Below are positions 1 through 64,000 of a DNA stretch of 64,000 nucleotides, in pieces. The notes beneath the pieces are model-generated. The model saw only the letters and a program-made list of their open reading frames with translations. It searched no databases and was not told the origin of the DNA. Both the position numbers and the translations under genes were made by a program. This DNA is from a virus, in IMG/VR virus record IMGVR_UViG_3300015262_000001, positions 164,598-228,597 of that record; one strand, 5' to 3'. Numbering within the stretch: the first letter of the stretch is position 1; every line of letters starts with the position of its first letter.

Positions 1-319
1 AAGCAATTTGATAACCGTCACCAGCCCAGCAAGAATGGTAGCCATGTTCACGACCACCAAGATCACCGTCGACTCTCGAATCGTAATCAAGGATCAGGTC
101 CACGTCATAGTTATTACTACGCAGACGTTCCAGAACGCAGTCGGTACCCAGATCCAGGCCGCTAGGTGTGCCAACCGACAACATGTGTTTACCCAGCGCG
201 TTGATAACGTGAACGGATTTATCCTCACGATAGGTTGTCCGTATCGAGGTTAAAAGACCTCGCTGGTTCCAGGTACCGGCATACAGATCAAAGAACGGGA
301 GCAGTGGTATCTTTTTCAT
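1..319 (-). CDS. Hypothetical protein, C-terminus beyond the window edge
   Basis: The frame opens at ATG 319 and reads leftward to base 1 with no stop, giving about 106 residues that begin MKKIPLLPFFDLYAG. It is therefore a partial gene whose C-terminus lies outside the window. A good Shine-Dalgarno (AAGGAA) lies 8 bases before the ATG and is embedded in the last codons of the preceding gene, so the two are probably translated together. The visible part is soluble-looking and acidic toward its end, with a D/G-rich stretch (DYDSRVDGDLGGREHG) that could be a metal-binding loop, although I recognise no family. Function unknown. Confidence 0.75.
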   Translation of the reverse strand, partial: MKKIPLLPFFDLYAGTWNQRGLLTSIRTTYREDKSVHVINALGKHMLSVGTPSGLDLGTDCVLERLRSNNYDVDLILDYDSRVDGDLGGREHGYHSCWAGDGYQIA

Positions 320-324
320 GTTGT

Positions 325-1014
325 TTATTCCTTGATCTCGTGAAGGTACTGCGCAGTTTTACCAGTGTTGTACCTGTGCATGTTGTAGGTGATCACGTTC
401 GAAACGGTGTCGATGGTTATGTCACGGTAAACATCGTTGTAACTCCAGAACAGGAAATCTTCCTGGGTGAGCTGACGTGGTTCGCCATCGAAACGAATGT
501 AGATCGGATAGAAATCACCCCGGTTGATCATCAGCGCGTTGATAATGCCGCGATTAACCTTGCTGAAACACAGGATACGAAAGTCACTGAAATCCGGCTT
601 GTACTGGACGATCACATTCTGGATGAGGATGCCAAAATTAGTACAGTACGGTGTACTGCGATCGAAATAAGCAGCAGGGAGTCGATCCACCAGATTGAGG
701 ATCTTGTTGATGAAATTACCTTGACCGAATTCACTGCGGTCTCGCCCGAGGGCTTCTTCCAGATGGTAGCGAAGTGCATCCATAAAGGGCCGGTTCGCTG
801 CTGGCTCGAAATAGATGGCCACGTTCTCAGCACGATCAGCCTGAGGAAACAAAGGAGCCGTGTGGTTGGCGAACTCCATACGAGCACTTACCTCTATCAA
901 CAGCTCTTTGGCATTCTGCGACAGGTCCACCCAATCCAAGAGCTGGTTCAGTTGTTGCGACAATTCGTAATCAGAAAGCATGTCAGGTTTCTTACTGCGC
1001 TTGAAGTTTTGCAT
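325..1014 (-). CDS. Hypothetical protein, 229 aa
   Basis: Soluble protein with no signal peptide or membrane helix. I do not recognise the family. Two ATGs lie close together at 1020 and 1014. The second is preferred because AGGAG sits 6 bases before it, whereas AGGAG directly abuts the first. The N-terminal third is predicted helical and leucine-rich; the C-terminal half is rich in aromatic residues and looks beta-rich. The gene lies a few bases after the 78-aa gene at 1024-1260 and its stop overlaps the ribosome site of the next gene, so it belongs to a leftward operon. Function unknown. Confidence 0.8.
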   Translation of the reverse strand: MQNFKRSKKPDMLSDYELSQQLNQLLDWVDLSQNAKELLIEVSARMEFANHTAPLFPQADRAENVAIYFEPAANRPFMDALRYHLEEALGRDRSEFGQGNFINKILNLVDRLPAAYFDRSTPYCTNFGILIQNVIVQYKPDFSDFRILCFSKVNRGIINALMINRGDFYPIYIRFDGEPRQLTQEDFLFWSYNDVYRDITIDTVSNVITYNMHRYNTGKTAQYLHEIKE

Positions 1015-1023
1015 GTCCATCTC

Positions 1024-1260
1024 CTAGATAGTTAATTGCCGACGTTCTGCTTCGTCGCGTACAAGGGGTAGATCGTCTTTGCTAAAAGTTACCATTACAG
1101 CAGTGCGCGTGAAATTGAACGTATAGTCACCGGCCAATGCACGGGCCATACTTACAATCTCATGATCCTTGACGTAGCGTTGCAAGTAGCCAAGGAGAAA
1201 CAAATCACGTGTAATCCTTTCTTTTTCTTTCTTACTGATAAAAGGTAATACCTGTCCCAT
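1024..1260 (-). CDS. Small hypothetical protein, 78 aa
   Basis: Basic N-terminus (MGQVLPFISKKEKERITRD), then a short alternating-charge domain. No recognised family. The frame is open further upstream to 1362, but the ATG at 1260 is preferred: AGGGTG lies just before it, and the longer version would read through a promoter-like box and a 13-bp hairpin. Such small basic proteins are common in the early regions of jumbo phages, where many act on host targets, but nothing here identifies a target. Function unknown. Confidence 0.7.
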   Translation of the reverse strand: MGQVLPFISKKEKERITRDLFLLGYLQRYVKDHEIVSMARALAGDYTFNFTRTAVMVTFSKDDLPLVRDEAERRQLTI

Positions 1261-1271
1261 GATACACCCTA

Positions 1272-1279
1272 GTAATGTA
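1272..1279 (-). promoter_or_regulatory. Possible phiKZ-type early promoter box (TACATTAC)
   Basis: The minus strand reads AAACCTACATTACTAGGG, closely matching the boxes at 11921 and 46946. The core differs from the TATATTAC phiKZ early consensus by one base. It lies only 12 bases before the ATG at 1260, so a transcript from here would be almost leaderless. That makes this the weakest of the five boxes. Confidence 0.35.
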
Positions 1280-1311
1280 GGTTTGTAAAAAATTAAAGCA
1301 GTGTGAACAGT

Positions 1312-1341
1312 ACTACTTCTCTGGCATGCCAGAGAAGTAGT
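1312..1341 (-). terminator. 13-bp inverted repeat after the 49-aa gene
   Basis: ACTACTTCTCTGG and its exact complement flank CATG. The repeat begins 6 bases after the stop of the gene at 1347-1496. No U-run follows directly; a TTTAATTTTTT tract comes about 14 bases later on the minus strand. It could be a terminator, a transcript-stabilising hairpin or a protein-binding palindrome. Confidence 0.4.
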
Positions 1342-1346
1342 AACCG

Positions 1347-1496
1347 CTACCCCCAGATCCAATTAAAGATCATCTTCAGTAGACCCTGCTTAGAGTGCTG
1401 CGCATTCCCCTTAATGTAACGTTGATAGTCCGCACGCCCATTACAGGAGTACATTCTAGCAGGAAGGGGAATGGCATGACGACGTTTTCCGACCAC
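1347..1496 (-). CDS. Small basic protein, 49 aa
   Basis: Short frame starting at GTG 1496, with AAGGA 7 bases upstream. The product is strongly basic (VGKRRHAIPLPARMYSCNGR near the start) and ends in a tryptophan-rich tail (MIFNWIWG). An in-frame stop lies just upstream of the ribosome site, so the start cannot be much earlier. The GTG start and small size make this less certain than its neighbours, but the SD spacing and the hairpin right after the stop support a real gene. No family recognised. Confidence 0.5.
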   Translation of the reverse strand: MVGKRRHAIPLPARMYSCNGRADYQRYIKGNAQHSKQGLLKMIFNWIWG

Positions 1497-1552
1497 GGGT
1501 AAATCCTTTTATTGCGGGCTAGGGATAAGATAACCACAGCAGTAAAACAATG

Positions 1553-1870
1553 TTAGGCTGCTGCCATGTAGCGGTTGTTCACTTTAGGCTTTGGGAGGAA
1601 GACTAACTCCTCGTCACCCAATTCACGGATGTCAGACACCTTTACCAACGCAAAGTCGCTGATGATTTCACCACGGAAGTTGGTCTTGTGGACCAGGTCT
1701 TGCGCAGTTACAATCCAGCCACCTTCATTGCCAGCGGTGAAATAAGCGTCGTAGTGGAACACGGTGTTGCCAGGTTGTACATACGCTACCAGCTCAACCA
1801 GACGGTTGGCGTTAACGCTTTCTTCGTTTGCCACAATTACTTTGTCGTGGACTTTAAAGTCAGTGCTCAT
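1553..1870 (-). CDS. Small hypothetical protein, 105 aa, SH3-barrel-like
   Basis: Starts at ATG 1870 with GAGGGA 5 bases upstream. The sequence MSTDFKVHDKVIVANEESVN, followed by regularly spaced hydrophobic strands, resembles a small SH3/KOW-type beta barrel, but this is a pattern impression and not a family assignment. The C-terminus ends in Ala-Ala-Ala. It follows a terminator hairpin (1936-1957) and no strong promoter motif is visible directly upstream. Function unknown. Confidence 0.75.
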   Translation of the reverse strand: MSTDFKVHDKVIVANEESVNANRLVELVAYVQPGNTVFHYDAYFTAGNEGGWIVTAQDLVHKTNFRGEIISDFALVKVSDIRELGDEELVFLPKPKVNNRYMAAA

Positions 1871-1935
1871 TTTGTTCCCTCAAAATAGGTTAGATTAGGT
1901 TTGCGTTACAAAAGGGTTTGGTGCAAATAAGAAAT

Positions 1936-1957
1936 AAGGGGACCCGAAGATCCCCCT
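1936..1957 (-). terminator. Intrinsic terminator with TTCG tetraloop
   Basis: On the minus strand a GC-rich stem closes on a TTCG tetraloop and is followed by TTATTTCTTATTT. It begins 17 bases after the stop of the 377-aa gene at 1974, which it should terminate. Confidence 0.75.
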
Positions 1958-1973
1958 TACAACTATGGCTGTG

Positions 1974-3107
1974 TTACGCCAGGCCAAACAAACCGGCCGG
2001 TACGTGATGTACAGGTGCAGGCAGTGCTTCAACTGGAGCCTGGTCAGAAGCACCCAGGGATACCAGGTTGCTGCCAGGCATCACACTGCGACCCAGAGCA
2101 GAACCGCCAGCGCCGAGTGCCAGACCAACCATGCCGCCAACAACGTAACGACCGAATTGACCATCGACGTACTGGTCAACTTGCTCACCGGCGAAGAACG
2201 CGCCGATGCCGCCGACCACAGTGCCGATTGCCGAACCAGCAGTCAGACCGCCACGAGCCATCATTTCCATGCCGCCACCGACCACGGCGCTACCGGCTGC
2301 GATCCAGCTGGTACGGATGCCTTCGTCACGTTCACCCATCAGGCTGAAGCGCGACTTGTCGGAGTAATGACCGTCATCTTTAGGCTGGTTCACTGCACAC
2401 CAGCGCATGAAACCGTGTACAGCTTGGCTGCCTTCTTCGTCACCCAGGCCTTCACTGAAGGTCACGAAGTTCTCGTCGAAGCCCTTGGACTGATCAGCGG
2501 TCAGCGAGAACGCGTCCCACTTGGCAGTCAGTTCAGGAGCAGTGGAGAGGAAAGCAACCCAGGCAGTGGCGCGCTGCTCTGGGGTGGTACGGCCGACGGC
2601 GATCATGGCGATTTCGAAACCGGCGATGGCTTTTTGCAGATCAGCAGCTTTGGTAGTTTGTGCGTTCATGGTGTTGGTGTCCTGTTCGTTTGCGTTAAAG
2701 GAGGTTTGACCGTTGTGGTCTGGGGCAGTGGTGGTCGAATTATTGACCGGTTGTTGATGAACGTGTTCGCCAGCCAAATCCTTCTCGATGAAGGTTGCTT
2801 CATTTGGCTGGCCTGCAACGGCGACCTGGGCGGTACCAGACAGTTCAGTAACCCTGACTGGAGCTGGCTCAGGATTGAATTCACCGGCCTTCTTGATATG
2901 GTTGAAGGACCAGTTAACTCCGAGCTGGTTATTCACCATTTGCAGCACAGGTTGACGATCCCGAGTAGCTACCTGGGATTGGTCCACCATCACCGTTTTA
3001 ACATAGGCCAGTTGAACGGCCTCCGGTGCACCTTCAGTACGAAGTTTGGAAACTACCGCCACCAGCATGGAAGCGATGTTTGCAACTTGGTCGTTCTTGG
3101 TGTTCAT
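1974..3107 (-). CDS. Early protein with C-terminal glycine-zipper membrane region, 377 aa
   Basis: I do not recognise the family. Residues 1-65 form a small helical domain. Next comes a low-complexity Thr/Asn/Gln linker, then a helical domain beginning MNAQTTKAADLQ. The last 110 residues hold hydrophobic Gly/Ala stretches (AAGSAVVGGG, GTVVGGIGAFFAG, VVGGMVGLALGAGG) of glycine-zipper type that could insert in a membrane or oligomerise. GC-rich codons suggest strong expression. The gene is preceded by one of the two best early-promoter matches in the window (3179-3210) and followed by a clear terminator, so it is probably a single-gene early transcript. An internal ATG before MNAQTTK could give a shorter form. 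Confidence 0.8.
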   Translation of the reverse strand: MNTKNDQVANIASMLVAVVSKLRTEGAPEAVQLAYVKTVMVDQSQVATRDRQPVLQMVNNQLGVNWSFNHIKKAGEFNPEPAPVRVTELSGTAQVAVAGQPNEATFIEKDLAGEHVHQQPVNNSTTTAPDHNGQTSFNANEQDTNTMNAQTTKAADLQKAIAGFEIAMIAVGRTTPEQRATAWVAFLSTAPELTAKWDAFSLTADQSKGFDENFVTFSEGLGDEEGSQAVHGFMRWCAVNQPKDDGHYSDKSRFSLMGERDEGIRTSWIAAGSAVVGGGMEMMARGGLTAGSAIGTVVGGIGAFFAGEQVDQYVDGQFGRYVVGGMVGLALGAGGSALGRSVMPGSNLVSLGASDQAPVEALPAPVHHVPAGLFGLA

Positions 3108-3178
3108 AGCGGTACTCTCCTACAAGTAAGGTTAGATTACTCGTCATGGCGAATAATCTTTATTGAATAATCACACAA

Positions 3179-3210
3179 GTAATATAGACACAAAAACATC
3201 TGTATCTTAA
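3179..3210 (-). promoter_or_regulatory. Early-type promoter: TTAAGATACAG box, 13 nt, TATATTAC
   Basis: TATATTAC lies at 3179-3186 on the minus strand. TTAAGATACAG lies at 3200-3210, 13 bases further upstream. The same two boxes with the same 13-base spacing recur at 41616-41647. TATATTAC is the core of the phiKZ early promoter recognised by the virion RNA polymerase (established for phiKZ). It sits about 70 bases before the start at 3107. Confidence 0.65.
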
Positions 3211-3219
3211 ATTTACTTG

Positions 3220-3360
3220 TTACTGTTTAGTGGCGCTCATAATGCCCCGAGTAATGTACTGGGCGCTAGTACCTCCATCAGAAGGTTCCATGTAAGCCAC
3301 TGTCATACAGCAGGACGCAATAACGCTAAACAGGCCCACCAGTACTAAGGTAGCTTTCAT
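3220..3360 (-). CDS. Small lipoprotein, 46 aa
   Basis: Starts at ATG 3360 with AGGAG 7 bases upstream. The product begins MKATLVLVGLFSVIASCC, a classical lipoprotein signal peptide with the lipobox I-A-S-C and acylated cysteine at residue 17. The mature part is only about 30 residues and polar, ending SATKQ. The stop lies 10 bases from the upstream promoter box of the next gene. Small lipoproteins in phages can act in superinfection exclusion or as outer spanins; this one is far from the spanin pair at 29.5-30.4 kb, so an envelope role early in infection is more likely, by inference. Confidence 0.75.
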   Translation of the reverse strand: MKATLVLVGLFSVIASCCMTVAYMEPSDGGTSAQYITRGIMSATKQ

Positions 3361-3437
3361 TTTGTTTCTCCTGAAAGAAGTATGTTGTTTATACACACGG
3401 ATGATGTAGTCTTGAAATAAGCTGTAAGTTAAAATGC

Positions 3438-3490
3438 AAAAAATAAAGGTACTCTACTCCTACTCCCCGATAAAGGGAGTAGGAGTAGTA
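3438..3490 (-). terminator. Intrinsic terminator
   Basis: A long stem (TACTCCTACTCCC paired with GGGAGTAGGAGTA) at 3450-3490 is followed on the minus strand by TTTATTTTTTGCATTTT. It begins 6 bases after the stop of the gene at 3496. Confidence 0.85.
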
Positions 3491-3495
3491 CCAGG

Positions 3496-3942
3496 TTACT
3501 TCTTCGGTTTCTTAATGCCGTACTGCTCGTTGTTGAAGATCAGCGTGCGTCCAGCCCAATCTGCGAACAGGTTGTTCAGAGCAAGGATCTCATACTTGTC
3601 GAAGTCATACTTCACCGACATATGGAACAAAGGTGTACCGTAAGCGTGCTGATACCCCTCATCCTTCAAACGGCGAAACTCTTCCAACATGTCAGTGCTG
3701 GTCAGCATGAACACCAGACCGTCACCCAAAGTTTTCAGGGCAATGATATTCGCCGTGAACTCCTTGGATGCAGGCATCAGGTTACACAACGGCGTAGGAA
3801 TATCACGCTCGTCGAACACCATGGTAGCATGCAGTTCGTGTTTTGATTCTGGAGAAATACCTGCCAGCACCAACTTCGAAATGATTTCTTCCTGCATCTC
3901 TGACTTGAGTTGCACACTGACGTAACTATAGTCCAATTCCAT
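3496..3942 (-). CDS. 2H phosphoesterase, Acb1-like anti-CBASS candidate, 148 aa
   Basis: Two short motifs of the 2H phosphoesterase superfamily are visible: H38-A-T40 (in HELHATMVFDE) and H107-M-S109 (in PLFHMSVKYDF), each within a beta-strand-like context and 69 residues apart. The protein is a single small domain without signal peptide. In T4, the similarly sized 2H enzyme gp57B (Acb1) cleaves cyclic di- and trinucleotide signals and blocks CBASS immunity (established). By inference this gene may do the same. Alternatives are a 2',3'-cyclic phosphodiesterase acting on RNA ends, or a LigT-like enzyme. It lies in a leftward operon with small unknown genes and a DHH phosphoesterase and ends at a strong terminator. 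Confidence 0.7.
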   Translation of the reverse strand: MELDYSYVSVQLKSEMQEEIISKLVLAGISPESKHELHATMVFDERDIPTPLCNLMPASKEFTANIIALKTLGDGLVFMLTSTDMLEEFRRLKDEGYQHAYGTPLFHMSVKYDFDKYEILALNNLFADWAGRTLIFNNEQYGIKKPKK

Positions 3943-3947
3943 TACGG

Positions 3948-4118
3948 TTAGTCCTGGATACGTTTGACTTCCACACGCACCAGGGTGTTACCCGATTTAA
4001 TGCGTGCCCTCAAACGATGGCAGGCGGCCTCCTGAAGGTCAAAAGCCTCCATGGTAGTATAAGGGGTACCGTAACCGCAGCTGTTGCCTTCAACGTAGAA
4101 CAGGTACTTGCTTTCCAT
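3948..4118 (-). CDS. Small hypothetical protein, 56 aa
   Basis: Begins MESKYLFYVEGNSCGYGTPY. The start at ATG 4118 has AAGAG 9 bases upstream. An in-frame ATG at 4127 is possible but leaves no spacing to the ribosome site. The fold looks like a compact beta-alpha-beta unit (strand, helix FDLQEAACHRLRARI, strand LVRVEVKRI). The stop lies 5 bases before the 2H phosphoesterase ATG, so the two are almost certainly co-translated. No family recognised. Confidence 0.7.
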   Translation of the reverse strand: MESKYLFYVEGNSCGYGTPYTTMEAFDLQEAACHRLRARIKSGNTLVRVEVKRIQD

Positions 4119-4130
4119 GAGAGTCATCTC

Positions 4131-4418
4131 TTAATTCATTAAAGGGCGGACGAAGAATTCTTCCAGCTCTTTACCTTCAGCAAAAGGAACGTCATCACTC
4201 TCGGCTACAGACGCGCGAATGATAAACCCGTTACGCACTTCAATGCGCAGTTTGGTAAGTTCTGGCTTACCGCTATCACGGCAGACATAAACCAACGGAC
4301 CACCCATGACTCCCAGGATGTTTTCCAGGGCACGAGTATCAACCTTATCCGCTACGTCCTTGCCGATCTCTTTGTAGCGCCATACGTTTGCATGGCGAAA
4401 GAATTTGACTGCCCGCAT
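4131..4418 (-). CDS. Hypothetical protein, 95 aa
   Basis: Small soluble protein (MRAVKFFRHANVWRYKEIGK). A central Gly-Gly-Pro segment is followed by beta-strand-like sequence. Its ATG directly follows the TAA of the DHH phosphoesterase gene (TAAATG), so the genes are translationally linked. No family recognised. Confidence 0.8.
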   Translation of the reverse strand: MRAVKFFRHANVWRYKEIGKDVADKVDTRALENILGVMGGPLVYVCRDSGKPELTKLRIEVRNGFIIRASVAESDDVPFAEGKELEEFFVRPLMN

Positions 4419-5342
4419 TTACTTCTTCCCTAGTAATAGTTTCCACGCCATAACCGGATGCATTGCGAAAGCCATGATTTTGTCATACAGTGAATAGTCA
4501 AGCACCTCATGGCTGCGAGCGAAGCGTTTGTCGTTGTAACTGATCGTGAAACCGGCGGCATCTGAATGCCCGCCACCACCAAAGTATTCAGCGATTGCAG
4601 ATACGTCAATACGGCCCTTCTGACAACGGATGGAATACTTACGGCCTTTAGGCAAATCCATGTAGACCAGTGCGAACGGATAATCCTTGGAAAGAACATC
4701 ACCCAGGTCAGACGCAAAGAATATGTTGGCGTTGACCACAGGTACTTCGTAGCCCAAGCATTTCATCGTGCGAGCGTTCATTGACACACGCGTGGTGTCC
4801 TGCTCGTGCTTACGTAACAGAATGCGCCCCTCAGCAATCAGGTCCAGCGGATCGGTATTGATCAACGCATCAAACTGTTCAACGTTAAACGGGTAGGAAA
4901 AGGCCGCGGTTACCCAATTGTTGGTATTCGGGTATTTGAACTTCCACAGATCGCGGTCTTCAACATACAACAACCCTTCTGGCGGAGGAGAGCTATTGAA
5001 GTACTTCCAGGCCAGCATGGCACCCGAATGGCTCTCGTCTACAACAAAGAGCCCTTCGAGATTTTTCTTTGCAGTGGCGTGATGATCCAGAACAACTACG
5101 TCATGCGCACGCTTCAGCATTTCCACCATGACTTCACGTGGATAACTAAAGTCCACCACGTAAACCATCTTGCCGTCTACGTCAGGCAGCTTGTTGTTGT
5201 AAGCAGCGGCCACCAACTCGATGTCGATACCGAGTCGCTTGAAGTGGCGCCATACCACCCATGCAGCGCCAACACCATCCAGACAGTCTTTGTGATAGAT
5301 GCACAAGACTGGTTTCATTTCCATATCCGTACTTGATTCCAT
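4419..5342 (-). CDS. DHH-family phosphoesterase, 307 aa
   Basis: The DHH superfamily signature is complete: D19-x-x-D22 (YHKDCLDG), D64 (VYVVDFSYP), D86-H87-H88 (VVLDHHATAK), and a C-terminal substrate loop GGGGHSDAAGF near residue 257, typical of DHHA1-type domains. Members of this family (NrnA/NrnB, RecJ-like, GdpP) use two Mn ions to remove nucleotides from short oligonucleotides, pAp, or linear products of cyclic dinucleotides. Which substrate this one uses cannot be told from sequence; size and spacing are closest to NrnB-like proteins. It is a cytoplasmic enzyme. It is in one operon with the 2H phosphoesterase downstream and RNase HI upstream, fitting RNA or nucleotide turnover or removal of signalling nucleotides. 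Confidence 0.88.
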   Translation of the reverse strand: MESSTDMEMKPVLCIYHKDCLDGVGAAWVVWRHFKRLGIDIELVAAAYNNKLPDVDGKMVYVVDFSYPREVMVEMLKRAHDVVVLDHHATAKKNLEGLFVVDESHSGAMLAWKYFNSSPPPEGLLYVEDRDLWKFKYPNTNNWVTAAFSYPFNVEQFDALINTDPLDLIAEGRILLRKHEQDTTRVSMNARTMKCLGYEVPVVNANIFFASDLGDVLSKDYPFALVYMDLPKGRKYSIRCQKGRIDVSAIAEYFGGGGHSDAAGFTISYNDKRFARSHEVLDYSLYDKIMAFAMHPVMAWKLLLGKK

Positions 5343-5365
5343 TACCCCAGGCCCCCTAACGATTG

Positions 5366-5656
5366 TTATGCGCGTTTGATTTGGTATTTTTGGAAGAGCT
5401 TTTGGGCACTGCCATCGGCAATAGCCTCATCGACAGCAAGATCGAGAGCCAGATCGTAAAGTGCTTCCTGTGTCAACGGAGGAGGAGCCGGCACTCGCTT
5501 TGTCACAATGATGCGTTGAATGCAACGGGAGAAACGATGCTCGGCAACTTGCATCATGCTGTCGTGATTACCACGACCGATAGTACATGAACGGAAGTGT
5601 GTTACGATCCCGTTAAGGAAAACAACATACTTAAACGCACATTTAGAGACAGTCAT
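5366..5656 (-). CDS. Hypothetical protein, 96 aa
   Basis: The start ATG overlaps the stop of the zinc-ribbon gene (ATGA), a typical coupled arrangement. The N-terminal half is Cys/His-containing (CAFKYVVF, HFRSCTIGRGNHDS). The C-terminal half is an acidic Ala/Leu helix ending in basic residues. No family recognised. Confidence 0.75.
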   Translation of the reverse strand: MTVSKCAFKYVVFLNGIVTHFRSCTIGRGNHDSMMQVAEHRFSRCIQRIIVTKRVPAPPPLTQEALYDLALDLAVDEAIADGSAQKLFQKYQIKRA

Positions 5657-5889
5657 TGCGTTACCCCCTCTTCTTCTTCGTGAAGTTGCGCCATGTATTC
5701 TTGATAGCTGTCTTCGGCACGGTGGTTGACGTCAGTCGTTTCCACGTTGTCCTGGTGCTCTTTAGACTGCTCGCAAGTATCACAGACCATGACGGGATAG
5801 TCACCCAGTTCTGGGATCTGGTAGGGGATAAACTCCGTCCCCGCATTATCTTCCATTACGCATTTACAAATGTAGCATTCGTTGCTCAT
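5653..5889 (-). CDS. Small zinc-ribbon-like protein, 78 aa
   Basis: Starts at ATG 5889 (MSNECYICKCVMEDN), with GGGG of the RNase HI stop region 6 bases upstream. An earlier in-frame ATG at 5913 would overlap RNase HI and has no ribosome site. Two CxxC pairs (CYIC and CDTC, about 38 residues apart) suggest a treble-clef or zinc-ribbon fold. The C-terminal third is strongly acidic (HEEEEG). Probably binds Zn; role unknown. Confidence 0.75.
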   Translation of the reverse strand: MSNECYICKCVMEDNAGTEFIPYQIPELGDYPVMVCDTCEQSKEHQDNVETTDVNHRAEDSYQEYMAQLHEEEEGVTQ

Positions 5890-5893
5890 TTGA

Positions 5894-6376
5894 TTACCCC
5901 AAGAAACCTTCATCGGTTTCAGTTGGATTGTTAGCAGCGGCTACAGCCAGCTTGTCCGCCAGTTCGTTATCAGGAACACCGGTATGACCCCGTACCCAAA
6001 AGAATTTAACCTTGTTGGCTTTAAGCAACGGCTGAATACGCTGCCAGAGGTCTTTGTTCTTAATAGGTTCCTGGGTCTTCCAGGCGATCCAGTTACTGCG
6101 GGCCCAGCCATTCAACCACTTGGTTGCAGAGTTGATCACGTACATGGAGTCGGTGGTAACTTCAAAGACCGTACCGGGCTTGCCAAACTCCTCCAGTGCA
6201 ACGATGACCGCCAGCAACTCCATGCGATTATTGGTGGTTCGGAAAAAGCCTTTCGAGAGTGTGACAACCTCGTCTCCGCATCTCGCTACAATCCCGTAAC
6301 CTCCAGGGCCTGGGTTACCCAGAGCACTGCCGTCCGTGTGCACCTTGTAGGTAATAGGGGGTTCTTTTTTGCTCAT
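5894..6376 (-). CDS. rnhA: Ribonuclease HI, 160 aa
   Basis: Endonuclease that cleaves the RNA strand of RNA:DNA hybrids, for example replication primers or R-loops. The length is that of the bacterial enzyme. All catalytic residues are visible: D15 (TDGSALGNPG), E53 (NNRMELLAV), D76 (VTTDSMY), H131 (VRGHTG) and D141 (NELADKLA). A basic tryptophan-rich helix (KWLNGWARSNW) corresponds to the hybrid-binding handle region. It is downstream of an unknown 481-aa gene and separated from it by a hairpin. Together with the ligase at 7890 it would supply Okazaki-fragment processing. Confidence 0.95.
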   Translation of the reverse strand: MSKKEPPITYKVHTDGSALGNPGPGGYGIVARCGDEVVTLSKGFFRTTNNRMELLAVIVALEEFGKPGTVFEVTTDSMYVINSATKWLNGWARSNWIAWKTQEPIKNKDLWQRIQPLLKANKVKFFWVRGHTGVPDNELADKLAVAAANNPTETDEGFLG

Positions 6377-6389
6377 GGCATTCTCTTTA

Positions 6390-6418
6390 AATCCACCCCA
6401 GGGTAAGTGGGGTGGATT
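6390..6418 (-). terminator. Hairpin between the 481-aa gene and rnhA
   Basis: AATCCACCCC pairs exactly with GGGGTGGATT around a 9-base loop. It is followed on the minus strand by TTTAAAG only, so it may be a weak terminator or attenuator that reduces rnhA expression relative to the upstream gene. Confidence 0.55.
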
Positions 6419-6430
6419 ACTAGCTAAGGG

Positions 6431-7876
6431 TTAGAAAGGACGCGGGTAGTACGGGTAGTCCACGTCCCCATTATCTTCCCGGTAAGCTTCACCGGTAACA
6501 ACACGAGCGGTACGGATGGCACTGTCCAGCATCTTGATCACACGCAGACGCGAACGGATCGACTGCACTACATAATGGATCAAGTTAGCAACCACTGGGT
6601 CCTTCATGTCCGGATCGAGCGGGTTGTGATAACTGGAGTCACGCAGTACTTCGCGCACCTTGGCATCAATCACATCCATAGGCGCATCGATTTCCAGATC
6701 AACCGGTACGCGGTAACCGATGGTAATACCGACCTTCGTAACAGTTTCACGGCGCATGGACAGATGATCATGCGGCAGGTCAACTTTCAGCGTGCAGAAC
6801 TTGTTGGGGATGTACAACGACTTGTCGCCCAACGATTCGTCCTTCATGGTGGTATTCACGATGAGGACAGACCCGGTCGAAGGAATGTAGGTCTTTTCCA
6901 GTTGCGCAAACTTCAGACGTGCACGATGACCCTTGATGGTAACTTCCTTCAACCGCGAGTTGGTCGCAGCGAAGCCTTCGTTGGTTTTGATATTGCTGTC
7001 GTCGATCGTGGTATCCAGCAACTGGATAGAATCACTGATCACGCTATTGAACACCGACGAACGGCTGAGCGACGAGTACTTCAGTTCGCGACGAGGTTCT
7101 TCGCGGTTATGTTGTACCAGCCAAGGCGATTTGTACCGCTCTTCTTGACGAGGCATCGAACTGACTGTCGAACTGTTGAACACGCAGCTGTTGGTCGACT
7201 GGTTTTCCAGAATCACTTCACCCAGGAAGGTATCGTGGGTACTGTCGGTGTTGATCAGGATCGCCTGGTTTACCAAATGACGGTTGATATCCATCGCCTG
7301 GTAGCCGCCACGATAGATGTCGAAGCTATTGATCTGCACAGATGACTTCTCATCGAGGAGCAACTGCACAGTAATGCCGTCCGACTCGACCACGAAATGC
7401 GAGAAGGTACGTGGTACGTCTTTCTCACGCCAGGCCATACGGGTGTTCAGCCAGAAGGTATGACCGCTGTCGGTGGTAATACGACCGGCTTCCTTGATGT
7501 CTACCTGGCGCGGTTCAATCATTACACCCTTGACCATCACCCAAGGAGTTTTCAGAGCGGCCAGCTCTTCCTTGGAGTAATACTTGAGCTCAGCCGCGCC
7601 CCATGGAGTGAACGTAGAAGACTTCTTGGGAAGGTCCATCTTGATGCGACCGATCGCTTCTTCAACGGTTTCCGAGTGCGGCTTGGCACCACGTGGTTTT
7701 GCATGATTGGACATCGGCAATAACTTTACCGATTTAGGCTGATCAACAGAAACTGCTTTATCTTGAGCGGTAACTGCTTCAAGCGCTTTAACCGCTTTGG
7801 CCACTTGTTTGGTTTCAGTTGCTGGTGCCGCTTTGTGATCGTTTGCATTTGCTTTCTTTTCAGTTACGGTGGTCAT
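6431..7876 (-). CDS. Hypothetical protein, 481 aa, beta-helix-like centre
   Basis: I do not recognise the family. Residues 1-75 are disordered and Lys/Ala-rich, with several lysine pairs. Residues 115-360 consist of short repetitive strands with evenly spaced Ser/Asn/Thr and hydrophobics (SVFNSVISDSIQLLDTTIDD, SNIKTNEGFAATNSRLKEV), resembling a solenoid or right-handed beta-helix. The C-terminus is helical and ends DYPYYPRPF. Beta-helices in phages are often virion or surface proteins, but this gene sits between the DNA ligase and RNase HI, so a structural role is not established. The stop of ligA is 13 bases upstream, implying co-transcription. Confidence 0.8.
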   Translation of the reverse strand: MTTVTEKKANANDHKAAPATETKQVAKAVKALEAVTAQDKAVSVDQPKSVKLLPMSNHAKPRGAKPHSETVEEAIGRIKMDLPKKSSTFTPWGAAELKYYSKEELAALKTPWVMVKGVMIEPRQVDIKEAGRITTDSGHTFWLNTRMAWREKDVPRTFSHFVVESDGITVQLLLDEKSSVQINSFDIYRGGYQAMDINRHLVNQAILINTDSTHDTFLGEVILENQSTNSCVFNSSTVSSMPRQEERYKSPWLVQHNREEPRRELKYSSLSRSSVFNSVISDSIQLLDTTIDDSNIKTNEGFAATNSRLKEVTIKGHRARLKFAQLEKTYIPSTGSVLIVNTTMKDESLGDKSLYIPNKFCTLKVDLPHDHLSMRRETVTKVGITIGYRVPVDLEIDAPMDVIDAKVREVLRDSSYHNPLDPDMKDPVVANLIHYVVQSIRSRLRVIKMLDSAIRTARVVTGEAYREDNGDVDYPYYPRPF

Positions 7877-7889
7877 GAGTTTGCGTCCC

Positions 7890-9836
7890 TTAGCTATGGT
7901 TATTGATCTGAGCGATCAAATCTTCAACACTGGAAACCCTGGCGATAGTTACCATAGGTATGTCCAGCGCGGTTGCTTTTAACAGTTTCTTTTCACCTGG
8001 CTTCTCCCCCACTAGGAGTAACTGGCAGTCCTTAGTAAGGTTGCTCACCAATTCGATACCCGCCAGCGCCAGGAGATCAATCAAGCCTTCACGTGGAAGA
8101 CCTACTTCACCTGTAATGCATATTTTCCTTTCAGTTGCATCCTCCTTGTAGAACGGGATAAGTTGCTTGAACAACCGATCAGCGTTAAGCTGGATCATGT
8201 CAGTCTCAAGCGCGCTGGCGATAGGATCGGCGATCTTCTCACCGAAACGATGGATCTTTACGAGGTTGTCCTTATTACCCAGCCAGTGTGTCAGCTCAGG
8301 CGGATACATTTTGATACCGGCCACGTTAACTGCTCTGGCCAGATTCTTCGCTCGGATCACATCAACACCCGGCAACCCCATGGCAAGGATGGCTTTATGC
8401 AAAGGTACGGTTTGCACCTTCATAATGTTAGCCCATACCGTCGAATTGATGTCAGCAGGACTCAGACGCAGAATATCAGCCGGATACTCAACCTTGCCTT
8501 CATCAATAAGTTTGCTCAATATAACAGGACCCAGCCCGTCAATATCCAAGCATCCACGGCTAACCAACGCCAAACAGCGGTTCAACAACTGGCTTTTGCA
8601 TCCAGTGACGTTATCACAGTAAAGAAACGCACTGTTGTCACTTGTCTTCAGCCGCAGTTTACTGCCGCAACTTGGACAGGTGTCAGGTGCCTTAACTCGC
8701 TTACCCACGCCAGAATCAATTACACGGCGCACGCGAGGAATAACATCCCCGTTGCGAGTAACAGCCAGCAAGGTGTCATCACGTAATCCCAAAGCCATGA
8801 ATTGATGATAGTTGTCGATACTGGCACGCTGACAGGTAACGCCACCCACAATAGCCGGATGGAAATACAGTGTAGGGTTCACCCGCCCAGTCTTACCCGT
8901 CGCCCAAACGGTATGTGAATAAGCGACTTCCACTTCAACGTCTGGAAACTTGTAAGCAATCGCCCACAGAGGGTGTTTATTATTCGATCCTAACTTGTCC
9001 TGATCATCGAACCAGTCAAGTTTAAACACAACACCGTCTACCGGATATTTGTCGCTCTTCTTATCAGCGCGTACATCTTCCATCGAAACCCACGGGCTAG
9101 GTTCGAAACCTTTCTCTTCCAAGGCGAGCATCATTGCCTCGTAAGTAGGTTTCTCCAACCGGTCACTGGCGCCATAAACGAAGAAGTCCAGCATACCGAA
9201 GGTATTAGGATCCTGATTACGCTCCAGGCGTCTTACCCAACCACTGACACCGTTACGCGGAGTAACCAACGGCTTCTCTGCAACAGCGTTGTAGGCTTCG
9301 AAGGTCGCAAAGCTCATAACCCCTTCACCACGCACAGAAAACGTCGCTGGGAAGGACTTGGGGAGCTTCAAGGGTATGTTGCGGAACAGGGGAATGGAGT
9401 GAGTAACATCCTCGCCCACATTACCATCACCGCGTGTCGCCATCTGGACCAGCTTACGGTCTATGTAAAGAAGTTCCAGTGCTAGGCCGTCTAGCTTGTA
9501 TTCCCTGATCCAGTACGTACCGGGAGGAAAACTGTTGAGCCACTCATCCAGATCTTTCTGATTAAGTTTCTTTTTGAGGGACAACATGGGTTCGTCAAAT
9601 TCAACGAGTCCTAACCCCTCATTGGTTACTTCTATCAGAGGTACCGCTTTCTGGTGGTGGACGAAAGCCTTGGCCACATCAGGGTAGAGTTCACACAATT
9701 CATCGAAGCGTTCTTGCTTCTTGTCGAACTCACTATTGGGGATAGGTTCTTCGTTGTGATTATGGAAACGATCGTTGAGATAAAGAATCTCATCATTCAA
9801 CGCTTTCATTTCATCGTAGATCGAGGGGTTGCTCAT
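7890..9836 (-). CDS. ligA: NAD-dependent DNA ligase, 648 aa
   Basis: Seals nicks using NAD+. The order of domains is that of bacterial LigA: N-terminal Ia NAD-binding region (residues 1-75), adenylation domain with the active-site lysine K114-L-D-G117 and a TRGDGNVGEDVT motif, OB fold, a Zn finger with four cysteines (CPSCGSKLRL, then CDNVTGC), a helix-hairpin-helix region around ALVSRGCLDIDGLG, and a C-terminal BRCT domain starting near RKICITGE. The length is slightly below that of cellular enzymes (about 670). The ATG overlaps the stop of the upstream membrane protein (ATGA). A full NAD-type ligase is found in only some phages; most large phages use ATP-type enzymes. Confidence 0.96.
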   Translation of the reverse strand: MSNPSIYDEMKALNDEILYLNDRFHNHNEEPIPNSEFDKKQERFDELCELYPDVAKAFVHHQKAVPLIEVTNEGLGLVEFDEPMLSLKKKLNQKDLDEWLNSFPPGTYWIREYKLDGLALELLYIDRKLVQMATRGDGNVGEDVTHSIPLFRNIPLKLPKSFPATFSVRGEGVMSFATFEAYNAVAEKPLVTPRNGVSGWVRRLERNQDPNTFGMLDFFVYGASDRLEKPTYEAMMLALEEKGFEPSPWVSMEDVRADKKSDKYPVDGVVFKLDWFDDQDKLGSNNKHPLWAIAYKFPDVEVEVAYSHTVWATGKTGRVNPTLYFHPAIVGGVTCQRASIDNYHQFMALGLRDDTLLAVTRNGDVIPRVRRVIDSGVGKRVKAPDTCPSCGSKLRLKTSDNSAFLYCDNVTGCKSQLLNRCLALVSRGCLDIDGLGPVILSKLIDEGKVEYPADILRLSPADINSTVWANIMKVQTVPLHKAILAMGLPGVDVIRAKNLARAVNVAGIKMYPPELTHWLGNKDNLVKIHRFGEKIADPIASALETDMIQLNADRLFKQLIPFYKEDATERKICITGEVGLPREGLIDLLALAGIELVSNLTKDCQLLLVGEKPGEKKLLKATALDIPMVTIARVSSVEDLIAQINNHS

Positions 9837-10123
9837 AGTTCATTCCTCTTATCCAGCAGTTCTTGAGCCTGGTGAATAACACGGCCATTGTTACAGAAGC
9901 CGCAACTCTCCCGCTGGCATTCGTTACAGATCACTCTGTCGTTCTTAACGCTGAGGTCTTCTTGCTCCAGCAATATATTTAACTGGATCTGAGTGATCTC
10001 TTTTTCACTGGGATGATCGTCAATCCCTCTTAACCGATCCCACCACTTCCATGGACCGGTCGTCATTTCGAGCAAAAACAAAAAACAGAAGACACTCAAT
10101 AACGTCGGAATAATAGCGGTCAT
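9833..10123 (-). CDS. Small membrane protein with Cys-rich tail, 96 aa
   Basis: The N-terminal 20 residues (MTAIIPTLLSVFCFLFLLEM) form one membrane helix or signal anchor, followed by an aromatic interface segment (GPWKWWDRLRG). The cytosolic part carries CNECQRESCGFCNNG, four closely spaced cysteines that could hold a Zn or redox centre. No family recognised. Translationally coupled to ligA downstream. A membrane anchor next to ligase is unexpected; it may be an unrelated accessory gene. Confidence 0.78.
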   Translation of the reverse strand: MTAIIPTLLSVFCFLFLLEMTTGPWKWWDRLRGIDDHPSEKEITQIQLNILLEQEDLSVKNDRVICNECQRESCGFCNNGRVIHQAQELLDKRNEL

Positions 10124-10157
10124 TGTTATTACCTAAAAACCAAAACGCGCTATAGGA

Positions 10158-10194
10158 GATTAGGCACTGGGGAGTTACCCACCAATGCCTAATC
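10158..10194 (-). terminator. Hairpin after the first nucleotidyltransferase-like gene
   Basis: GATTAGGCA and TGCCTAATC form the outer stem, with a second inner stem (TGGG/CCCA). It begins 2 bases after the stop at 10197. No U-run follows, so it could be factor-dependent or protect the mRNA 3' end. Confidence 0.5.
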
Positions 10195-10196
10195 AG

Positions 10197-10661
10197 TCAG
10201 GATGCAACTTGGTTACGGGTAGCCAGGATTTCGTTCAGGGTACGGATGTCGCGGAAGTCTTTCTGCTTCTGTTCTTCAGAACGACTGGGTTCGATGTAGC
10301 TGGAGCGTTTCTGTATCAACAAGGCCAGTTCGTCGAAAACTTCGATACCGTTTTCCAGAGTGTGACTTTTGAAATAATGGTTACGGCAACGGATACGGAG
10401 ATCAGTGTCTTTGATGGCCACAACTGAATCACGCAGTGGGTGGATCAGTACCTTGTTATCTTCCGCCAAACGTTCGAAGTAAGGCGAACTGACCCACACG
10501 TTGATGTCACCCGCATCGTCGCGGAGTTCCATCATTACCATTGCCGCACTTCCACCCAAACACATGTGGTACGCTGGAACACCCAGGTCATTCAGAACAG
10601 ACAGTTGTTTTAGGATCCGATTTTTGGACGCCTGCCACAAATCAACTTCAAGTTTAAACAT
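10197..10661 (-). CDS. Minimal nucleotidyltransferase-fold protein A, 154 aa
   Basis: The segment G36-G37-S38, about 14 residues, D52-I-N54 matches the GS...DxD core of the DNA polymerase-beta nucleotidyltransferase fold, in the variety seen in AbiEii/MNT-like proteins (GGSAAMVMMELRDDAGDIN). The second catalytic acid is Asn54 instead of Asp, so this copy may be inactive or altered. The C-terminal ELALLIQKR and KDFRDIRTL resemble the helical part of that family. It is a clear paralogue of the adjacent gene (AAxVMMxxRDxxxDxD and LIQKR shared). Function unknown. Such proteins can be toxins, antitoxins or defence-related nucleotidylating enzymes (family knowledge). Confidence 0.7.
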   Translation of the reverse strand: MFKLEVDLWQASKNRILKQLSVLNDLGVPAYHMCLGGSAAMVMMELRDDAGDINVWVSSPYFERLAEDNKVLIHPLRDSVVAIKDTDLRIRCRNHYFKSHTLENGIEVFDELALLIQKRSSYIEPSRSEEQKQKDFRDIRTLNEILATRNQVAS

Positions 10662-10670
10662 GATACTTTC

Positions 10671-11108
10671 CTAAACAGCTTTGGCGGTGAATTTGGTTAC
10701 ATGGCCCATGGATATCAGCAGCGCGATCTCAACTTCGTCTTGTACCCGCTTACCGATACAACGATTGGGATTATGGGACAGTTGACGTTTTTGAATGATC
10801 AACTCACGGGGGCTGTAGACCCACACACCTTCGATGCAAACCCTCCCCCGGTCTTCATCAAGTACGTGCAGGCCAATGCTTTCAGCGTAAACAACCCGAT
10901 CAGTGATCCCTTCTGCTTTAATAATGCTTTTGGTGGTCGCTGCCCATTTGAATACCCCGGGCAAAACATCAGCGTCGAGGTCGCTCGTTTCATCACGGAT
11001 GCCCATCATAACAGCAGCGGCACCTGCACTCAGTACTACGTTGTGTGGGTCCTCTCCAAGCTCACGAACCAACGCCTTGTACTGCACAATCACGTCGTCC
11101 TTTTTCAT
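10671..11108 (-). CDS. Minimal nucleotidyltransferase-fold protein B, 145 aa
   Basis: Paralogue of the downstream gene. The core reads AGAAAVMMGIRDETSDLD: the two acids D43 and D45 are present, but the position of the usual GS is A28-G-A30. IIQKR and a helical C-terminus follow. Thus each of the two neighbours keeps a different part of the catalytic signature. The start has AGGT upstream. The gene overlaps the 3' end of the 156-aa gene by about 47 bases in another frame. Function unknown; same alternatives as for protein A. Confidence 0.7.
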   Translation of the reverse strand: MKKDDVIVQYKALVRELGEDPHNVVLSAGAAAVMMGIRDETSDLDADVLPGVFKWAATTKSIIKAEGITDRVVYAESIGLHVLDEDRGRVCIEGVWVYSPRELIIQKRQLSHNPNRCIGKRVQDEVEIALLISMGHVTKFTAKAV

Positions 11109-11532
11109 GACCTATACCCGATTGAAAGTTGATTAAGTCGGAACTGATGTTCCTTAAGTTGGCAAACAACTGCGTGATATCCAATGGACTCACGTTCTTT
11201 CTTATAAAGCCAGAGAATGGCGAATGCAAAACAAAGTATTCAAATGCATGGCGAAGGAATTCACTGCCATGCACGTCACCTTCACACCAGAGTTTAGGAC
11301 TAGCCTTAAACGTCCGTTGGGACACGAGCGACAGGCGCACTCGGTCTAGAATTAGTAGCGGTCCATCGCTAGCGAATCGCTTTCCTATCGAGAAGTAAAG
11401 CTTATCGTTATCCTTAACAAGACCCAACTCTACCAGAACCTTTTGCCCAGCCAACGCAAACTGCGTTATTACTGGTTCAAAAGGCCCGGTAAACTGATCA
11501 GGGTCCGCACTGAAGAACCTTAATACATTCAT
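11062..11532 (-). CDS. Hypothetical protein, 156 aa
   Basis: Begins MNVLRFFSADPDQF at ATG 11532, just after the stop of the 93-aa gene. The frame is open to 11589, but that would run deep into the neighbour. It appears as a soluble alpha/beta protein (VLVELGLVKDNDKLYFSIG, LLILDRVRLSLVSQRTF). The last 15 codons overlap the start of the next gene. I do not recognise the family. Confidence 0.7.
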   Translation of the reverse strand: MNVLRFFSADPDQFTGPFEPVITQFALAGQKVLVELGLVKDNDKLYFSIGKRFASDGPLLILDRVRLSLVSQRTFKASPKLWCEGDVHGSEFLRHAFEYFVLHSPFSGFIRKNVSPLDITQLFANLRNISSDLINFQSGIGHEKGRRDCAVQGVGS

Positions 11533-11539
11533 GAGGGTC

Positions 11540-11821
11540 TCAGTGCAGGGTGGCGGTTGCAGATGCCAGGTAACGGGAGATGTTTTCAACCGTTGCCATG
11601 TCAGAAGCCGACGCCGCCAGGTTCAGCATGTGGTACGACACCACCATACGACCGGTCTCATCGAAGGTAATAACCGCTTGGTTAATGCCCGCGAAGTTGA
11701 TGATCGCTGTTTTACCAGAGATGTCGTAGTTGTAGGTCACAGTCGCCATGCCCATGCCTTGCATGTGCGGCGAGTAAGACCCGTCGAGGTTTTCCATAAT
11801 TGGGATCTGTGCGCTTTGCAT
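11540..11821 (-). CDS. Small hypothetical protein, 93 aa
   Basis: The start at ATG 11821 (MQSAQIPIMENL) is chosen because GGAAGAG lies 9 bases upstream. The frame is open to a GTG at 11917, but that abuts the promoter box at 11921-11928 and would add a hydrophobic leader with no ribosome site. If the longer form were made, it would be membrane-anchored (IIIALSLLVVFVL). The short form is a small beta-rich domain (MATVTYNYDISGKTAIINFA) with a C-terminal helix. Probably an early gene with a 100-base leader. Function unknown. Confidence 0.7.
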   Translation of the reverse strand: MQSAQIPIMENLDGSYSPHMQGMGMATVTYNYDISGKTAIINFAGINQAVITFDETGRMVVSYHMLNLAASASDMATVENISRYLASATATLH

Positions 11822-11920
11822 GATCGTTATCTCTTCCAGAAGTAGTAGGCTGTCATAAACAGGACCTCGCAGTACGAATACAACTAAAAGAGATAACGCG
11901 ATTATTATCTCTACCACTTA

Positions 11921-11928
11921 GTAATATA
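11921..11928 (-). promoter_or_regulatory. Early-type promoter box (TATATTAC)
   Basis: The minus strand reads TTTAAACCTATATTACTAAG. It has the exact TATATTAC core and shares AAACCTAyATTAyTA with boxes at 1272 and 46946. It lies between the stop of the SbcC-like gene and the 93-aa gene. Confidence 0.6.
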
Positions 11929-11931
11929 GGT

Positions 11932-14397
11932 TTAAATTACTATTGAGTGCTGATTGACCTCACCTGGTAAGGTAAGACCTTCGTACCGCAAGGCGATGAT
12001 GTTAGGATCTCTAAAGACCCCGAGTTGATTAAAATAATGGGACACCAGGAACAGTTGGCGGGCGTCGTTACTCTGTGTGTATTCCTCCACAAAGTTAAAG
12101 AACCTGCCGCGTTTGATTTCATCCAGGAATGGACCCACCTCGTCCATGATCAACGGGAGTGGAAACCCGAGGTACCCCAGTAACACAAAGCGAAAAGCCC
12201 AATCTAAAATATCAGTTTCGCCGCCACTGCAATCTGACACGTCCGGTGTAGGGTCTTTCTCACCCTTGACCACAGGAAAGCGGTACGTCAGATCACCGTT
12301 CTCTTTGCTGCACGGTTTGATGTACAGTGGGGTATTCCAGATTTTGTTAACCACAGCATTCATGTTGCCACAGATAGCGGTAATGAAGTCACTCATTAAC
12401 TTACCGATCAAACCCTTGTTAGGGCAAAGACCGTCCATGTGCACTTCAACAATGGTTAGCCGACGTTTCAAGCGAGCGATGTCAGCCGAGATGGATTGCA
12501 CCACTGCTGTCAGGGACTTGCTCTTGATGATCGAGGTCATGTAGTGTTCTTTGTCAGAGGTCAGTTCACTGATGCGATGATCCACCGCAGAGCGCAGACT
12601 TACCTTCCCCTCACTCTCCAAACCTTGCAGGATCTCGAACCGCAATTGCTCTAATCGCTTTAAATCTTCCCCATAGGTTTGCATGCCCCGCAATGTGTTA
12701 CTAAGGGCGTCAATTTTGGCTCGGTAGAAAAGGATTTTGTTGTTGACATCCACGAGCTCTTTTTCAGTGGTGCTAACGTAGATGGCCGCGTCCAACACCT
12801 TGTTGCGATCCAGGAGCGCTATACGTGCATCCAGGAGCTTTTCTTCTTCTGCCAGCGTGTCACGGTAACCCAGCAGCTCGGCTTTGCGGCTAACAAGCTC
12901 CAGAGCGTTCTGAAGACGGTGTGTAGCCCAGCGTCCTACTTCAAACTGCTTGATCAGTTCCGGCAGGATCCTGACATGACTGTTCTCACGGATAAAGGTA
13001 AACAACTGGTTCATGGAGATAAACCATTCACTGTCGTTGTCCAACTTATCCTGGAGTTCGTCTCGTTCCTTTTCCAACTTCTCAATCTTCTTGATCGAGT
13101 AATCAATGTTGGACTTAAGGTTAGCCAGTTTCTGAGGAGTCATCCCCAACTTGAACTCATGTGTACAGTCCGGACACTCAACCGTCTCAGCCTGTTCATA
13201 ATGTGCCAACTGATGTTGCATGTTGGCGAGGTCGTTGGTGAAACTCTTCAGTTCAGTTCCAACCACTTCCATGCGGTTCTGGAAAGCTTTGTACTGGTTA
13301 CCTGTAAGCTCCTTAGAGCTCGCTGGAGTCACGCGGTTAAGAAACTGCATCAGTGCAGGGGTAACCTGCGCCAAACCATCTAACGGGTTCTCTGGGTCAT
13401 TAAAGACAGGGTATTGCTTCAATCCCTGTTCAATGACTTCAAGCTTGATCAACGTCTCAGCGATATCGCCTTTAACGTGCTTGGTCTGTGCTTTAAAGGC
13501 ATCAGGATCCTTAAGGAATTCCTCCAGCCCCTCCAACATACCAGCATGTTCGCTGATCACCCCTTGCAACACGTTCGCCTGATCGCGATAACCGTCCAGC
13601 ATACGACGGCTCTGGATAATGGTGTCAGTGTATTCTCGCTTGCTCCACCAAACACCGCTGAGCTTATTAGCCAGCAATTGATCAGTAAGCAGATCGAGTT
13701 CCTGTTTCTTAAGCTGAACAGCTGGATCCAGTTTAACCGACTCCAAACTCCCCCGCAGTAGAAGTGACTGTTTCAGTTCTTCTTCCACATCCCGTACGCG
13801 ACGTTCCAACTCTTCCACGCCACACTCGTTGATGTAGGAGAGCTTGCGGTTCTCTTCAGTGTAACGACCCACCTGATTCTTAATGGCGGCTTTCAACTCA
13901 TTACGTGCAGTCTTCAAGCGGCCATACACACCCAACGCATAGTCAGTGTTGTTCGGGTAGATCTGCATCAATACATCTTTACGACGAGACGCAGACATGG
14001 CCGACAGTCGATCGGCAATACGAATACCGCTAATCACTTTAACCAGACCAGTGTCCAAACCGAAGTGGATCTCACACAACTCTTTCTGCACACTGAACGT
14101 GCCGTTGCTGTTGAGTTCTTCCCCGTCATCGATCTTGAAACTGTGACCATTACCAATGCCGGTGTAAGAATCCATCGTGTAAACTTTACTACCAACCTTC
14201 CACTTAACAAACTTACGGCCGTTCTTGTAGTTGCCGTTCTCCGGAGGAAGGGGATTCATTTCCTTGAGGATCGAACTCTTACCTACACCGTTCAGGGAGA
14301 TAAAGAGGTTGATCATATGTTCGGTATCAAGTTCCACTTTATGAATATTGCTACTCAAGAGCGGAACATAGTTCTCTAGAATCAATTTAAGTAGCAT
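11932..14397 (-). CDS. SbcC/Rad50-type ATPase (T4 gp46-like), 821 aa
   Basis: Recombination and repair ATPase that works with an SbcD/gp47 nuclease to process DNA ends. Walker A is N36-G-V-G-K-S-S42; the front residue is Asn where most have Gly. Long coiled coils flank a zinc hook CPDC near residue 407. The ABC signature CSGGE lies near residue 726 and Walker B LPLIMDE near residue 755. The length fits Rad50-like phage proteins. No partner nuclease gene is present in this window. The weak ribosome site (AAAAAAGAA) suggests modest expression. It diverges from the plus-strand spike gene at 14452. Confidence 0.93.
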   Translation of the reverse strand: MLLKLILENYVPLLSSNIHKVELDTEHMINLFISLNGVGKSSILKEMNPLPPENGNYKNGRKFVKWKVGSKVYTMDSYTGIGNGHSFKIDDGEELNSNGTFSVQKELCEIHFGLDTGLVKVISGIRIADRLSAMSASRRKDVLMQIYPNNTDYALGVYGRLKTARNELKAAIKNQVGRYTEENRKLSYINECGVEELERRVRDVEEELKQSLLLRGSLESVKLDPAVQLKKQELDLLTDQLLANKLSGVWWSKREYTDTIIQSRRMLDGYRDQANVLQGVISEHAGMLEGLEEFLKDPDAFKAQTKHVKGDIAETLIKLEVIEQGLKQYPVFNDPENPLDGLAQVTPALMQFLNRVTPASSKELTGNQYKAFQNRMEVVGTELKSFTNDLANMQHQLAHYEQAETVECPDCTHEFKLGMTPQKLANLKSNIDYSIKKIEKLEKERDELQDKLDNDSEWFISMNQLFTFIRENSHVRILPELIKQFEVGRWATHRLQNALELVSRKAELLGYRDTLAEEEKLLDARIALLDRNKVLDAAIYVSTTEKELVDVNNKILFYRAKIDALSNTLRGMQTYGEDLKRLEQLRFEILQGLESEGKVSLRSAVDHRISELTSDKEHYMTSIIKSKSLTAVVQSISADIARLKRRLTIVEVHMDGLCPNKGLIGKLMSDFITAICGNMNAVVNKIWNTPLYIKPCSKENGDLTYRFPVVKGEKDPTPDVSDCSGGETDILDWAFRFVLLGYLGFPLPLIMDEVGPFLDEIKRGRFFNFVEEYTQSNDARQLFLVSHYFNQLGVFRDPNIIALRYEGLTLPGEVNQHSIVI

Positions 14398-14451
14398 AAC
14401 AGAATTCTTTTTTAAGAAAATTAGAAGGGTCTACAGAATAGGGCGCCAAGT

Positions 14452-15450
14452 ATGAACATAATGCACTGCATTGGTATCGGTGTGGTGGCAGCCACCAAAG
14501 ATACTAACACCGACCAGATCCTGGTTTATATTCCCAATCTGTTCCCCAACGCCGACGGTCGTATCAGTGCCAACCCTAAACAGGTCGAGCGCACCAGCGT
14601 CAATGCCCAAGGGGAACAGGTAAAGAGTAATCTGCTACACAGTAACGTGTTGCCAGCTTACTGGAAGAACATGACCGACAGTAACCGTACCAGCTCGCCT
14701 GACGTACGGGAAGGCTCCAAGGTGGCTGTCTACCAGGTTCCTGGTCAGAACAAGCTGTACTGGACCCTGGACGGTCTTAACACTGAAACTATGCGCCTGG
14801 AGACAGTGTTCTACAATTGGAGTGCTTCTCCTGAGGTTAGCGAGAACACACCTGGTGATATTAACAACACCTACCAGATGAAGATCTCAACTCGTGATGG
14901 GTTGATGGCACTGCGCACCTCTCAGGCCAACGGTGAGAAGGTGGCCTTCGACATCCAGATCAATGCCATGGATGGGGTGATGCATTTTGGTGGGAGTGAG
15001 AATGGGTTTATCGTTTGGGATGAACTGAACCACTCGTTTACCTATAGCAACGCTGATGGGGCTATCTTCAAGATTGACAAGAAGAGCCTAACCGCTGTTA
15101 TGCCTGAGTTGATCAATCTCTTTGCCACAAAAGGGATTAACATCAAGACCGAACTGTTACAGCTACAAGCTGACCAGATCGATGCCGATGTTAAGTTGAC
15201 TCGTTGGAAAGGAGACTGGGAGTACACCGGTAATAAGAAACAAGTTGGCGATTACGAACAGACCGGTGACTTCACCCAAACGGGTAATTATGAGCAAACG
15301 GGTGATACCATGCGAACAGGTAACTCTACCAGCACGGGTATCGTTCAAGGTCTCACCGATGTACAGACTGCAACTGTCAGCCTTAATCTCCATGAACACG
15401 GCGCAGTTCAGAACGGTGAAGGTGTTACCAGCCCTCCAATTCCAGCTTAA
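14452..15450 (+). CDS. Baseplate central spike (gpV-like, HxH tip), 332 aa
   Basis: Predicted membrane-piercing tail tip. The N-terminal 140 residues look like an OB-fold (MHCIGIGVVAATKDTNTDQ). The C-terminal part is a repeat-rich triple beta-helix with short TG repeats (YEQTGDFTQTGNYEQTGDT). It ends with H314-E-H316 followed by Gly/Pro (TSPPIPA); an HxH pair binds an iron ion at the apex of P2 gpV and phi92 gp138 spikes (established). No lysozyme domain is present. It is a lone plus-strand gene facing the fibre block and ends at a strong terminator. The start has AGGG 8 bases upstream. Confidence 0.8.
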   Translation: MNIMHCIGIGVVAATKDTNTDQILVYIPNLFPNADGRISANPKQVERTSVNAQGEQVKSNLLHSNVLPAYWKNMTDSNRTSSPDVREGSKVAVYQVPGQNKLYWTLDGLNTETMRLETVFYNWSASPEVSENTPGDINNTYQMKISTRDGLMALRTSQANGEKVAFDIQINAMDGVMHFGGSENGFIVWDELNHSFTYSNADGAIFKIDKKSLTAVMPELINLFATKGINIKTELLQLQADQIDADVKLTRWKGDWEYTGNKKQVGDYEQTGDFTQTGNYEQTGDTMRTGNSTSTGIVQGLTDVQTATVSLNLHEHGAVQNGEGVTSPPIPA

Positions 15451-15460
15451 CAACCTTACT

Positions 15461-15501
15461 ACCCCAACTGCCCAGCAAGGCAGTTGGGGTAGGGGTTATT
15501 T
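15461..15501 (+). terminator. Intrinsic terminator between convergent genes
   Basis: ACCCCAACTGCC and GGCAGTTGGGGT form a 12-bp perfect stem, followed on the plus strand by AGGGGTTATTTTT. It terminates the spike gene and probably also serves the convergent fibre gene ending at 15502. Confidence 0.85.
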
Positions 15502-18384
15502 TTACGTCTTCACATCTCGATGAGTAAAGAACTGGTTGACGCCCTGCCCGCCATTATCAGCGAAGTAAGGAATTGCAGAACCATGTCGTGTTGCACTGAT
15601 GGATTTACCGTCCATCACGATGTAATTCTTTTGCAACACCAGGATGCCATTGGTGCAGATACCAAACAAGATCTCGTTGTTAGCCGGTTGACGAATGACC
15701 GTAGAAGCCACCGCAATTAGCGTAGTACCGAGACGTTGCAGGTAGCAGTAGTAAGTACCGGTAGCACCTACTTTAACTGCGTAGTCGCGATCCAGGATCG
15801 TGGTACGACCGTTCAACACCACACGAGCACCAGCGGGTAAACGCACCCAACCGGTTTCGTTAACATTGAAAGGATCGATCTTGCCAGAACCACCACCCAC
15901 TTCAGTCATCAGTGTAGCGAAACGAGTGTTGCCCGGCAGATGCTGGTAGACTCCTTTGCCAGCCAGGAGCAGCGGTGGATAGATTTCCTCGACAGTGTCG
16001 AAGGCATCAGTCCGTTGGTACAGCCGTGCTTTGTTGACAGAACCTTTAACAAACGAAGGAGTTGCCGTGGTAAAGCCGTTGACTGTAAAACTCAAGTCAC
16101 CGTACACATTACCAAAAGCCCGGGTTACCGCTACCTGGAAGGTGTTGGTGTTAACCTGTACCGCCAAGAGGTCAGAGTAGGTCAGCCAGACATCATCGCC
16201 CGACGCAGAAGCACGGTTGCCCGTCATTGCCGGTTGATTGCCGTCGGTAACCTGATACATCTTCAAACCACCCGTAGTGGTATAGTTCAGGCTAGCCGTG
16301 GAGCCAGACACCGTCAAACCCACCACAGCCGCTTCTGCATAGCAGAGACCATCACTGATCACCAACAGTGCGCGACCGGGTGTCAAACTAAACACCTGGA
16401 TCTGAGGTACCCGGTAAGACGGATCCTGCAATGGGTTAGCGATAGCGGCACGAGCCATTACACTACCACTCGCAGCCTTGATCGCCATGACACTACCAAT
16501 AGCCATTGCTACCGGTTCGCCTACAGTCAGGATGTGGTTAGCGAACTGGAAGGAACTCTTACCGACGAAGTGGTTGTTCTCGTTGAACACCAGAGCTGAT
16601 GTAGCTACCCCGACCCCAGACTGGTTTACATACGCTGACATACTGGCTGGCATATCTGCCATGTTTTCGTTGTCGTCAATCGAGTCAGGCAAACGAATCC
16701 CGAAGGTTCCATCTCCACTCTGTGTACTGACGATGCTGTCGGATACCCACCCGAACTCCTGCCAACCGAAGCGACCCGTTTTAGAGTTTACTCCGTATAC
16801 CAGGAACGATGATTGCCCACCACCGTTGGTGAAAGGCAGGATACGTTCAGGCAGCAAACCAAAGGCTGCATGGCGGCTAGGAACGTAGATCTCCGGTACG
16901 GCCAGCTTAGGATCAACCGTAGGACGATTCGCCATCAAGAATTCCTTGATGCCTTTGTAGGTTGTAGCGAAACGTTTCACCCGCATACCGTTCTTGGTAG
17001 AACAGCTTTTAACCATCTCACCAGAGGTCAGCATGGCACCTGGGTATTGCACCAGGTTAAGCAGATCATAACGGTTGCCGTCTTTAAACCAGTTGGACTG
17101 GCCTACTGGCAACAGATCAGTACCCAGGGTATCCTTGGTACGAGTCCCCAGTTGACGGAAGGTGGCAGTACCACCAGCCCCGAGACTGCCAGGAATCACA
17201 GACTCGATAAAGCTGAACACCAGGTTACGAGAAACCGCACCCAACGTTACCTGCACCGACACTGCCACATGCATGTAGATCTCGGCGTTAGGCACGTTCC
17301 AGAACAGAGTGGTGACCACGCCATGACTACCACCCGCGATGGTCATGACTGCATCCGCAGGAAGATTTACGTATTGCGCCAGGTCGATGGACTGACTACC
17401 GTTAGCCGGAGCGCTATAAGCAGGGGTATCCATGCGGTCAAACAACGCCAGATAGTTCGCTGGCACCAGCGACACCAGAGTTGGGTCCGTTGTGGAGTTG
17501 GCCACGTAGAAGAACTTGTGGTTCAACGTAAGCACTGTGCCTGCGTACGAACTCGATACTGCCAGGCCTTTATAGGTCGTAGCCGCAAAGAGGTTGAATA
17601 CCAGGTAGTTGAAGTTACCGCCAGCCATAGCCAGCGAATTCTTGTACTGGTAGATCTGTCTGTCAGCCAAAGGCTTAAAGAAGACCGCGGAACCGTCCGA
17701 CGCATTGCACCCTACTGTGTTCCAGGAAGCAGTCAGGTAGTTGGAACTGAGCCCGGTAACCTCACCCAGCTTGGCGCCTTTAGAACCACCCAACGGCATA
17801 CTGTTAAAGATCGACTGGTTCTGATACTGAGCAGGATCAGAGTACGGCGAGAAGATCAGTCGGTCAGTGTTCAGCAGCATCCCTGTTTTCTTGCTGGCGC
17901 CAAAGTAGCGCACCGGCTCTACCCGCGTAGGCGTAGGAATAGGGTACTGGTCAGGATAGAAGAACGACGCAAACTGATACAAGTCGTTCAACTGGTAGTC
18001 TGTCAACACAAACGACGCATTGTTAGCCACCAGAGAAGCCTTGGCACCTTCAGGAGTTACAAAAGCCTGTACAGGTGCCAAGGCAATCTGCTCAGCCTTG
18101 GTAGCCGTCCGGAAGTTATCCTTCTTGCTTAGACCAATCGACGCCTTGGTCTCTCCGTGTTGCGCACCCCGAGAAGCCAAGTGTGCATCAATTGGAGCGG
18201 CCACAGTGTTAACGAAGATTTCTACGTTCTCACCGATGGTTTCCAGTTTCTCTGCGTTGTTACGGTTGAATTCTTCCGTGGCCAGCTGAATGGCGTAGGT
18301 GAGTTTGTTGAACTTCTTGATCACCTCACCAAACCGAGGCGCTGGGTTTTCGATGAATGGCGGTTCCCCACCCAAAATAATCAT
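15502..18384 (-). CDS. Long fibre-like virion protein 1, 960 aa
   Basis: A member of a local paralogous family with the next two genes. Shared marks are a conserved N-terminal region (HGETKASIGLSKKDNFRTAT...), a middle section with SDG and FNL/VFN strand repeats, and a C-terminal module that begins with an NGR-type strand and ends in a short variable tail (VVLNGRTTILDRDYAVKVG, then MDGKSIS). It is mostly beta-structured and lacks collagen repeats. By comparison with the phiKZ structural paralogues gp131-gp135 (recalled knowledge) these are tail-fibre or baseplate-decorating proteins. The start at ATG 18384 has GGAGAG 5 bases upstream; a GTG 6 bases earlier abuts that site and is rejected. Confidence 0.75.
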   Translation of the reverse strand: MIILGGEPPFIENPAPRFGEVIKKFNKLTYAIQLATEEFNRNNAEKLETIGENVEIFVNTVAAPIDAHLASRGAQHGETKASIGLSKKDNFRTATKAEQIALAPVQAFVTPEGAKASLVANNASFVLTDYQLNDLYQFASFFYPDQYPIPTPTRVEPVRYFGASKKTGMLLNTDRLIFSPYSDPAQYQNQSIFNSMPLGGSKGAKLGEVTGLSSNYLTASWNTVGCNASDGSAVFFKPLADRQIYQYKNSLAMAGGNFNYLVFNLFAATTYKGLAVSSSYAGTVLTLNHKFFYVANSTTDPTLVSLVPANYLALFDRMDTPAYSAPANGSQSIDLAQYVNLPADAVMTIAGGSHGVVTTLFWNVPNAEIYMHVAVSVQVTLGAVSRNLVFSFIESVIPGSLGAGGTATFRQLGTRTKDTLGTDLLPVGQSNWFKDGNRYDLLNLVQYPGAMLTSGEMVKSCSTKNGMRVKRFATTYKGIKEFLMANRPTVDPKLAVPEIYVPSRHAAFGLLPERILPFTNGGGQSSFLVYGVNSKTGRFGWQEFGWVSDSIVSTQSGDGTFGIRLPDSIDDNENMADMPASMSAYVNQSGVGVATSALVFNENNHFVGKSSFQFANHILTVGEPVAMAIGSVMAIKAASGSVMARAAIANPLQDPSYRVPQIQVFSLTPGRALLVISDGLCYAEAAVVGLTVSGSTASLNYTTTGGLKMYQVTDGNQPAMTGNRASASGDDVWLTYSDLLAVQVNTNTFQVAVTRAFGNVYGDLSFTVNGFTTATPSFVKGSVNKARLYQRTDAFDTVEEIYPPLLLAGKGVYQHLPGNTRFATLMTEVGGGSGKIDPFNVNETGWVRLPAGARVVLNGRTTILDRDYAVKVGATGTYYCYLQRLGTTLIAVASTVIRQPANNEILFGICTNGILVLQKNYIVMDGKSISATRHGSAIPYFADNGGQGVNQFFTHRDVKT

Positions 18385-18432
18385 AGCCACTCTCCGTTGA
18401 AGTAGGGGGCACCGAAGTACCCCCCGGATGTG

Positions 18433-21400
18433 TTAAGGCAACAGCTCGCCATTATGAAGGAATACAAACAAGCCTTCATCTTGAGGGTAGCCCGCGGACA
18501 TAGGAATGGTCCCACCTTCACGGGTATAGCTCAGCAGCAAATCGCCCACCATAAACGGTTGTTCGCGAGTGATGGTCAAGATCTGTCTGTCGTTGGTAAC
18601 GATGGTCGCTACCCGCAGCATGGAGCCGCTCTTACGAAGAGCCACTGACGACAACAGATACTTAGGTGTTTCATCCTCGATTGTTGCGTACATGTAAAAC
18701 GTTTTGTTCTGCGGAGCAGGGTCAATGTCACGGAGGTCGATCGTCCCACCCTGGATCGAGTAAGCCGTTCCGTTTATCATCATCCTGATATTGTCCTGGA
18801 TAAACAACAGCCAGCCAACTTCAGGATACACCGACGTAGGAACAATGTAACCCACCCCAGACTTCGCATGAATTGCAGCACCACCACCTGTGTACTGATA
18901 CGGGAACAGTGTTTGGGTGATAGAGGTGTTAGCAGGGTCATTCGCCACAATGGTAACGTCTGTCATCCCTACACCCGGCCACATTACTGCCACATCGCCG
19001 TACTGTCGCGGAATCGATCCTACCGCCAAGTTCTCGATCTGATTATTACCGAAGTTCAAATCGAAGATCGTGGCAATGCTGTTACGACTCGAGTAAGGTA
19101 CATGGGTGTGTCCTGCCACCATCAACACCTTTAGGTAGTTGCCATCCCGGTAGGCGGTGAATATCGGTTTAGCGATAAAGACATCGATCATGGCGTCAAA
19201 CTGAATGTAATCCCTCAACACAGGTTGACGAACAGTTGATACATCAGCCGGCGCACTTAGCCAGTTAAAGCTGGTAATGAGGTACACACCAGGATGATCA
19301 GCGTTAGGCGCTTCCAGGTTTGGTTGACCAATCAGTACTCTGGAGCGGAACTGCTGAGTTGCGTCAATGATCCAGTTAACCATTACCACGCTGTGGTTAA
19401 GACCGTGGAACATCCCGCCGTTCTCAGCCCCCAGATGGTTAATCGTAAACGCCCAACGAGTGGCTCCTCCGGTAAGCGCCTTGAGTTGATCGAGCACACC
19501 CTGCCGCAGACCAAAGAAGCTAGTACCCGAATAGGTGGCTACCTTGTTAATCGTGTCTAACGACTTGGTGTAAGTCCTTGGGAAGGACATCAAAACGTTT
19601 CCGTTGGCAGGTGCACGCAGAGAGGCAACCGCTGGCAGGTGCTGGCTTGTCGGATAAACCGTTGACCATGCACAGAAGCTCATCGAACCGCTACCCTGAT
19701 CTACACCCGCAGCAGCCAGCTCAGGACCAGACCCTGTGATACCCAACATGCCATCGCCACGCGACAAATTAGTGGAGTAGATCTCAGTAGTCAGTGGACG
19801 AGAGTTGATGTTTATACCCAGTGTCAGGTTGTTCACGCCTTCCCGAACAGCGTAACCACCACTTACCTTTCTGAAATACACTTTACGCTGCAAGTCCGGA
19901 GTGGTCATGTCAGCGGCTGAAAACGATTCACCATCAGCTTCAAACGTCATGCATGAGGGATACACCCCGTTCTTTGTGGCTGGTTGAACTGACGGGGTAT
20001 GTATCACATTACGTTTAACCGAAACGGTATCGCTATCCATCAATCTGGATAGTAGTGCTTCAGCGCTGTTGATATTGTCCATTTGCAGAACGTTCAACCG
20101 ACATGGGAACTCAGAGGCACCTTCAAACACACAAGTGGACACCATCTCACCAGTAGACAAAAGAACTGTTGCAGGTTGTTGGTAGGCCACGAGCAGGTTA
20201 TAAAAATGCATATATTGCCGGAGTCCCACACCTGCGTCTCCATTTTGGCTGTGGTCCAGCGTAACAGGCGGGGACTTACCTTGCCGGGACATTACACCGT
20301 TCGCCGGGTTGAAGATGTAATACATCTCGGTAACGCCAGCCAGCGTACGAGTGTAGATTGGGTTAGACGGATTATCCAGGTACGACATGTGGAAAAACTG
20401 GATTGTGTGGAAATAGTAGTTCCCATTTCCGCCGGTTTGTGGCCAGGACAAGTTCAAGTCACGACGCAGAATTGAAATCCAGGTGACGGGTAGGGTCATG
20501 GTGTAACGACCGAATCGAGTAATCTGGTTGTTGCCGTCTTTGAAAACCTGTTGAGCCTGGAAATCCAACACCCCGTTGTACTGAGTGCCGTCCCAATCTT
20601 GGTAGGTCAAAGGAACGGCTTCCCAGGTTACACCCAAGCCGTTAACAACATCCACAGTCCTAACACGGTAGAAACGGCTCTTAGGAACACCCTCTACTAC
20701 GTAGGCCTGAACCAACACCAAGTAAGCACCCATGTGGTGAATAGTCGCCTGGTCGTTGTGGCCAAACGTAGTGGCGTTACCGTAAGGGGAGCCAAAGAAC
20801 GCAGTGATGGCACTCATGTTGCAGCGAACGTAAGCGTGAGCACCTGGATCGAAGGAACCATTGGTCAGACAGATAAACCAGTCATTGGTCCCTGCCACGC
20901 CCGTCATGATCACCTTGTTACCACTGCCCGCAATGATGCGGTCAACGTCGATTCCCAACGCTGTCAAAGCCGGTGGACGGTACTTGTAGTTGCTGTAAGT
21001 AACCCGGATGTTGTCCTTGTTGTAGTTCTCAACCACGGAGAAATACAAGCCTTTGGTACGGCCGTCATAGTGGTTAGACAACAGCATCATCAGACCACTT
21101 GGCTCCAGACAGATACCTGAACATTCAGTCTGCTGGCCCATCCCTTCAAACGAACCACTGATGTTTGGTGGCAAGAAGGATTCACCGCTGTACGAACTGA
21201 TCGGGAAGATACCCGCCAGCATCGCCTTATCGGTGTCTGGGACGTAACTCTTCGCCAGAGCTACCACGCCATGGGGTGTACTGAGAACGTCGCTTCTAAC
21301 GCCTGCCAGGTCCTCTGGAAGGGTGGCGGTACGGTAGTTGTCATGGTTACCCATGTCAATGTCGAACGCATCAGCTTCATGCGGGTTGTTGTAGTTCTTG

Positions 21401-22026
21401 TCGTGTGCTTGCAGGATAACCAGTTGTTGATCACGTGCGGCATACAACTTCTGGTAGGCGTCTTCTACGGCTGCGGTCAGCTTGTCATCGAAGTCAGGAT
21501 CCCGGGTACTGCGGATACCTTCCAGCTGAGCGAAGAAGTAAGTGAAATCATACCAGTCCATGATTTCAGTTTTGATGTTGTGCGTGTGGTATTCAGGCGG
21601 TAGGGTAGGTGGTACGAAGAACACCTTGCTCCAAGGGATTGGTGTCTTGCCCTTGTGCATTTCGTCGAGCCATTCTTGCAGGTTGTTACGGGGCACAAAC
21701 CAAGCCCCGATACTCTGATAGTCAACGGTAACAAACTCGTTAGCTGCCAGGATTGCGTCAGAGACACGGATAAAGGTACAAATAGAACGACCAGTGATTT
21801 CACAGAAGGGAACAAACTCACCTTCTACGTAGTAATCACGGTCACGGGTAAGAATACCACCCGCTTGGTTACGAACCACGAGCAGACCAGGTTCGTTAAA
21901 GAAAGGAGACCCGTTAGGAATCAGCCAGTTCAAGGTTTTATCCTTGAGTGGGATCTTCTCACCAGGAATGGTGTTGACAGGATTGACGCCACGGATGTCA
22001 AACACTAAGAGCGGAATGGAATCCAT
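18433..22026 (-). CDS. Long fibre-like virion protein 2, 1197 aa
   Basis: Paralogue of the following gene. Both have a similar N-terminal attachment domain (SPFFNEPGLLVV compared with APFFTKSLTVKAP), a central block with SGSFEGMGQQTE and DGRTKGLYFSV matched by DGSFEGFGGFLE and DGRTTGLYYSV, and a C-terminal block with GTIDLRDIDPAPQNKTFYMY. A 41-base stretch within the last block is identical at DNA level in both genes. Probably a long tail fibre or baseplate-attached adhesin. The start at ATG 22026 has AAGGT upstream; the longer TTG start at 22044 has none. It differs from protein 3 most in the middle third, where host specificity would be expected to vary. Confidence 0.8.
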   Translation of the reverse strand: MDSIPLLVFDIRGVNPVNTIPGEKIPLKDKTLNWLIPNGSPFFNEPGLLVVRNQAGGILTRDRDYYVEGEFVPFCEITGRSICTFIRVSDAILAANEFVTVDYQSIGAWFVPRNNLQEWLDEMHKGKTPIPWSKVFFVPPTLPPEYHTHNIKTEIMDWYDFTYFFAQLEGIRSTRDPDFDDKLTAAVEDAYQKLYAARDQQLVILQAHDKNYNNPHEADAFDIDMGNHDNYRTATLPEDLAGVRSDVLSTPHGVVALAKSYVPDTDKAMLAGIFPISSYSGESFLPPNISGSFEGMGQQTECSGICLEPSGLMMLLSNHYDGRTKGLYFSVVENYNKDNIRVTYSNYKYRPPALTALGIDVDRIIAGSGNKVIMTGVAGTNDWFICLTNGSFDPGAHAYVRCNMSAITAFFGSPYGNATTFGHNDQATIHHMGAYLVLVQAYVVEGVPKSRFYRVRTVDVVNGLGVTWEAVPLTYQDWDGTQYNGVLDFQAQQVFKDGNNQITRFGRYTMTLPVTWISILRRDLNLSWPQTGGNGNYYFHTIQFFHMSYLDNPSNPIYTRTLAGVTEMYYIFNPANGVMSRQGKSPPVTLDHSQNGDAGVGLRQYMHFYNLLVAYQQPATVLLSTGEMVSTCVFEGASEFPCRLNVLQMDNINSAEALLSRLMDSDTVSVKRNVIHTPSVQPATKNGVYPSCMTFEADGESFSAADMTTPDLQRKVYFRKVSGGYAVREGVNNLTLGININSRPLTTEIYSTNLSRGDGMLGITGSGPELAAAGVDQGSGSMSFCAWSTVYPTSQHLPAVASLRAPANGNVLMSFPRTYTKSLDTINKVATYSGTSFFGLRQGVLDQLKALTGGATRWAFTINHLGAENGGMFHGLNHSVVMVNWIIDATQQFRSRVLIGQPNLEAPNADHPGVYLITSFNWLSAPADVSTVRQPVLRDYIQFDAMIDVFIAKPIFTAYRDGNYLKVLMVAGHTHVPYSSRNSIATIFDLNFGNNQIENLAVGSIPRQYGDVAVMWPGVGMTDVTIVANDPANTSITQTLFPYQYTGGGAAIHAKSGVGYIVPTSVYPEVGWLLFIQDNIRMMINGTAYSIQGGTIDLRDIDPAPQNKTFYMYATIEDETPKYLLSSVALRKSGSMLRVATIVTNDRQILTITREQPFMVGDLLLSYTREGGTIPMSAGYPQDEGLFVFLHNGELLP
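18692..18732. repeat. 41-bp direct repeat, copy 1 (in fibre gene 2)
   Basis: Begins ATGTAAAACGTTTTGTTCTG and is identical to 22353-22393. It encodes the RDIDPAPQNKTFY segment shared by the two fibre genes. Confidence 0.9.
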
Positions 22027-22093
22027 CACTTTAACCTTATTCAAAAGAAAGGACGCCAGGGAGGAATACTCCCCGGCTATCCGGACCTAAGTG

Positions 22094-25000
22094 TTAAGGA
22101 AGGATTTCGCTCTGGTAGAACCAAGGGATTTGTCCTTCCTCATTGACCAGACCAGACGAAGCTGGAATGGAGTTACCGCGTTTGAGCTCACTGATGCGGT
22201 GGCCGTTCATGGCGATCACGTTGTACCGATCAATAGTAAGAATCTGACTGGCATTCGTAACAACCTTACCGACCCACAGCTGGTACTGGCTTTCCAGCCG
22301 CTTGAGAGTAGTGACCTCATACTGCGCCACACCGTCTCTCAAGAACGCATAAATGTAAAACGTTTTGTTCTGCGGAGCAGGGTCAATGTCACGCAAGTCA
22401 ATGGAACCTGCCTGGAGCACAAATGGCCGGCCATTGAAGATCACGTTGATGTCAGTTTTGAAGAAAATCACCCAACCCGTTTGTGGATAGACCGAACCAA
22501 TCAAAGCATTGTTAACAGGACCCTGTTGAACGGTGGCGGCGCCACCAGTTATAGGACCCCACGCCCAGGCCCGACTGATACCGTTATCAGGAGTTACACA
22601 AACCGTAGGAGTACCTGTGGTGGTATCTTGTCTGGCTTGAGAACTCCAACGTCGGGTATTGCGGTCGTTGTAAACAAATGACCAATCAAGAGAGTACGCG
22701 TCACTAGGTACGTACGACATGATCCCAGATCCCATGTACACCGATAGCTGATTACCGTTAAGGTAGTACCTCACACGCATCGGGCCATGGTTAGACGAAG
22801 CCGTCTCATAATCTCCGGTTGACCCGTAGATACGTGCCGTAGGGCTAAGAGGAACAGCTTGGCTGAAACCCACCCCGTGCACAATATCCAGTACGGTGAA
22901 ACCAGTTACCTGATAACGCCCGTTGATTGCGGCGTAGGTAGGCTGGATGGTCATGAACGTTGAGTACAACGTGTTGACATCGGATCCCGACGGAGCAGCG
23001 TATTGAATGCACACACAAACCGGTAACCACCCTGCTCGCGCAGACATCGGTGAATAGGTTGGGTCGCAGATCGTAATGATCTTAAACCGGGTGGCCATCC
23101 CAGGGAACTGGATTTGGCCAAACAACGCATTGACAATGTTCTCTGGATAGAGGATCTCCAGAGTAGGGACAATGGTGACCGACCCATCCACTTCGATGCG
23201 GTTGTTGTGGTTGGCAATCAACAGCACGTCGTTGGGGTTAGCCGTGTAAGCCGGCCAGGCGTTACCCTGCTTAGTCCGATCGAAGTTCTTGGTCTGTGTA
23301 CCCATGCAAAACGCACCATCTCCTACGTCCACGCCATAGGCCGTCAGGGAGTTAGTGTTGAACACTACCGTGGCCATACCCATGCCCGTCAATGCATTAA
23401 CCGGCCGAATATCACCAGTTAGCGGGCGCGCTACCACCGTTCCCAATGGGATGTTGGTAATCTCAGGACGCACCGCAAAACGCCCCGAAACCGTCTTAAA
23501 GAACAGCTTGGAATAAATCTGCTGTCTCTGTCCGGCGGCCACGTAGAACTCACCCGTTGGGGTATAGGCGAGATGCCGAGGGTTAATTGACGACGCCAAT
23601 GGGCTAATAAGCGTTTCGTTCCACAGCTTGTAGGTAAAGTCCTTAGCTAGCCCCCACAACCTGGAAATAGTGGTGTGTCGGTCATGAGAACCGGGCGGTG
23701 TAACCACTGCCGCCATGCGCGGGAAACCTTCGAATCCAGGAGATCCAGAAATGGCATACCTGCCATCCGCCAACACGTTACCGCCCTGGTGTTGGTACGA
23801 AAACAAGGATATCCACATAGCCTGGTTTTGTCTATAGGCCTCAGATGGCAACGCAGAGGGATTGTTGAAGTCAACTGTGAAGACGTTAGTCTTCGAAATC
23901 AACGACATAACCCCTGTGTTTGGATCGAAGTTGTAATTAAGCTCCGGTATATACGTAATCGAGTTGTTGAGTACCTGTCCAGAAATAGCCGCATAGAAGG
24001 CGCCCAGAAACTTCATCGCATACTGACCGGGAACCTTTGGGTTCTCTGCCAACAAAATAGGCGACGACCGGTAGAATCCCAGTGCATTGTTAGACGCCTG
24101 AGCGAAAGGGAATAGACATTTGGTTGTATAACCATTACCGTCTTTGATGTGGTCACACCAGCGGAAATACGGCGAGTTATTCCACTGCACCCCCTCTGCA
24201 TCCATGAACGTCACGTTCTGACGAACTGGAGTTACAGGGATCTGAGCCTTAACGTCGGACAACAACACACGGTAGAAAAACTTATACCGCATATCGAAAT
24301 CCATGATTGGGCTTGCGACCGGGACGCCGGTAGAAGCCGTGTGGAAGATGTAGATCCACTGGCCGACCAAAGCGATACTGACCCATGGGAACACTTCACT
24401 GACGCCGTGAGAACCAGGGCTGCTGAAAATAGCATCTACCAATGCTCTCAGGTTGATCGGAGAGTAAACGTGTTTCGCTGGATCCAGGGAGCCGTTGGTT
24501 ACCCCGATGTAATACAGCTCACGGGTCTTATCACCCACGAGGATAACGTCTTCACCACTGCCCTGAGCAATCGTGTTGACAACAGCCCCATCGATGTTGA
24601 TCCGTGCGTGGCTGTACTTGTAGCCGGTGTAAAGCAACTGGCCGTTAGCCGCATCTTCCGAATCGGTCAGGACCGAATAGTACAAGCCTGTGGTGCGACC
24701 ATCGAAACGGTTCCACAGATAAGCCATCGATCCATCAGACTCCAGGGTAATGGCGGCAGTTTCCAGGAACCCACCGAAACCTTCGAACGAGCCGTCGATG
24801 TTGGCAGGGATGAAGTTGGTGTTACCGAATCGCGAGATAGGCAACAGACCGGTCTTCAGGTATTGCGAGCTGTCGAAGCCAAAGGTCTCGATAATGGTTT
24901 CTAACCCTTGAGGGGTCAGGTGCATATCGCTACGCGCCTGCAACACGTTACCGCTGTTAGCAGTTTCAAAGTTGTCGACCTTTTCCAGTCCCACCTGCGA

Positions 25001-25654
25001 CGCTGTCAAACCGTGTTCGTTGTTGGCCTGCATATGGCGGGTCAAGAACTCGGACAACATGTCACTGTAGATAGAGATGTAGTGCACCAACAGGTCGTAG
25101 AAGTGATCGATGCGGATCTGGGTCGGTTCACGACCGTTAGCTGCTTTCATAGCTAGGTAAAGATCCATGACTTCGATCGTATCCTGCCAGCACACAACTG
25201 TACGGATCAAGCTATGACTATGCAGGTGTGGTGGGAAGACCACGGGTTTGTTCCTCAGGTTCTCCCAGAACACTGGACGATCGTCATCGACAGCCGAGAA
25301 GATCATTTGCAACATGCGGTTGTCAATTAACGAGTATTCCCCAACGACGTGATAATCAAGCAGCACGTCGGTGAGGTCCGGATCCAACAGCTCGATGAAG
25401 CAGGCTACCGGTTGACCGGCCAGATCAGTAAGGCGAGGCATGATGCTAAAGATCTGGTAATGCACACCCAGGTCAAGTGGCTGACCATTAGGTGCTTTAA
25501 CCGTCAGCGACTTGGTGAAGAACGGCGCATGGTCTGGAACAATGATCCGCGACCAAATACCAGCTGGTGTGGACTTGGGCTCATCCTGGATTTCGTTTTC
25601 CGGATTACGTCCTTCAAGGTCCTCTTGATATTCACGGACAATAGGGAAATGCAT
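22094..25654 (-). CDS. Long fibre-like virion protein 3, 1186 aa
   Basis: Paralogue of protein 2 along its whole length, with the same N-terminal, SFEGFG/DGRTTGLYYS and C-terminal IDLRDIDPAPQNKTFY blocks. The start at ATG 25654 is supported by AAGGAG 6 bases upstream. The frame is open to 25723, but that start would lie within the perfect hairpin at 25701-25734. A virion role is inferred from size, beta-rich composition, and location next to a fibre chaperone and a collar-type fibre. Sequence differs from protein 2 enough that the duplication is old, apart from the identical 41-base patch. Confidence 0.8.
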   Translation of the reverse strand: MHFPIVREYQEDLEGRNPENEIQDEPKSTPAGIWSRIIVPDHAPFFTKSLTVKAPNGQPLDLGVHYQIFSIMPRLTDLAGQPVACFIELLDPDLTDVLLDYHVVGEYSLIDNRMLQMIFSAVDDDRPVFWENLRNKPVVFPPHLHSHSLIRTVVCWQDTIEVMDLYLAMKAANGREPTQIRIDHFYDLLVHYISIYSDMLSEFLTRHMQANNEHGLTASQVGLEKVDNFETANSGNVLQARSDMHLTPQGLETIIETFGFDSSQYLKTGLLPISRFGNTNFIPANIDGSFEGFGGFLETAAITLESDGSMAYLWNRFDGRTTGLYYSVLTDSEDAANGQLLYTGYKYSHARINIDGAVVNTIAQGSGEDVILVGDKTRELYYIGVTNGSLDPAKHVYSPINLRALVDAIFSSPGSHGVSEVFPWVSIALVGQWIYIFHTASTGVPVASPIMDFDMRYKFFYRVLLSDVKAQIPVTPVRQNVTFMDAEGVQWNNSPYFRWCDHIKDGNGYTTKCLFPFAQASNNALGFYRSSPILLAENPKVPGQYAMKFLGAFYAAISGQVLNNSITYIPELNYNFDPNTGVMSLISKTNVFTVDFNNPSALPSEAYRQNQAMWISLFSYQHQGGNVLADGRYAISGSPGFEGFPRMAAVVTPPGSHDRHTTISRLWGLAKDFTYKLWNETLISPLASSINPRHLAYTPTGEFYVAAGQRQQIYSKLFFKTVSGRFAVRPEITNIPLGTVVARPLTGDIRPVNALTGMGMATVVFNTNSLTAYGVDVGDGAFCMGTQTKNFDRTKQGNAWPAYTANPNDVLLIANHNNRIEVDGSVTIVPTLEILYPENIVNALFGQIQFPGMATRFKIITICDPTYSPMSARAGWLPVCVCIQYAAPSGSDVNTLYSTFMTIQPTYAAINGRYQVTGFTVLDIVHGVGFSQAVPLSPTARIYGSTGDYETASSNHGPMRVRYYLNGNQLSVYMGSGIMSYVPSDAYSLDWSFVYNDRNTRRWSSQARQDTTTGTPTVCVTPDNGISRAWAWGPITGGAATVQQGPVNNALIGSVYPQTGWVIFFKTDINVIFNGRPFVLQAGSIDLRDIDPAPQNKTFYIYAFLRDGVAQYEVTTLKRLESQYQLWVGKVVTNASQILTIDRYNVIAMNGHRISELKRGNSIPASSGLVNEEGQIPWFYQSEILP
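22353..22393. repeat. 41-bp direct repeat, copy 2 (in fibre gene 3)
   Basis: Identical to 18692-18732. The flanks diverge at once on both sides, which points to gene conversion or strong local constraint. Confidence 0.9.
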
Positions 25655-25700
25655 ATCCCGCTCCTTGATTAGGGGTATAGTGTAATTGGCTAAGGTTAAC

Positions 25701-25734
25701 GTAACTGATCTATGCAGACGCATAGATCAGTTAC
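25701..25734 (-). terminator. Perfect 14-bp hairpin before fibre gene 3
   Basis: GTAACTGATCTATG and CATAGATCAGTTAC flank CAGACG. It follows the fibre chaperone gene on the minus strand. No U-run follows, so it may separate transcripts by processing rather than by intrinsic termination. Confidence 0.5.
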
Positions 25735-25742
25735 GGTCCTGA

Positions 25743-26270
25743 CTAAGGGGAGATTGGCCAATCAATAGAAGTCGGGTAACCGGGTTGTTGTTCGATTTTG
25801 CTCAACGCCACCTTGTAAGCCGCGAACGCTTTAAACGTCTTGGCGTCTTCAGTGCTCAGCAAACCGGCAATATATGCATCCGACATACCGGCAGTGGCTT
25901 GGTTAGCTGCGTCCATCAGCTGGTTACGTTGCGCTTGAACAGACGCTGCAACATCTAAAGCCCACTCAGCACCGTTCCAGACAAAGTATGGACCAGGAAA
26001 AGGTAGCGGTGTGTATTCGGCTGGTAATTCGCCCAGCTTAACCCACTCTTCCGCCATGCCATTAGTCACATCGTAGACCACACCACGGTTGTCGACAACT
26101 TGCACTGGGACTTCATCAACCAGAGCCCAGACTTTGCCTTCGTCTGCCAAAGGCAGTGGTTCCTCTGTTTCGATACCATTGCTCGGCATCAAGGTACCCA
26201 TTCCAGGAACATCCGGCAGTGTAACTGGGCCAAACAATACACCAAGATCATCAAACAAATAAACGTGCAT
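25743..26270 (-). CDS. Tail fibre assembly chaperone, 175 aa
   Basis: Matches the pattern of caudoviral tail-fibre assembly proteins. The N-terminal half is variable and beta-rich; a short core WNGAEWALD is followed by a helical region (AASVQAQRNQLMDAANQATAG, then ALSKIEQQPGYPTSIDWPISP). The ending with xxYPxxIxWP is characteristic of the family. It helps fold or trimerise the fibre encoded just upstream (26278-28206) and is normally not in the mature particle. The start at ATG 26270 has GAGG 5 bases upstream, overlapping the fibre gene stop; the GTG at 26276 abuts that site. Confidence 0.88.
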   Translation of the reverse strand: MHVYLFDDLGVLFGPVTLPDVPGMGTLMPSNGIETEEPLPLADEGKVWALVDEVPVQVVDNRGVVYDVTNGMAEEWVKLGELPAEYTPLPFPGPYFVWNGAEWALDVAASVQAQRNQLMDAANQATAGMSDAYIAGLLSTEDAKTFKAFAAYKVALSKIEQQPGYPTSIDWPISP

Positions 26271-26277
26271 AAACACC

Positions 26278-28206
26278 TCAAATCATTTTAATTCGGCCAG
26301 GATAGGCGACGTTCGTTGGACGGGTTTCGTCACCACCGAAACCAGAAGTAACCCCAGGCACCCAAAGGGAGTAGTTGTTGTACCCACCGCCCATCATTTG
26401 CGTACCGAAACCACCAGCACCTGGAATGTTGTGGGTGTGATATTCGACTTGCCCGCCCTGCGTACTACCACCAGCACGACCGCTGTCAATCGGAGACCCT
26501 TCGCTCAGGAATCGTGGGAAACGACCACGAACTTCTGGACCACGGAACGTAGTGGCACCGTTACCTTGAGTCCAGCCGCCTTCTTTACCATTACGACCCG
26601 CTTCAGTGGTAAACATCCCCGACTGTTGAGCGTGATCCCACAGCCATGGAAGAGCAACCCGTGTCAGCACAGGACCGTTCATCGGACCCCAACCACCCGG
26701 GTTGAACGAGATGGTACTTTCCATTACTGGATGGCCCAACGGTGCGTTGTCATAACGACTCACCGGAATCCAGCCGCCATTCTCATCGCTTCTCAAATGC
26801 CAGTAGTCACCAGCACCCATGAGAATCAGGAATCCATAACCTTCAGCCCGCAGGTGAGTGTGGAACTTGATTTTGTCAGTTCCGGATGCAGCGACGGTGA
26901 GTGTGTTACTGGTATTGTCTTTACGACGAACGATGAAGTCGGTAATACCCAACGCTGGGTTAGAAAGAGGGAGCGTGACGGAGCGGTTACCTGCTCCTGC
27001 ATCAATGATGACAACACCCGCTTGCTCAGCGGTCAGGTCGGTGTTGACGTCGATATACGTAATAGTACCAACGCCACCGCCGGTTCCGGTACCCGGGTTG
27101 GAACCACCAGCATCCTTAACCAGGGTTACCGAGGTATTGATAGGTGCACTAACAGCGCCAATAGAATCGACCGCAGTAGCCGAAATAGTAACCAGTGTAT
27201 TATTCTGTACAGTTGGAGCTGCAAAGGTTACTTGTTCGTTTTCTGCGATGCCTGCGCTCTTGCTGAAAACAACAGTAGCGCCACCCGATTGAGTCAGTGT
27301 GTAGGTAACAGCCGAACCATCAGCGGCCACACCGCCTCTAATAGTAATAGTGTAAACAGTTGAACTACCCTGAACCGAGGAAGAAATGTTTAGTTCGGTT
27401 GGTGGAAGAGGAGCGTCACCGCCCGCACCCAAGTTCAAGGAACCGTCCGCCAGTTGACGAAGCGCTGTTTTCAACAGGTTAATAGTAACCAGAAGGTTGC
27501 CGCTATTACCCGCCAGATCGCTCGTAATACCCACGTCCATGTTGGGGGTCAGCGGGAGACCGATATCTGATTTAGAGGCAGAGTGCGCCTCGATCAATGG
27601 CAGCGAGATGTGCTCCTCCAACAACGACTTCAGCGTAACGCTTTGGCTGTTGTCGGTGACCGCCAGGATGAGACTCCTCAGTTGAGTCATCATCTCTTCG
27701 TAGTCATAGGTCTGATCAACGGGGTGATCATGCGGATCAGGTGGAAAATCCACTGGGATGGTGACCGGATCGAGGTCGGCCCAGTCAGCCACACGCGGCG
27801 AGTTGACGATGTTCGCTACCAGTTCAGCAAATGCCACTTCATTCAGCGTGAATGGCCCGCCAATGGTGTCGTACTTCGGAAGCAGTACATCACCGGCCTG
27901 TGGGCGCAGCATGATGATGGAACCGAAGCAGTTGCGGTTGTAGCCCGGGATAGCGGTACCGTTCTCTTGAACATAGCCGCCGATGAACCTGTCAAAGGAG
28001 TGACCGAAGCAGTAGTCGTAGCCCAGGATCAGGGGATCAACACTGCCCTGACGAAAGAGTTGGAAGTTACGACTGAAGAAAGGCGCCGCACGAGGAACAA
28101 ATTCTACCCGACCGGTTGCAAAGTCCGCGGTCTTGATGGTCTCGGATGTGATGCGGTTATTGACGTTTTGTTGGAAGGGGTTCCATTGGTAAACAATGTT
28201 GGCCAT
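26278..28206 (-). CDS. Tail fibre with collar-type C-terminus, 642 aa
   Basis: Receptor-binding candidate. The N-terminal 150 residues resemble the attachment domains of the adjacent fibre genes (PRAAPFFSRNFQLFRQGS). A central Ser/Thr-rich beta region follows (about residues 265-375, SGGATVVFSKSAG), containing a Gly-rich linker (GSNPGTGTGGGVG). The C-terminus is of the collar/fibre-tip type, with FRGPEVRGRFPR, YHTHNIPG and a terminal DETRPTNVAYPGRIKMI, which is typical of many temperate and lytic phage fibres. Its cognate chaperone is directly downstream. The start has GGAG 7 bases upstream. Confidence 0.88.
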   Translation of the reverse strand: MANIVYQWNPFQQNVNNRITSETIKTADFATGRVEFVPRAAPFFSRNFQLFRQGSVDPLILGYDYCFGHSFDRFIGGYVQENGTAIPGYNRNCFGSIIMLRPQAGDVLLPKYDTIGGPFTLNEVAFAELVANIVNSPRVADWADLDPVTIPVDFPPDPHDHPVDQTYDYEEMMTQLRSLILAVTDNSQSVTLKSLLEEHISLPLIEAHSASKSDIGLPLTPNMDVGITSDLAGNSGNLLVTINLLKTALRQLADGSLNLGAGGDAPLPPTELNISSSVQGSSTVYTITIRGGVAADGSAVTYTLTQSGGATVVFSKSAGIAENEQVTFAAPTVQNNTLVTISATAVDSIGAVSAPINTSVTLVKDAGGSNPGTGTGGGVGTITYIDVNTDLTAEQAGVVIIDAGAGNRSVTLPLSNPALGITDFIVRRKDNTSNTLTVAASGTDKIKFHTHLRAEGYGFLILMGAGDYWHLRSDENGGWIPVSRYDNAPLGHPVMESTISFNPGGWGPMNGPVLTRVALPWLWDHAQQSGMFTTEAGRNGKEGGWTQGNGATTFRGPEVRGRFPRFLSEGSPIDSGRAGGSTQGGQVEYHTHNIPGAGGFGTQMMGGGYNNYSLWVPGVTSGFGGDETRPTNVAYPGRIKMI

Positions 28207-28264
28207 TTCAAAGCTCCAAGGTGCAGTAAAAAGGGCATCTTATGACCTGCCCCCACATAGTGAT

Positions 28265-28301
28265 ACTAGTCTCTACAGTAGCCTGTAGAGACTAGTTTTT
28301 T
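28265..28301 (+). terminator. Terminator-like hairpin in a divergent intergenic region
   Basis: ACTAGTCTCTACAG pairs perfectly with CTGTAGAGACTAGT around TAGC and is followed on the plus strand by six Ts. It points plus-ward but lies upstream of the plus gene at 28328 with only minus genes behind it. Confidence 0.7.
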
Positions 28302-28327
28302 CATAGAATCGTAAGGAGTCTAGCCCA

Positions 28328-29566
28328 ATGTATACGTATAAAAGGGCGGTCGGGATTAACCGACTGATCCCCAGAGGAGAAGAACTTTTAGACATCAGTG
28401 CTATTCAAACAAAGGACCTTTTCACCAAGTTTGATAATCTGATCATTGTGATTACTGATGAACTGGCCTTTCAGGATGTTGCTCTGGACACGTCGTACTA
28501 TCAGAATCAGCTCACTTCCTTTACCGGGGTGATTCAGGATTGGTTGACCGCTAACGCCAGTGTCCCACTGATCACCTCGAATACGCTGCCGGGTTCCGAA
28601 TACCGTTTCGTTACCTGCCATGACATTCAGTACAAATGGTTCTCTCTATTACCAGGTGATGCTAGCCGCGGTGATGAGCATCAGGACTTGTTGAACACCA
28701 GCAATGCTCCGGACATTCGGGTTACCAAAACCGACGGTACTGCTGTTGAATACGACAAGCTGGTCAATCGTTCTCTGTGGACGGTTAACAACCACCTGGT
28801 ACGGGCTGTTGAAGGCAGCGACTGTATCTACCTGCTGAATGCCGGTAAACACTTCAACGTGAACGATAACATTCACGTGACCAGTCTGAACTTCAACACA
28901 GTGTCTGAACTGAAGACTTACCCGATCACACCGGAGATGATCCAGTTCGAAGACCATGATACGTATCGTTTCCTGCATATCACCTCACCAGTCTCCCTTA
29001 AAGGCAAGACAGTGTGGGCATCGATTGGGGGTCGCCTCTACCTCAACGATATCTTGCAGGTACGGGGTGAGAACTCCATGGCGGTGAATACCGAGATGGT
29101 CGATTGGTTCTCCCGGGTCTTTGACTCTAAAGACTGGATCAGCATGGACGGCATCATCAAGCCAGAGCGCCAGGTCGTACCCGAGGACTTCTTCAACACT
29201 GAGGACTTCTTCACCAAGCTCCTGACCGACCCTTCAAGCTTCTTGATTGTGTTGGACAACCCTCATCTCTACACAGAGGTTAAGCCACTGGTTGTTTACC
29301 AGTATCCCTTTACGTACCACACAGAAGAAACTCGCCCACTTCCTTTTATCACAGGTGGCGGTCTCCTTCCTAAGTACTTCACGCGCAAGATCATCAACAG
29401 GAGACTTCTCGACTTAGACATCGGGACTCAACGGAAATACCTCAACGAAACAACCGGTACCTATAACGAAGGCCATGTCTTCCACGGGTACACCAACCGA
29501 TATAAACCAAGTGCTCTTCACACAGGGTATTTTCTTTACATACGTGGTCTGATTCAAGAGGACTAA
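28328..29566 (+). CDS. Probable virion protein, 412 aa
   Basis: Large soluble protein without signal peptide, mixed alpha/beta, with many aromatic residues. I do not recognise the family. It stands between the fibre block and the spanin genes on the plus strand, which suggests a late structural role such as baseplate or neck. AAGGAG lies 9 bases before ATG 28328, and the gene is followed after 5 bases by the inner spanin gene, so the two form one transcript. A short motif TEETRPLPFITGGGLLPKY lies near the C-terminus. Confidence 0.7.
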   Translation: MYTYKRAVGINRLIPRGEELLDISAIQTKDLFTKFDNLIIVITDELAFQDVALDTSYYQNQLTSFTGVIQDWLTANASVPLITSNTLPGSEYRFVTCHDIQYKWFSLLPGDASRGDEHQDLLNTSNAPDIRVTKTDGTAVEYDKLVNRSLWTVNNHLVRAVEGSDCIYLLNAGKHFNVNDNIHVTSLNFNTVSELKTYPITPEMIQFEDHDTYRFLHITSPVSLKGKTVWASIGGRLYLNDILQVRGENSMAVNTEMVDWFSRVFDSKDWISMDGIIKPERQVVPEDFFNTEDFFTKLLTDPSSFLIVLDNPHLYTEVKPLVVYQYPFTYHTEETRPLPFITGGGLLPKYFTRKIINRRLLDLDIGTQRKYLNETTGTYNEGHVFHGYTNRYKPSALHTGYFLYIRGLIQED

Positions 29567-29571
29567 ACCAC

Positions 29572-30120
29572 ATGGGTGCGGAGATCAAAGATATGTTCTT
29601 CACGGATAAGTTACGCGGCATCGTCAGCACGTTGTTCATGCTGATCATTCTTGTACTGATTGCAGGTAGCTGGGCATTCCCTCGCCAGACCTCCAGCAAC
29701 CTCGACGAGAAGTCGCTTACCACTCTCCAGGAAGTTAGCAAGCAGCTTAAGAGTGCGGCTGACAATTTCGAACGGCAAGCTAACGAGTCGGCTCAGCTCA
29801 GGGATACCCTGAACCGAACGCTTGATTTGCAAAAAGGTGAACGTGATGATGTTTATGTCAAAATGCTTCAACGGTACGGGTTGGACCCTGACCAAATTGA
29901 TCCCGCGGGTGGTGGTAGGGCTGATCGGGCTCCTGCTTCCACTATTATTAATGTCGGGGTGCTCTCACCAGACGACGGTAAACGAAGCATCGACATATCT
30001 TCAGGCTCAAGCAATACAGGTGGAAATCGACAGCTACAGGTCCCAGCTGGAAAGAACAAGGACAGAGCTAACGAAAGTCCTACCTCAGTTCCAGAAGGCC
30101 GACCCGAACCCACCCATTAG
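29572..30120 (+). CDS. Inner-membrane spanin (Rz-like), 182 aa
   Basis: One N-terminal membrane helix (residues 15-35, VSTLFMLIILVLIAGSWAF) has its N-terminus in the cytoplasm. A periplasmic coiled coil follows (LTTLQEVSKQLKSAADNFER, continuing to about residue 90), then a Pro/Gly/Ser-rich tail. This is the architecture of i-spanins, which disrupt the outer membrane at the end of infection together with an outer lipoprotein. The overlapping downstream gene encodes exactly such a lipoprotein, which strongly supports the call. No sequence identity to lambda Rz is claimed. Confidence 0.82.
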   Translation: MGAEIKDMFFTDKLRGIVSTLFMLIILVLIAGSWAFPRQTSSNLDEKSLTTLQEVSKQLKSAADNFERQANESAQLRDTLNRTLDLQKGERDDVYVKMLQRYGLDPDQIDPAGGGRADRAPASTIINVGVLSPDDGKRSIDISSGSSNTGGNRQLQVPAGKNKDRANESPTSVPEGRPEPTH

Positions 30121-30436
30121 CCTGACGGCTCCCCTGACAGCCTTCCTTGAAGACAACGACTGCCTTAAGGCAAGCGACAAGGATTATTGTTACAAGGTAA
30201 CTGTGACTCAGCTGATCTTGACGACACAAAAGCTGGATCAACAGAACCTTGATAGCTGGGCTGCCAAACAAACGATTGCACAGTTGGTATCGAATATCAA
30301 CTTTATCATCTCCGGGCTGGAGAAAAAGAGTGACTCCCTGACACCCGCTGGGGTAAAGGCAGCTATTCAGAAAGCGATTGTGCCGTCAACTCCACCTCCT
30401 ATCCAGGGGCCTCCTCCGGATAAACCACCGCAGTAA
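29846..30436 (+). CDS. Outer-membrane spanin lipoprotein (Rz1-like), 196 aa
   Basis: It overlaps the 3' half of the i-spanin gene in the +1 frame and extends beyond it. The signal sequence ends in a lipobox L-M-S-G-C39. Residues 45-95 are a polar helical region (ASTYLQAQAIQVEIDSYRSQ). Another helical region follows, and the tail is Pro-rich (PPIQGPPPDKPPQ). The start at ATG 29846 has AAGGTG 6 bases upstream; nearby ATGs at 29849 and 29855 are alternatives. It is longer than most o-spanins. Partially overlapping Rz/Rz1 pairs are well known; here the overlap is 275 bases. Confidence 0.82.
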   Translation: MMFMSKCFNGTGWTLTKLIPRVVVGLIGLLLPLLLMSGCSHQTTVNEASTYLQAQAIQVEIDSYRSQLERTRTELTKVLPQFQKADPNPPISLTAPLTAFLEDNDCLKASDKDYCYKVTVTQLILTTQKLDQQNLDSWAAKQTIAQLVSNINFIISGLEKKSDSLTPAGVKAAIQKAIVPSTPPPIQGPPPDKPPQ

Positions 30437-30450
30437 CGCAGCAACAATGG

Positions 30451-30480
30451 AAGTAATGGGTAGTAATGGGATGTAATGCG
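30451..30480. repeat. Three imperfect 10-bp repeats
   Basis: AAGTAATGGG, TAGTAATGGG and ATGTAATGCG follow each other just after the o-spanin stop and before the terminator hairpin. On the minus strand this is a repeated CATTACTxCC element after the hairpin. Confidence 0.7.
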
Positions 30481-30486
30481 TAATAG

Positions 30487-30520
30487 CCTAACCAGGAGCC
30501 TTTAGGGGCTCCTGGTTAGG
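30487..30520. terminator. Bidirectional terminator between convergent genes
   Basis: CCTAACCAGGAGCC and GGCTCCTGGTTAGG form a long perfect stem. It lies between the o-spanin gene (plus, ends 30436) and the gene ending at 30536 (minus). The tails are TATATGTTTG on the plus side and CTATTACGCATTAC on the minus side. Confidence 0.8.
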
Positions 30521-30535
30521 TATATGTTTGCTACA

Positions 30536-31258
30536 TCAGTATTGCGGTGCTACAGGTGCAGGCGGTGGAGCAGGTGGAGGTGTCTCTGGTCTCTCGTTAT
30601 CTGAAGAGCGACGATTCCTGTCTTGATCCGGATTAGAGATAAAACCAGACATGGCGTTCTTCAGACGATCTTGCACACCATGTACTTGCATGATGGTAGA
30701 GATAGTCTTGCTGGAGTTCATGAACGTCCATGCCACCACAATAGGACCGACGTTGGCAATGAACATGGTGGTCTCGGAAGGCCAGCCGTGTCCACTGTTT
30801 ACCGACATGTAAGTGGTGTAAGCGTTTACGATAGCGATGATGCAAGTGGTTACCGCAGCCAGAATACCGCCAGCATTACGCAGCATTACTGACCACATAC
30901 CAAAGACTTCACGCTCAATCCCTACAGGCGTGACCGTACGGGTTACCTTCTTGACCATCTGAGCCTCTCCAGCCCCCGTAGGAGCTGTTTGCTCATCCAA
31001 CACTGATGCCAGGGCACCTTGGTCATTCATGGTGCCTGTAGGCTCTTCCAGAGTGACCGGTACTTCTTCGGTTACTGTCTTGGTTACAGAAGACCGAGCC
31101 CGACCGCTGACCATATCGATGCGATCAAGGAGTTCATTCACCAACCCACTAACACGCTCATCCATGTGGCTGATGCGTTGTTCTATTCTTTCCTCGAAAG
31201 AGGTGGATGTAGACGGCTGTGTGTTCTCCTCCTTCCTTACAGGTTCTTCAGTGCTCAT
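30536..31258 (-). CDS. Two-helix membrane protein, holin candidate, 240 aa
   Basis: The N-terminal 110 residues are polar and include a predicted coiled coil (ERIEQRISHMDERVSGLVNE). Two hydrophobic segments follow around residues 125-147 (GGILAAVTTCIIAIVNAY) and 163-181 (MFIANVGPIVVAWTFMN), then a charged, Pro-rich C-terminus. Gene position next to the spanins, but on the other strand, suggests a role in lysis such as a holin of the GTA-holin type; this is inference. A virion membrane protein is an alternative. The start at ATG 31258 has GGAG 7 bases upstream and overlaps the stop of the previous gene (ATGA). Confidence 0.65.
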   Translation of the reverse strand: MSTEEPVRKEENTQPSTSTSFEERIEQRISHMDERVSGLVNELLDRIDMVSGRARSSVTKTVTEEVPVTLEEPTGTMNDQGALASVLDEQTAPTGAGEAQMVKKVTRTVTPVGIEREVFGMWSVMLRNAGGILAAVTTCIIAIVNAYTTYMSVNSGHGWPSETTMFIANVGPIVVAWTFMNSSKTISTIMQVHGVQDRLKNAMSGFISNPDQDRNRRSSDNERPETPPPAPPPAPVAPQY

Positions 31259-31842
31259 TTCCATACTCCAAAGTTCTTGGCAATCTGGATCGCACGATAG
31301 AGGGTAACCGCCCCAGCATCGATGGTGTGTTCATCCGCTAAAGTGAGGTCAATGCCGTTCCAATCCAACAGGGGGAATTCCAACAACCCTTTACGGACAT
31401 CTTCCTTTTGAGTGCCTCTGAAGTTAGCACCCACTACTGCTTTGGCCAAGTTGGGGAGCACCATACTCACATGGATGCCTCGTTCAATATAGCCACCGGT
31501 CAGCAACCCCACAAACTGAATCAACTGCTTGAAGGTTAATGCGGACATCCCCAGGAAGTTATCTTCGCAGATACCGGTATCTGGGTTAAAGATATCAATC
31601 AGGGTATTGTTAGCACGTGCCAATCCATAGCTGCGTGCCATGACACTCGTGCCAGCAGTGTCGTCGTATTGCGCTGGAATATCGTAGATACACTTGTCGC
31701 CGTAAATCGTGTTCGCATACACCAGTTTAAAAGGGGCAGGCTCAGCGATGTTAACATCTACGATAAACGCCCCCATATTTGTAGTGGACGGGTCGTTTCC
31801 TTGGACCCGTACCGCTTTGGGGGACTTTACGTCCTCATGCAT
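31255..31842 (-). CDS. Hypothetical protein, 195 aa, probable late gene
   Basis: Soluble alpha/beta protein. The start at ATG 31842 is preceded by AAGGA 5 bases upstream, and the ATG overlaps the end of the previous gene by 16 bases. No recognised family. Located in a chain of minus-strand genes from 36082 to 30536 that looks like a virion-protein operon; neighbours suggest a tail or neck component. Confidence 0.7.
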   Translation of the reverse strand: MHEDVKSPKAVRVQGNDPSTTNMGAFIVDVNIAEPAPFKLVYANTIYGDKCIYDIPAQYDDTAGTSVMARSYGLARANNTLIDIFNPDTGICEDNFLGMSALTFKQLIQFVGLLTGGYIERGIHVSMVLPNLAKAVVGANFRGTQKEDVRKGLLEFPLLDWNGIDLTLADEHTIDAGAVTLYRAIQIAKNFGVWK

Positions 31843-32444
31843 ATAAATCCTTTTTGTTGGCCGTGCAAGATCTCGATAACAGCCACCATTGGTGACGGAT
31901 CCATCGGGAACTCTGCTGGCGCATCTTCACTTGGGCCTTTGTAGACCAATCGGAAGCCACCCACCGCGTTCTCGCCCAGAGTGCCGGAAACCCAGCCACC
32001 GAGAAATTGATACGCATTGAGCAGGGTCTTCAGATCAAAGGCCGCGTTGTTGTCGGTTCCAGTAGTGGGGTAAGTACTACCCGACCCCACCATATCCAGG
32101 AACTCCAGTTCTACCGCAGAGCCCAGTACAATGACAGGGCCCATCAACTCTGCTACTTCAACTTCACCAACCAGAGGATTGCTCAGTGTGAGCGATGGTT
32201 CCACCTGAGTAGGAACGACCTGGGAGGCTTTGTTGACGAAGGAAGCAACCACTTCTCGCGAATAGGGTTCGATCAAATCGATCTGGAGAGTCAACTCATT
32301 GTTCCAGAAGGCTTGTGACTTCTTGAAGAGTTTAGGATCCAGTGTCGTCTGATAGAATCCGTTCGCCAGTGTAATTGCCTCGTCACTTGTCATGCTGGGT
32401 GTCAATGGAACATGAGCACCCTTAAGGATTTCGGGAAACTCCAT
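31827..32444 (-). CDS. Hypothetical protein, 205 aa, probable late gene
   Basis: Soluble protein with a beta-rich middle (VEPSLTLSNPLVGEVEVAEL, VIVLGSAVELEFLDMV) and a Gly/Ser/Thr loop (GSGSTYPTTGTDNN). No family recognised. It is 9 bases downstream of the well-expressed 309-aa gene and overlaps the next gene, so it belongs to the same late transcript. Probably a minor virion component by context. Confidence 0.7.
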   Translation of the reverse strand: MEFPEILKGAHVPLTPSMTSDEAITLANGFYQTTLDPKLFKKSQAFWNNELTLQIDLIEPYSREVVASFVNKASQVVPTQVEPSLTLSNPLVGEVEVAELMGPVIVLGSAVELEFLDMVGSGSTYPTTGTDNNAAFDLKTLLNAYQFLGGWVSGTLGENAVGGFRLVYKGPSEDAPAEFPMDPSPMVAVIEILHGQQKGFICMRT

Positions 32445-32453
32445 GAAGCCTCC

Positions 32454-33383
32454 TTAAACCCCAGTAGTGGCGTTGGTGTGCATCAGCATTGGTTCGCTAG
32501 CACCGTGGTCGAATGCGTATTGGATACGCACGTTGTTCAGTGCAGCACGTGCATCGCGCTCGGTGATGTAGTGAGCATAAACAGCACTCAGTACTTCATC
32601 GTAACGAATGGTTGCACCTTGACCAATAGAACCGTCGGTCTTGGTGTCGATGCCGTAGGCAACACCCACTTCGTTTGGAGCGGCCAGGCTGGCGTCGCCG
32701 TACTTGACGCGGCAGGCGTTTTCCATTTCACGCAGGTCGGTTTGATCCAACGAGCAGTCCAGGATAGCCGAGTTGTTCATGTACTGGTTGCTGATCGGAA
32801 CCGAACCAGTACTGGTGAAGTCCACAGGCTGAGGATTGAACAAGTCATCCTTAACCGGGATATACGGCACAGGTGTTTCGTTGTTGTCTTCGTCACGGGT
32901 GATCACAACCACTTGTGGGTTGTAGCTGGCGAAGTTGATAACCTTCAACCAGTAGAACGCGTAAGCCACGCCGTTGATGTCTTCAACAACACGCATGCGA
33001 TACTTCGCACGGTTAATGTTGTTGAGGTCAGCATCCACCGGACGGCAGATAAACGGAATCGGCACGAACAGGTTGCCGTCTTTTGGCTGGTGCTGGTTGA
33101 CTTTCAGCAAGGTAGTGCCCAGACCGGTTTTACCGATGGCGTCAGAGCCACGGATACCGAGACCGAAATACTTCAGGCTGAAGTCTTCACCATTCTTAAC
33201 GCCGATGGATTCTTCTGCCAGTATGTCATGGAACTCGTTGAGGGTGGTCCACTGTGGGAGGGTGAAGTTTTGTTTGGTGTTAGAGCACTTTGCAATCAGC
33301 CCGCCCCAGGCTGTGTTCGTCACCGACTGGGTAGGAACCTCAGAGCGGTTCTGGTCTTGAAGTTCGGTTGCAGAGAGAGCCAT
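32454..33383 (-). CDS. Probable abundant virion protein, 309 aa
   Basis: The codon choice is GC-ending and uniform, like the capsid gene, suggesting high expression. The start at ATG 33383 has AAGGGA 9 bases upstream; a TTG 6 bases earlier is less likely. The protein is mixed alpha/beta, with motifs FVPIPFICRPVDADLNNINR and VVITRDEDNNETPVPYIPV. I do not recognise the family. Abundance and position in the late operon suggest a repeated structural component (tail, neck or baseplate), but nothing distinguishes between these. Confidence 0.75.
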   Translation of the reverse strand: MALSATELQDQNRSEVPTQSVTNTAWGGLIAKCSNTKQNFTLPQWTTLNEFHDILAEESIGVKNGEDFSLKYFGLGIRGSDAIGKTGLGTTLLKVNQHQPKDGNLFVPIPFICRPVDADLNNINRAKYRMRVVEDINGVAYAFYWLKVINFASYNPQVVVITRDEDNNETPVPYIPVKDDLFNPQPVDFTSTGSVPISNQYMNNSAILDCSLDQTDLREMENACRVKYGDASLAAPNEVGVAYGIDTKTDGSIGQGATIRYDEVLSAVYAHYITERDARAALNNVRIQYAFDHGASEPMLMHTNATTGV

Positions 33384-33396
33384 AATCAAAAATCCC

Positions 33397-33798
33397 TTAT
33401 AGTCGGGTTATGCGGAAACTGTTTTTAAAGCGCATAGAATCTGGGGCTAATGTCACCACCACTGCGCTTTTTTCCAGAGTTAAATAACGAATGTCGTCGG
33501 CCAGAAGACGATGGCCTGTAAAGCGATACACCCAATCTGCAATGAAACCTTTATTGGGGTTACTCTCGAGCTGTAGCCGGTACTCTGAGGGGATGTCCAA
33601 CGCACGGTGAGCAGTTAGACCACTCATATCCGTGCGCTGGTAGACATACACCTGACCAGCACTGCCGTCTTCAACATAGAACACGGGATCACCGTTAGGT
33701 TGTACCTGTGAAAAAGACAGGTTAACCTTACTGCTATCCTTGATTCTGTTGTCTTCACAGTAACGTTGTTTAACCAACGCCAAGACTTTTCTGTTCAA
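33397..33798 (-). CDS. Hypothetical protein, 133 aa, probable virion protein
   Basis: Small soluble beta-rich protein with a basic N-terminus (MNRKVLALVKQRYCEDNR). No family recognised. Packed between the 757-aa and 309-aa genes with gaps of 10 and 13 bases, so it is in the same transcript. Confidence 0.75.
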   Translation of the reverse strand: MNRKVLALVKQRYCEDNRIKDSSKVNLSFSQVQPNGDPVFYVEDGSAGQVYVYQRTDMSGLTAHRALDIPSEYRLQLESNPNKGFIADWVYRFTGHRLLADDIRYLTLEKSAVVVTLAPDSMRFKNSFRITRL

Positions 33799-33808
33799 GG
33801 TACTGTCC

Positions 33809-36082
33809 TCAGAGATCGCCGTTAGGTTTCAGATCACCGTAGTAGGTGCGAGGGATTACCTTAGGCGGGATCACCGGATCAGCTTCAGGCTCAAGAGCAC
33901 CGTAGTACGTTCCAGGGATCACGTATTCCTCAGGGAAGAGGTCTCCGTAATAGGTTCCAGGAATAACCAAAGGATCCAGCGCACCATCTGGCAACATACG
34001 GAAATAGCTGTTGTCATACAGCTTAAGCGCATACGTTGACAGACTGTTGTTCAGGTTAGTTGGCTTGATAAAGTCATGCGTGATGATATCAATCTTCATC
34101 TCGCTATCAGCCACCAGCACCGGATCCGGATTACTGATGATCGGGATGTTGGCTTCCAGGGCATGGATGGAGTCCATGTTGGAATGCTGGGTAATCATGA
34201 CGTTTTTAAAGTCGCCGTAACTACCGTTACCGACACCCACCCAACGAGAGTCACCTATAAAGGTTTCGTTGATCAGTTCAGTTTGGTCCGTACCGTCATT
34301 GATGTCTTTCACGATATGGATCGTGTAGGACGACAACTCAGACATGATGTCAATCAGATCGCTCTGCTTAACCCGTGTCGACGGTGTCTGGTTGGTATCC
34401 CAGCCGGTAACCCGTTTGAAGATGTCCCAGGAGAAGTTACGCGCCTCTTCGGCAGTGTAATCGGTGAAGTCCAACTCGTAAGCTTTAAGCAGCGAATCGT
34501 AGTCACCATAGCCGGTCAGGTTGATGATACCCGAATCGTACATCAGTTTGCAGCTGTTCTTCACCCGGGCTCTTTTGTTCAGATCGTAGAACTGACTGTA
34601 GAGCTTCTTATGTTTCCACATGGTGCTGTAAACTTCTGTGGCGTACTGGATCAGATAATCCGGGGCCAGGAAGGGGGCTACAGGAAACCAGAGCTTTTGG
34701 ATGTCAGCAGCAACATACGGACGAATGAAATCGGGGCCGCCGATCTCAATGATCTCTTCGATAGTCGGGGCTTTAAGCTTCAGAACGTTATGGTAGTAAG
34801 CCGGTTCGATAACCAAAGGATTTTGCCCCTTGGCGTATTCTACCAGGTACTTCCAAATGTAATAGGCGTCTCCCACGGGCAATCGGTACTGCTTGCCGCT
34901 CTTGGGGTCGACCGTAATCACCTTGCCGTTGAAGACCTTTTTACCTGCCAGATAAATCCACTCGTTGTACACCACCTTCATCAATGTATCGACGTGACGG
35001 TTAGTGTAGTCCATCATGGACGATTCAAGCGCTTTGGTAGGCAACTCAGAGTGAAGGCTGTACCGCCCCTTAACGATGGCATCATCCAGATAGAAATCCG
35101 TCTGATCGTAGTTGTCCTTGGCCATGATCTGTTGCTTCATGATCATAGCCTGGGTGTCAATGAACGAAGCAGTGCGTCCGTAGACCTCTACCAGGTTCAT
35201 TTGCATACGACGGTACAGTGGCGTAGGGGTCAGGTCTTCCAACTGCGTTTCAGTCGACGAAACCATGTCAAACCGAGCAAGAGGAATACTTGCCTTGGTC
35301 AACAGGTTCTTCATCAACTTGTCAAATGTGTACTGCTGACCTGGGTTATTACGTATCCAAGCAATATTACGAAACAACCACATCGTTTGTTCATTGCTGA
35401 GGCTGTTCTTGTATTGCGAGAAATTGCCGAATGAATCGATATGGCTCCAGATGAAGAAATCATGGGTATGACGCGTGTAACAGTCTTCCAGTCGAATGGC
35501 TTCGATGGTACCAATGAGGAAAGCGTAAAGCTTTTCAATCATCCATGGCAGGAACAGGTCATCAGTAACGACATAGTCATTATTGATCGATTGCCTTAGA
35601 TCGCTATTGACAGCCAGCTGTAATTTCGGGAGCAGCTGCTCTTCGTTCCAAAGCACCAGGTTCTTGTTATAGCGCAGAATCTTATAGTCTTTGGCCGCAA
35701 TGGTTTCAGAGTACGGGATCGGTGCAAGTATGCCGTTAATCAAGGCAGTCTGCCCTGGGTATACGTCGGCTAGACGGTTAAACCAATACCCGCCTTTGCT
35801 GTACTCTCGATTTGTTGCGAGGTGCAACTTCAGATTATCTTTGTTGAAAACAATCCGTTCACCAGTATCAATGGAGTTGATCCACATTACTTCATCAGTA
35901 GGGTGGTAATCCCCATTGAGGTTCATGTAATAACGCCATGTCGTTTTGTCCGAAGATACGGAATACCCAGCGTTAGTCAACACCAGGTTATCTCGTTCGG
36001 CCAAGGCCTCGATTTTGATAACCATGGTTCGAACTAGGCTGAAAGTGTCCGAGTGATACTTATCCAGATCGACACTATTCAT
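33809..36082 (-). CDS. Probable virion protein with C-terminal triple repeat, 757 aa
   Basis: Large helical/mixed protein, no signal peptide, no recognised family. The last 60 residues contain three copies of a 13-14 residue repeat: VIPGTYYGDLFPE, VIPGTYYGALEPE and VIPRTYYGDLKPN. The gene diverges from the portal gene: its ATG is 22 bases from the portal start, with overlapping control regions. Context (portal on one side, structural chain on the other) suggests a baseplate or neck component. I cannot assign it to sheath or tube. Confidence 0.75.
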   Translation of the reverse strand: MNSVDLDKYHSDTFSLVRTMVIKIEALAERDNLVLTNAGYSVSSDKTTWRYYMNLNGDYHPTDEVMWINSIDTGERIVFNKDNLKLHLATNREYSKGGYWFNRLADVYPGQTALINGILAPIPYSETIAAKDYKILRYNKNLVLWNEEQLLPKLQLAVNSDLRQSINNDYVVTDDLFLPWMIEKLYAFLIGTIEAIRLEDCYTRHTHDFFIWSHIDSFGNFSQYKNSLSNEQTMWLFRNIAWIRNNPGQQYTFDKLMKNLLTKASIPLARFDMVSSTETQLEDLTPTPLYRRMQMNLVEVYGRTASFIDTQAMIMKQQIMAKDNYDQTDFYLDDAIVKGRYSLHSELPTKALESSMMDYTNRHVDTLMKVVYNEWIYLAGKKVFNGKVITVDPKSGKQYRLPVGDAYYIWKYLVEYAKGQNPLVIEPAYYHNVLKLKAPTIEEIIEIGGPDFIRPYVAADIQKLWFPVAPFLAPDYLIQYATEVYSTMWKHKKLYSQFYDLNKRARVKNSCKLMYDSGIINLTGYGDYDSLLKAYELDFTDYTAEEARNFSWDIFKRVTGWDTNQTPSTRVKQSDLIDIMSELSSYTIHIVKDINDGTDQTELINETFIGDSRWVGVGNGSYGDFKNVMITQHSNMDSIHALEANIPIISNPDPVLVADSEMKIDIITHDFIKPTNLNNSLSTYALKLYDNSYFRMLPDGALDPLVIPGTYYGDLFPEEYVIPGTYYGALEPEADPVIPPKVIPRTYYGDLKPNGDL
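33825..33975 (-). repeat. Triple VIPxTYYGxLxP repeat (C-terminus of the 757-aa protein)
   Basis: Three in-frame repeats at protein level; the DNA copies share CCGTAGTA-type cores separated by acidic/Pro spacers of different length. This is a peptide repeat within a gene, not a mobile element. Confidence 0.85.
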
Positions 36083-36103
36083 AGTTTAACTCGTGAGGTT
36101 TAT

Positions 36104-39100
36104 ATGGGGTTCGAAACGCGCGCAGCGACTAGAGGGAACAAGTCGGTCGACTACACCAGGATTCGTGAGAACATCAAGAGTGTGTCGCCAGCCATTGCAG
36201 CTACCTTGCGCAACGCGACGCCTAAAAATGGGGTCGCTCCTGATCGTGAGGAAGTTGGTGGTACGAAGACCATCAACGAATATAAGCTCAGTCGACTGAG
36301 CAACATTATCAGTAATAACATCAACTCGGCATATGACCTGCGGGCCATTACACCGATGATTGATAAGGCCAACTTGATCTGGAACACGATCATTCTGTAC
36401 CCTAACGGGAAACAGGACAAGATGTTGACCTACGATACCCAGAGCACGAAAATTAAAAACGCGGCTCTGCACACCAGCCTGCTGGCCATCTGGGACGATT
36501 ATTACACCAATGACTATAAGATCGAGTCGCTTTTAAAGAAGATGCTCGACGATATCATGTGGAATACCGGGTCCTACGCGATCTTTAACCTGAGCCGTCC
36601 AGGCTTGGATTACTTGATCAACGGCTCCGAAGTTGACCCTTCCAAACGGACGGGTAACGAGGATTACCTTAGGGCCAAAGGTGAACTGGAGCGTGAGTTC
36701 ATTCAGGTCGATGGCAAGACCAAGATCAAGAACAAGGGTCGCTTTGTCCGTAACCCTTATGCGGCTAAAACAGCTGCTGCTGGATCTGTCAGTGGTTTGG
36801 AAGCTTTGTTTACCACGGGTGCCGATTTTGCTGAAGAAGAGTTCCCGATCTTCGATCCGGAAGAGGACAAAGAAAACAACTGGGGCATCACCATCACCGA
36901 TAACCCGGCGGTGCTGTACCTCCAGAAGTTCCAGGAGGCCAAGCGTGACCGTGACATCAAATCGGTAATGGGTGCAGAGAGTTTTGATAACATCATCTCT
37001 TCTGCAATGAAGTCACAGAAAACCCGTGACGACGAAGCGGCTAAGGCTCAAGAGGACGAGGACAAGAAGGGCGGTAAGGATAAGAAGCCTGCAAAGGCGA
37101 CTAAAGATAAGCCCGACAGTGCCACTACTCAGAACCTGACTGAAGACCAGTTGAACAACCTGAACGCTTCTGTGTTCAAGTCGCGCAACATTCGTACTCA
37201 GTCGTTGCAGTTCATCAAGTCTAATGACTCGTTGAGCGTTGCGCCTTACGGTCGTGGTCTGAGCTGGCACATTCCTTCTGAAGCAATCTTCCCGATCCAC
37301 TTCAACGGCAGTAACGGCAAGATCGATGACTACATCATCCTGCTGGATCCAGAGACCGGTGCGTTCCTCAAGAACACTGACGACCCAGAGTTCTACCAGT
37401 CGCTGGCGAAGAATAAGGACAGCATCACCAACAAGAACAAGATGGGTAGTGAGAACTCGCTCATCTCCAGTTTGCGTACGGTGCAGTCCGGTAAGCCTTG
37501 TGACTTCGACATGTCTGAGTTTGCGGATATGGCTGAGAAGAGCATTGTCCGTCAGTTCATCTCTTCTGTTTATAGCGATAAGGGTAATAGTATCAGCATT
37601 ACCCTGGATGAGGAGGTCAACAAGATCTTCCTGTCGCGTATCTTCAAGAAGCAGGGTGTGCGCTGTCTGTATGTGCCCGGCGAGGCTGTCTCGTACGGCG
37701 CCATCAAGTACAACCGTCTGGGTGTGGGTCAATCCCTTACTCAAGCGGCGAAGATGCACATCGCTCGTCTGGCGGCCTATGACGTCGCTGATGCACTGGC
37801 CAACCTGGAAGCGGCTCAACCTCATACCGAGATGGTAATCAACATCGAGAAAGAGGATGCCGATCCGGAGCAAACCATTGCGGTTGCACGGGCTACCTTC
37901 TTTGACACTAACCCTAAGCTACACTCCATCCTGTCTACGGCCCAGCTGTCGGTTCCTCAGGTAGTGGATGCATTGCGGGAAGCGTCTCTGTCGGTTAAGG
38001 TGAATGCGGGTGACAACGTTCACTTGCCTACGCCGGATATCAGCACCCAGGGTAAACAGAAGGATAACTTCAAACCTGTTGACCAGGAAAGCCGTGACGC
38101 AGTAATGAACTCCATCTCCAACTACTTCAACCTGCCCCGTGCATGGCTGGACGTAGCGGATGATCAGAACAACTTCAAGATTGAAGCGGTTACTGAGTAC
38201 GAGATGGTGTTTAACCAGGCGATCAACTGGCAGGAAATGATCTGCGACTTCTTGATTGACTTCATGCGCAAGCATACCCGAGTCAACGGTCCTCTGATGC
38301 AAGACCTTGTTCAGTGTATTCTGGACAACAAGAAGCTGTGGAAGCCTGACAGTAAAGATGTATTGGAAGGCAGCGATGAGGAAAAGGTCAAGGTTATCTT
38401 GGCAGACTTCTTTACCTCGATTTACGTGTACCTACCAGTACCTACCAGTACCGAGTCGACTAACAAGCTGAAGGATAGCCTGGAAGCCGTAACAGCGCTG
38501 GTAGCGTCTTGGGAAGAGGCTGCGGGTAACAACGGTGTCCTGCCTCAGATCTTGAAGGCGCTGAACATCAATGATGAAGACTTCACTGCTGAAGAGATCA
38601 AGTCCATGGTCAAATCAGCGTTGACGTCGGAAGCATTCCGACGGTTTAACCTGCCGATGCCGTTTGATGACATTGTTAACGAAGGTAAAGGTGGTGGTAT
38701 TGCATCGTTTGTACAGCAGATGATCCACCAGCGTGTCAACACTGCAACCTTTGTGGCTGATCTCATCGAGGGGATTACCGACTCCAACAAGAAACTCCAG
38801 AAACAATACGTGGATAAGTTGGCGAAGAAACTTGCGCCTCCTGAACCAGAAGTTGTTGAAGGCGAGGAAGGTGGTGGTGATGGGCTTAATACTGATGATA
38901 GCCTTACTGGCGGATCTTCTGAGGATGATCTGGGCGCGGGTACGGGTGCGGACGATCAAGACATTGATGCTCCTATCAGTGATACTGATGCTCCTGTCGA
39001 TGCTGATCTGGACACAGATACACAGCCTGTGGAAGATGACACCCTTCCGCCGGATGGCGATAAACCAACTGGGGATAAAGATCCAGGCGGTAAAGCGTTC

Positions 39101-39130
39101 AATCCGTTCAGTGCTAATAAAGACGAATAA
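36104..39130 (+). CDS. Portal protein, 1008 aa
   Basis: Forms the dodecameric DNA entry ring at one capsid vertex. Matches the phiKZ-type portal in its very large size and its order: a helical N-terminus; an acidic/Lys-rich insert around residues 300-360 (KAQEDEDKKGGKDKKPAKA); a central domain (GLSWHIPSEAIFPIHFN, KKQGVRCLYVPGEAVSYGAI); a stem-like region (NYFNLPRAWLDV); and an acidic Asp/Gly/Thr tail. GAES near residue 290 (SVMGAESFDN) is a candidate prohead-protease site and repeats a site in the capsid protein. The start at ATG 36104 has GTGAGG 5 bases upstream; the longer ATG at 36053 lies inside the divergent gene. Family assignment is from size and context plus motif impression. Confidence 0.8.
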   Translation: MGFETRAATRGNKSVDYTRIRENIKSVSPAIAATLRNATPKNGVAPDREEVGGTKTINEYKLSRLSNIISNNINSAYDLRAITPMIDKANLIWNTIILYPNGKQDKMLTYDTQSTKIKNAALHTSLLAIWDDYYTNDYKIESLLKKMLDDIMWNTGSYAIFNLSRPGLDYLINGSEVDPSKRTGNEDYLRAKGELEREFIQVDGKTKIKNKGRFVRNPYAAKTAAAGSVSGLEALFTTGADFAEEEFPIFDPEEDKENNWGITITDNPAVLYLQKFQEAKRDRDIKSVMGAESFDNIISSAMKSQKTRDDEAAKAQEDEDKKGGKDKKPAKATKDKPDSATTQNLTEDQLNNLNASVFKSRNIRTQSLQFIKSNDSLSVAPYGRGLSWHIPSEAIFPIHFNGSNGKIDDYIILLDPETGAFLKNTDDPEFYQSLAKNKDSITNKNKMGSENSLISSLRTVQSGKPCDFDMSEFADMAEKSIVRQFISSVYSDKGNSISITLDEEVNKIFLSRIFKKQGVRCLYVPGEAVSYGAIKYNRLGVGQSLTQAAKMHIARLAAYDVADALANLEAAQPHTEMVINIEKEDADPEQTIAVARATFFDTNPKLHSILSTAQLSVPQVVDALREASLSVKVNAGDNVHLPTPDISTQGKQKDNFKPVDQESRDAVMNSISNYFNLPRAWLDVADDQNNFKIEAVTEYEMVFNQAINWQEMICDFLIDFMRKHTRVNGPLMQDLVQCILDNKKLWKPDSKDVLEGSDEEKVKVILADFFTSIYVYLPVPTSTESTNKLKDSLEAVTALVASWEEAAGNNGVLPQILKALNINDEDFTAEEIKSMVKSALTSEAFRRFNLPMPFDDIVNEGKGGGIASFVQQMIHQRVNTATFVADLIEGITDSNKKLQKQYVDKLAKKLAPPEPEVVEGEEGGGDGLNTDDSLTGGSSEDDLGAGTGADDQDIDAPISDTDAPVDADLDTDTQPVEDDTLPPDGDKPTGDKDPGGKAFNPFSANKDE
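38431..38452 (+). repeat. Short tandem repeat in the portal gene
   Basis: CCTACCAGTA occurs twice in a row, followed by CC, giving VPTSTES in the protein. Possible site of replication slippage; in-frame length changes are not expected from a 10-base unit. Confidence 0.7.
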
Positions 39131-39154
39131 ATAGCAAAAAAAGAAAGAACCATA

Positions 39155-39192
39155 GCTAACCCTCCTAGCCCGCAAAGGCTAGGAGGGTTAGC
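39155..39192. terminator. Bidirectional terminator after the portal gene
   Basis: GCTAACCCTCCTAGCC and GGCTAGGAGGGTTAGC form a perfect 16-bp stem around CGCAAA. The U-rich side is on the minus strand (TTCTTTCTTTTTTTGC), serving the gene ending at 39204. It also lies 25 bases past the portal stop. Confidence 0.85.
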
Positions 39193-39203
39193 CTTATGGC
39201 TGC

Positions 39204-39827
39204 TTACTGCTGTTCAGCATCTGGAGTAGGTTCTGCTACTTCCCCAGCAGGTTGCTGGGCAGCAATGATGGACGCACGAATGCGATCAGTCATGCCGACG
39301 AGCGCGAGCAGAACTTCTTCGCCGTGTTGTGCGCTCAGTTCAGCTTCGAGCGATTCGAGGCTGTTGATGGAGTTGTAACGCTCCACGAGTTCAGCATCGG
39401 TAGGCCCGGCGACAGGAACTTCGACCTTGATCGGTTCGATGGTTGCTGTTACAGCCGCGGTGATGCGCTGCTGCATGCTGAGGAGGGCTTCTGCCAACTC
39501 GTCAGTCACACCGGATTCGTCAGTACCGATAGCAGCTACTGCGTAGCCTTCAACCAGTTCGGGCAGGGAGCCAATGGAAGCAAGAGCAACCAGGCCTTCG
39601 TGGGTACTGAGTACCTTGCGAACTTCAATCGCTTGAGGAACAGGTGGTTGGACAACTTCACCAACAACAGCAATCAGACGATCCTTGGCCAGCGAGATCA
39701 AGCCATCGCCAGTTGGGAACGGGTCGTTGGCATAACGCTGTTGGCACGCGTGTACTTGCACGAGGCGATGGTTAGCCAGCAGGTTGGCGACGTCACCATT
39801 GGTAAGATGTGCGTAAGTAGTAGACAT
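39204..39827 (-). CDS. Hypothetical protein, 207 aa
   Basis: Residues 1-25 (YAHLTNGDVANLLANHRLVQ) resemble the N-terminus of the 191-aa protein upstream (YKHLTDEDLGILLGGYRVIK). The rest is Ala/Val/Glu-rich and helical, with a predicted coiled region (SINSLESLEAELSAQHGEEV). No recognised family. GC-rich codons suggest strong expression. Function unknown. Confidence 0.75.
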   Translation of the reverse strand: MSTTYAHLTNGDVANLLANHRLVQVHACQQRYANDPFPTGDGLISLAKDRLIAVVGEVVQPPVPQAIEVRKVLSTHEGLVALASIGSLPELVEGYAVAAIGTDESGVTDELAEALLSMQQRITAAVTATIEPIKVEVPVAGPTDAELVERYNSINSLESLEAELSAQHGEEVLLALVGMTDRIRASIIAAQQPAGEVAEPTPDAEQQ

Positions 39828-39871
39828 CGGGTCTCTCTCTTTGGTTACGGATGGGTTTCTACAAAGGATGT

Positions 39872-39918
39872 TAATGCAAAAAATAAAGAAGGTTTACTGT
39901 GCCGGGTTACCGGCACAG
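39872..39918 (-). terminator. Intrinsic terminator
   Basis: CTGTGCCGG and CCGGCACAG flank GTTA at 39897-39918, 6 bases after the stop of the 191-aa gene. The minus-strand continuation TAAACCTTCTTTATTTTTTGCATTA ends in the same TTTATTTTTTGCAT tail as the terminator at 3438. Confidence 0.75.
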
Positions 39919-39923
39919 GTATA

Positions 39924-40499
39924 TCAGTACATGACTTCTTGTAGGTTAAACGAATAACCAACAAAGCAGAACGTTGGCGGGATACCGGATTCAGCTTTGG
40001 CCCGATTGATTTCTTGAAGAACTTTGTTATCTTCCTTAGGCAGGATAAGAACAAGTTCATCAGTGGCCTGGTTAAGCGCCGACCATTTCTCTCGTCGTTC
40101 CCTTAAGAAAGCCTTGAAGTGTTCGGTTACTTCGGTTCTTGGTGGCCACCAGAGTGGATAAGTCTTATGGAACACCAAAGCTGAAGCGATCATGTCGAAC
40201 TGCTTAACCAGGCGATCCTCATCAGTAAGCACTCCTGCAAAAGAGAAAGACTGTGGTAAGTCGTACCGTTCCTCTTCTACAGGTGCACGACGGTCAACTG
40301 CCAGATCCCAGCTGAGGTTAGGACCCGACTTTTTCAACCGACGTTGTATCTCGTAGACCAGTTCCAGCCCGGTAGGTACGTCTACTTCTTTAAATTCCTT
40401 GGGAGCATCTTTGAACTTAATGACACGATATCCTCCTAGCAAAATACCCAGGTCTTCATCGGTCAAATGTTTGTAGCTCTTTTCTGGTAGTTCGGTCAT
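39924..40499 (-). CDS. Hypothetical protein, 191 aa
   Basis: Soluble protein with no recognised family. The N-terminal motif HLTDEDLGILLGGYRVIKF is shared with the downstream 207-aa gene, suggesting a common N-terminal helical domain and a duplication. The middle has an aromatic segment FHKTYPLWWPPRTEV. It ends with a beta-like FCFVGYSFN. Ribosome site AGGAGAA lies just before ATG 40499. Function unknown. Confidence 0.75.
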   Translation of the reverse strand: MTELPEKSYKHLTDEDLGILLGGYRVIKFKDAPKEFKEVDVPTGLELVYEIQRRLKKSGPNLSWDLAVDRRAPVEEERYDLPQSFSFAGVLTDEDRLVKQFDMIASALVFHKTYPLWWPPRTEVTEHFKAFLRERREKWSALNQATDELVLILPKEDNKVLQEINRAKAESGIPPTFCFVGYSFNLQEVMY

Positions 40500-40508
40500 G
40501 CGGTTCTC

Positions 40509-40874
40509 CTAATGAAGTGTAGGTGGTGACGACGGGGTATTGTTAGCCGAGAAAATATACACCGGGTCAGCTAGATGGTTATCCTTAGGTTTGAGGAGGA
40601 TTACCCAGTCCTTAAAGGGTTGGTGTCTATAGAAGCTTGCAAAGGTCCTGGGGAGTGTCTCAGGAGTTCCTACATATAGAAAAGCGTGGTAGTGTTCCAA
40701 CGTACTAAGAAAGTCGTCGCCACTTACTACAATGCGTAGCTCAGTGACAATATCCTTGGACTGGCGGATAGCTTTTGGCCAACCGTCTACTACAATCATC
40801 CCGGTTATGAAATCCAGGATCTGATCAATCACCGATGTGCCCATTACTGCTGGTGGATGAAGTTTAAGAAGCAT
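40509..40874 (-). CDS. Hypothetical protein, 121 aa
   Basis: Alpha/beta protein with hydrophobic strands (IVVSGDDFL, YHAFLYVGTP) and a Pro/Ser-rich end. No family recognised. It lies 9 bases from the 191-aa gene, giving a two-gene unit bounded by terminators at 39872 and 40894. Confidence 0.75.
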   Translation of the reverse strand: MLLKLHPPAVMGTSVIDQILDFITGMIVVDGWPKAIRQSKDIVTELRIVVSGDDFLSTLEHYHAFLYVGTPETLPRTFASFYRHQPFKDWVILLKPKDNHLADPVYIFSANNTPSSPPTLH

Positions 40875-40893
40875 GGCTGTTTCCTCATAAGGG

Positions 40894-40924
40894 ACAAAAA
40901 ATAAAGGGGAGCTAACTCCCCCTT
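40894..40924 (-). terminator. Intrinsic terminator
   Basis: AAGGGGAG/CTCCCCCTT stem (40904-40924) closing on CTAA, followed on the minus strand by TTTATTTTTTG. It starts 10 bases after the 87-aa gene stop. Confidence 0.85.
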
Positions 40925-40933
40925 ACTTACCGC

Positions 40934-41197
40934 TTAGGCCGCCCTGGCCATAAACAGGTTCAGCAGACTACCATTGAACACCATGTGATCTTGCAGTGTC
41001 TTTGGGAATTGCTGAACTTCCATTTGAACCAGTGGGTTATAGAGGCGGGTCTCCAGGAGTGCCCGGTCGCCGCCTTCAACTTCACTGCTGCAACGCAGAA
41101 CTTCCAGCATAGAGCGGAACCGAATTAACTCGACTTCGCACTTAGGGAAATCGCTGGTGGAGAAACCCATCAGCTTGTCGAAGATCTTAGCAACCAT
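40934..41197 (-). CDS. Hypothetical protein, 87 aa
   Basis: Small helical protein (MVAKIFDKLMGFSTSDF) ending NLFMARAA. No family recognised. It follows the glycine-zipper gene by about 30 bases and precedes a terminator, so both should come from the early-type promoter at 41616. Confidence 0.75.
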   Translation of the reverse strand: MVAKIFDKLMGFSTSDFPKCEVELIRFRSMLEVLRCSSEVEGGDRALLETRLYNPLVQMEVQQFPKTLQDHMVFNGSLLNLFMARAA

Positions 41198-41228
41198 GAT
41201 TAAACTCCTTTTAGATGGCCTAGTGAAA

Positions 41229-41561
41229 TTACTGAGGCTCGTTTACGAAACAGTCAACGATCGAACAAACTGAACTTGCTACAGCTACACCGAACAGACC
41301 AGACATGGTGCCGCTGATGATCTTGCCTGTGCTGTTAAGCTCTGCAACACCCCACAGAGTACCTACTGCATAACCGGCAACTGCGCCAGCTACACCACCT
41401 GCGATACCGCTGCCCAGGGAACTGCCCTGAGATACACATGCCGCTGCACCAACTACTGCACCAACTACGCCACAGACTTGGCCAACGCTTACACCGTCAT
41501 TACGATCGCCGTAGAAAGATTTCATAGCGGCAGCACGTTCTGCTTGATTAAAATTAGTCAT
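41229..41561 (-). CDS. Glycine-zipper membrane protein, 110 aa
   Basis: Residues 25-75 are an uninterrupted hydrophobic Gly/Ala region with GxxxG-type spacing (GVVGAVVGAAACVS, GIAGGVAGAVAGYAVG). A second stretch follows at 82-100 (GTMSGLFGVAVASSVCSI). This resembles glycine-zipper domains that form membrane pores or oligomers. The N-terminus is polar (MTNFNQAERAAAMKSFYG). Its promoter is nearly the same as that of the 377-aa glycine-zipper gene at 1974-3107, so the two may be co-expressed early. Function unknown; membrane modification early in infection or superinfection control are guesses. Confidence 0.8.
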   Translation of the reverse strand: MTNFNQAERAAAMKSFYGDRNDGVSVGQVCGVVGAVVGAAACVSQGSSLGSGIAGGVAGAVAGYAVGTLWGVAELNSTGKIISGTMSGLFGVAVASSVCSIVDCFVNEPQ

Positions 41562-41615
41562 GTTGTAACTCCCATTGGGTTTAGTATGAAAGACTTAATT
41601 GTCTTAATCACCCAA

Positions 41616-41647
41616 GTAATATAGACGTGAAACTAACTGTATCTTAA
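41616..41647 (-). promoter_or_regulatory. Early-type promoter: TTAAGATACAG box, 13 nt, TATATTAC
   Basis: TATATTAC lies at 41616-41623 and TTAAGATACAG at 41637-41647 on the minus strand, with the same 13-base spacing as at 3179-3210. A run of eight or more Ts precedes it and doubles as the tail of the upstream terminator. Confidence 0.65.
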
Positions 41648-41703
41648 AAAAAAACAAAATGCGTAATAGACAGTAACCTACCGGGGCTACCCGGTAGGTT
41701 ACT
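41645..41703 (-). terminator. Intrinsic terminator after the 775-aa gene
   Basis: AGTAACCTACCGG and CCGGTAGGTTACT form a perfect stem at 41672-41703. On the minus strand CTATTACGCATTTTG and a T9 run follow. It lies about 24 bases past the stop at 41728. Confidence 0.8.
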
Positions 41704-41727
41704 TATCTTAAACGTCCGTGTGACTAC

Positions 41728-44055
41728 TTAGCTCAATGCCAACAGGCACAGTGGCTTTTCACGTGATACGAAACGCAGTGTAGCAACGTTACGATCAATC
41801 GTGGAATAGCTGAACAGCCACATGCCGCCGCTTTCGGTAAACCGCAGCAGTTTGTCAGTAACCATGACGTCATCATCTTCCGTCATGGTTTCATCAAAGC
41901 CGTCTTCAATCATCTTGAAGTATTCCGGCCATTTACTACGTTTGATACGAACGGGCACGTTGGCTTCGGTATACGCTGGACCGGTACGCTTGTTGATCAC
42001 ATTGATATACATGTGACGACCAACAACCAGTTCCAACTCACCTTTCACCAGATCAACAACCGACGGTTCTTTACCTTCACCCACTACATACGGGTTAATG
42101 TAGTCGAACATTCGGATAGATTCGTTGAGATAGTTTGCTTTCTCAACTTCCACCAGATGTAGCATTGTTTCTGGATCATGTTGCTTCAACCAATCGATCA
42201 GCGCACGGTAGTCAGTCAGGATGTTGTTAACCGACAAATGCCCTACGCCGTTCTTGTTCGAGTTGTAACCCGCACAGTTGATCAGCCAGTTGTTGAGAAC
42301 CTGCGTCAGATGCGTGCCAATGAATTTGATCAGGTCAGAACTGACCTTGCCTTGGACATCATAACGACCGACGGCCGCTACTGCATTGACGAAGCTTGCA
42401 CGATCAATGTTGTCCTTGAACAAGAACGCTAGATCTTCGTGCAGTAAATCTTTTTCTTCCTTGCTCTTGCAGGTGTAGGTGTCCCAGTTAACAGCATGGA
42501 AACCCACGGCATTGATCTTGGTGAAGTTCCTGGTCAGGCGGTCATTCAGTGTATCGATGGTGCTTTCCAGCTGTTTGCTGGAGTTGCTAACAACAGGATC
42601 GGTAATTGCAATAACCGGTACTGCCTGTTCCATCTTCTCTACCGTTTCGATTGGAATGTCCATGGTTTTCTCAACCACAACATCAGCCAACGGGAACGGC
42701 TTAACTACCCAGGAGTCATCCAACTCGTCTGGGTTTTCCAACAGTGGTAACAACTTAGCTGGGTCCGTGAGGACAGTTTGCATTTCGAGGCCCTCTTTGC
42801 GGACGATAGTACTGAACCACCCACTGTCGGTATCGAGGTCGATGATGACAATACGGAAGCAGTCCTTGAGAACCGTTTCCTCTGCCTTCTGTTCCTCGTG
42901 ACGACGGTAAGCGTGTTGAATTTTCTTCCAGTCACTTTCCGGGATGAAATAGTGATTGGGTTTGCCGATGTTGTAAAAGAACCGGTTGAGTCTGAACTCA
43001 CCACGATTGCCCGGGTTCAGGTTGTTGAAGTCTTGACGTACCTCATCCCAACTTTTCATAACCTCACCTCCAATAACAAGTGATCTGTCTTGAGGGGCTT
43101 GTTTATACTGTCCCCGGTTCATGGCATTGTTTTGTACCATGCGATAAATGTCTTGCATGGCTTCATCCTGATAACCCACTGATGCTGCAACAGGTGGTGG
43201 ATCAAACGAACGTTGCACGTAGTCTGACGCCGGACCGTAAAGAATGTTGTAGTCGGTACGGGTCGATTCAGGACGTTTGAACTCCAGGTTGTTGTACGGC
43301 GACGTCTGGTTAAAGATGTCGTATACAGCAGCAGCAGCTTCCTTAAAGTTCTCCAGGTTGCTAATGCGAGCCTGGATAGCTTTGGTCAACCGGTTGGTGT
43401 AACGACGACCGTTAGGGGACTTCATCAACCAGTTGATCATTTCAAAGAACAAAATGTTGCGACAGGCAATGAACGCCGTGTTCAGATACTCAGCTTGCTG
43501 CAACTGATCACGATTACCATTGCGCAGCATCTCAATCAGGCCTTTACCAAAGAACGGCATGGCATTGATTGCAATAACGCGAGTGAACTCATGCTGCTTG
43601 TTAACGTCTTCAATAAACGCGTTACGGATCTCGTCGACCTGCTGCATCTCGTTCAGACGAAAGTCTTCACGAGCTTTACGGTACTCTTCAAAGAAAGGAC
43701 CAGCACGGTGATAGATCTGTTGCAGGAACATCTGCATTGCACCAGCCACCCGGTCAATCAAGTAGGCGTTACTGGTTGGATCGTTTTCTTGACTGGTGCG
43801 TAGTGAGCGGAGTGCTTCATCTTCATAAAGACTGCCGCTCACGCCACCCCAGTTAAAACCACCACCACTTTGAGCGTTGGTGTTGTTCAGGTTTTGCGAC
43901 ATGATGTTGCGGATTACATCACCCGGTGACATGTTAGCGTTAGCTTGCATCGGGTTGTTCTGATAACCTGTGCGATTCATCGGGTTCAATGGGTTATTAG
44001 CCCCCATGTTCCCGTCTGGAATCTGCACAGCAGCTGGGTTTGTTGGTTTAATCAT
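41728..44055 (-). CDS. Hypothetical protein, 775 aa
   Basis: I do not recognise the family. The N-terminal 70 residues are Asn/Met/Pro-rich and look disordered (NPLNPMNRTGYQNNPMQANA). The rest is a large mixed alpha/beta protein with no signal or membrane segment. Aromatic motifs include FFEEYRKAREDF and LVVGRHMYINVINKRTG. Its place directly downstream of the RNAP beta-like gene and in the same minus-strand block as the capsid gene suggests a virion or transcription-related role, but no residue-level evidence supports either. Confidence 0.75.
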   Translation of the reverse strand: MIKPTNPAAVQIPDGNMGANNPLNPMNRTGYQNNPMQANANMSPGDVIRNIMSQNLNNTNAQSGGGFNWGGVSGSLYEDEALRSLRTSQENDPTSNAYLIDRVAGAMQMFLQQIYHRAGPFFEEYRKAREDFRLNEMQQVDEIRNAFIEDVNKQHEFTRVIAINAMPFFGKGLIEMLRNGNRDQLQQAEYLNTAFIACRNILFFEMINWLMKSPNGRRYTNRLTKAIQARISNLENFKEAAAAVYDIFNQTSPYNNLEFKRPESTRTDYNILYGPASDYVQRSFDPPPVAASVGYQDEAMQDIYRMVQNNAMNRGQYKQAPQDRSLVIGGEVMKSWDEVRQDFNNLNPGNRGEFRLNRFFYNIGKPNHYFIPESDWKKIQHAYRRHEEQKAEETVLKDCFRIVIIDLDTDSGWFSTIVRKEGLEMQTVLTDPAKLLPLLENPDELDDSWVVKPFPLADVVVEKTMDIPIETVEKMEQAVPVIAITDPVVSNSSKQLESTIDTLNDRLTRNFTKINAVGFHAVNWDTYTCKSKEEKDLLHEDLAFLFKDNIDRASFVNAVAAVGRYDVQGKVSSDLIKFIGTHLTQVLNNWLINCAGYNSNKNGVGHLSVNNILTDYRALIDWLKQHDPETMLHLVEVEKANYLNESIRMFDYINPYVVGEGKEPSVVDLVKGELELVVGRHMYINVINKRTGPAYTEANVPVRIKRSKWPEYFKMIEDGFDETMTEDDDVMVTDKLLRFTESGGMWLFSYSTIDRNVATLRFVSREKPLCLLALS

Positions 44056-44079
44056 TACACACTCCTAACACCCCCTGGA

Positions 44080-45741
44080 TTAAGCAAAGGGTTCGCGGTA
44101 GCGTAGGCGTTTATCCGTCTTCTCAAACAGCCACTTCAGCGATGGGTCCAACGCTGTTGTTTTGCCTTGAATCAGATATACACATGGATTGAGATAGCCT
44201 CGACCATCCGGGTAGGGTCCAGTTACCCGAAGGAAGCTGTTTACAAATGCAATGCTCGCATGCGCGCTGCCTGCACTGTCGGTGGGATCAAACTCACCGC
44301 GCTTCTTCGCTTTGGTCGAATTCGTATACACACGATGCTGAGGCATACAACCCAACACATAGTCCACATACGGGCAATCGGTTGGCGTCGCTTCCTGAAT
44401 GAGATTGGTTGTACGTGAATTGTCAATCTCCTTAATGTGAAAGTTGTTGGTCAGGAAACGAGCAACCTTTTTCTGGTTAAGCTCGGAGTTGTTTTTGATC
44501 TCGTGCTTGAACTTGTTGGCGGCTGTGATCAGCTTGTCCAACGTAAACTCCAAACTCGCCAGTTCCTTGTGGAACATGTCTGCGCGATCCGTGGTCTGCA
44601 CAATCTCACTGCGGTTGGCAATGATGTAGTTAAACAACTCAAACATGTTGCTCACTACGATCGACTGACTGGCAAACTTCTTGATCGAGTCTTCGTCGAG
44701 GTACTCGTTAATGGAATCAAAGTGCTCATTCATCAAGCGCATGATGTAATCATTACTGTCACCGGCTTTTACCGAGCAACGACCAATGATCAACTTCCAA
44801 TAATCCGGGTTATCGATATGGTCGATATCGAAGTACGACGAGAGGCAGTCGATTACGAACAGCAGAGCACTGGCATACTGCAAGCCCATTGCACTGAGTT
44901 CCTTACGCTTGCTCGATTTGTTGCGAATTGCAATGCCGTAGTCATGAGGAACAAACTCCCCCAGGTACTTGGCGTTACCAGAACGACTGGCGCGGGTAAA
45001 GATCTCCCAACGGTCCTCTGGCTTACATTCCGATATCAATACTTCAATAGGTGCAATTTCATAATCACACTCACCAAAGATATCAATCGCTTTACTGAAC
45101 CCCATGTCAGCAAAGGTATACCAAGCCAACAGCGGCATAGGTGTTTTGGTATCGTTGATCTTGCGGGACTCAGTCGGGCTGTAGAAGCGGTTAGCCGCCA
45201 GGTTCAGCTCGGTGGTCTTGTACGTCAAGTTACCCGTGTCGGTGAAAACCTGGGAGAACTTGAAGTGCTCAGTGCCGATCTTGAACTTAAAGCCCAACAC
45301 CTTAACAAACAAGGCATTCTCTTTAGTGACCGGTAGACCACGTTCAGCCAACACAATCTGCAAGCTGTACTGAGTGCCGCGCAACCACAGATCACCATAC
45401 ACATCGGTATACGGCAACATGGTGTATTGCTGCATCTCGATGATTTCACCCGCCCGGTTAACGTATTCGAACTTCAACTTCACCGGGTACAACGTTTCCT
45501 TGTGGATATCAAACAGCTTGGTACTACTCTGGATCAAGTGGCTGATGTATTCATCAGGATCCACTTCTTCAACACACTTGAAAAACACGCCGCGCTTTTC
45601 GATGCTCTTAAAGATCATCTTTAGGCAGTTCTCGTAATAGTGAACAGCACCCTCAAACTCGTTCTGATGGAATCCCTCGGTTATCGTTGAGTTAAACCGT
45701 GGCATTGAGTTATCAATGGCTCTGGCTAGTTTAAGTGACAT
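44080..45741 (-). CDS. RNA polymerase beta-subunit N-terminal-like protein (nvRNAP), 553 aa
   Basis: Candidate subunit of the phage multisubunit RNA polymerase. Residues 108-137 (MLPYTDVYGDLWLRGTQYSL, then QIVLAERGLP) resemble the conserved N-terminal beta segment where a Gly followed by strand, then RVIVSQL-type sequence, precedes the first lobe. The C-terminal part (TNSTKAKKRGEFDPTDSAGS, NPCVYLIQGK) could correspond to the fork/rifampicin-pocket region. In phiKZ the beta half-subunit gp123 is encoded a few genes from the capsid gene gp120 (recalled), and here the candidate is two genes from the capsid gene. It lacks the beta-prime catalytic motif, as expected of a beta N-terminal half. This rests on motif impression plus synteny and needs profile confirmation. 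Confidence 0.55.
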   Translation of the reverse strand: MSLKLARAIDNSMPRFNSTITEGFHQNEFEGAVHYYENCLKMIFKSIEKRGVFFKCVEEVDPDEYISHLIQSSTKLFDIHKETLYPVKLKFEYVNRAGEIIEMQQYTMLPYTDVYGDLWLRGTQYSLQIVLAERGLPVTKENALFVKVLGFKFKIGTEHFKFSQVFTDTGNLTYKTTELNLAANRFYSPTESRKINDTKTPMPLLAWYTFADMGFSKAIDIFGECDYEIAPIEVLISECKPEDRWEIFTRASRSGNAKYLGEFVPHDYGIAIRNKSSKRKELSAMGLQYASALLFVIDCLSSYFDIDHIDNPDYWKLIIGRCSVKAGDSNDYIMRLMNEHFDSINEYLDEDSIKKFASQSIVVSNMFELFNYIIANRSEIVQTTDRADMFHKELASLEFTLDKLITAANKFKHEIKNNSELNQKKVARFLTNNFHIKEIDNSRTTNLIQEATPTDCPYVDYVLGCMPQHRVYTNSTKAKKRGEFDPTDSAGSAHASIAFVNSFLRVTGPYPDGRGYLNPCVYLIQGKTTALDPSLKWLFEKTDKRLRYREPFA

Positions 45742-45751
45742 GGATGCTCCG

Positions 45752-46888
45752 TTATGCTGTTAACAGCTTATACCCCGTGATTGCCACACCTGCCAAGGTG
45801 CCTACGGCCTTCGCAAAGTCCCCCCAGGAATTCTGCGCGCCCTTTTGTTTTACAAGCTCAGTGTTCGCCTTGTTCACTGTATCCTTGATACGGGTCTCGA
45901 ACTTAAACAAGTCTGAGGCCATTTTGCCGCTATGCTTCAAGGTGTTAGCTTCCATACGGTGCTCCATCTTGATAGCATTGACTTCGAGCTTGTGTTCATC
46001 TTTAGTTTTTATCAGCTCAGTGTTAAGGCGAAAAACATTGGATTCAGACTTAGCCAATGTCTCTGTTAGGTTTTGGATCTGGGTACGCATGCTGTTGGCG
46101 TCTTTATTAAGGTCTCGATTCTTGCTCTCTGCCGTCAAGAATCGTTCTGTGTTGCCTCCTAAATCACACTCGGCTTTTGTCTTGAATAGCCCCAGCTGTG
46201 TTAATTTCTGGTCATTCAATTCACCGAAGGCGTAATATTGGGTCCCCCGTGGTTCAATACCGCGGGAAATACCAACATACAATCCGGGTTGTTTGTTAAC
46301 ATCATAGTCAACCGGTACCTCAGTCGATTCACCCATGATGTTCGTATAGAGTGGTTTGTTGATCCGTTGTGGATCGTTTACGTACACAAAGTAGTGCAAA
46401 GCAGCTTTGCCTTGCATCGATTCATCACCAGGATTCTCGAAGAGTTCCTGCATGGTAAAGGCTGGGGTATTGAGACACGGTTGATTCAGGTTCTCACTAC
46501 CCACGTACATGGTGATACCCATCAGCTCGCTATGGATCGCATTGTTGCGTTCCACCAGGCCCTTGTGCAGATCCAGCTGAATCTGTAAAGTAACCGGCAT
46601 GCGGATGTGGTATTCGTTATTGCTTTTCTTCAGACGCTCATGTTCCTTACTTAACTCTACCAATACGGCTTTGTCCAGTTTAGTCAGAGCAGCGTTCACG
46701 TCAATCACGAGATTGTCCAAAAAGACATTCTCAATGACTACGTGGATTTGTTGTTCATTGATGTAGGTGGCTTCACTACCACGCTGCACAATATAACTCA
46801 GTCCACCTTTAATCTTCACAATGATCTCTTTACTGGAGATATTGGTAATCCGGTATTTGAGTTGGAAGCAATTCAATTCAGTAGCCAT
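45752..46888 (-). CDS. Coiled-coil protein with C-terminal hydrophobic segment, 378 aa
   Basis: Residues 1-240 look like a beta-rich globular domain (KYRITNISSKEIIVKIKGG). Residues 245-350 form a long coiled coil (NLTETLAKSESNVFRLNTEL onward). The end is a short hydrophobic Gly-containing segment (VGTLAGVAITGYKLLTA) that may be a membrane or hairpin anchor. No family recognised. A promoter-like box at 46946-46953 lies about 58 bases upstream. It is one gene from the capsid gene but separated by a terminator, so it is probably regulated separately. Confidence 0.75.
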   Translation of the reverse strand: MATELNCFQLKYRITNISSKEIIVKIKGGLSYIVQRGSEATYINEQQIHVVIENVFLDNLVIDVNAALTKLDKAVLVELSKEHERLKKSNNEYHIRMPVTLQIQLDLHKGLVERNNAIHSELMGITMYVGSENLNQPCLNTPAFTMQELFENPGDESMQGKAALHYFVYVNDPQRINKPLYTNIMGESTEVPVDYDVNKQPGLYVGISRGIEPRGTQYYAFGELNDQKLTQLGLFKTKAECDLGGNTERFLTAESKNRDLNKDANSMRTQIQNLTETLAKSESNVFRLNTELIKTKDEHKLEVNAIKMEHRMEANTLKHSGKMASDLFKFETRIKDTVNKANTELVKQKGAQNSWGDFAKAVGTLAGVAITGYKLLTA

Positions 46889-46945
46889 GATGTGAACCTC
46901 TGCCGACTTCCTTAAAAGCCAATTTGTAATGTCTAGTCTACCCTA

Positions 46946-46953
46946 ATAATGTA
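46946..46953 (-). promoter_or_regulatory. Possible early-type promoter box (TACATTAT)
   Basis: The minus strand reads TTTAAACCTACATTATTAGG, matching the 11921 and 1272 boxes at most positions, with a preceding T-rich stretch. It would drive the 378-aa gene and those after it. Confidence 0.5.
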
Positions 46954-46994
46954 GGTTTAAAAAATTACAACAAGAAATCAAAATGCAACATAGG

Positions 46995-47026
46995 CCCCCT
47001 CCCCCAGCCGAAGCCAGAGGAGGGGG
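46995..47026 (-). terminator. GC-rich hairpin downstream of the capsid gene
   Basis: CCCCCTCC and GGAGGGGG stem with a 16-base loop. It is followed on the minus strand by CCTATGTTGCATTTTG. It lies about 100 bases past the capsid stop, after the structured element at 47048-47120. Confidence 0.65.
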
Positions 47027-47047
47027 TTATGCTTGGATCCCTGTGAA

Positions 47048-47120
47048 GGGGTTACCGCAGCACTACTACACCACGGAGCCTACTCAGGGTCTAGCACCCC
47101 GTAGTAAGCTGCCGCAACCC
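47048..47120 (-). other. Structured 3' leader/UTR element after the capsid gene
   Basis: On the minus strand GGGTTGCGGCAGC and an almost complementary GCTGCGGTAACCC enclose a second stem (TTACTAC/GTAGTAG) and a third small stem around GGGTGCTAGACCC. Two mismatches occur in the outer stem. It begins 3 bases after the capsid stop codon. It could protect the abundant capsid mRNA, act as a terminator together with the next hairpin, or be a small RNA. A tRNA was considered and not supported. Confidence 0.55.
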
Positions 47121-47123
47121 TTA

Positions 47124-49304
47124 TTACGGGTTTACTGGTGCGTTACCTTCAGTAGCGGTAATCAGGGCGTCCATACCTTCAACCTGAACGATCTGTTTAG
47201 CCAGCTTGGTCAGCAGACCGTCATCACCCAGGAACTCGTGAGCATCTTCGATGATCAGCGAGCCGATGATAACGTTCAGTGGCCAGTGACGGTAGGTAGG
47301 CATGGTCATGACCACACCGAAGTCCTGTTGGTCACGAGTCACGTTACCCTGCACGACGATGTTCTCTTTCGAGATGTTCACGCCGATGCCGCCCAGTGGG
47401 TTGATGAAGTCGTTGGTGGACGTGTTCTTCGGAACGATCAGCAGTTGGCCGATTTGGCTGTCGAAGTTGGTCTCAACGATTTGCATCGTGGTCACTGGAC
47501 CCAGGGAACGAGCGTCGCCCGAACGCATCAGGAAGCGCGCCAAGTTCTGGTGAACCACAACGGTCCATTCGATCTTGTCAGTGCCGCCGTATTCAGCGAT
47601 CGCAGCCAGACCCGACTTGGTGTTCAGGGCAGCGGTGATGTCGCTCAGTTCGTTCAGGAACACAGCAGCAACGTTGTCGAACACGTCTGCCGAGTCCAGG
47701 GACGATACACGGTCCTTGATCTTGAACGAACGGTTGATGGCCGCAGCCGAAACGTAGTGCTGACCAGGCAGGACGTTGGAGCCCTGTTGGTTGCCAACAA
47801 CTGGAGAGCCGTCGATCGAGGTGATGTACTTCAGGTGTTCCTGAGCCACATCGAACGCTTTCTTCGAGCACTGGTTGTTGATCGCGATCGACATCTGCTG
47901 AATCGCGAAGTCCAGGGAACCCTGGTTAACGTCGTCAGCCGATACTGGGTACTTGACCGAGACCGGGCTGTTGCGACGAACGGACAGACGCTTGTCGGCA
48001 TCGAACACTTCAATGCGGTAGCCGAAGTTGCCGCGGGAGGTGTTGGAGACGTTGCCGCCCAGGTCGATACCGGTAACAGCACCGGCAGTCAGGGACTTGA
48101 TCAGGCCCTTCTGGGTTGCGTCAGCTTTGTGCATGGTGATAACGTTGCCGTTAGTCAGGTCACGCAGGCCGTGCACGGTCACTTGACCGGAGTTCAGACG
48201 CAGCTCGTTGCTCTGGCGCTGGTAGTTGCCGTTCAAGCTGATGTTCAGCAGAGGCTCGTAACCGGCGGTCTTGAACGAAGCGAACATGGTTTCGCCAACG
48301 GTAGCACCGTCTTTGTCCAGAACGCTGAAGCCTGGGAAAGCGCGCAGGTGCAGGTTGACTTCACGGTCGTCGGACGACTGGCCTTGGCTGGTAGGGCCGA
48401 AGGTGTTGTTCGAGATCGAGTTGGTGTTGATGAAGAAGTTGATCGCGGTAGCGCCCAACTTAGCCGAAGCCAGAACTTCTTTAACGACCAGCGAGTTGGA
48501 CTCGAGTTCGTCAGTGCTGGTCCATGGACGCTGGCCAGGAACCTGGGTCAGAGCCAGATAGTTCGGAATGGTGTTCGGAACTTTCAGGAACTGAGTAGCG
48601 TGGGAGCTACGGTTGTAGGCGTCTGCTTCCGGGTAGGTGGCAGTGCCGGCAGCGATGATCGCGGTATCAACGAAGAAATCGCGGTTGTCATCGTTGGCGT
48701 CTTCTGGGTAAACCGGATGCACGGCCAGGACTTCGTCCTTGAACATGTCGCCAGTACGCAGCAGGCCGAAGATCGGACGCAGTTCGGAAGCCGACTGCCA
48801 TGCCGAGTTACCGTAGGCGTACGAACCGATACCCGCAGCGCGGACTACCAGGTTTGCGCCTTCGTCTTCGTAACGAACGGTGATGGTGGAGAACAGCGCT
48901 TCAGCGCCAGGAGTTTGCAGGTGCGACTGAGCGTTCAGCGTCAGGTTCGCGGCCTTGATGTCCATCTCGCTGCCTTTGAAGTTCTGGAGCGAGAAACCCT
49001 CGATACCAGTTACTTCAGCCAGAGCCTTGGCCGCTTCGTTCATGATCGCCATTTCGCCGCCAGGAACAGAGGCGCGATTCAGCGAACCGGAGAAAGCGTC
49101 AAACTGCTTTGGAGTGACAGATTGGAACAGCGTGGTCAGTTGATGGCTTTCAACGCCGGCGATATTTTTAACGCCTTCGCTGAAGAGGTCGAAGCTCTCA
49201 GCACCGATCACGGAGCTGAGTTGGTTGTTGCCCAGGGCGGTACGAACGGCGCTGAAGAGGTTTCCGGTATTCTTCAGAGACGCGGTGACTTGTTTAAAGG
49301 CCAT
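47124..49304 (-). CDS. Major capsid protein with N-terminal propeptide, 726 aa
   Basis: Builds the icosahedral shell (HK97 fold inferred). The size and long N-terminal propeptide match phiKZ-type capsid proteins. The first 135 residues contain several G-x-E sites: V32-I-G-A-E36, GVE52, GIE102, and TPGAE at 133-135. Cleavage by the phage prohead protease after one of the later sites, most likely E135, would leave a mature chain starting ALFSTITV. The gene has GC-rich, uniform codons and is followed by a structured 3' region, both fitting the most abundant protein of the particle. The protease itself is not in this window. Confidence 0.85.
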   Translation of the reverse strand: MAFKQVTASLKNTGNLFSAVRTALGNNQLSSVIGAESFDLFSEGVKNIAGVESHQLTTLFQSVTPKQFDAFSGSLNRASVPGGEMAIMNEAAKALAEVTGIEGFSLQNFKGSEMDIKAANLTLNAQSHLQTPGAEALFSTITVRYEDEGANLVVRAAGIGSYAYGNSAWQSASELRPIFGLLRTGDMFKDEVLAVHPVYPEDANDDNRDFFVDTAIIAAGTATYPEADAYNRSSHATQFLKVPNTIPNYLALTQVPGQRPWTSTDELESNSLVVKEVLASAKLGATAINFFINTNSISNNTFGPTSQGQSSDDREVNLHLRAFPGFSVLDKDGATVGETMFASFKTAGYEPLLNISLNGNYQRQSNELRLNSGQVTVHGLRDLTNGNVITMHKADATQKGLIKSLTAGAVTGIDLGGNVSNTSRGNFGYRIEVFDADKRLSVRRNSPVSVKYPVSADDVNQGSLDFAIQQMSIAINNQCSKKAFDVAQEHLKYITSIDGSPVVGNQQGSNVLPGQHYVSAAAINRSFKIKDRVSSLDSADVFDNVAAVFLNELSDITAALNTKSGLAAIAEYGGTDKIEWTVVVHQNLARFLMRSGDARSLGPVTTMQIVETNFDSQIGQLLIVPKNTSTNDFINPLGGIGVNISKENIVVQGNVTRDQQDFGVVMTMPTYRHWPLNVIIGSLIIEDAHEFLGDDGLLTKLAKQIVQVEGMDALITATEGNAPVNP

Positions 49305-49380
49305 GACTCGAATCCTTTACTGAGGATGTGAACAAATATATTTGTCTGTGTATTAGCGCTACACATAAAATACAGTGAAG

Positions 49381-49929
49381 TTACGGGTTTTGGATACTAA
49401 CCAGTTTGTAAACCTCTGCCAAGGTAAATTCACCCTGGTTAGGTTTTGGGATTTTGCCGTTGTGGGATTCCATGTATCCCACCTTAGCAAAAATTGTTTC
49501 CAGCAAAGCGCCAGAGAAAGTGACACACTCTAGCGTGTCGAAGCCAGGAGCCTTTGGAGCGTTCTCCCCATTAAATAGAAAGATGATGGTGTTCATGCCT
49601 GCATCGATACAACTGAACGACTTGGTATCCTTGGCAATCGCGGATAAGCTTTCACCGTCCAGGCTATTAAATGCAGCCTCGACCATGCCGGCGTTGTACC
49701 CTTCACCAAACAGGTGTTTAGGGTCAATTAACAATACACCGAGCTGTTGAGCCACGATATATTGAAACTTCAGGATGCCGGCGATTTCGCCAAAGGTCAA
49801 CTTCTGATGATATGTTGACAGCTTAGCAACATCGCTGAACGGAATTGCTTGACTGGCCAGCAAACGTTGCATCTCGCTGGTCAGATAAAAAATACGGACT
49901 GACTTCCCTTGAGGGGTCTTAAGAATCAT
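49381..49929 (-). CDS. Hypothetical protein, 182 aa
   Basis: Soluble alpha/beta protein (MILKTPQGKSVRIFYLTSEM) with no recognised family. The ribosome site AGGAG overlaps the promoter side of the divergent helicase gene, whose start is only 23 bases away. Probably a late gene near the capsid gene or a replication accessory; neither is supported by motif. Confidence 0.75.
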   Translation of the reverse strand: MILKTPQGKSVRIFYLTSEMQRLLASQAIPFSDVAKLSTYHQKLTFGEIAGILKFQYIVAQQLGVLLIDPKHLFGEGYNAGMVEAAFNSLDGESLSAIAKDTKSFSCIDAGMNTIIFLFNGENAPKAPGFDTLECVTFSGALLETIFAKVGYMESHNGKIPKPNQGEFTLAEVYKLVSIQNP

Positions 49930-49952
49930 TTTCAGCTCCTAGGGGTTTCCTA

Positions 49953-51497
49953 ATGAACGATTTATTGGTACTGGTTAAGTTGTTGTCCGCGTTGTATCAG
50001 GCTAAGAAGCTGAAAGACACCAACCTGATCACGGAACTGGTAGATACGTTAAACGAACTACCTGTACCTAACGCCGATGTATTTACACAGGACAAAGGCA
50101 TTCGTGACAGCATTCGCGCAACTATCCACTGGCTGCTGAAACAGCCTGAAGATGAACCGGTCATAAAATCAGCATTGATGCAACGTGTTAACATGTTCAT
50201 CAAGAACGATGACAGCCTGAAAGAAGCAATCGCACAAGGTCTGGAAGACCAACCCAATGATGAGATGACCCGTAAAGTTGTCTATCAACACATTTCTGAG
50301 ATTCGTCTGAACTCGGAAGGTGAGGAGTTCTCCAAGAAGTTCAAGAAGGCTATTAAGGACTTCTACTTCAAAGATTTGAGCGACATGGGTAAAGACGATT
50401 GGGCTAACCTGATCGACTTGGTACAAGCTGGGGTTAACTCAGGGTTTGAAGAACGACAGTCTGAGATTGTAGCCCAGGTTACTTCTGAGACGCCTGACTC
50501 GTTTAATGCCATCATCGATATGGCCAAACGCGAGAACAGTCTCGAAGGCATCATGAAGTCCGGTATCCAAGGTTTGAACATCGCCTTGAGTCCTGATGGT
50601 GGTTTCCGTCGTGGCAAGATGTACATGATTGAAGCATTGACTAACCGGGGTAAGTCTCTCGCTACCAGTCACATGGTTGCCAGTATCGGTCTCTATAACA
50701 AGCCCATGCTGCGCGACAAGGCCAAGATCCCTACGATCCTCCTGGAGTCTGCTGAAGACACCATGGACCTGATCATCATGCGGATGTACAAGCTGGCGCT
50801 CTCTGCACGTCACGGTATTGTCTCTGACTTCCAGACTGCCGAGAACGTTGACATCGTTGAGGCTATCGTCAGTTGCTTTAAAGAAAATGGTTGGTATCTC
50901 ATCATCAACCAAATTGATTCCAGTAAAGACTCGGCTAACACCATGTTTGCCCGTTGCCGTCAACTGGAACTCAAAGGTCACGAGATTATCTTCTGGGCCT
51001 ACGACTACTGCGGTCTGCAAAACATCGACAAGATCCCTGGCGAAACAAAATCCGATAAGCTGCAAATGCACTTCCGGAAGATCAGGGGTTTCATTATTGC
51101 TCGCGGTATCTGCTTCCTGACTCCTCATCAATTGTCTCCAGCAGCCAAGATGAAGCTACAGGAATCGGACGAAGAGTCTGAGGTGTACTTTGCTCGAGAA
51201 GTATCCGGTAAGTCGCTTACTGAGACCTCGACCAAAATCACCAACGAAGTGGATGTGGTTATTACCATCCATGTGGCCAAGACAACCTTCAAGGTTTACT
51301 TCACCTTCTGTGTGGGTAAACAACGTGGTGAGGGATGTGCACCAGAAGAACGATTCGGGATCTATGATTTGCATCCTGATAAAGGCTTGGAACACGACAT
51401 TGGCAAGAAAGCAAAATTCCGTCGCAGCTTAACACAACGTCTTAATGATAATGGCGATCTTGAAAACGACTTCGATCACTTCGGTGTAGCAGCATAA
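49953..51497 (+). CDS. DnaB-like replicative helicase, 514 aa
   Basis: RecA-fold helicase. Walker A is EALTNRGKS (about residues 226-234), where the usual first Gly is replaced by Glu/Ala, and Walker B is EIIFWAYDY (about residue 347). Later PHQLSPAAK and a KTTFKVYFTF strand fit the DnaB/gp41 C-terminal core. The N-terminal 190 residues are helical, as in DnaB N-domains. It should be the hexameric fork helicase or a related helicase. It is the only plus-strand gene between the portal and the right end of the window and ends in a strong terminator. Confidence 0.8.
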   Translation: MNDLLVLVKLLSALYQAKKLKDTNLITELVDTLNELPVPNADVFTQDKGIRDSIRATIHWLLKQPEDEPVIKSALMQRVNMFIKNDDSLKEAIAQGLEDQPNDEMTRKVVYQHISEIRLNSEGEEFSKKFKKAIKDFYFKDLSDMGKDDWANLIDLVQAGVNSGFEERQSEIVAQVTSETPDSFNAIIDMAKRENSLEGIMKSGIQGLNIALSPDGGFRRGKMYMIEALTNRGKSLATSHMVASIGLYNKPMLRDKAKIPTILLESAEDTMDLIIMRMYKLALSARHGIVSDFQTAENVDIVEAIVSCFKENGWYLIINQIDSSKDSANTMFARCRQLELKGHEIIFWAYDYCGLQNIDKIPGETKSDKLQMHFRKIRGFIIARGICFLTPHQLSPAAKMKLQESDEESEVYFAREVSGKSLTETSTKITNEVDVVITIHVAKTTFKVYFTFCVGKQRGEGCAPEERFGIYDLHPDKGLEHDIGKKAKFRRSLTQRLNDNGDLENDFDHFGVAA

Positions 51498-51514
51498 AGA
51501 ATTAGAATGGAGCT

Positions 51515-51552
51515 TAATACCCTAACCGCTCGTAGGAGCGGTTAGGGTATTA
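51515..51552 (+). terminator. Intrinsic terminator of the helicase gene
   Basis: TACCCTAACCGCTC and GAGCGGTTAGGGTA form a 14-bp perfect stem around GTAG, followed by TTAATAT. It also separates the convergent 47-aa gene. Confidence 0.85.
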
Positions 51553-51571
51553 ATATAGCCGCTATAACCGT

Positions 51572-51715
51572 CTACAACACGCGTAGAGCGCTTTCAATCA
51601 GTTTGTCGTGTTCTGGCTTGGCGAGCTTAGCGCGCGCCTCTTCCTGCTCTTTGGAGGGCTTCTTGAAGAGCAAATCCGAAAACTTGATCTTTTTCTTGGT
51701 AAGGTCATTTAACAT
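51572..51715 (-). CDS. Small basic protein, 47 aa
   Basis: ATG 51715 has GGGGAG 9 bases upstream. The product begins MLNDLTKKKIKFSDLLFKKP and continues as a charged helix (SKEQEEARAKLAKPEHDKLI). Net charge is positive at the N-terminus and mixed later; it could bind DNA or a protein surface. It is bounded by the helicase terminator on one side and a hairpin (51751-51769) on the other, so it is a lone gene. No family recognised. Confidence 0.65.
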   Translation of the reverse strand: MLNDLTKKKIKFSDLLFKKPSKEQEEARAKLAKPEHDKLIESALRVL

Positions 51716-51740
51716 TATTGCTAACTCCCCTGTACAGCAG

Positions 51741-51769
51741 AATAAGGAAACCCTTACCTACGGTAAGGG
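51741..51769 (-). terminator. Hairpin before the 47-aa gene
   Basis: CCCTTACC and GGTAAGGG flank TAC (51751-51769); TTTCCTTATT follows on the minus strand. It ends the transcript of the structural genes beginning at 56773. Confidence 0.7.
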
Positions 51770-51864
51770 GCTTAGTATATATCGTGAATTTCCCCACAGC
51801 CCTCCCCCCTGGTCTCCCAAGAGTTCACTCTTTCGAGCATAGACATAGGGAGTTGACTAAATGT

Positions 51865-53223
51865 TTATTCCGCAGGAACTTCATCATCAGCAATGAACAA
51901 CCCTAAGAGAGCTTTCTCTCGGAAAGTAGGTTGCCCAACACTCTGGGTATCCATTTGCCATTCTGATTTGATAAAGTGCACTGTGCCTTCCTTGTAGACC
52001 AGATTATTACTCCCACTCATGTAGAAGTAACGAACAGCCATACCTGGTTCGATCAAGGATGCATCTGAGTTATGCCAGGCGACCTGTACCAGGTTACCGT
52101 CGTTCCTTGCGTTCTCAGACAGATGCTTGCAAAGGTTGTTGGTAGGCTCTGCATGATAGCCCATCATCTCTTCACCACTGGCACGCTTAGACGTCTGGTA
52201 CTCGGACAAGGAGTCAGCACGCGTGGTCATGGCTTGACCTTTGTTGTAATACACACCAGTCTCCGCCATGGCCGCATCAGCGGTGATGATACGCTTACCA
52301 GTACCCACGTTCTGCTTCTTGATGTCAGAGCCGTCCTTCGTAGCCCCTCCACCTGTTGACAGTACGGTCAATACCTTCCCTTCCACGTAATACGACCTCT
52401 TCAGAGACGGTATTACATCTTCAGGCACCCGGTACACGTTCAGTACCCTAGGAGCCCGCTCATAACGCCCTGTGCGGTACAGTGGAAAGATCCACCACAT
52501 TCCCTTCCGGTAATAGCAACCCAACCCCGTGCTGTAGAAACCAAACTCATCATGCTCCTGCAACCACATCGCCAACTTAACCAGCGGCACAGCAGCAGGA
52601 ATGGCCACATGACTGAAGATACGAGCATTGTCCACCGGCTCTTCGATGTTAACACCCCTAAAGGCATCAGCACCGGTAAGAGACAGCTGCTGCCCATACT
52701 GGGTCAGTATCCCGTGCAGCAGGTCATACAGAGATGTCATCAACAAGGTATCGGCGACCAGCTCGTTCCTGAGCAAGGCGTAACCCGTCTCAAACAACTG
52801 GAAGGTCACCGTGATCATGTTGGTTTCATCTTTGGTAGTCAAGTCAGCCAAGGCCGAGTTACCACCCTGCATCTCTGGGTCAGCGTCTCCCAGAGGCACC
52901 GCACGCCACCGGCGCATGATCTGCGTGATACCTACCCGCTCAGTTACCTCGATAAAGAGGTTGTCCTTATTGGGTAACACCCTGCGCATGTAAACACCCG
53001 GTTGAATCTGAGCTTTAATGCGTGCGTTATCACTGTGGGAGATCCCACCGCCATGGGCGGGACCAAACAGCGACAAACAAGCAAACCCGTTAGGAATCAA
53101 CAGGGGGATCTGCTCAGTAGGTGTTACGATCATTGCATCAACAGTAAAGACCCGTTCGACACCCACAACATCAATTGCATTAGCGTGTGCAATGATGTTG
53201 GCTATTGGCTTTGGCATCTCCAT
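51865..53223 (-). CDS. Probable virion protein, 452 aa
   Basis: Soluble, no signal peptide, no recognised family. The N-terminal region has a His/Ala-rich helix. The centre contains aromatic strands (YYRKGMWWIFPLYRTGRYE). A Gly/Ser/Lys loop follows (TGGGATKDGSDIKKQNVGTG). It is the last of four minus-strand genes that overlap or nearly touch (51865-56773). Their large sizes and context next to the head proteins suggest baseplate or neck components. Confidence 0.7.
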   Translation of the reverse strand: MEMPKPIANIIAHANAIDVVGVERVFTVDAMIVTPTEQIPLLIPNGFACLSLFGPAHGGGISHSDNARIKAQIQPGVYMRRVLPNKDNLFIEVTERVGITQIMRRWRAVPLGDADPEMQGGNSALADLTTKDETNMITVTFQLFETGYALLRNELVADTLLMTSLYDLLHGILTQYGQQLSLTGADAFRGVNIEEPVDNARIFSHVAIPAAVPLVKLAMWLQEHDEFGFYSTGLGCYYRKGMWWIFPLYRTGRYERAPRVLNVYRVPEDVIPSLKRSYYVEGKVLTVLSTGGGATKDGSDIKKQNVGTGKRIITADAAMAETGVYYNKGQAMTTRADSLSEYQTSKRASGEEMMGYHAEPTNNLCKHLSENARNDGNLVQVAWHNSDASLIEPGMAVRYFYMSGSNNLVYKEGTVHFIKSEWQMDTQSVGQPTFREKALLGLFIADDEVPAE

Positions 53224-53226
53224 GGT

Positions 53227-53967
53227 TTAATTTTCCCCTCTGAAAATCCAGTCATTAGTGTCCTGTGTAACCTCCACACGACTCAGACTGTCATTAGAGA
53301 TACGTGTAGGGAAGAAGTTACCCGCAGCAGGTGGTTGGTGGTCAACCATATACTGATGGTTCTCATGACCGTCCAGTTCGTCTAAGTGACTGACAAAGCT
53401 GATCTCCTGACCTACACCTTTATTGAGCATCGGAGTCATGGTGAACAACATGCCCAGCGACGCCAGACCCATACCCTCATGTTCCCGTCTGTCCTTGCCC
53501 GCATCACGGATGGCTTGGTTGGTCACAAAAGGTTTGATCTTCATGTACGACGGAAACAGCATGTAAGCCAGGTTCTCCAACTGCCGCAATTCTTCACGGG
53601 GAGGAGACTTGAACTCAGGTACCGTACGAATCATCTCGCACCACAACCGCAGGTACTCCTGGATCGATTCGTAAATAGCCGGAACCGTTTCGTTGGCCTT
53701 CTGGAAACCCAGTTCTTCAGGTCCCAGCAAGTTGCCCAGAAACCCCAACATCTGAGGGACCTTCATTTGTCGCAACTGCGGCTCATCGTAGTAGTTGTGA
53801 TCGTTGGCAAACCCTGCCTGGTTGTTGTGATAACGTCCACGCAGGTCATCGATCGTCATCAAGCTCTTAGGGGCTACCCACACCCCATAGACACGGTGAT
53901 TCAAAATACCGTACAGCTCAATCAACCGAGTCCGTACGGCACCGTAACGAGGATAGAGCATTTTCAT
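53227..53967 (-). CDS. Probable virion protein, 246 aa
   Basis: Mostly helical, with a basic N-terminus (MKMLYPRYGAVRTRLIELYG) and many tyrosines. No family recognised. Its ATG overlaps the stop of the 429-aa gene by 4 bases, giving tight translational coupling. Confidence 0.7.
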   Translation of the reverse strand: MKMLYPRYGAVRTRLIELYGILNHRVYGVWVAPKSLMTIDDLRGRYHNNQAGFANDHNYYDEPQLRQMKVPQMLGFLGNLLGPEELGFQKANETVPAIYESIQEYLRLWCEMIRTVPEFKSPPREELRQLENLAYMLFPSYMKIKPFVTNQAIRDAGKDRREHEGMGLASLGMLFTMTPMLNKGVGQEISFVSHLDELDGHENHQYMVDHQPPAAGNFFPTRISNDSLSRVEVTQDTNDWIFRGEN

Positions 53968-55253
53968 AGCGGAGGTCCGAACTTACGGCTCACCTGAATC
54001 AACAGCAACAGGATAGCGCCGTGGTAGAGTTGTTTCCACTTGTCCAGAGCAAAGTAACCTTTGCAATAGGCCAGGAGTTTCTCCCGGTCTACCATCTGGT
54101 TCTTCAAGGCATCCACCACCAGGTGTTCGAAATCATTCTGGGGCAGGCCGTTGTAGAACTCAGGGGTGAACAAGTAGGTCGTTGTGTATTGTGGGCTGGA
54201 GGCTAACAGCGGGAAGCCATCCATGTTGAAATACATCCGCTGGATCTCGTAACGCTCTGGATCGACTACCACTACCCAATCAAACTTGCTGGAACGCAGG
54301 TTACCGTATTGACGAGTATTGATCAGGCGGTTAGTCGAGACGATTGTTACCGTGGAGTCCTTGACCACTGGGAGGAGGTTAAAGTCCCCTCGCATCAGAA
54401 TCTCCCAGATAGTGATGTCGCCAAAGCCACCGTATTCCCGTCCACCGTATTGCGTGGAGAATAGGTTAATAGGTGGGTAGGACGATCTGAGATCCGCTGG
54501 CATTTGCCCAGCCAGGAACTTCACCAGGTATTGGTCGTAGATCTTCCGGCCGTTACTGTCTTCCCAGCAGATGGTTCGCTCAGGGTTCCAGTAGAACGTG
54601 TTCATGATGTAGTTGGCGATAGTTAAACGCCAGTTGAACAGTTCCTTGGCCGTAGTGAACTCCGTATCGGTGATGATGGAGATCCCACCATGCAACGCCG
54701 AGTCCTTGGAGTAGACCCATTCCTTAACAACCCGGATATCTAGCTGAGCAAAGAGATCTTCGGTAAGAATGCCGAGTTTCTCAAAGGTGCACAGGTAGAC
54801 CTTGTTTGAGGTGTCGTTACGGATCTCTGGCTGCTGGGTGATATGGAACAACCCCGCACGGCCTTCGCCGATGTCCATGATGGCCACGTCATACTGCAAC
54901 GGAACCAGGTCGAACGCCAGCCACATCTCGAACGTACCAGTGGACTGACCGGTGGTTGGATCGAAAGCATAAGCGCCTGCTCCGTCCTGTTTACCCACCA
55001 GGTTCTTGATCCGTGCATAGCTCTGGTAAACCGCAGAGTTATCTGGCTGGAAGGTACTGACTTCTTCATCAGGCCCCAGTTCCCGGCGGTAGTACTCCAT
55101 CAATCGCGGAGTACCGTCCACCATCGTCAGCAGCGAAGTCTCAGGCGTGTAGGCCGAGTCTACGATGGTGTGCTTGTACGTATTGCTGTAAATCTTGGGG
55201 CGTTCCGGCTCTGGCGGAAGTTCCTGCCCCAGAGGAGTTGTCTTTAAGGCCAT
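53964..55253 (-). CDS. Probable virion protein, 429 aa
   Basis: Mixed alpha/beta protein with no recognised family. Features include FDLVPLQYDVAIMDIGEGRA, WEDSNGRKIYDQYLVKFLAG and a C-terminal basic helix (QVSRKFGPPL). The ATG overlaps the stop of the 506-aa gene. Coupled with neighbours, so probably part of one assembly. Confidence 0.7.
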   Translation of the reverse strand: MALKTTPLGQELPPEPERPKIYSNTYKHTIVDSAYTPETSLLTMVDGTPRLMEYYRRELGPDEEVSTFQPDNSAVYQSYARIKNLVGKQDGAGAYAFDPTTGQSTGTFEMWLAFDLVPLQYDVAIMDIGEGRAGLFHITQQPEIRNDTSNKVYLCTFEKLGILTEDLFAQLDIRVVKEWVYSKDSALHGGISIITDTEFTTAKELFNWRLTIANYIMNTFYWNPERTICWEDSNGRKIYDQYLVKFLAGQMPADLRSSYPPINLFSTQYGGREYGGFGDITIWEILMRGDFNLLPVVKDSTVTIVSTNRLINTRQYGNLRSSKFDWVVVVDPERYEIQRMYFNMDGFPLLASSPQYTTTYLFTPEFYNGLPQNDFEHLVVDALKNQMVDREKLLAYCKGYFALDKWKQLYHGAILLLLIQVSRKFGPPL

Positions 55254-56773
55254 TAGCGTTTGTCCTCTACCAATACATAAGCGTTGAGCCCGAGGTTCAT
55301 CATGTACCGGGTTGGGTTATAACCGGGCAGGCCTAAGCCTTTATCGATGTCCTTGCGGATCTGGTGGATGTAGTTCAACCATGGCTTGGGTAACAGGTCC
55401 CAGCGATACCACGGGAAGATGGCCGGCAACAGGCTGAGGTCCTGAGGGTTCTTTTGCAAGTCGTCCCAGAAGTCGTCTGTATAGTCACGGATCGAATAAT
55501 CAAGGGTTACCACGATGTGATGCACGTTCTTCATCGTAGGCAGCCTGGAGAGCCTTACAGAGCCTGTCTCGTCCATACTCAGTTGAGTAGGAAGAATGCG
55601 CAGGTCGTTGCTGTACACCCAGATCAGGAACGGCGTGGAGAACTGAGTAAAGGCTACACTGTGTCTCCGGAGCATATAAGCCTTCACCTGTTCATTCCAT
55701 TTAAAGCCCGGAATGTCGAAGATGTTGACCAGCTCCTGGTTCTCGATGTTCTCCACCGCCAGACGTGCCTGGATGATCGGCTGTACAAACGGAATCCGTT
55801 TCATAACCCAAGGGTCATGCTTCGGTAGCTTCATGAAGTAAGGGGCCTCGTTGTTACGAGTAGTCTGGTTAGACAGACCCCACGCCACTTCAGGTGCTAC
55901 GCGTACGTTGAACGGACGGTTAAACTGTTCATTAGGAATAGGAATCCATTTAGCTGGGATCTCATCCTGATAAACGTCCAACGGGTAATAGAACTCCCAG
56001 TTGGTAAACTCGTTGAAGTAGAAGAAGTACTTAAGTTCAACTTCATACTTGCCTACGGTTGAACCTTTGCGAGCACGCTGAATCTCTGCGCCTTCCCACT
56101 GGATGCCGATGTAGTCCAAACGCTGAGGAACTACCAGACGTTTATTCTTACCCGCTGTGTTCATGATGGTAGTAAAGGGTACTTTGCAGTACTTATTGAA
56201 CCAAGTCCCAAACTCAGGAGTGGTGGGTTCGTTCTTTACCAATAGACCGTGGATATCCTGCATGCAGGCCAGGATACCGTTGTTTAAGCCCAAGTGAACC
56301 GTGGCGCTGAACGCCATGTCCGCCATTTGGTTATCACGCAGACGGTTAATGCGACGCACGTAGTGGTCAGCCAGCTTGCTGCTGTTAAACGAAGCCACAA
56401 CGGATACATTAACCTTAACGCCAGAGAAGGCTGGGTACAGACCCATAGGCTCTTCGTCATCGGTTAACCATACCGGGCGTTCGGTCGGTTCACGACGCTG
56501 GTTGGAATAACCGGTGTTGAATGGGGTATCTTCTTTCTCTACAACTACAAACAGTTTGTTACGGAAGATGCCATCAGTGAACATATCACCGCGCAGGCCA
56601 TCATCACTGTTACTGCCGATCAGCTTGGCAACATCATTCTCGCCGTTGTAAATGATTTGCGAGGCGTTGTCCAAGCCGTAGTACTTTAGAACTTGTCTGA
56701 GAGAATCCAACACCGCAGGGCGAAAGAACGATGCATAGTCATCTTCAGACATTACCATTGATTTCAGCATCAT
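55253..56773 (-). CDS. Probable virion protein, 506 aa
   Basis: First gene of the four-gene unit; a clear terminator lies just before it. No recognised family. Aromatic beta segments (KYEVELKYFFYFNEFTNWEF, YYPLDVYQDEIP) and a Trp/Pro-rich end (IFPWYRWDLLPKPWLNYIHQ) suggest a structural protein. Several adjacent ATGs (56773, 56770, 56755) are possible starts; the first is used. Function unknown. Confidence 0.7.
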   Translation of the reverse strand: MMLKSMVMSEDDYASFFRPAVLDSLRQVLKYYGLDNASQIIYNGENDVAKLIGSNSDDGLRGDMFTDGIFRNKLFVVVEKEDTPFNTGYSNQRREPTERPVWLTDDEEPMGLYPAFSGVKVNVSVVASFNSSKLADHYVRRINRLRDNQMADMAFSATVHLGLNNGILACMQDIHGLLVKNEPTTPEFGTWFNKYCKVPFTTIMNTAGKNKRLVVPQRLDYIGIQWEGAEIQRARKGSTVGKYEVELKYFFYFNEFTNWEFYYPLDVYQDEIPAKWIPIPNEQFNRPFNVRVAPEVAWGLSNQTTRNNEAPYFMKLPKHDPWVMKRIPFVQPIIQARLAVENIENQELVNIFDIPGFKWNEQVKAYMLRRHSVAFTQFSTPFLIWVYSNDLRILPTQLSMDETGSVRLSRLPTMKNVHHIVVTLDYSIRDYTDDFWDDLQKNPQDLSLLPAIFPWYRWDLLPKPWLNYIHQIRKDIDKGLGLPGYNPTRYMMNLGLNAYVLVEDKR

Positions 56774-56793
56774 GGGTGTATGCTCAATAATGA

Positions 56794-56834
56794 AAATAAA
56801 AAGATAAGTAGTGGAAGGGGCTACCCTCCACTAC
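56794..56834 (-). terminator. Intrinsic terminator
   Basis: GTAGTGGAGGG and CCTTCCACTAC stem (56808-56834, one G-U pair), followed on the minus strand by TTATCTTTTTATTTTC. It ends the internal-protein operon. Confidence 0.85.
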
Positions 56835-56848
56835 GAACCGTAAGGGTG

Positions 56849-57547
56849 TTAATTCCAGCGAACAGGCACAACCAGACCACTCGAAAACTGAAGAATAGCC
56901 AGATTAGAAATACCGTCATTCAACTGACTGACAACGATCGCTTCCTGGAAGTCTTCTGCTGCAAGTACCAGCTTGAACCCAAGGGAGTTAACGAAGTCCG
57001 ACAGCATCTCGGCGTACTCTTGTGAGACACCGTCTTTAACCGGATCATCCACCAGGAACACTTTACCCGCCAAGGCAATGCGAACACGCTGCTCTTCCAG
57101 GTCAACAGCAATACATTCCTGGGAGCGCACAGTCGCGTCTTTGTTCTTGACGGTAAAGATCAATACACCGCTCAGACTGATGCTGGTATCCAGCATTGGT
57201 ACCGAGACTTGGTACTGGTCCTTACCAGCAAACGTAACCAGAGTGTCTTCAACGTCGTAATCCACCTTATCCAACAGGTGGAGCTTGTACGTGTCAGACA
57301 GTTCCTGAATGACCAGGCCCAGAGGATCGCCTTCACGAGCCGAAACTTCAGGCGCCCTATTAACCATGACACGCAGGAGATTCCCCTTGCTCATCTTGGC
57401 CTTTTGGGTAATCCCGTTCTTTTCAACGGTAAAGGCGGCAACGGATTCGGATTCGGATTCTGCACTCAGAACCGTGTAGCCTTCTGGAAGCTGGTGCTTG
57501 ACACGCTCCAGAACTTCCGGGTGAACGTTTTCCAAGGCCATTACCAT
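56849..57547 (-). CDS. Hypothetical protein, 232 aa, late
   Basis: The stop of the upstream internal head protein overlaps the start ATG (TAATG). Near the N-terminus is LSAESESESVAAF, an Ser/Glu alternation with several potential S-x-E protease sites. The rest is beta-rich. No family recognised. Its position directly after a protein cut at G-T-E suggests it is also a head component, but this is inference. Confidence 0.7.
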   Translation of the reverse strand: MVMALENVHPEVLERVKHQLPEGYTVLSAESESESVAAFTVEKNGITQKAKMSKGNLLRVMVNRAPEVSAREGDPLGLVIQELSDTYKLHLLDKVDYDVEDTLVTFAGKDQYQVSVPMLDTSISLSGVLIFTVKNKDATVRSQECIAVDLEEQRVRIALAGKVFLVDDPVKDGVSQEYAEMLSDFVNSLGFKLVLAAEDFQEAIVVSQLNDGISNLAILQFSSGLVVPVRWN

Positions 57548-58971
57548 TACTCCTTCTTAGCGGTTTTGTCTTCTTTCGGTTCCACAGCAGGGAAGATTTT
57601 GGTGTTGATTCCGCTAACCGCTTTGCGAATGCCAGACACCAGTTTCTTGTGGGCGGCTACTTTCTCTTTAACCTGTTTAACCGCTTCCTTTGCAGCAGTG
57701 ATACTGTCCTGTGTAGACTTCTTGGCAGTACCGACAACTTCCTTGTTCTTCTCGTCTTTGCCCGACACGGCACCAGCTGCTGTTTTAAGAGCGGCCAGTT
57801 TCTCCTGAGTCAGTTTCATGAGTTCGTCCAAACCAGCGGCAGGACCCTGTTGCTTTTGCAGCAAACCCAGGAGTTTGTCAAGGCAAGACGATGCATCAGA
57901 CTTGCTGTTAAGATTACCCACGATAGTACTGAACGCACCAGAAGGATCCGCTTCAGCTGCCAGCTTCACCAGTCCCGCTTTAGCAGCTGGGTTGATCTGA
58001 TCACCACTGCCTTCTTTAGAGGATGCCAGGTCTTTCTTGTTCGCTTCTGCCGATTCTTTTACGGCTTTGCCATCCGCTTCAGAGTCGTTGGAAGTGAACC
58101 ATTCCTTGATGGCGCCAAAAGACTCTGTGATCATACTCCAGGCCTTCATTGCCATATCCTTGATTCCGTCAAGGATCGCGCCTTCCGTGCCTTCTACAGC
58201 ACTCATACGCACGTTACGGGCATTAGCCACACCGATGAGGTAGTTAGCCTCAAAACTGTTTACACCACCCAGGTAGTCTTCCATGCCCTGAATCAGTTGT
58301 AGGGTGTGATCTGCCACACAGCCACAATCGCAGTCAGGACCCTTGCGACATTCTTCTGGCTCGTCAAAATCAACAGCTACCGCTTCAGGCAGGTCTTCGA
58401 GTTGTGCAGGAGAGAATTCTTCCACACCCATGAACATACCCAGTCGGCTGGTAACGAATACGTCGATGATGTTCAACACCTTCTCAGCGTATTCAATAGC
58501 CCGGATATGTACCTGAGTACCGACGAGGTTTGGTTCTTCATGACCCTCGTAGACTTCGATGAAGTACCGGAGCTTTTTGTGTGCGAATTCGATCCAGTTG
58601 GTGACCGAACTACCTGACATGTCCTCCGACGACTTATTACCCAATGCACAGACCTGCATGGCCACAATGCGCTCTTGGGTAAAGTTACCGTTATGAGCAT
58701 CATCCAGCAATGCGTTCAGGTACTGGTTAACCGGCCAGTTAACTTCCAGTTCACTGCCGTCGTAGTAAGCCAGTCGGTCTTCGAGTGCAGCCACGATGCT
58801 GAACAAACGTTCCTTTACAGAACCTTCTTCGTTGCTGTCGTGATCTACCACGTAGTCCAGACCCATGGAGCGGAGGAGTTCAACCATTACCGGATTCTTT
58901 TCAGCATCCAGTTGTCCAGCCTTACCGGTCATCATCAAACAGACCAGTCCCAGCTCAAAATACAAATTCAT
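57547..58971 (-). CDS. Inner-body head protein, 474 aa
   Basis: Candidate internal protein packaged in the head and processed. After an N-terminal region of about 260 residues comes SAVEGTEGAILDGIKDMAMK, in which G-T-E followed by an amphipathic helix matches a module in four other genes here. The C-terminal 200 residues are Lys/Ala/Ser-rich and helical, with long coiled-coil stretches. CRKGPDCDCGC near residue 209 is a four-Cys cluster. The start has GAGGAG 6 bases upstream. In phiKZ several such proteins form the inner body that organises DNA (established); assignment here is by composition and sites. Confidence 0.75.
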   Translation of the reverse strand: MNLYFELGLVCLMMTGKAGQLDAEKNPVMVELLRSMGLDYVVDHDSNEEGSVKERLFSIVAALEDRLAYYDGSELEVNWPVNQYLNALLDDAHNGNFTQERIVAMQVCALGNKSSEDMSGSSVTNWIEFAHKKLRYFIEVYEGHEEPNLVGTQVHIRAIEYAEKVLNIIDVFVTSRLGMFMGVEEFSPAQLEDLPEAVAVDFDEPEECRKGPDCDCGCVADHTLQLIQGMEDYLGGVNSFEANYLIGVANARNVRMSAVEGTEGAILDGIKDMAMKAWSMITESFGAIKEWFTSNDSEADGKAVKESAEANKKDLASSKEGSGDQINPAAKAGLVKLAAEADPSGAFSTIVGNLNSKSDASSCLDKLLGLLQKQQGPAAGLDELMKLTQEKLAALKTAAGAVSGKDEKNKEVVGTAKKSTQDSITAAKEAVKQVKEKVAAHKKLVSGIRKAVSGINTKIFPAVEPKEDKTAKKE

Positions 58972-58981
58972 TGCCTACTCC

Positions 58982-59467
58982 TCACAGATACTTGATGATC
59001 ACGGTGCCACGGTAGTACGTGGCCCGACGAGCCGTTACGTGAAGATAACCTTCACTCGTACCCAGCTCTACTTCAAATCGGGTCAGGTCGCTCAAGCCAA
59101 CTAACCGCAACCAGTTAAAGAACAGGATGCTTAGTTCATCAGCTACGCCAGTTTGATCAATGGCCGACAGAGTAATGATACTTTCCTCCACACGACTGTC
59201 TACCAGCTCGTCCAGGGACTGCAAGTTGACCGACTCAGGCAGACCAAAGGTCAAACCACTGATGTCCTGAGGGATACCTTTAAACAGTTCCCCCAGGTCA
59301 ACCTTCTCAATCATTAAACCAGCACCAACGACACCTGGCTCAACATAGCTGAACACGTTATCGCTAACTGACCGTCCTGTACCAAAACGTGGATTCAATC
59401 CATCAATACCCTGTTGCTCCATAGCTGCGGCAACCAACAAAGTTTTGTTAAAGCAATTCAAGCGCAT
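58982..59467 (-). CDS. Hypothetical protein in inner-body cluster, 161 aa
   Basis: Small protein between two internal head protein genes with gaps of 10 and 6 bases. Has G-L-P-E-S near residue 74 and ELGTSEGYLHV, possible protease-site look-alikes, but no amphipathic helix follows. No family recognised. Probably a virion component by location. Confidence 0.65.
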   Translation of the reverse strand: MRLNCFNKTLLVAAAMEQQGIDGLNPRFGTGRSVSDNVFSYVEPGVVGAGLMIEKVDLGELFKGIPQDISGLTFGLPESVNLQSLDELVDSRVEESIITLSAIDQTGVADELSILFFNWLRLVGLSDLTRFEVELGTSEGYLHVTARRATYYRGTVIIKYL

Positions 59468-59473
59468 AATGGA

Positions 59474-60532
59474 TTACCCTTTGGTTTCTACGCTGCTTTC
59501 AACAATGGCAGTATGCGAGTTGTAGACTTTAAACAGCAGGGTCTCCAGCGCTTTAATGCCGGCCATGCTGTTACGCACAATCTCTTGCAGACTGCCGGTG
59601 AGTTGTTTGGCAACTGCCTCGTTGTTTACTTCAACCGTATTGGCGAATTCCAAGCTGTTGTTGAGGCCCTTAATGATCACACTCTCCAGATCAGTCGATT
59701 TCTCGATTGTACCCTGGAAGACAGTGTTCATATTAGTCAACTCTTTAGCCAGCGCACGGGTAGTGGTTTCGCTGCTGATAAAGCCGGCGTTCTTATCGGA
59801 TTCCAGCAGATCAGGATCGGCCTTCAGCGACAGCTTACCGTGAGCAGTGATAGACACGTAGGTGCCACCCACAAACAACGCTGGGTCCTTACCGAAGATG
59901 GTCACGAGTGAAGCATGGTGAGTCTTGAAGAGCTTCTCCAGATCTTCCTTGCCCTTGCTCAGTTGACCTTTGCTGATGTAGACCGATTCAGCTGCCTTGA
60001 GTGTCTTCTTGATCTCTTCGATGTACTTAACAGCCTTTGCATTAGCCGCTTTCCAATCGTCCCCAGCCTTGTTCATCCAGTCCAGGTTGGCAGGAATCTT
60101 GGCCTTGCTGGCCCACACACTGGTATAACCAGCAGGGTAATGCGTGAAGTGTTTCTTGACCCCGTTTTTGTCTAACTTCTCGAGGAGGTTTTTGTTCTTG
60201 CGAGCGGCAACTTCTTTCTTGCCAGTAAAGAAGCTGAACACCCACTTGAAAAAGTTCTTCACAGCGGTAATCAAAGAACCTATCATGTCCTTAATCCAAC
60301 TCATGAACCCTTCAGTGCCTTGAACACTGTTGAGATCCTGTTGGCGTGGGATATGCGAGAAGATGTATTGATAGTAGAGGGATTCGGTACCCGATACCTT
60401 GTCGTATTCGTCCGACAGGTCATTGACGGTGTCGTCTGTGGCATCCACAACGCTCTCAGGATTCTCGGCGTTGTAGAGTGCTTCAACAGTAGGCGTATTG
60501 ATAAAACGTCGAGCAAGCACTGGCTGCGTCAT
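59474..60532 (-). CDS. Inner-body head protein, 352 aa
   Basis: Contains KVSGTESLYY and, further on, SVQGTEGFMSWIKDMIGSL, both G-T-E sites. The second is followed by a hydrophobic amphipathic helix (VKNFFKWVFSFFTGKK) and a Lys-rich helical tail, the same order as in the other cluster members. The start at ATG 60532 (MTQPVLARRF) is preferred to ATG 60604, which would lie in the terminator region. Expected to be cut by the prohead protease and packaged with DNA; by homology of pattern, not by known sequence match. Confidence 0.75.
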   Translation of the reverse strand: MTQPVLARRFINTPTVEALYNAENPESVVDATDDTVNDLSDEYDKVSGTESLYYQYIFSHIPRQQDLNSVQGTEGFMSWIKDMIGSLITAVKNFFKWVFSFFTGKKEVAARKNKNLLEKLDKNGVKKHFTHYPAGYTSVWASKAKIPANLDWMNKAGDDWKAANAKAVKYIEEIKKTLKAAESVYISKGQLSKGKEDLEKLFKTHHASLVTIFGKDPALFVGGTYVSITAHGKLSLKADPDLLESDKNAGFISSETTTRALAKELTNMNTVFQGTIEKSTDLESVIIKGLNNSLEFANTVEVNNEAVAKQLTGSLQEIVRNSMAGIKALETLLFKVYNSHTAIVESSVETKG

Positions 60533-60584
60533 GGTGAAAGTACCTGTTAAAAAGGATATGTAACAAAACCTATAGCATCCCTTG

Positions 60585-60638
60585 AAAAAACAAAATGCGG
60601 CCATAAGACTACTAAGGGCGATTGCTCGCCCTTAGTAG
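60585..60638 (-). terminator. Intrinsic terminator after the 422-aa gene
   Basis: CTACTAAGGGCGA and TCGCCCTTAGTAG form a perfect stem around TTGC (60609-60638). It is followed on the minus strand by TCTTATGGCCGCATTTTG and T6. Confidence 0.85.
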
Positions 60639-60669
60639 CTACCTTACGGTGTTACAGCAACATCACGCC

Positions 60670-61938
60670 TTACAGAGCGATGTGAGCAGCAACGCAGTCC
60701 AGAGCGGCAGCAGCGCCGTTCATCATGAACTTGGTCATGCTGGTAGTCACGCTGGAAGTCGAGCTGTAAACAGCTTTAACCAGGTTAACCTGGCCATTGA
60801 CTTCCGACGCTTTGTCGCTTTCGCCAGCTTTGATGGCGTTCAGGGAACCAACAACGCGGTCACGCTCAGCAGCGCTGAAAGCCTTGGCCACTTTGGCGCT
60901 ACGCAGGTTTGCACCCATGCCACGCACGTCAGAGATCTCTTTCAGGAGAGCCGATTTGTCGTGCTTGGCTTTGACGTCGGAACCGCCGGTCAGCTTCTTG
61001 GCTTCAGGGTCTTTCATGACCACGAACTTCAGGGAGCGGGCAGCGTTGGCGGCGTCAGCCATGGTTTTGATGTCGCTGTCGACGTAGGACGCCTGGATGC
61101 GAACACCGTTGATCACGCCGATCAGGACGTCGTGGGTACCGGCTTTCTTCTCGTTGTACTTGCCGGCTGCCTTGGCATCCGACTTGATAGCCGAGATCAC
61201 GCCAGCGTAAGCCGACTTGAAGTCTTCCAGGGTGATACCGGAAACGTTCTTGCCCAGCTCGGTCAGCTTGGCGATCGCGTTCATCGAGCTTTCGAAGCCT
61301 TTAGCCTTGAAGCCGGCCAGGCCGCCTTTGGCGTAGTCGATGTACACGTTCCAGGAGCCGAGCTTGATCAGCTCTTTGACCTTGGCGCCTTCTTCCAGGC
61401 GTTTCTTCAGCTGGTCGCAACGCTTCTCGATGGCCGCGGCCTTGTCGAAGATCGACACGAAGAAGTTGATCACGCCGTTGAAGATGTGCTTGATGAACTC
61501 GATGGCCTTACGACCGTATTCCTTGATCGAGTCCATGATGCTTTCCATGCCCTGACGAGCATACATCTGAGCGGTCGAAGCGTCGGTGATGGATTCAGCA
61601 CCAACGCGGTCGCCCTGGATGTTCGCGCCCAGCTTGTTACCGAGCTTCACGCCGCGGTTGTACAGGTTGGCGAAAGCCAGGGAGTTGAAGTTGCCGGAGT
61701 TGATCAGGGATTCCATGCCTTCAACGACTTCGGTCGCTTCTTCGACAGCTTCTTCCAGGTCGTCGACCTTGGCAACCAGTTGTTCAACCTGGTTGGATTG
61801 CTCTTCGATCGCTACGGTCACTTCGGCGATTTCGGTTTTGATGACGTCTTCGACAGCGTCAACCACTGCGCCGCTACCTTCGCCGCCCAGTTCCAGATCT
61901 TCGGCGCCGGCGTACATGTCAAGAATGTTGATGGTCAT
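60670..61938 (-). CDS. Abundant inner-body head protein, 422 aa
   Basis: Strongly GC-ended uniform codons point to very high expression. The N-terminal 140 residues are acidic with a coiled coil (EEQSNQVEQLVAKVDDLEEA). Candidate cleavage sites are VVEGMESL, RVGAESITD and YARQGMESIMD. The last is followed by the amphipathic segment KEYGRKAIEFIKHIFNGVIN typical of the cluster. The remainder is Lys/Ala-rich and helical. Removal of an acidic propeptide from a basic helical mature protein would fit DNA-binding inside the head. AAGGA lies 8 bases before ATG 61938. Confidence 0.75.
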   Translation of the reverse strand: MTINILDMYAGAEDLELGGEGSGAVVDAVEDVIKTEIAEVTVAIEEQSNQVEQLVAKVDDLEEAVEEATEVVEGMESLINSGNFNSLAFANLYNRGVKLGNKLGANIQGDRVGAESITDASTAQMYARQGMESIMDSIKEYGRKAIEFIKHIFNGVINFFVSIFDKAAAIEKRCDQLKKRLEEGAKVKELIKLGSWNVYIDYAKGGLAGFKAKGFESSMNAIAKLTELGKNVSGITLEDFKSAYAGVISAIKSDAKAAGKYNEKKAGTHDVLIGVINGVRIQASYVDSDIKTMADAANAARSLKFVVMKDPEAKKLTGGSDVKAKHDKSALLKEISDVRGMGANLRSAKVAKAFSAAERDRVVGSLNAIKAGESDKASEVNGQVNLVKAVYSSTSSVTTSMTKFMMNGAAAALDCVAAHIAL

Positions 61939-61991
61939 TGCGTGTATCCTTTTTCGTTAACGAAGGAAAATTGTGTGTTTAATTAAACGGT

Positions 61992-63005
61992 TCAAGCGAA
62001 AACACCAAGCACACCATGAATGTACCTGTCGGTGTAGCTGACCACCCGAGGAGTGAATCCGCTATAGAATGCCAACGCATTGGCCTCCCCAGAGAGGATC
62101 TTCTCAGCCTCCGACATAGCGCTCGAACTAACCTTATCCAGCTTGCTCAGGTTAGAGTCGACAGACTTAACCATCTCCGACCAGCTCTTGAGAAAGCTCA
62201 AGTAACTGTCGTAAGACGACTTCAAGCGCTTATGCATAGAGTTGATCTTGTCCAGCTTATTCAACAGAGCGTTGACTTCAGACTTGGACAAAGTCACGGT
62301 TGAGCCCGCTTCGGCAGGCGCGTCACCGCCTATAACATATTTCGGAGACTTGCCGTCGCCGTAAACACATTCCCAGACCTTGCCACCTGGCAGCGCATCC
62401 GAGTACGTCGTAGTACCCTTTGAATGCGGTAACTTAAACGATGGATACTCCACAGCCTCAAACTCCTCCACAATAGCGAAGATGTTTTCAGACGATGAAG
62501 CACCCTTGAGTTTGCGGACGACGATCAGCTGTTTGTCCAGGTAACTCAGAATCTCTTTGCTGTGCTTATCCAGTGCATCCAACGAGCTCAGCAGAGTGTC
62601 CATATCATGACTGATATGGCCAATGTCGCCATTGGCAGTGATCAGAGCAATCGTGGTTTTGCTGAGGTTCAACTCATGATCCTCGATCTTGCTGAAGTTT
62701 TGCGTCAGCTTACGGATCAAGGTATCGTTGTCGCTGAAGGCACGGTACAAGCCAGCACCTGCTGCGCCAAGGGCCTTACCAAACAGGTCGATAGTTTTAC
62801 CACCAACCCACTTGCTAACTTCAAACATCCCGGAGCCAAGCTCCTTGACGCTCTCCATAAAGTCCTCGTTACCTTCAACGCGGATCTTTAGCCGATGTGG
62901 GTCATTGGCCAGTTGACGACCCAGAGCCCACAACTCATTCTCGACGCACAGCCCCTCGATACGGTTCTCCAGGCAATTGCGATACAGCTGCTTTGTACTG
63001 CTCAT
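61992..63005 (-). CDS. Inner-body head protein, 337 aa
   Basis: RVEGNEDFMESVKELGS near residue 45 is the probable processing site; V-E-G-x-E is shared with the 474-aa protein. An amphipathic Gly-rich segment follows (DLFGKALGAAGAGLYRAF). The C-terminal part is helical with Lys/Ser/Leu heptads. Short gaps to both neighbours place it in the same operon. Same inferred role as the other cluster proteins. Confidence 0.7.
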   Translation of the reverse strand: MSSTKQLYRNCLENRIEGLCVENELWALGRQLANDPHRLKIRVEGNEDFMESVKELGSGMFEVSKWVGGKTIDLFGKALGAAGAGLYRAFSDNDTLIRKLTQNFSKIEDHELNLSKTTIALITANGDIGHISHDMDTLLSSLDALDKHSKEILSYLDKQLIVVRKLKGASSSENIFAIVEEFEAVEYPSFKLPHSKGTTTYSDALPGGKVWECVYGDGKSPKYVIGGDAPAEAGSTVTLSKSEVNALLNKLDKINSMHKRLKSSYDSYLSFLKSWSEMVKSVDSNLSKLDKVSSSAMSEAEKILSGEANALAFYSGFTPRVVSYTDRYIHGVLGVFA

Positions 63006-63016
63006 GACCAGCCTCC

Positions 63017-64000
63017 TTACGGCGTGTTGGCCTTAACCGAGAGGTTCGACAGCTCGATCAAGCCATGGATAACCAAGGTCAGGTAACTGGTCAGAGCGGC
63101 CCGCAGAGTCAGCAGCTCGATCTGGTTACGACGAACGATCGACGAGAAGGCACTGAGCACCTTGTCTTTCAGTTCATCGTCCATCTGCGACTCGTAGATG
63201 CCTTTGGCAACATCGTTGTAATCGCTGTCCGCCAGCTTGTACTTATCGCCCGCTTCGAAGACCTTGCTCCATTCCTTCAACAGTTCTTTCAGGTGTTTTG
63301 CAATCACCTTGATCTGCTGAGTCGACAGGCTCTTCACTTCATTACCCAGTTTCGGGTAAATCACTTCAGAACTGTTTTCGAAACCAGTCAGCTCTTCGTT
63401 GAGGTAGATGTAGAGGAACTGCTCGACATCCTCGGGGGTGTGCATGCGGTAGTTCGGATGACTCTGACGGATGTCAATGAAGTACGCCCCGCCCATCAAC
63501 TCAACCGACTGTTTCGCAGTAACACGCCCAGTAGTGAAGTCTTTGTTTGGTTTGTTGCATTCCTTGAACGGAGTCGATGGCAACTGCGACGGCAGCATGA
63601 GAAAGCGGTCCAACCCCAGTGCCTGATCCAATCCTGCAAACCCACCGAAGTAACTCAGGGCAGCATTCATGTTGTTTTTGCTGTTCAGGTAGTAGTTGGA
63701 GCTTACAGCCGAGATAGTGCGACTCAGCTTACTGACATCACCCGTCCAGTCACCGCTGATCTGGCCGTTAACCTTAAACAGGTTAAACAGACGAGCACCC
63801 AGCAACAGGTTCTCGCGACCTTCATCAAACTTTGGAGTGGCGTCGATACCACGTTCCAGCGCATCCACGGCATCAACCAGACTGTCGTGGTTCTGAGTGA
63901 AGACGATGTACGCTTCCTTGAAACCATCGTTGATGCGGACTACCACTTCCTTGGACTTACGGAAGAAGTCACCCAGGAAGCTCTCACAGCCCATCAGACG
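63017..64000 (-). CDS. Inner-body head protein, N-terminus beyond window edge
   Basis: The frame is open through base 64000 and the upstream codons (reading LMGCES) belong to it, so the true start is outside the window. M-G-C-E-S-F-L-G at the edge resembles the processing sites of the other cluster members and is followed by an amphipathic basic helix (DFFRKSKEVVVRINDGFKEA). At least 328 residues are visible, alpha-helical in character. An ATG at 63994 could be read as a start, but it sits inside the motif and lacks a ribosome site in the visible bases. Confidence 0.7.
   Translation of the reverse strand, partial: RLMGCESFLGDFFRKSKEVVVRINDGFKEAYIVFTQNHDSLVDAVDALERGIDATPKFDEGRENLLLGARLFNLFKVNGQISGDWTGDVSKLSRTISAVSSNYYLNSKNNMNAALSYFGGFAGLDQALGLDRFLMLPSQLPSTPFKECNKPNKDFTTGRVTAKQSVELMGGAYFIDIRQSHPNYRMHTPEDVEQFLYIYLNEELTGFENSSEVIYPKLGNEVKSLSTQQIKVIAKHLKELLKEWSKVFEAGDKYKLADSDYNDVAKGIYESQMDDELKDKVLSAFSSIVRRNQIELLTLRAALTSYLTLVIHGLIELSNLSVKANTP

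Follow-up and report, generated by a model that had tools for sequence, protein, structure and literature searches.

Three VIPxTYYGxL repeats at the C terminus of a 757-aa phage baseplate protein are, in our judgment, somewhat better read as a docking motif than as anything else: a C-terminal peptide of the form [ILV]P-x-T-[YDN]-Y-G-x-L that would hang one common partner on the virions of phage EL and its relatives. The clade with the motif comprises Elvirus, Risingsunvirus, FishSpeaker, and uncultured relatives, and in it three virion-region products from different protein families (the baseplate protein, the major capsid protein in its -1 frame, and a protein of ~200 aa) carry the same short motif at or near the end, with variants that agree. 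Comparison of these sequences suggests that the baseplate, capsid, and ~200-aa motifs dock one common partner. The analysis concerns a window of 64,000 nucleotides (positions 164,598 to 228,597 of IMG/VR virus record IMGVR_UViG_3300015262_000001), and the features discussed are collected in Table 1.

The tandem array on a baseplate protein

The last 52 residues of the 757-aa protein hold all three copies, and its C terminus reads ...VIPGTYYGDLFPE EYVIPGTYYGALEPE ADPVIPPK VIPRTYYGDLKPN GDL. When the 228,597-bp genome was searched with the strict motif pattern, the three matches (3/3) were the three array copies themselves; the looser pattern P-x-T-x-Y-G-x-L gave two further sites, a chance-like match on the plus strand and the end of the gene for the ~200-aa protein. 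The repeats, first pointed out in an earlier note on this DNA as the end of a virion protein, are therefore real, and the span given there (33825-33975) covers the array but misses the last few bases of the third copy. The spacers, which had been called acidic, are so, and they are also short and proline rich.

The designation as a virion protein holds and can be narrowed, as the 757-aa protein is by homology a baseplate protein. It belongs to family phrog_3222 (E = 9.8e-215), and a phmmer search of PDB sequences matched it to PHIKZ128 (chain 9xqs_C; E = 5.5e-72), with which it has in common a homologous core of ~600 residues (aa 1-600) at 28.9% identity. The title of PDB entry 9xqs is "Structure of the inner peripheral region in the phage phiKZ baseplate complex." The same chain is the top Foldseek match (E = 2e-18) of an AF2 model of the 757-aa protein; this model, built from 15 sequences, is poor (pLDDT 46, with a low TM-score for the match), and its top fold match alone was used, because it agrees with the sequence match to PHIKZ128. 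Relatives of the 757-aa protein are present in 272 of 50,697 phage records, all at <60% identity, the best being Pseudomonas phage EL and its kin.

In phiKZ, as here, the PHIKZ128-type gene stands divergent to a gene of the phrog_3004/gp129 type, and we take the phiKZ counterpart of the phrog_3004 protein to be the portal. SPN3US gp81 is described as a portal protein. Two genes downstream of the array lies a homologue of PHIKZ139, whose PDB entries include 9xqd, titled "outer peripheral region in the phage phiKZ baseplate complex." In contrast to the window's protein, PHIKZ128 has a tail without the TYYG motif; 610 of its 724 residues are resolved in 9xqs, and the tail is mostly unresolved. 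The motif was not found in the phiKZ or OBP tails of the baseplate homologues, and searching the tail sequence directly in phages and in the PDB gave no match.

Table 1. Features in the window, and one gene elsewhere in the same genome, that bear on the motif
Feature	Position	Strand	Remark
757-aa baseplate protein (by homology), PHIKZ128 homologue, phrog_3222	33809..36082	-	Core aa 1-600 conserved, tail aa 600-757 variable
Motif copy 1, VIPGTYYGDLFPE	33929..33967	-	
Motif copy 2, VIPGTYYGALEPE	33884..33922	-	
Motif copy 3, VIPRTYYGDLKPN	33821..33859	-	
133-aa gene, phrog_35067	33397..33798	-	Directly downstream of the 757-aa gene; context
311-aa PHIKZ139 homologue (DUF7208)	32454..33389	-	Two genes downstream of the 757-aa gene; context
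1025-aa virion structural protein, phrog_3004	36053..39130	+	Divergent neighbor of the 757-aa gene; context
726-aa major capsid protein, phrog_3231	47124..49304	-	Matches gp120-type capsid proteins in the PDB
Slippery heptamer, A AAC CCG	47127..47133	-	In phase; abuts the capsid stop codon
Extension in the -1 frame across the capsid stop, IRVAAAYYGVLDPE, closed by TAG	47080..47124	-	
Predicted hairpin	47049..47120	-	Begins just after the capsid stop codon, encloses the -1 extension
Gene for the ~200-aa protein	G000:C1:143404-144060	minus	Outside the window; ends KVIPPTDYGLLTVDEDAPIV
		

The ~200-aa carrier and agreement among carriers

The third carrier belongs to the EL gp147 family (phrog_18233), which is filed apart from the families of the baseplate protein and the capsid protein and has the same C-terminal motif, the copy in this genome ending IPPTDYGLLTVDEDAPIV. 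The ~200-aa protein ends in P-x-T-[DYN]-Y-G-x-L in 14/14 genomes, a figure that describes what the matches are and not a rate of retention, since these genomes were chosen by a motif pattern search over 19. A homology search for the same protein found the motif retained at 14 of 15 loci; at the exception (L214) the match runs into another frame end, and the same genome holds the motif as L115. Among the relatives, RisingSun gp205 and gp206 have PDTDYGDL near the end and the FishSpeaker protein has PATDYGHL. Two RisingSun proteins, gp201 and one of 583 aa, combine the domain of the ~200-aa protein with a fibre-like domain, and the one of 583 aa ends in PETDYGDL plus a short tail. Another shared C-terminal motif was seen in two relatives of the third protein, at G000:C1:119818-120417 and in RisingSun gp201 (L121 240-1904), which end HDGTLTYQ and HNGTLHY, respectively; gp201 also shares DLGDIxxKQ with RisingSun gp89.

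The predicted structure of the ~200-aa protein is confident (pLDDT 92, pTM 0.80), and the motif forms a C-terminal coil of falling confidence. Among solved structures, chain 0 of 9xqd comes closest (Z 6.1, rmsd 4.1, 125 aligned; the next row has Z 3.6). This chain is PHIKZ127, whose gene adjoins that for PHIKZ128. The Foldseek comparison of the two proteins is weak (E = 0.55), hhalign did not indicate sequence homology between them (probability 0.07), and matches of the ~200-aa protein to PDB entries by HMM were weak and taken as chance. The PHIKZ127-like fold may therefore serve as a weak lead from modeling, one that homology does not support.

In EL, gp147 adjoins the chaperonin gp146, and in both EL and this genome the gene for the ~200-aa protein comes directly after a GroEL-like gene. 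This position would suit a reading in which an assembly factor or the phage chaperonin recognizes the motif as a tag, with no structural dock in the finished virion. We consider that reading unlikely, as Miami and VP4B have GroEL-like genes yet lack the motif, and the motif proteins of RisingSun sit elsewhere, among fibre-like genes. Moreover, tagging a few per cent of the capsid subunits would presumably do nothing for the folding of the others.

Variants of the motif go together within genomes. An aromatic residue two positions after the Leu in the array is accompanied by the same feature in the third protein (5/5 versus 1/10, P = 0.002, the one case in 10 being a regex match outside the motif), and a corresponding difference was obtained between array and capsid extension (4/8 versus 0/13, P = 0.012); these counts and P values ignore kinship among the genomes. 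In the outgroups, the pattern P.[TNSA].YG.[LIV] within the last 40 aa matched 0/11,567 stop-bounded segments of Miami and 0/11,225 of VP4B. This C-terminal regex misses the capsid motifs of EL and the window, and in clade members it also gave a few short, chance-like segments. Because the outgroup segments lack the motif, and because the core codons differ mostly synonymously (see below), the array is not a product of chance. These comparisons bear as well on the proposal that the repeats dock a partner in the baseplate only, the capsid and third-protein motifs being independent look-alikes. The 757-aa protein and the nearest fold of the third protein do both come from the phiKZ baseplate, but the carriers of the motif co-occur in the clade and are absent in the outgroups, and this, with the agreement of variants within genomes, leaves us regarding independent origins as quite improbable.

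The motif in the -1 frame of the capsid gene

A search for TYYG codons in 11 relative genomes revealed, in five of them, single sites that lie off the array and near the capsid gene. These sites are in the -1 frame overlapping the stop codon of the 726-aa ORF or its orthologues. The YGxL motif is present in the -1 extension, which runs for 10-19 aa after the stop, in 31/31 clade capsid genes, several of which are closely related to one another; G025/L138 was left out of the comparison, its match stopping short of the capsid end. The extension reads SPANYGRLEYPELP in EL, IPSTNYGRLG in RisingSun, and MLPGTYYGVLDPED in L091, and that of the window is without the P and T of the motif (AAAYYGVL). 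No motif follows any of eight outgroup capsid genes (Miami, VP4B, phiKZ, OBP, pEt-SU, and three OBP-like contigs). Second, distant capsid-like matches were also observed, at G016:C1:65547-66197 and G011:C1:201768-202391 (32% and 26% identity, respectively).

A canonical in-phase X XXY YYZ heptamer is present in 26 of the 31 genes, including that of the window, most commonly as C CCA AAC, A AAC CCG, or G GGA AAC; four of the five genes without one have A ACC CCG. In RisingSun, FishSpeaker, L093, L094, and L101, the open -1 frame does not extend upstream of the heptamer. Of the 161 homology-supported ORFs of the genome, two (the capsid gene and its upstream neighbor) have a canonical heptamer that is in phase and lies 0-9 nt upstream of the stop, and one (the capsid gene) has the motif in its -1 extension. 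The upstream neighbor (window 49381-49929) ends on in-phase AAACCCG and has a -1 extension without the motif. When the extension was compared among seven close relatives, 2, 1, and 8 of 15 columns were variable at codon positions 1, 2, and 3, respectively, such that the third positions of the -1 frame hold 8 of the 11 variable columns. As judged from these alignments, the capsid -1 extension is under coding selection.

Predicted hairpins follow the capsid gene in most members of the clade (z < -2 versus mononucleotide shuffles). The hairpin is no better than shuffles in EL, HHBS47, L095, L098, and L100, and L101 has a z of -1.1. Alignment of six close members gave a 28-pair fold in which most pairs are present in 6/6 sequences, with no double-sided pair change. 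The outgroups Miami and VP4B also have strong terminator-like hairpins after their capsid genes, and hairpin stability alone is therefore not specific. Such stable hairpins, in most clade members and in outgroups alike, are what one would look for if the 3' end of the capsid gene were an RNA element only (a hairpin, terminator, or processing site) and the -1 motif its by-product. This is very unlikely given that every one of the 31 genes keeps the encoded motif, that changes among close relatives fall mostly at third positions of the -1 frame, that two other proteins of the same genomes bear the same peptide, and that the outgroups have hairpins without it. A -1 frameshift in the capsid gene is accordingly a prediction that is well supported by the heptamer and the coding pattern and modestly supported by structure.

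Copy number, selection, and the proposed docking system

In close relatives from IMG/VR (about 44-92% identity), the array has between zero and four copies: none in L042 and L047 (= L021), one in L036 (= L016), which is 88% identical to the window's protein, four in L039, L049, and L058, and two or three in the others, with L053, cut by a contig end, left out of the counts. The short tails of L021 and L016 are not frame errors, because the junction between each tail and the following gene is intact. Since copies range from 0 to 4 and can be lost, we rejected a match to three-fold symmetry, and with it the earlier idea of a three-fold partner. Absence from close homologues had been named as evidence against docking, and it was found in part, in the two phages with no array copies. 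Both of these retain the motif in the capsid -1 extension (SLIPDTDYGVLKAFAQ behind A AAA AAC in L021, MLPGTYYGVLDPED in L042), so the motif matters beyond the baseplate array.

Spacing of the copies is often uniform within an array (17, 17, 17 in L039 and L049; 19, 19 in L050). Between neighboring strict copies it is 15-23 and varies by lineage, and a gap of 38 in L057 spans a copy missed by the strict pattern. The 56 strict copies in 26 distinct proteins, a set in which P, T, and Y are invariant because the search pattern fixes them, keep G in 50 cases and L in 54. Codons for the core residues P, T, Y, G, and L within arrays show 141 synonymous differences, 16 nonsynonymous differences, and 113 identities, and the non-core positions show 59 synonymous and 114 other differences. 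The strict regex undercounts arrays such as that of EL, whose variants are LPETNYGRL, GPADYGRL, and DPANYGRL; the RisingSun array has IPDTDYGSL. A near-neutral tandem tail serving as a spacer with no specific partner would account for the variable copy number and spacing and for the two homologues with none, but there is very little prospect of this, as core residues are retained through many synonymous changes and unrelated proteins bear the same motif.

Several further tails were recorded. In Pseudomonas phage MIZ-Pa99 (L005 5001-5450), the EL gp104 homologue is truncated after two motif copies by a frame change, and the next frame encodes a third copy (DPANYGKLVLRG); this is either a natural variant or a sequencing error. 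The OBP-like relatives L023, L024, and L025 have tails with a different repeat, of the LSNAMTLKP type, and the L055 tail has three TYYG-type copies and one FSNAMYAEL, as if one type could take the place of the other. The FishSpeaker homologue (L004 5001-7688) is 895 aa long and has other short repeats (SISGL and SKSLTGL); the next three genes carry tail-fibre annotations. In HHBS47_1 (L002 5394-6658), minus-strand ORFs, probably miscalled, are annotated in the place that gp105 and gp106, on the plus strand, occupy in EL.

In the docking system that we favor, tandem copies on the variable tail of the baseplate protein would act as docking sites on the baseplate, and the ~200-aa protein would supply one further copy at its C terminus. 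Ribosomes would slip by -1 at the capsid heptamer at a low rate and so yield a minor, motif-bearing form of the capsid protein. The frameshift rate would thereby determine how many docking sites the head has, and the tandem copy number how many the baseplate has. The earlier proposal of a docking peptide for a multicopy partner thus gains from the conservation of the motif, from its place on a tail of the kind that is largely invisible in the phiKZ structure, and from its recurrence at the C termini of the products of other virion genes; the partner itself was not found. As a first guess, held with less confidence, the partner may be a fibre or adhesin-type protein, and it would probably bind the motif by way of an added strand or hook. 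The fibre cluster in this genome and the precedent of fibres on jumbo-phage capsids make such a partner reasonable. A fuller scheme is put forward tentatively, as a possibility in which we have less than even confidence. In it, a single nine-residue motif would place one fibre or adhesin-type partner on both head and baseplate; programmed -1 frameshifting of the major capsid gene would determine how many the head bears, and tandem copies that expand and contract from phage to phage would determine how many the baseplate bears.

Parts of this picture are already known, namely, capsid -1 frameshifting in T7, T3, A2, and Listeria phages and the homologues of the baseplate protein. In T7/T3 gene 10, Lactobacillus phage A2, and Listeria phages A118/A500, as outlined in PMC5009743, -1 slippage close to the stop codon lengthens a minority of the major capsid subunits at the C terminus. 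The extensions described there are Ig-like or other domains, whereas here the extension would be a peptide of 10-19 aa with a motif shared with the baseplate, added by a putative frameshift. The jumbo phages PTm1 and PTm5 have fibres on the capsid (PMC13282480), a precedent for head fibres in addition to tail fibres; the passage describing them mentions no shared docking motif. Our search of the open-access literature found nothing on the motif, on its presence in both baseplate and capsid proteins, or on frameshifting of the capsid gene in EL-like phages, which does not prove absence.

If correct, the scheme would give a simple rule for where a giant phage carries its surface proteins and in how many copies, and phage EL, as a cultivable model, would allow the rule to be tested. 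The scheme would also provide a case of capsid frameshifting in a jumbo phage with a clear purpose, the extension being the dock. The motif could guide the search for the partner and help to name virion proteins of the clade that lack an annotation.

Three candidate partners were set aside. The fibre N-terminal domain of phrog_2163 is present in 23/23 genomes searched, motif bearing or not, and is not clade specific. GroEL homologues are present in all five named genomes tested, including two without the motif. The ~310-aa FN3-like paralogues are clear in RisingSun and FishSpeaker but have only weak partial matches in EL, and are therefore not universal. In the genome studied here, six of these paralogues, FN3-like as read from their sequence, lie in a fibre-gene cluster outside the window (G000:C1:119818-134598), together with two proteins of 331 and 349 aa, a 1335-aa fibre-like gene, and a Kelch-like gene.

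Follow-up and report, generated by a model that had tools for sequence, protein, structure and literature searches.

Predicted prohead-protease sites ahead of N-terminal helices in inner-body proteins of a phiKZ-like giant phage

Introduction

The inner-body proteins of phage phiKZ are cut by the protease gp175 at the motif S/A/G-X-E, and gp93, gp94, gp95, and gp97 are injected into the host (PMC10449902). In Salmonella phage SPN3US the cleavage motif is A-X-E (PMC5694885), and the protease gp245 also cleaves itself after AQE-203 (PMC10052503). Mature N-termini of SPN3US proteins have been mapped by mass spectrometry (MS): gp53, (E)GWKETLKDLFER, and gp54, (E)SLWDDIK, both begin exactly with a helix, and gp47 is cut at ALE-111, before a hydrophobic helix (PMC10052503, PMC5694885). 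The T4 internal proteins with capsid-targeting sequences work alike, an N-terminal propeptide being removed at L/I-X-E by gp21, a prohead protease of related type (PMC9026906, PMC5694885).

The head-maturation scheme is thus already known. Here we describe a head gene block from the EL/RisingSun-like group, for which the additions are a G-only motif and a helix-first layout across paralogues. The block lies in a 64,000-nucleotide stretch of viral DNA (hereafter, the window).

The genome and its head gene block

The window spans positions 164598-228597, at the right end of a 228,597-base (228.6 kb) record. The two record ends share an identical 123-base overlap and, therefore, the record is probably a complete, circularly closing assembly. 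The source is a giant bacterial virus, a phiKZ-like phage. No direct DNA matches that would indicate close relatives were found in the phage collection; 17 relatives with 50-100% identity to the W422 protein (Table 1) were taken from viral contigs. Elsewhere in the record we identified the gene typical of Chimalliviridae, that for the nuclear shell protein chimallin (27% identity, E=9.7e-39 to ZPAH34 gp031, itself phrog_4795 nuclear shell protein). The phiKZ chimallin used as a query gave no match in the record, and the closer ZPAH34 protein did. As a chimallin homologue is encoded, the phage is probably vesicle- and nucleus-forming.

The minus-strand genes from ~51.9 to 64 kb of the window, continuing across the join of the record ends, follow the order of the RisingSun gp57-gp78 head gene block. 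The same order is observed in Pseudomonas phage EL (gp52-gp71), phiKZ (084-103), and SPN3US (45-64). The five proteins considered here lie within this conserved block, in a region syntenic with Erwinia phage RisingSun gp66-gp73 and EL gp61-gp66. In the direction of transcription, the genes are those of the fifth protein (RisingSun counterpart gp66), W337 (gp67), W422 (gp68), W376 (gp69), W161 (gp70), and W474 (gp73); they are co-directional, with little space between them. W161 contains no G-x-E and stands outside the module family described below.

Table 1. Genes, predicted maturation cuts, and associated features. Coordinates are window positions unless prefixed G000:C1; a slash marks the predicted cut.
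Feature	Coordinates	Strand	Description
Likely portal protein	36053..39130	+	Assigned by position, as RisingSun gp88 / SPN3US gp81
Major capsid protein	47124..49304	-	phrog_3231; six G-x-E in the first 135 residues
W474	57547..58971	-	Predicted processed internal head protein; orthologue of RisingSun gp73 / EL gp66
W474 predicted cut			After E263, AVEGTE/GAILDG; invariant in 12 orthologues
W474 cleavage site and mature N-terminal helix	58063..58197	-	Helix score at the 98.5th percentile
W474 second invariant G-x-E	58279..58281	-	E231 in propeptide; 100% conserved, 12 orthologues
W161	58982..59467	-	Adjoining head-block gene; RisingSun gp70 / EL gp65
W376	59474..60604	-	Predicted processed internal head protein; orthologue of EL gp64 / RisingSun gp69
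W376 predicted cut			After E98 (long-ORF numbering; E74 in the 352-aa form), SVQGTE/GFMSW; invariant in 14 orthologues
W376 cleavage site and mature N-terminal helix	60191..60325	-	Helix score at the 99.8th percentile
W376 second invariant G-x-E	60383..60385	-	Propeptide E74 (long ORF), KVSGTE/SLYY; 100% conserved
W422	60670..61938	-	phiKZ-like internal head protein (PF12699); orthologue of RisingSun gp68 / EL gp63
W422 predicted cut			After E132, ARQGME/SIMDSIK; invariant site
W422 cleavage site and mature N-terminal helix	61414..61557	-	Helix score at the 100th percentile
W422 invariant G-x-E	61594..61596	-	E115 in propeptide
W422 invariant G-x-E	61711..61713	-	E76 in propeptide
W422 invariant G-x-E	61900..61902	-	E13 in propeptide
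W337	61992..63005	-	PF12699 protein; orthologue of RisingSun gp67 / EL gp62; short propeptide
W337 predicted cut			After E47, RVEGNE/DFMES; invariant site
Fifth protein	63017..64000	-	PF12699 protein of 437 aa, with its C-terminal 327 aa in the window; RisingSun gp66 / EL gp61 orthologue
Fifth protein predicted cut			After E116 of the full protein, RLMGCE/SFLGDFF; invariant site
N504	G000:C1:7800-9314		Outside the window; module member in the SPN3US gp47 position
N357	G000:C1:13175-14248		Outside the window; strong module member
Prohead protease	G000:C1:76431-77237		phrog_3014, E=1.3e-67
Eighth module gene	G000:C1:113442-114476		Outside the window; E=1.7e-15; absent from the training set

Three of the five proteins match the Pfam family PF12699 above its curated cut-off of 27 bits: W422 (119.5 bits), W337 (35.9), and the fifth protein (108.4; 136.7 for a full-length orthologue). 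For W376 and W474 no PF12699 match was obtained at E<=1; a cross-link is provided by phrog_35992, which matches W474, W376, and W422 in the same N-terminal region that we describe below as a module. The family is matched in four places in this phage, one gene being split by the record ends. This is the fifth-protein gene, whose N-terminal 110 residues are encoded at the record start; an intact 437-aa orthologue is found in L008. The apparent near absence of a propeptide in this protein was accordingly rejected as a window-edge artefact, the real propeptide having 116 residues. Across the five proteins, propeptides range from 47 to 263 residues. W376 likely starts at 60532 (residue 25 of the long ORF, giving 352 aa), where several orthologues begin. 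No solved structures were found for the window proteins themselves, and the profile search for structures returned only chance matches to coiled-coil proteins and hemagglutinin.

Conservation of the G-x-E sites

All five G-x-E strings quoted in the earlier note occur on the minus strand, at the glutamates given as predicted cuts in Table 1. A conserved S/A/G-X-E motif is thus found at each propeptide boundary, and in alignments of 12-15 non-redundant orthologues per protein it is G-x-E in every sequence at 5/5 sites, EL and RisingSun included. P3 and P1 are invariant, and P4 and P2 vary. In this phage the site consensus is mostly V-x-G-x-E/[SGAD]-[LFIYV]. Four of the five proteins carry additional conserved sites upstream of the quoted one, missed in the earlier note; besides those listed in Table 1, the fifth protein has an invariant G-x-E at E96.

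Conservation sets these sites apart from other glutamates. The five proteins contain 157 Glu, 20 of them invariant, and 11 of these 20 lie within G-x-E (11/21 in G-x-E versus 9/136 elsewhere; Fisher p = 1.3e-6). Invariance is also restricted by location: of the five G-x-E lying C-terminal to the last site, none is invariant, compared with 11/16 of the others (p=0.012), so that G-x-E inside the mature bodies are not conserved. The motif occurs 1.9-3.8 times per 100 aa in the propeptides, 0-0.9 times in the mature parts, and 0.41 times in other window proteins. A relaxed motif scan over all called genes gave a weak excess, 23 found versus 13.8 expected, with a greedy gene set that took antisense ORFs in place of W422 and the capsid gene. 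As the whole-gene motif count was weak, conservation was used instead.

Protease, capsid protein, and portal

A prohead protease gene of the gp175/gp245 type is present in the same phage. A search with PF03420, the T4-type protease family, yielded no match here or in the controls, and the protease was identified instead with SPN3US gp245 and phrog_3014. Near its C-terminus it contains AGLE-207 and GTE-250, in the region corresponding to the gp245 self-cleavage site (PMC10052503).

The first 135 residues of the major capsid protein contain neither A-x-E nor S-x-E, and only one G-x-E follows residue 135. The capsid propeptides of RisingSun and EL are nearly alike, with one S-x-E in RisingSun; the SPN3US propeptide carries A-x-E and that of phiKZ a mixture. 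Alignment to SPN3US and phiKZ leaves the exact capsid cut uncertain between E102 and E113. The likely portal protein has motif matches at E203, E250, and E309. From these comparisons, the EL/RisingSun-like clade appears to use essentially only Gly at P3.

The helix after the cut

For each site, we scored the best 18-residue helix within 36 residues after the cut against 14,045 positions in other window proteins. The amphipathic helix proposed in the earlier note is strongly supported in W474, W376, and W422, which range from the 98.5th to the 100th percentile, and is weak in W337 (85th) and the fifth protein (91st). N504 (99.8th) and N357 (100th), encoded outside the window, join the strong group; in all five strong proteins both the hydrophobic moment and the hydrophobicity after the cut are high, unlike in W337 and the fifth protein. 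The strong helix of the three window proteins is retained in 94-100% of orthologues. Thus, the W474 helix has a median score of 0.982 over 16 orthologues, the W422 helix reaches at least the 99.9th percentile in all 19 sequences, and the 36 residues after the W376 cut contain a median of 8 Phe/Trp across orthologues.

No such helix follows the cuts in the capsid protein, the likely portal, or the gp50-type protein N407. A similar division is observed among the nine MS-mapped maturation sites of SPN3US, where gp47, gp53, and gp54 score 0.998-1.000 and, of the remaining sites, only that of gp225 gets to 0.95. Thus, by sequence criteria, ejection-type substrates, unlike shell proteins, tend toward a cut just before an amphipathic helix.

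The AlphaFold2 model of W376 (pTM 0.75) has a very low-confidence propeptide followed by a 50-residue helix from residue 73, one residue ahead of the predicted P1 Glu; the W422 model is of low confidence (pTM 0.58). The named Foldseek matches of the two models come mostly from phiKZ-like phages and are internal head proteins, virion proteins, or uncharacterised. W376 is similar to W422 in its fold as well as in its module profile, and W474 in its module profile. Against the PDB, the W376 model gave no significant match, a phiKZ capsid chain appearing at rank 15 (E=0.8) and being given no weight.

A module shared in part

The earlier note had regarded the five proteins as carriers of one repeated module, with at least five paralogues in 6.5 kb. 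Profile-profile comparison of the cut-plus-helix regions places 9/21 pairs above 50% probability, seven of them above 90%; none of 93 control comparisons (63 shuffled and 30 body regions) rises above 6%, hence 0/93 above 50%. With the cut site omitted, 6/21 pairs are still above 50%. The W474 module is homologous to those of W376, W422, and N357, and these four are the strongest members, followed by N504. W337 aligns with W376 and W422 in register at 25-28% (hhalign).

The profile search of the helix module that the earlier note had called for separated eight genes, one of them in two pieces, from the rest of the 708 ORFs (E<=2.5e-11; all others E>=1.0). When one family at a time was left out, W474, W376, and N357 were recovered at E ~1e-5 to 1e-6, N504 and W422 at 0.02-0.06, and W337 at 0.11; the fifth protein was not recovered by the leave-one-family-out profile. 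By the profile and leave-one-out results, the claim of unity therefore stands for the cut site and, in part, for the helix. The count of five holds for the cut site and grows by three genes outside the window that had been missed. One strong helix module common to all five is rejected: W474, W376, W422, and the three outside genes form the module proper, and W337 and the fifth protein share with them the cut site, and with W422 also PF12699, without a strong helix.

Lysine content and charge

The Lys richness described in the earlier note is found in the same three window proteins, with 12-16% K (15.6% in W474) against a window median of 5%; W337 and the fifth protein are weaker in this respect (9.3% and 7.5%). 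The propeptides are Lys-poor and acidic in 4/5 proteins: the charge per 100 residues lies between -8 and -14 in the fifth protein, W474, W376, and W422, and is zero in W337. The net charge is -28 in the propeptide and +5 in the mature part of W474, -19 and +13 in W422, and +9 in the mature part of W376. Mature W337 and the fifth protein have net charges of -4 and -5, so that 2/5 mature bodies are not net basic. The basic mature bodies of W474, W376, and W422 would fit the DNA association proposed in the earlier note.

Comparison with known systems

The direct orthologues of the module genes are EL gp54 and gp61-gp66 and RisingSun gp59 and gp66-gp73, which carry the same G-x-E sites at 27-47% identity to the five proteins; RisingSun differs in having two extra paralogues in the block, gp71 and gp72. 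In RisingSun lysate, gp59 (N504-type), gp63, gp66 (at low confidence), gp68, gp71, gp72, and gp73 were detected by MS, gp68 being second only to the capsid protein, and gp67 and gp69, the orthologues of W337 and W376, were not detected (PMC6034870). These detections speak for a place in the virion of gp59, gp68, and gp73 and, at low confidence, of gp66.

The inner-body or internal head proteins of phiKZ, gp92-gp97 and gp162-163 (PF12699 in part), occupy the same gene block in the same order and have the same layout of propeptide, cut, helix, and body, with PF12699 bodies in 3/5 proteins here. At the phiKZ sites that we assigned as corresponding, P3 is mostly Ser, whereas it is Gly at every conserved site here; by the same assignment, gp93-gp96 show the arrangement at S-x-E, with the predicted cut of gp93 after SLE-156. 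In SPN3US, the gp245 cuts in gp53 and gp54 (paralog family A) and in gp47 lie directly ahead of a helix that is strongly hydrophobic or amphipathic. The propeptides there are likewise cut several times, and gp47, in which a transmembrane helix is predicted after the cut, is the positional counterpart of N504. The differences are Ala at P3 and the number of relatives, two PF12699 paralogues in SPN3US versus three PF12699 genes plus module-only relatives here. The layout of a cut followed by an amphipathic helix appears to be kept in EL-, RisingSun-, SPN3US-, and phiKZ-type phages, with the P3 preference of the protease shifting among Gly, Ala, and Ser. The likeness to T4 is one of mode of working, with propeptides of 10-20 residues there versus 47-263 here.

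Discussion

Because the sites are invariant, the motif recurs in the capsid protein, likely portal, and protease, and SPN3US cuts are mapped at the same place, we infer with high confidence that the five proteins are prohead-protease substrates. Very probably, these five, of eight in the genome, are precursors of a phiKZ-type inner body or ejection protein bolus cut at G-x-E. Conservation, the recurrence of the motif in the capsid protein and protease, and the MS-mapped cuts of SPN3US gp47, gp53, and gp54 give good support to the order of propeptide, cleavage site, helix, and body put forward in the earlier note; a strong helix and a basic body belong to only three of the five.

Each protein would be made with an N-terminal propeptide bearing at least one prohead-protease site that reads V-x-G-x-E/[SGAD]-hydrophobic. 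The gp245/gp175-type protease would cut these sites in the prohead, and the propeptides would leave the head as small pieces. The remaining helical body would have a new N-terminus opening with a helix, strongly amphipathic in W474, W376, W422, and the outside copies and more weakly so in W337 and the fifth protein. In W474, W376, and W422 the chain, acidic or neutral before the cut, would be basic after it, a change that would favour its staying with the packaged DNA. The mature proteins would then be packaged in the inner body or inner shell, and some of them, at least, would be ejected into the host. Both cleavage at the predicted sites and DNA association are deduced here from the sequences.

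The role of the exposed helix, taken as membrane- or shell-binding in the earlier note, can be explained in two ways. We see roughly even chances that it is an assembly element without a membrane role, serving to pack into the helical body, to form oligomers in the inner body, or to attach the mature protein to the capsid inner face. In favour of this are the inclusion of gp93, which is annotated as a PF12699-group internal head protein, in the icosahedrally averaged phiKZ capsid (PDB 8y6v), and the roughly ten minor capsid proteins described, most of which lie on the inner side (PMC13282480). The AlphaFold2 prediction also has a long unbroken helix that starts with this one, within a helical protein. 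However, the helices are unusually hydrophobic and amphipathic, cleaved proteins of the shell type (capsid, likely portal, gp50/N407 type) do without them, and SPN3US gp47 has its predicted transmembrane helix at this very place.

The other explanation, action of the helix on a host membrane after injection, is predicted from sequence and seems rather doubtful. It would account for the restriction of the helix statistics to ejection-type proteins, and it agrees with the injection of the phiKZ relatives (PMC10449902), with the chimallin homologue of a probably vesicle- and nucleus-forming phage, and with a vesicle formation mechanism that has been described as unknown (PMC12908238); yet a helical bundle would be just as likely to contain an amphipathic helix, and at least part of gp93 is ordered in the capsid (8y6v). 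In its full form, to which we give slightly less credence still, prohead proteolysis would unmask membrane-active N-terminal helices on the ejected inner-body proteins, arming them in the virion; once injected, they would insert in the host inner membrane and contribute to forming or coating the early phage infection vesicle. The presence of gp93 in a solved capsid entry, together with its published injection into the host, therefore allows either role.

It is highly improbable that the G-x-E strings have no connection to the protease and are ordinary residues kept for the sake of folding: so short a motif does arise by chance, as its background frequency and the weak relaxed scan show, but invariant P3 and P1 with free P4 and P2, a location solely N-terminal of the bodies, the same motif in the unrelated capsid and protease propeptides, and MS-mapped cuts at the corresponding SPN3US sites all argue against it.

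With the five proteins taken as prohead-protease substrates, the analysis predicts exactly where the mature ends of the inner-body proteins lie in EL/RisingSun-like jumbo phages. The cleavage signal in these phages would be essentially G-x-E, whether in capsid, protease, or ejection proteins, and both the function of the injected proteins and the origin of the membrane-bound early vesicle become testable questions.

Distribution of the Cut-Plus-Helix Module

A predicted prohead-protease cut site followed by a helix is also present in three genes outside the window, N504, N357, and a third gene in which the same two-site pattern recurs. Judging from the extended motifs close to their N-termini, the products of two further genes are possible additional substrates of the protease.

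The propeptide of W474, a predicted internal head protein (window 57547-58971), carries a Cys cluster at residues ~208-225, CRKGPDCDCGCVADH, which looks like a metal-binding patch and probably belongs to the portion removed by cutting. The cluster is retained in EL gp66 as CAGGDTCECGCVLDH; it was not seen in RisingSun gp73. An LMGCE site, with Cys at P2, is common to the gp50-type protein N407 (L025:1832-3055, minus strand, residue 165) and the fifth protein (window 63983-64000).

Features in the record (G000:C1, whole record; L025, same coordinates for N504 and N357)
Feature	Coordinates	Strand	Remark
Module gene N504	L025:7800-9314	-	position of gp47 in SPN3US
Module gene N357	L025:13175-14248	-	similar to RisingSun gp71/gp72
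Third module gene	G000:C1:113442-114476	+	
SVTGAE|ALLSG	G000:C1:53637-55016	+	residue 44
TVQGFE|ALSLG	G000:C1:103708-104541	+	residue 31
Chimallin (nuclear shell) homologue	G000:C1:40395-42260	-	
Antisense ORF, 782 aa	window 46983-49331	+	overlaps capsid gene
Antisense ORF, 454 aa	window 60622-61986	+	overlaps W422

Gene Calling and Record Structure

The chimallin homologue was detected only when a relative closer than phiKZ served as the query. Naive longest-ORF calling would select the long antisense ORFs over the capsid gene and W422, another predicted head protein. The record ends are identical over 123 bp (G000:C1:1-123 and 228475-228597, the latter being window 63878-64000), which makes circular closure probable; the join is crossed by the fifth gene (window 63017-64000).
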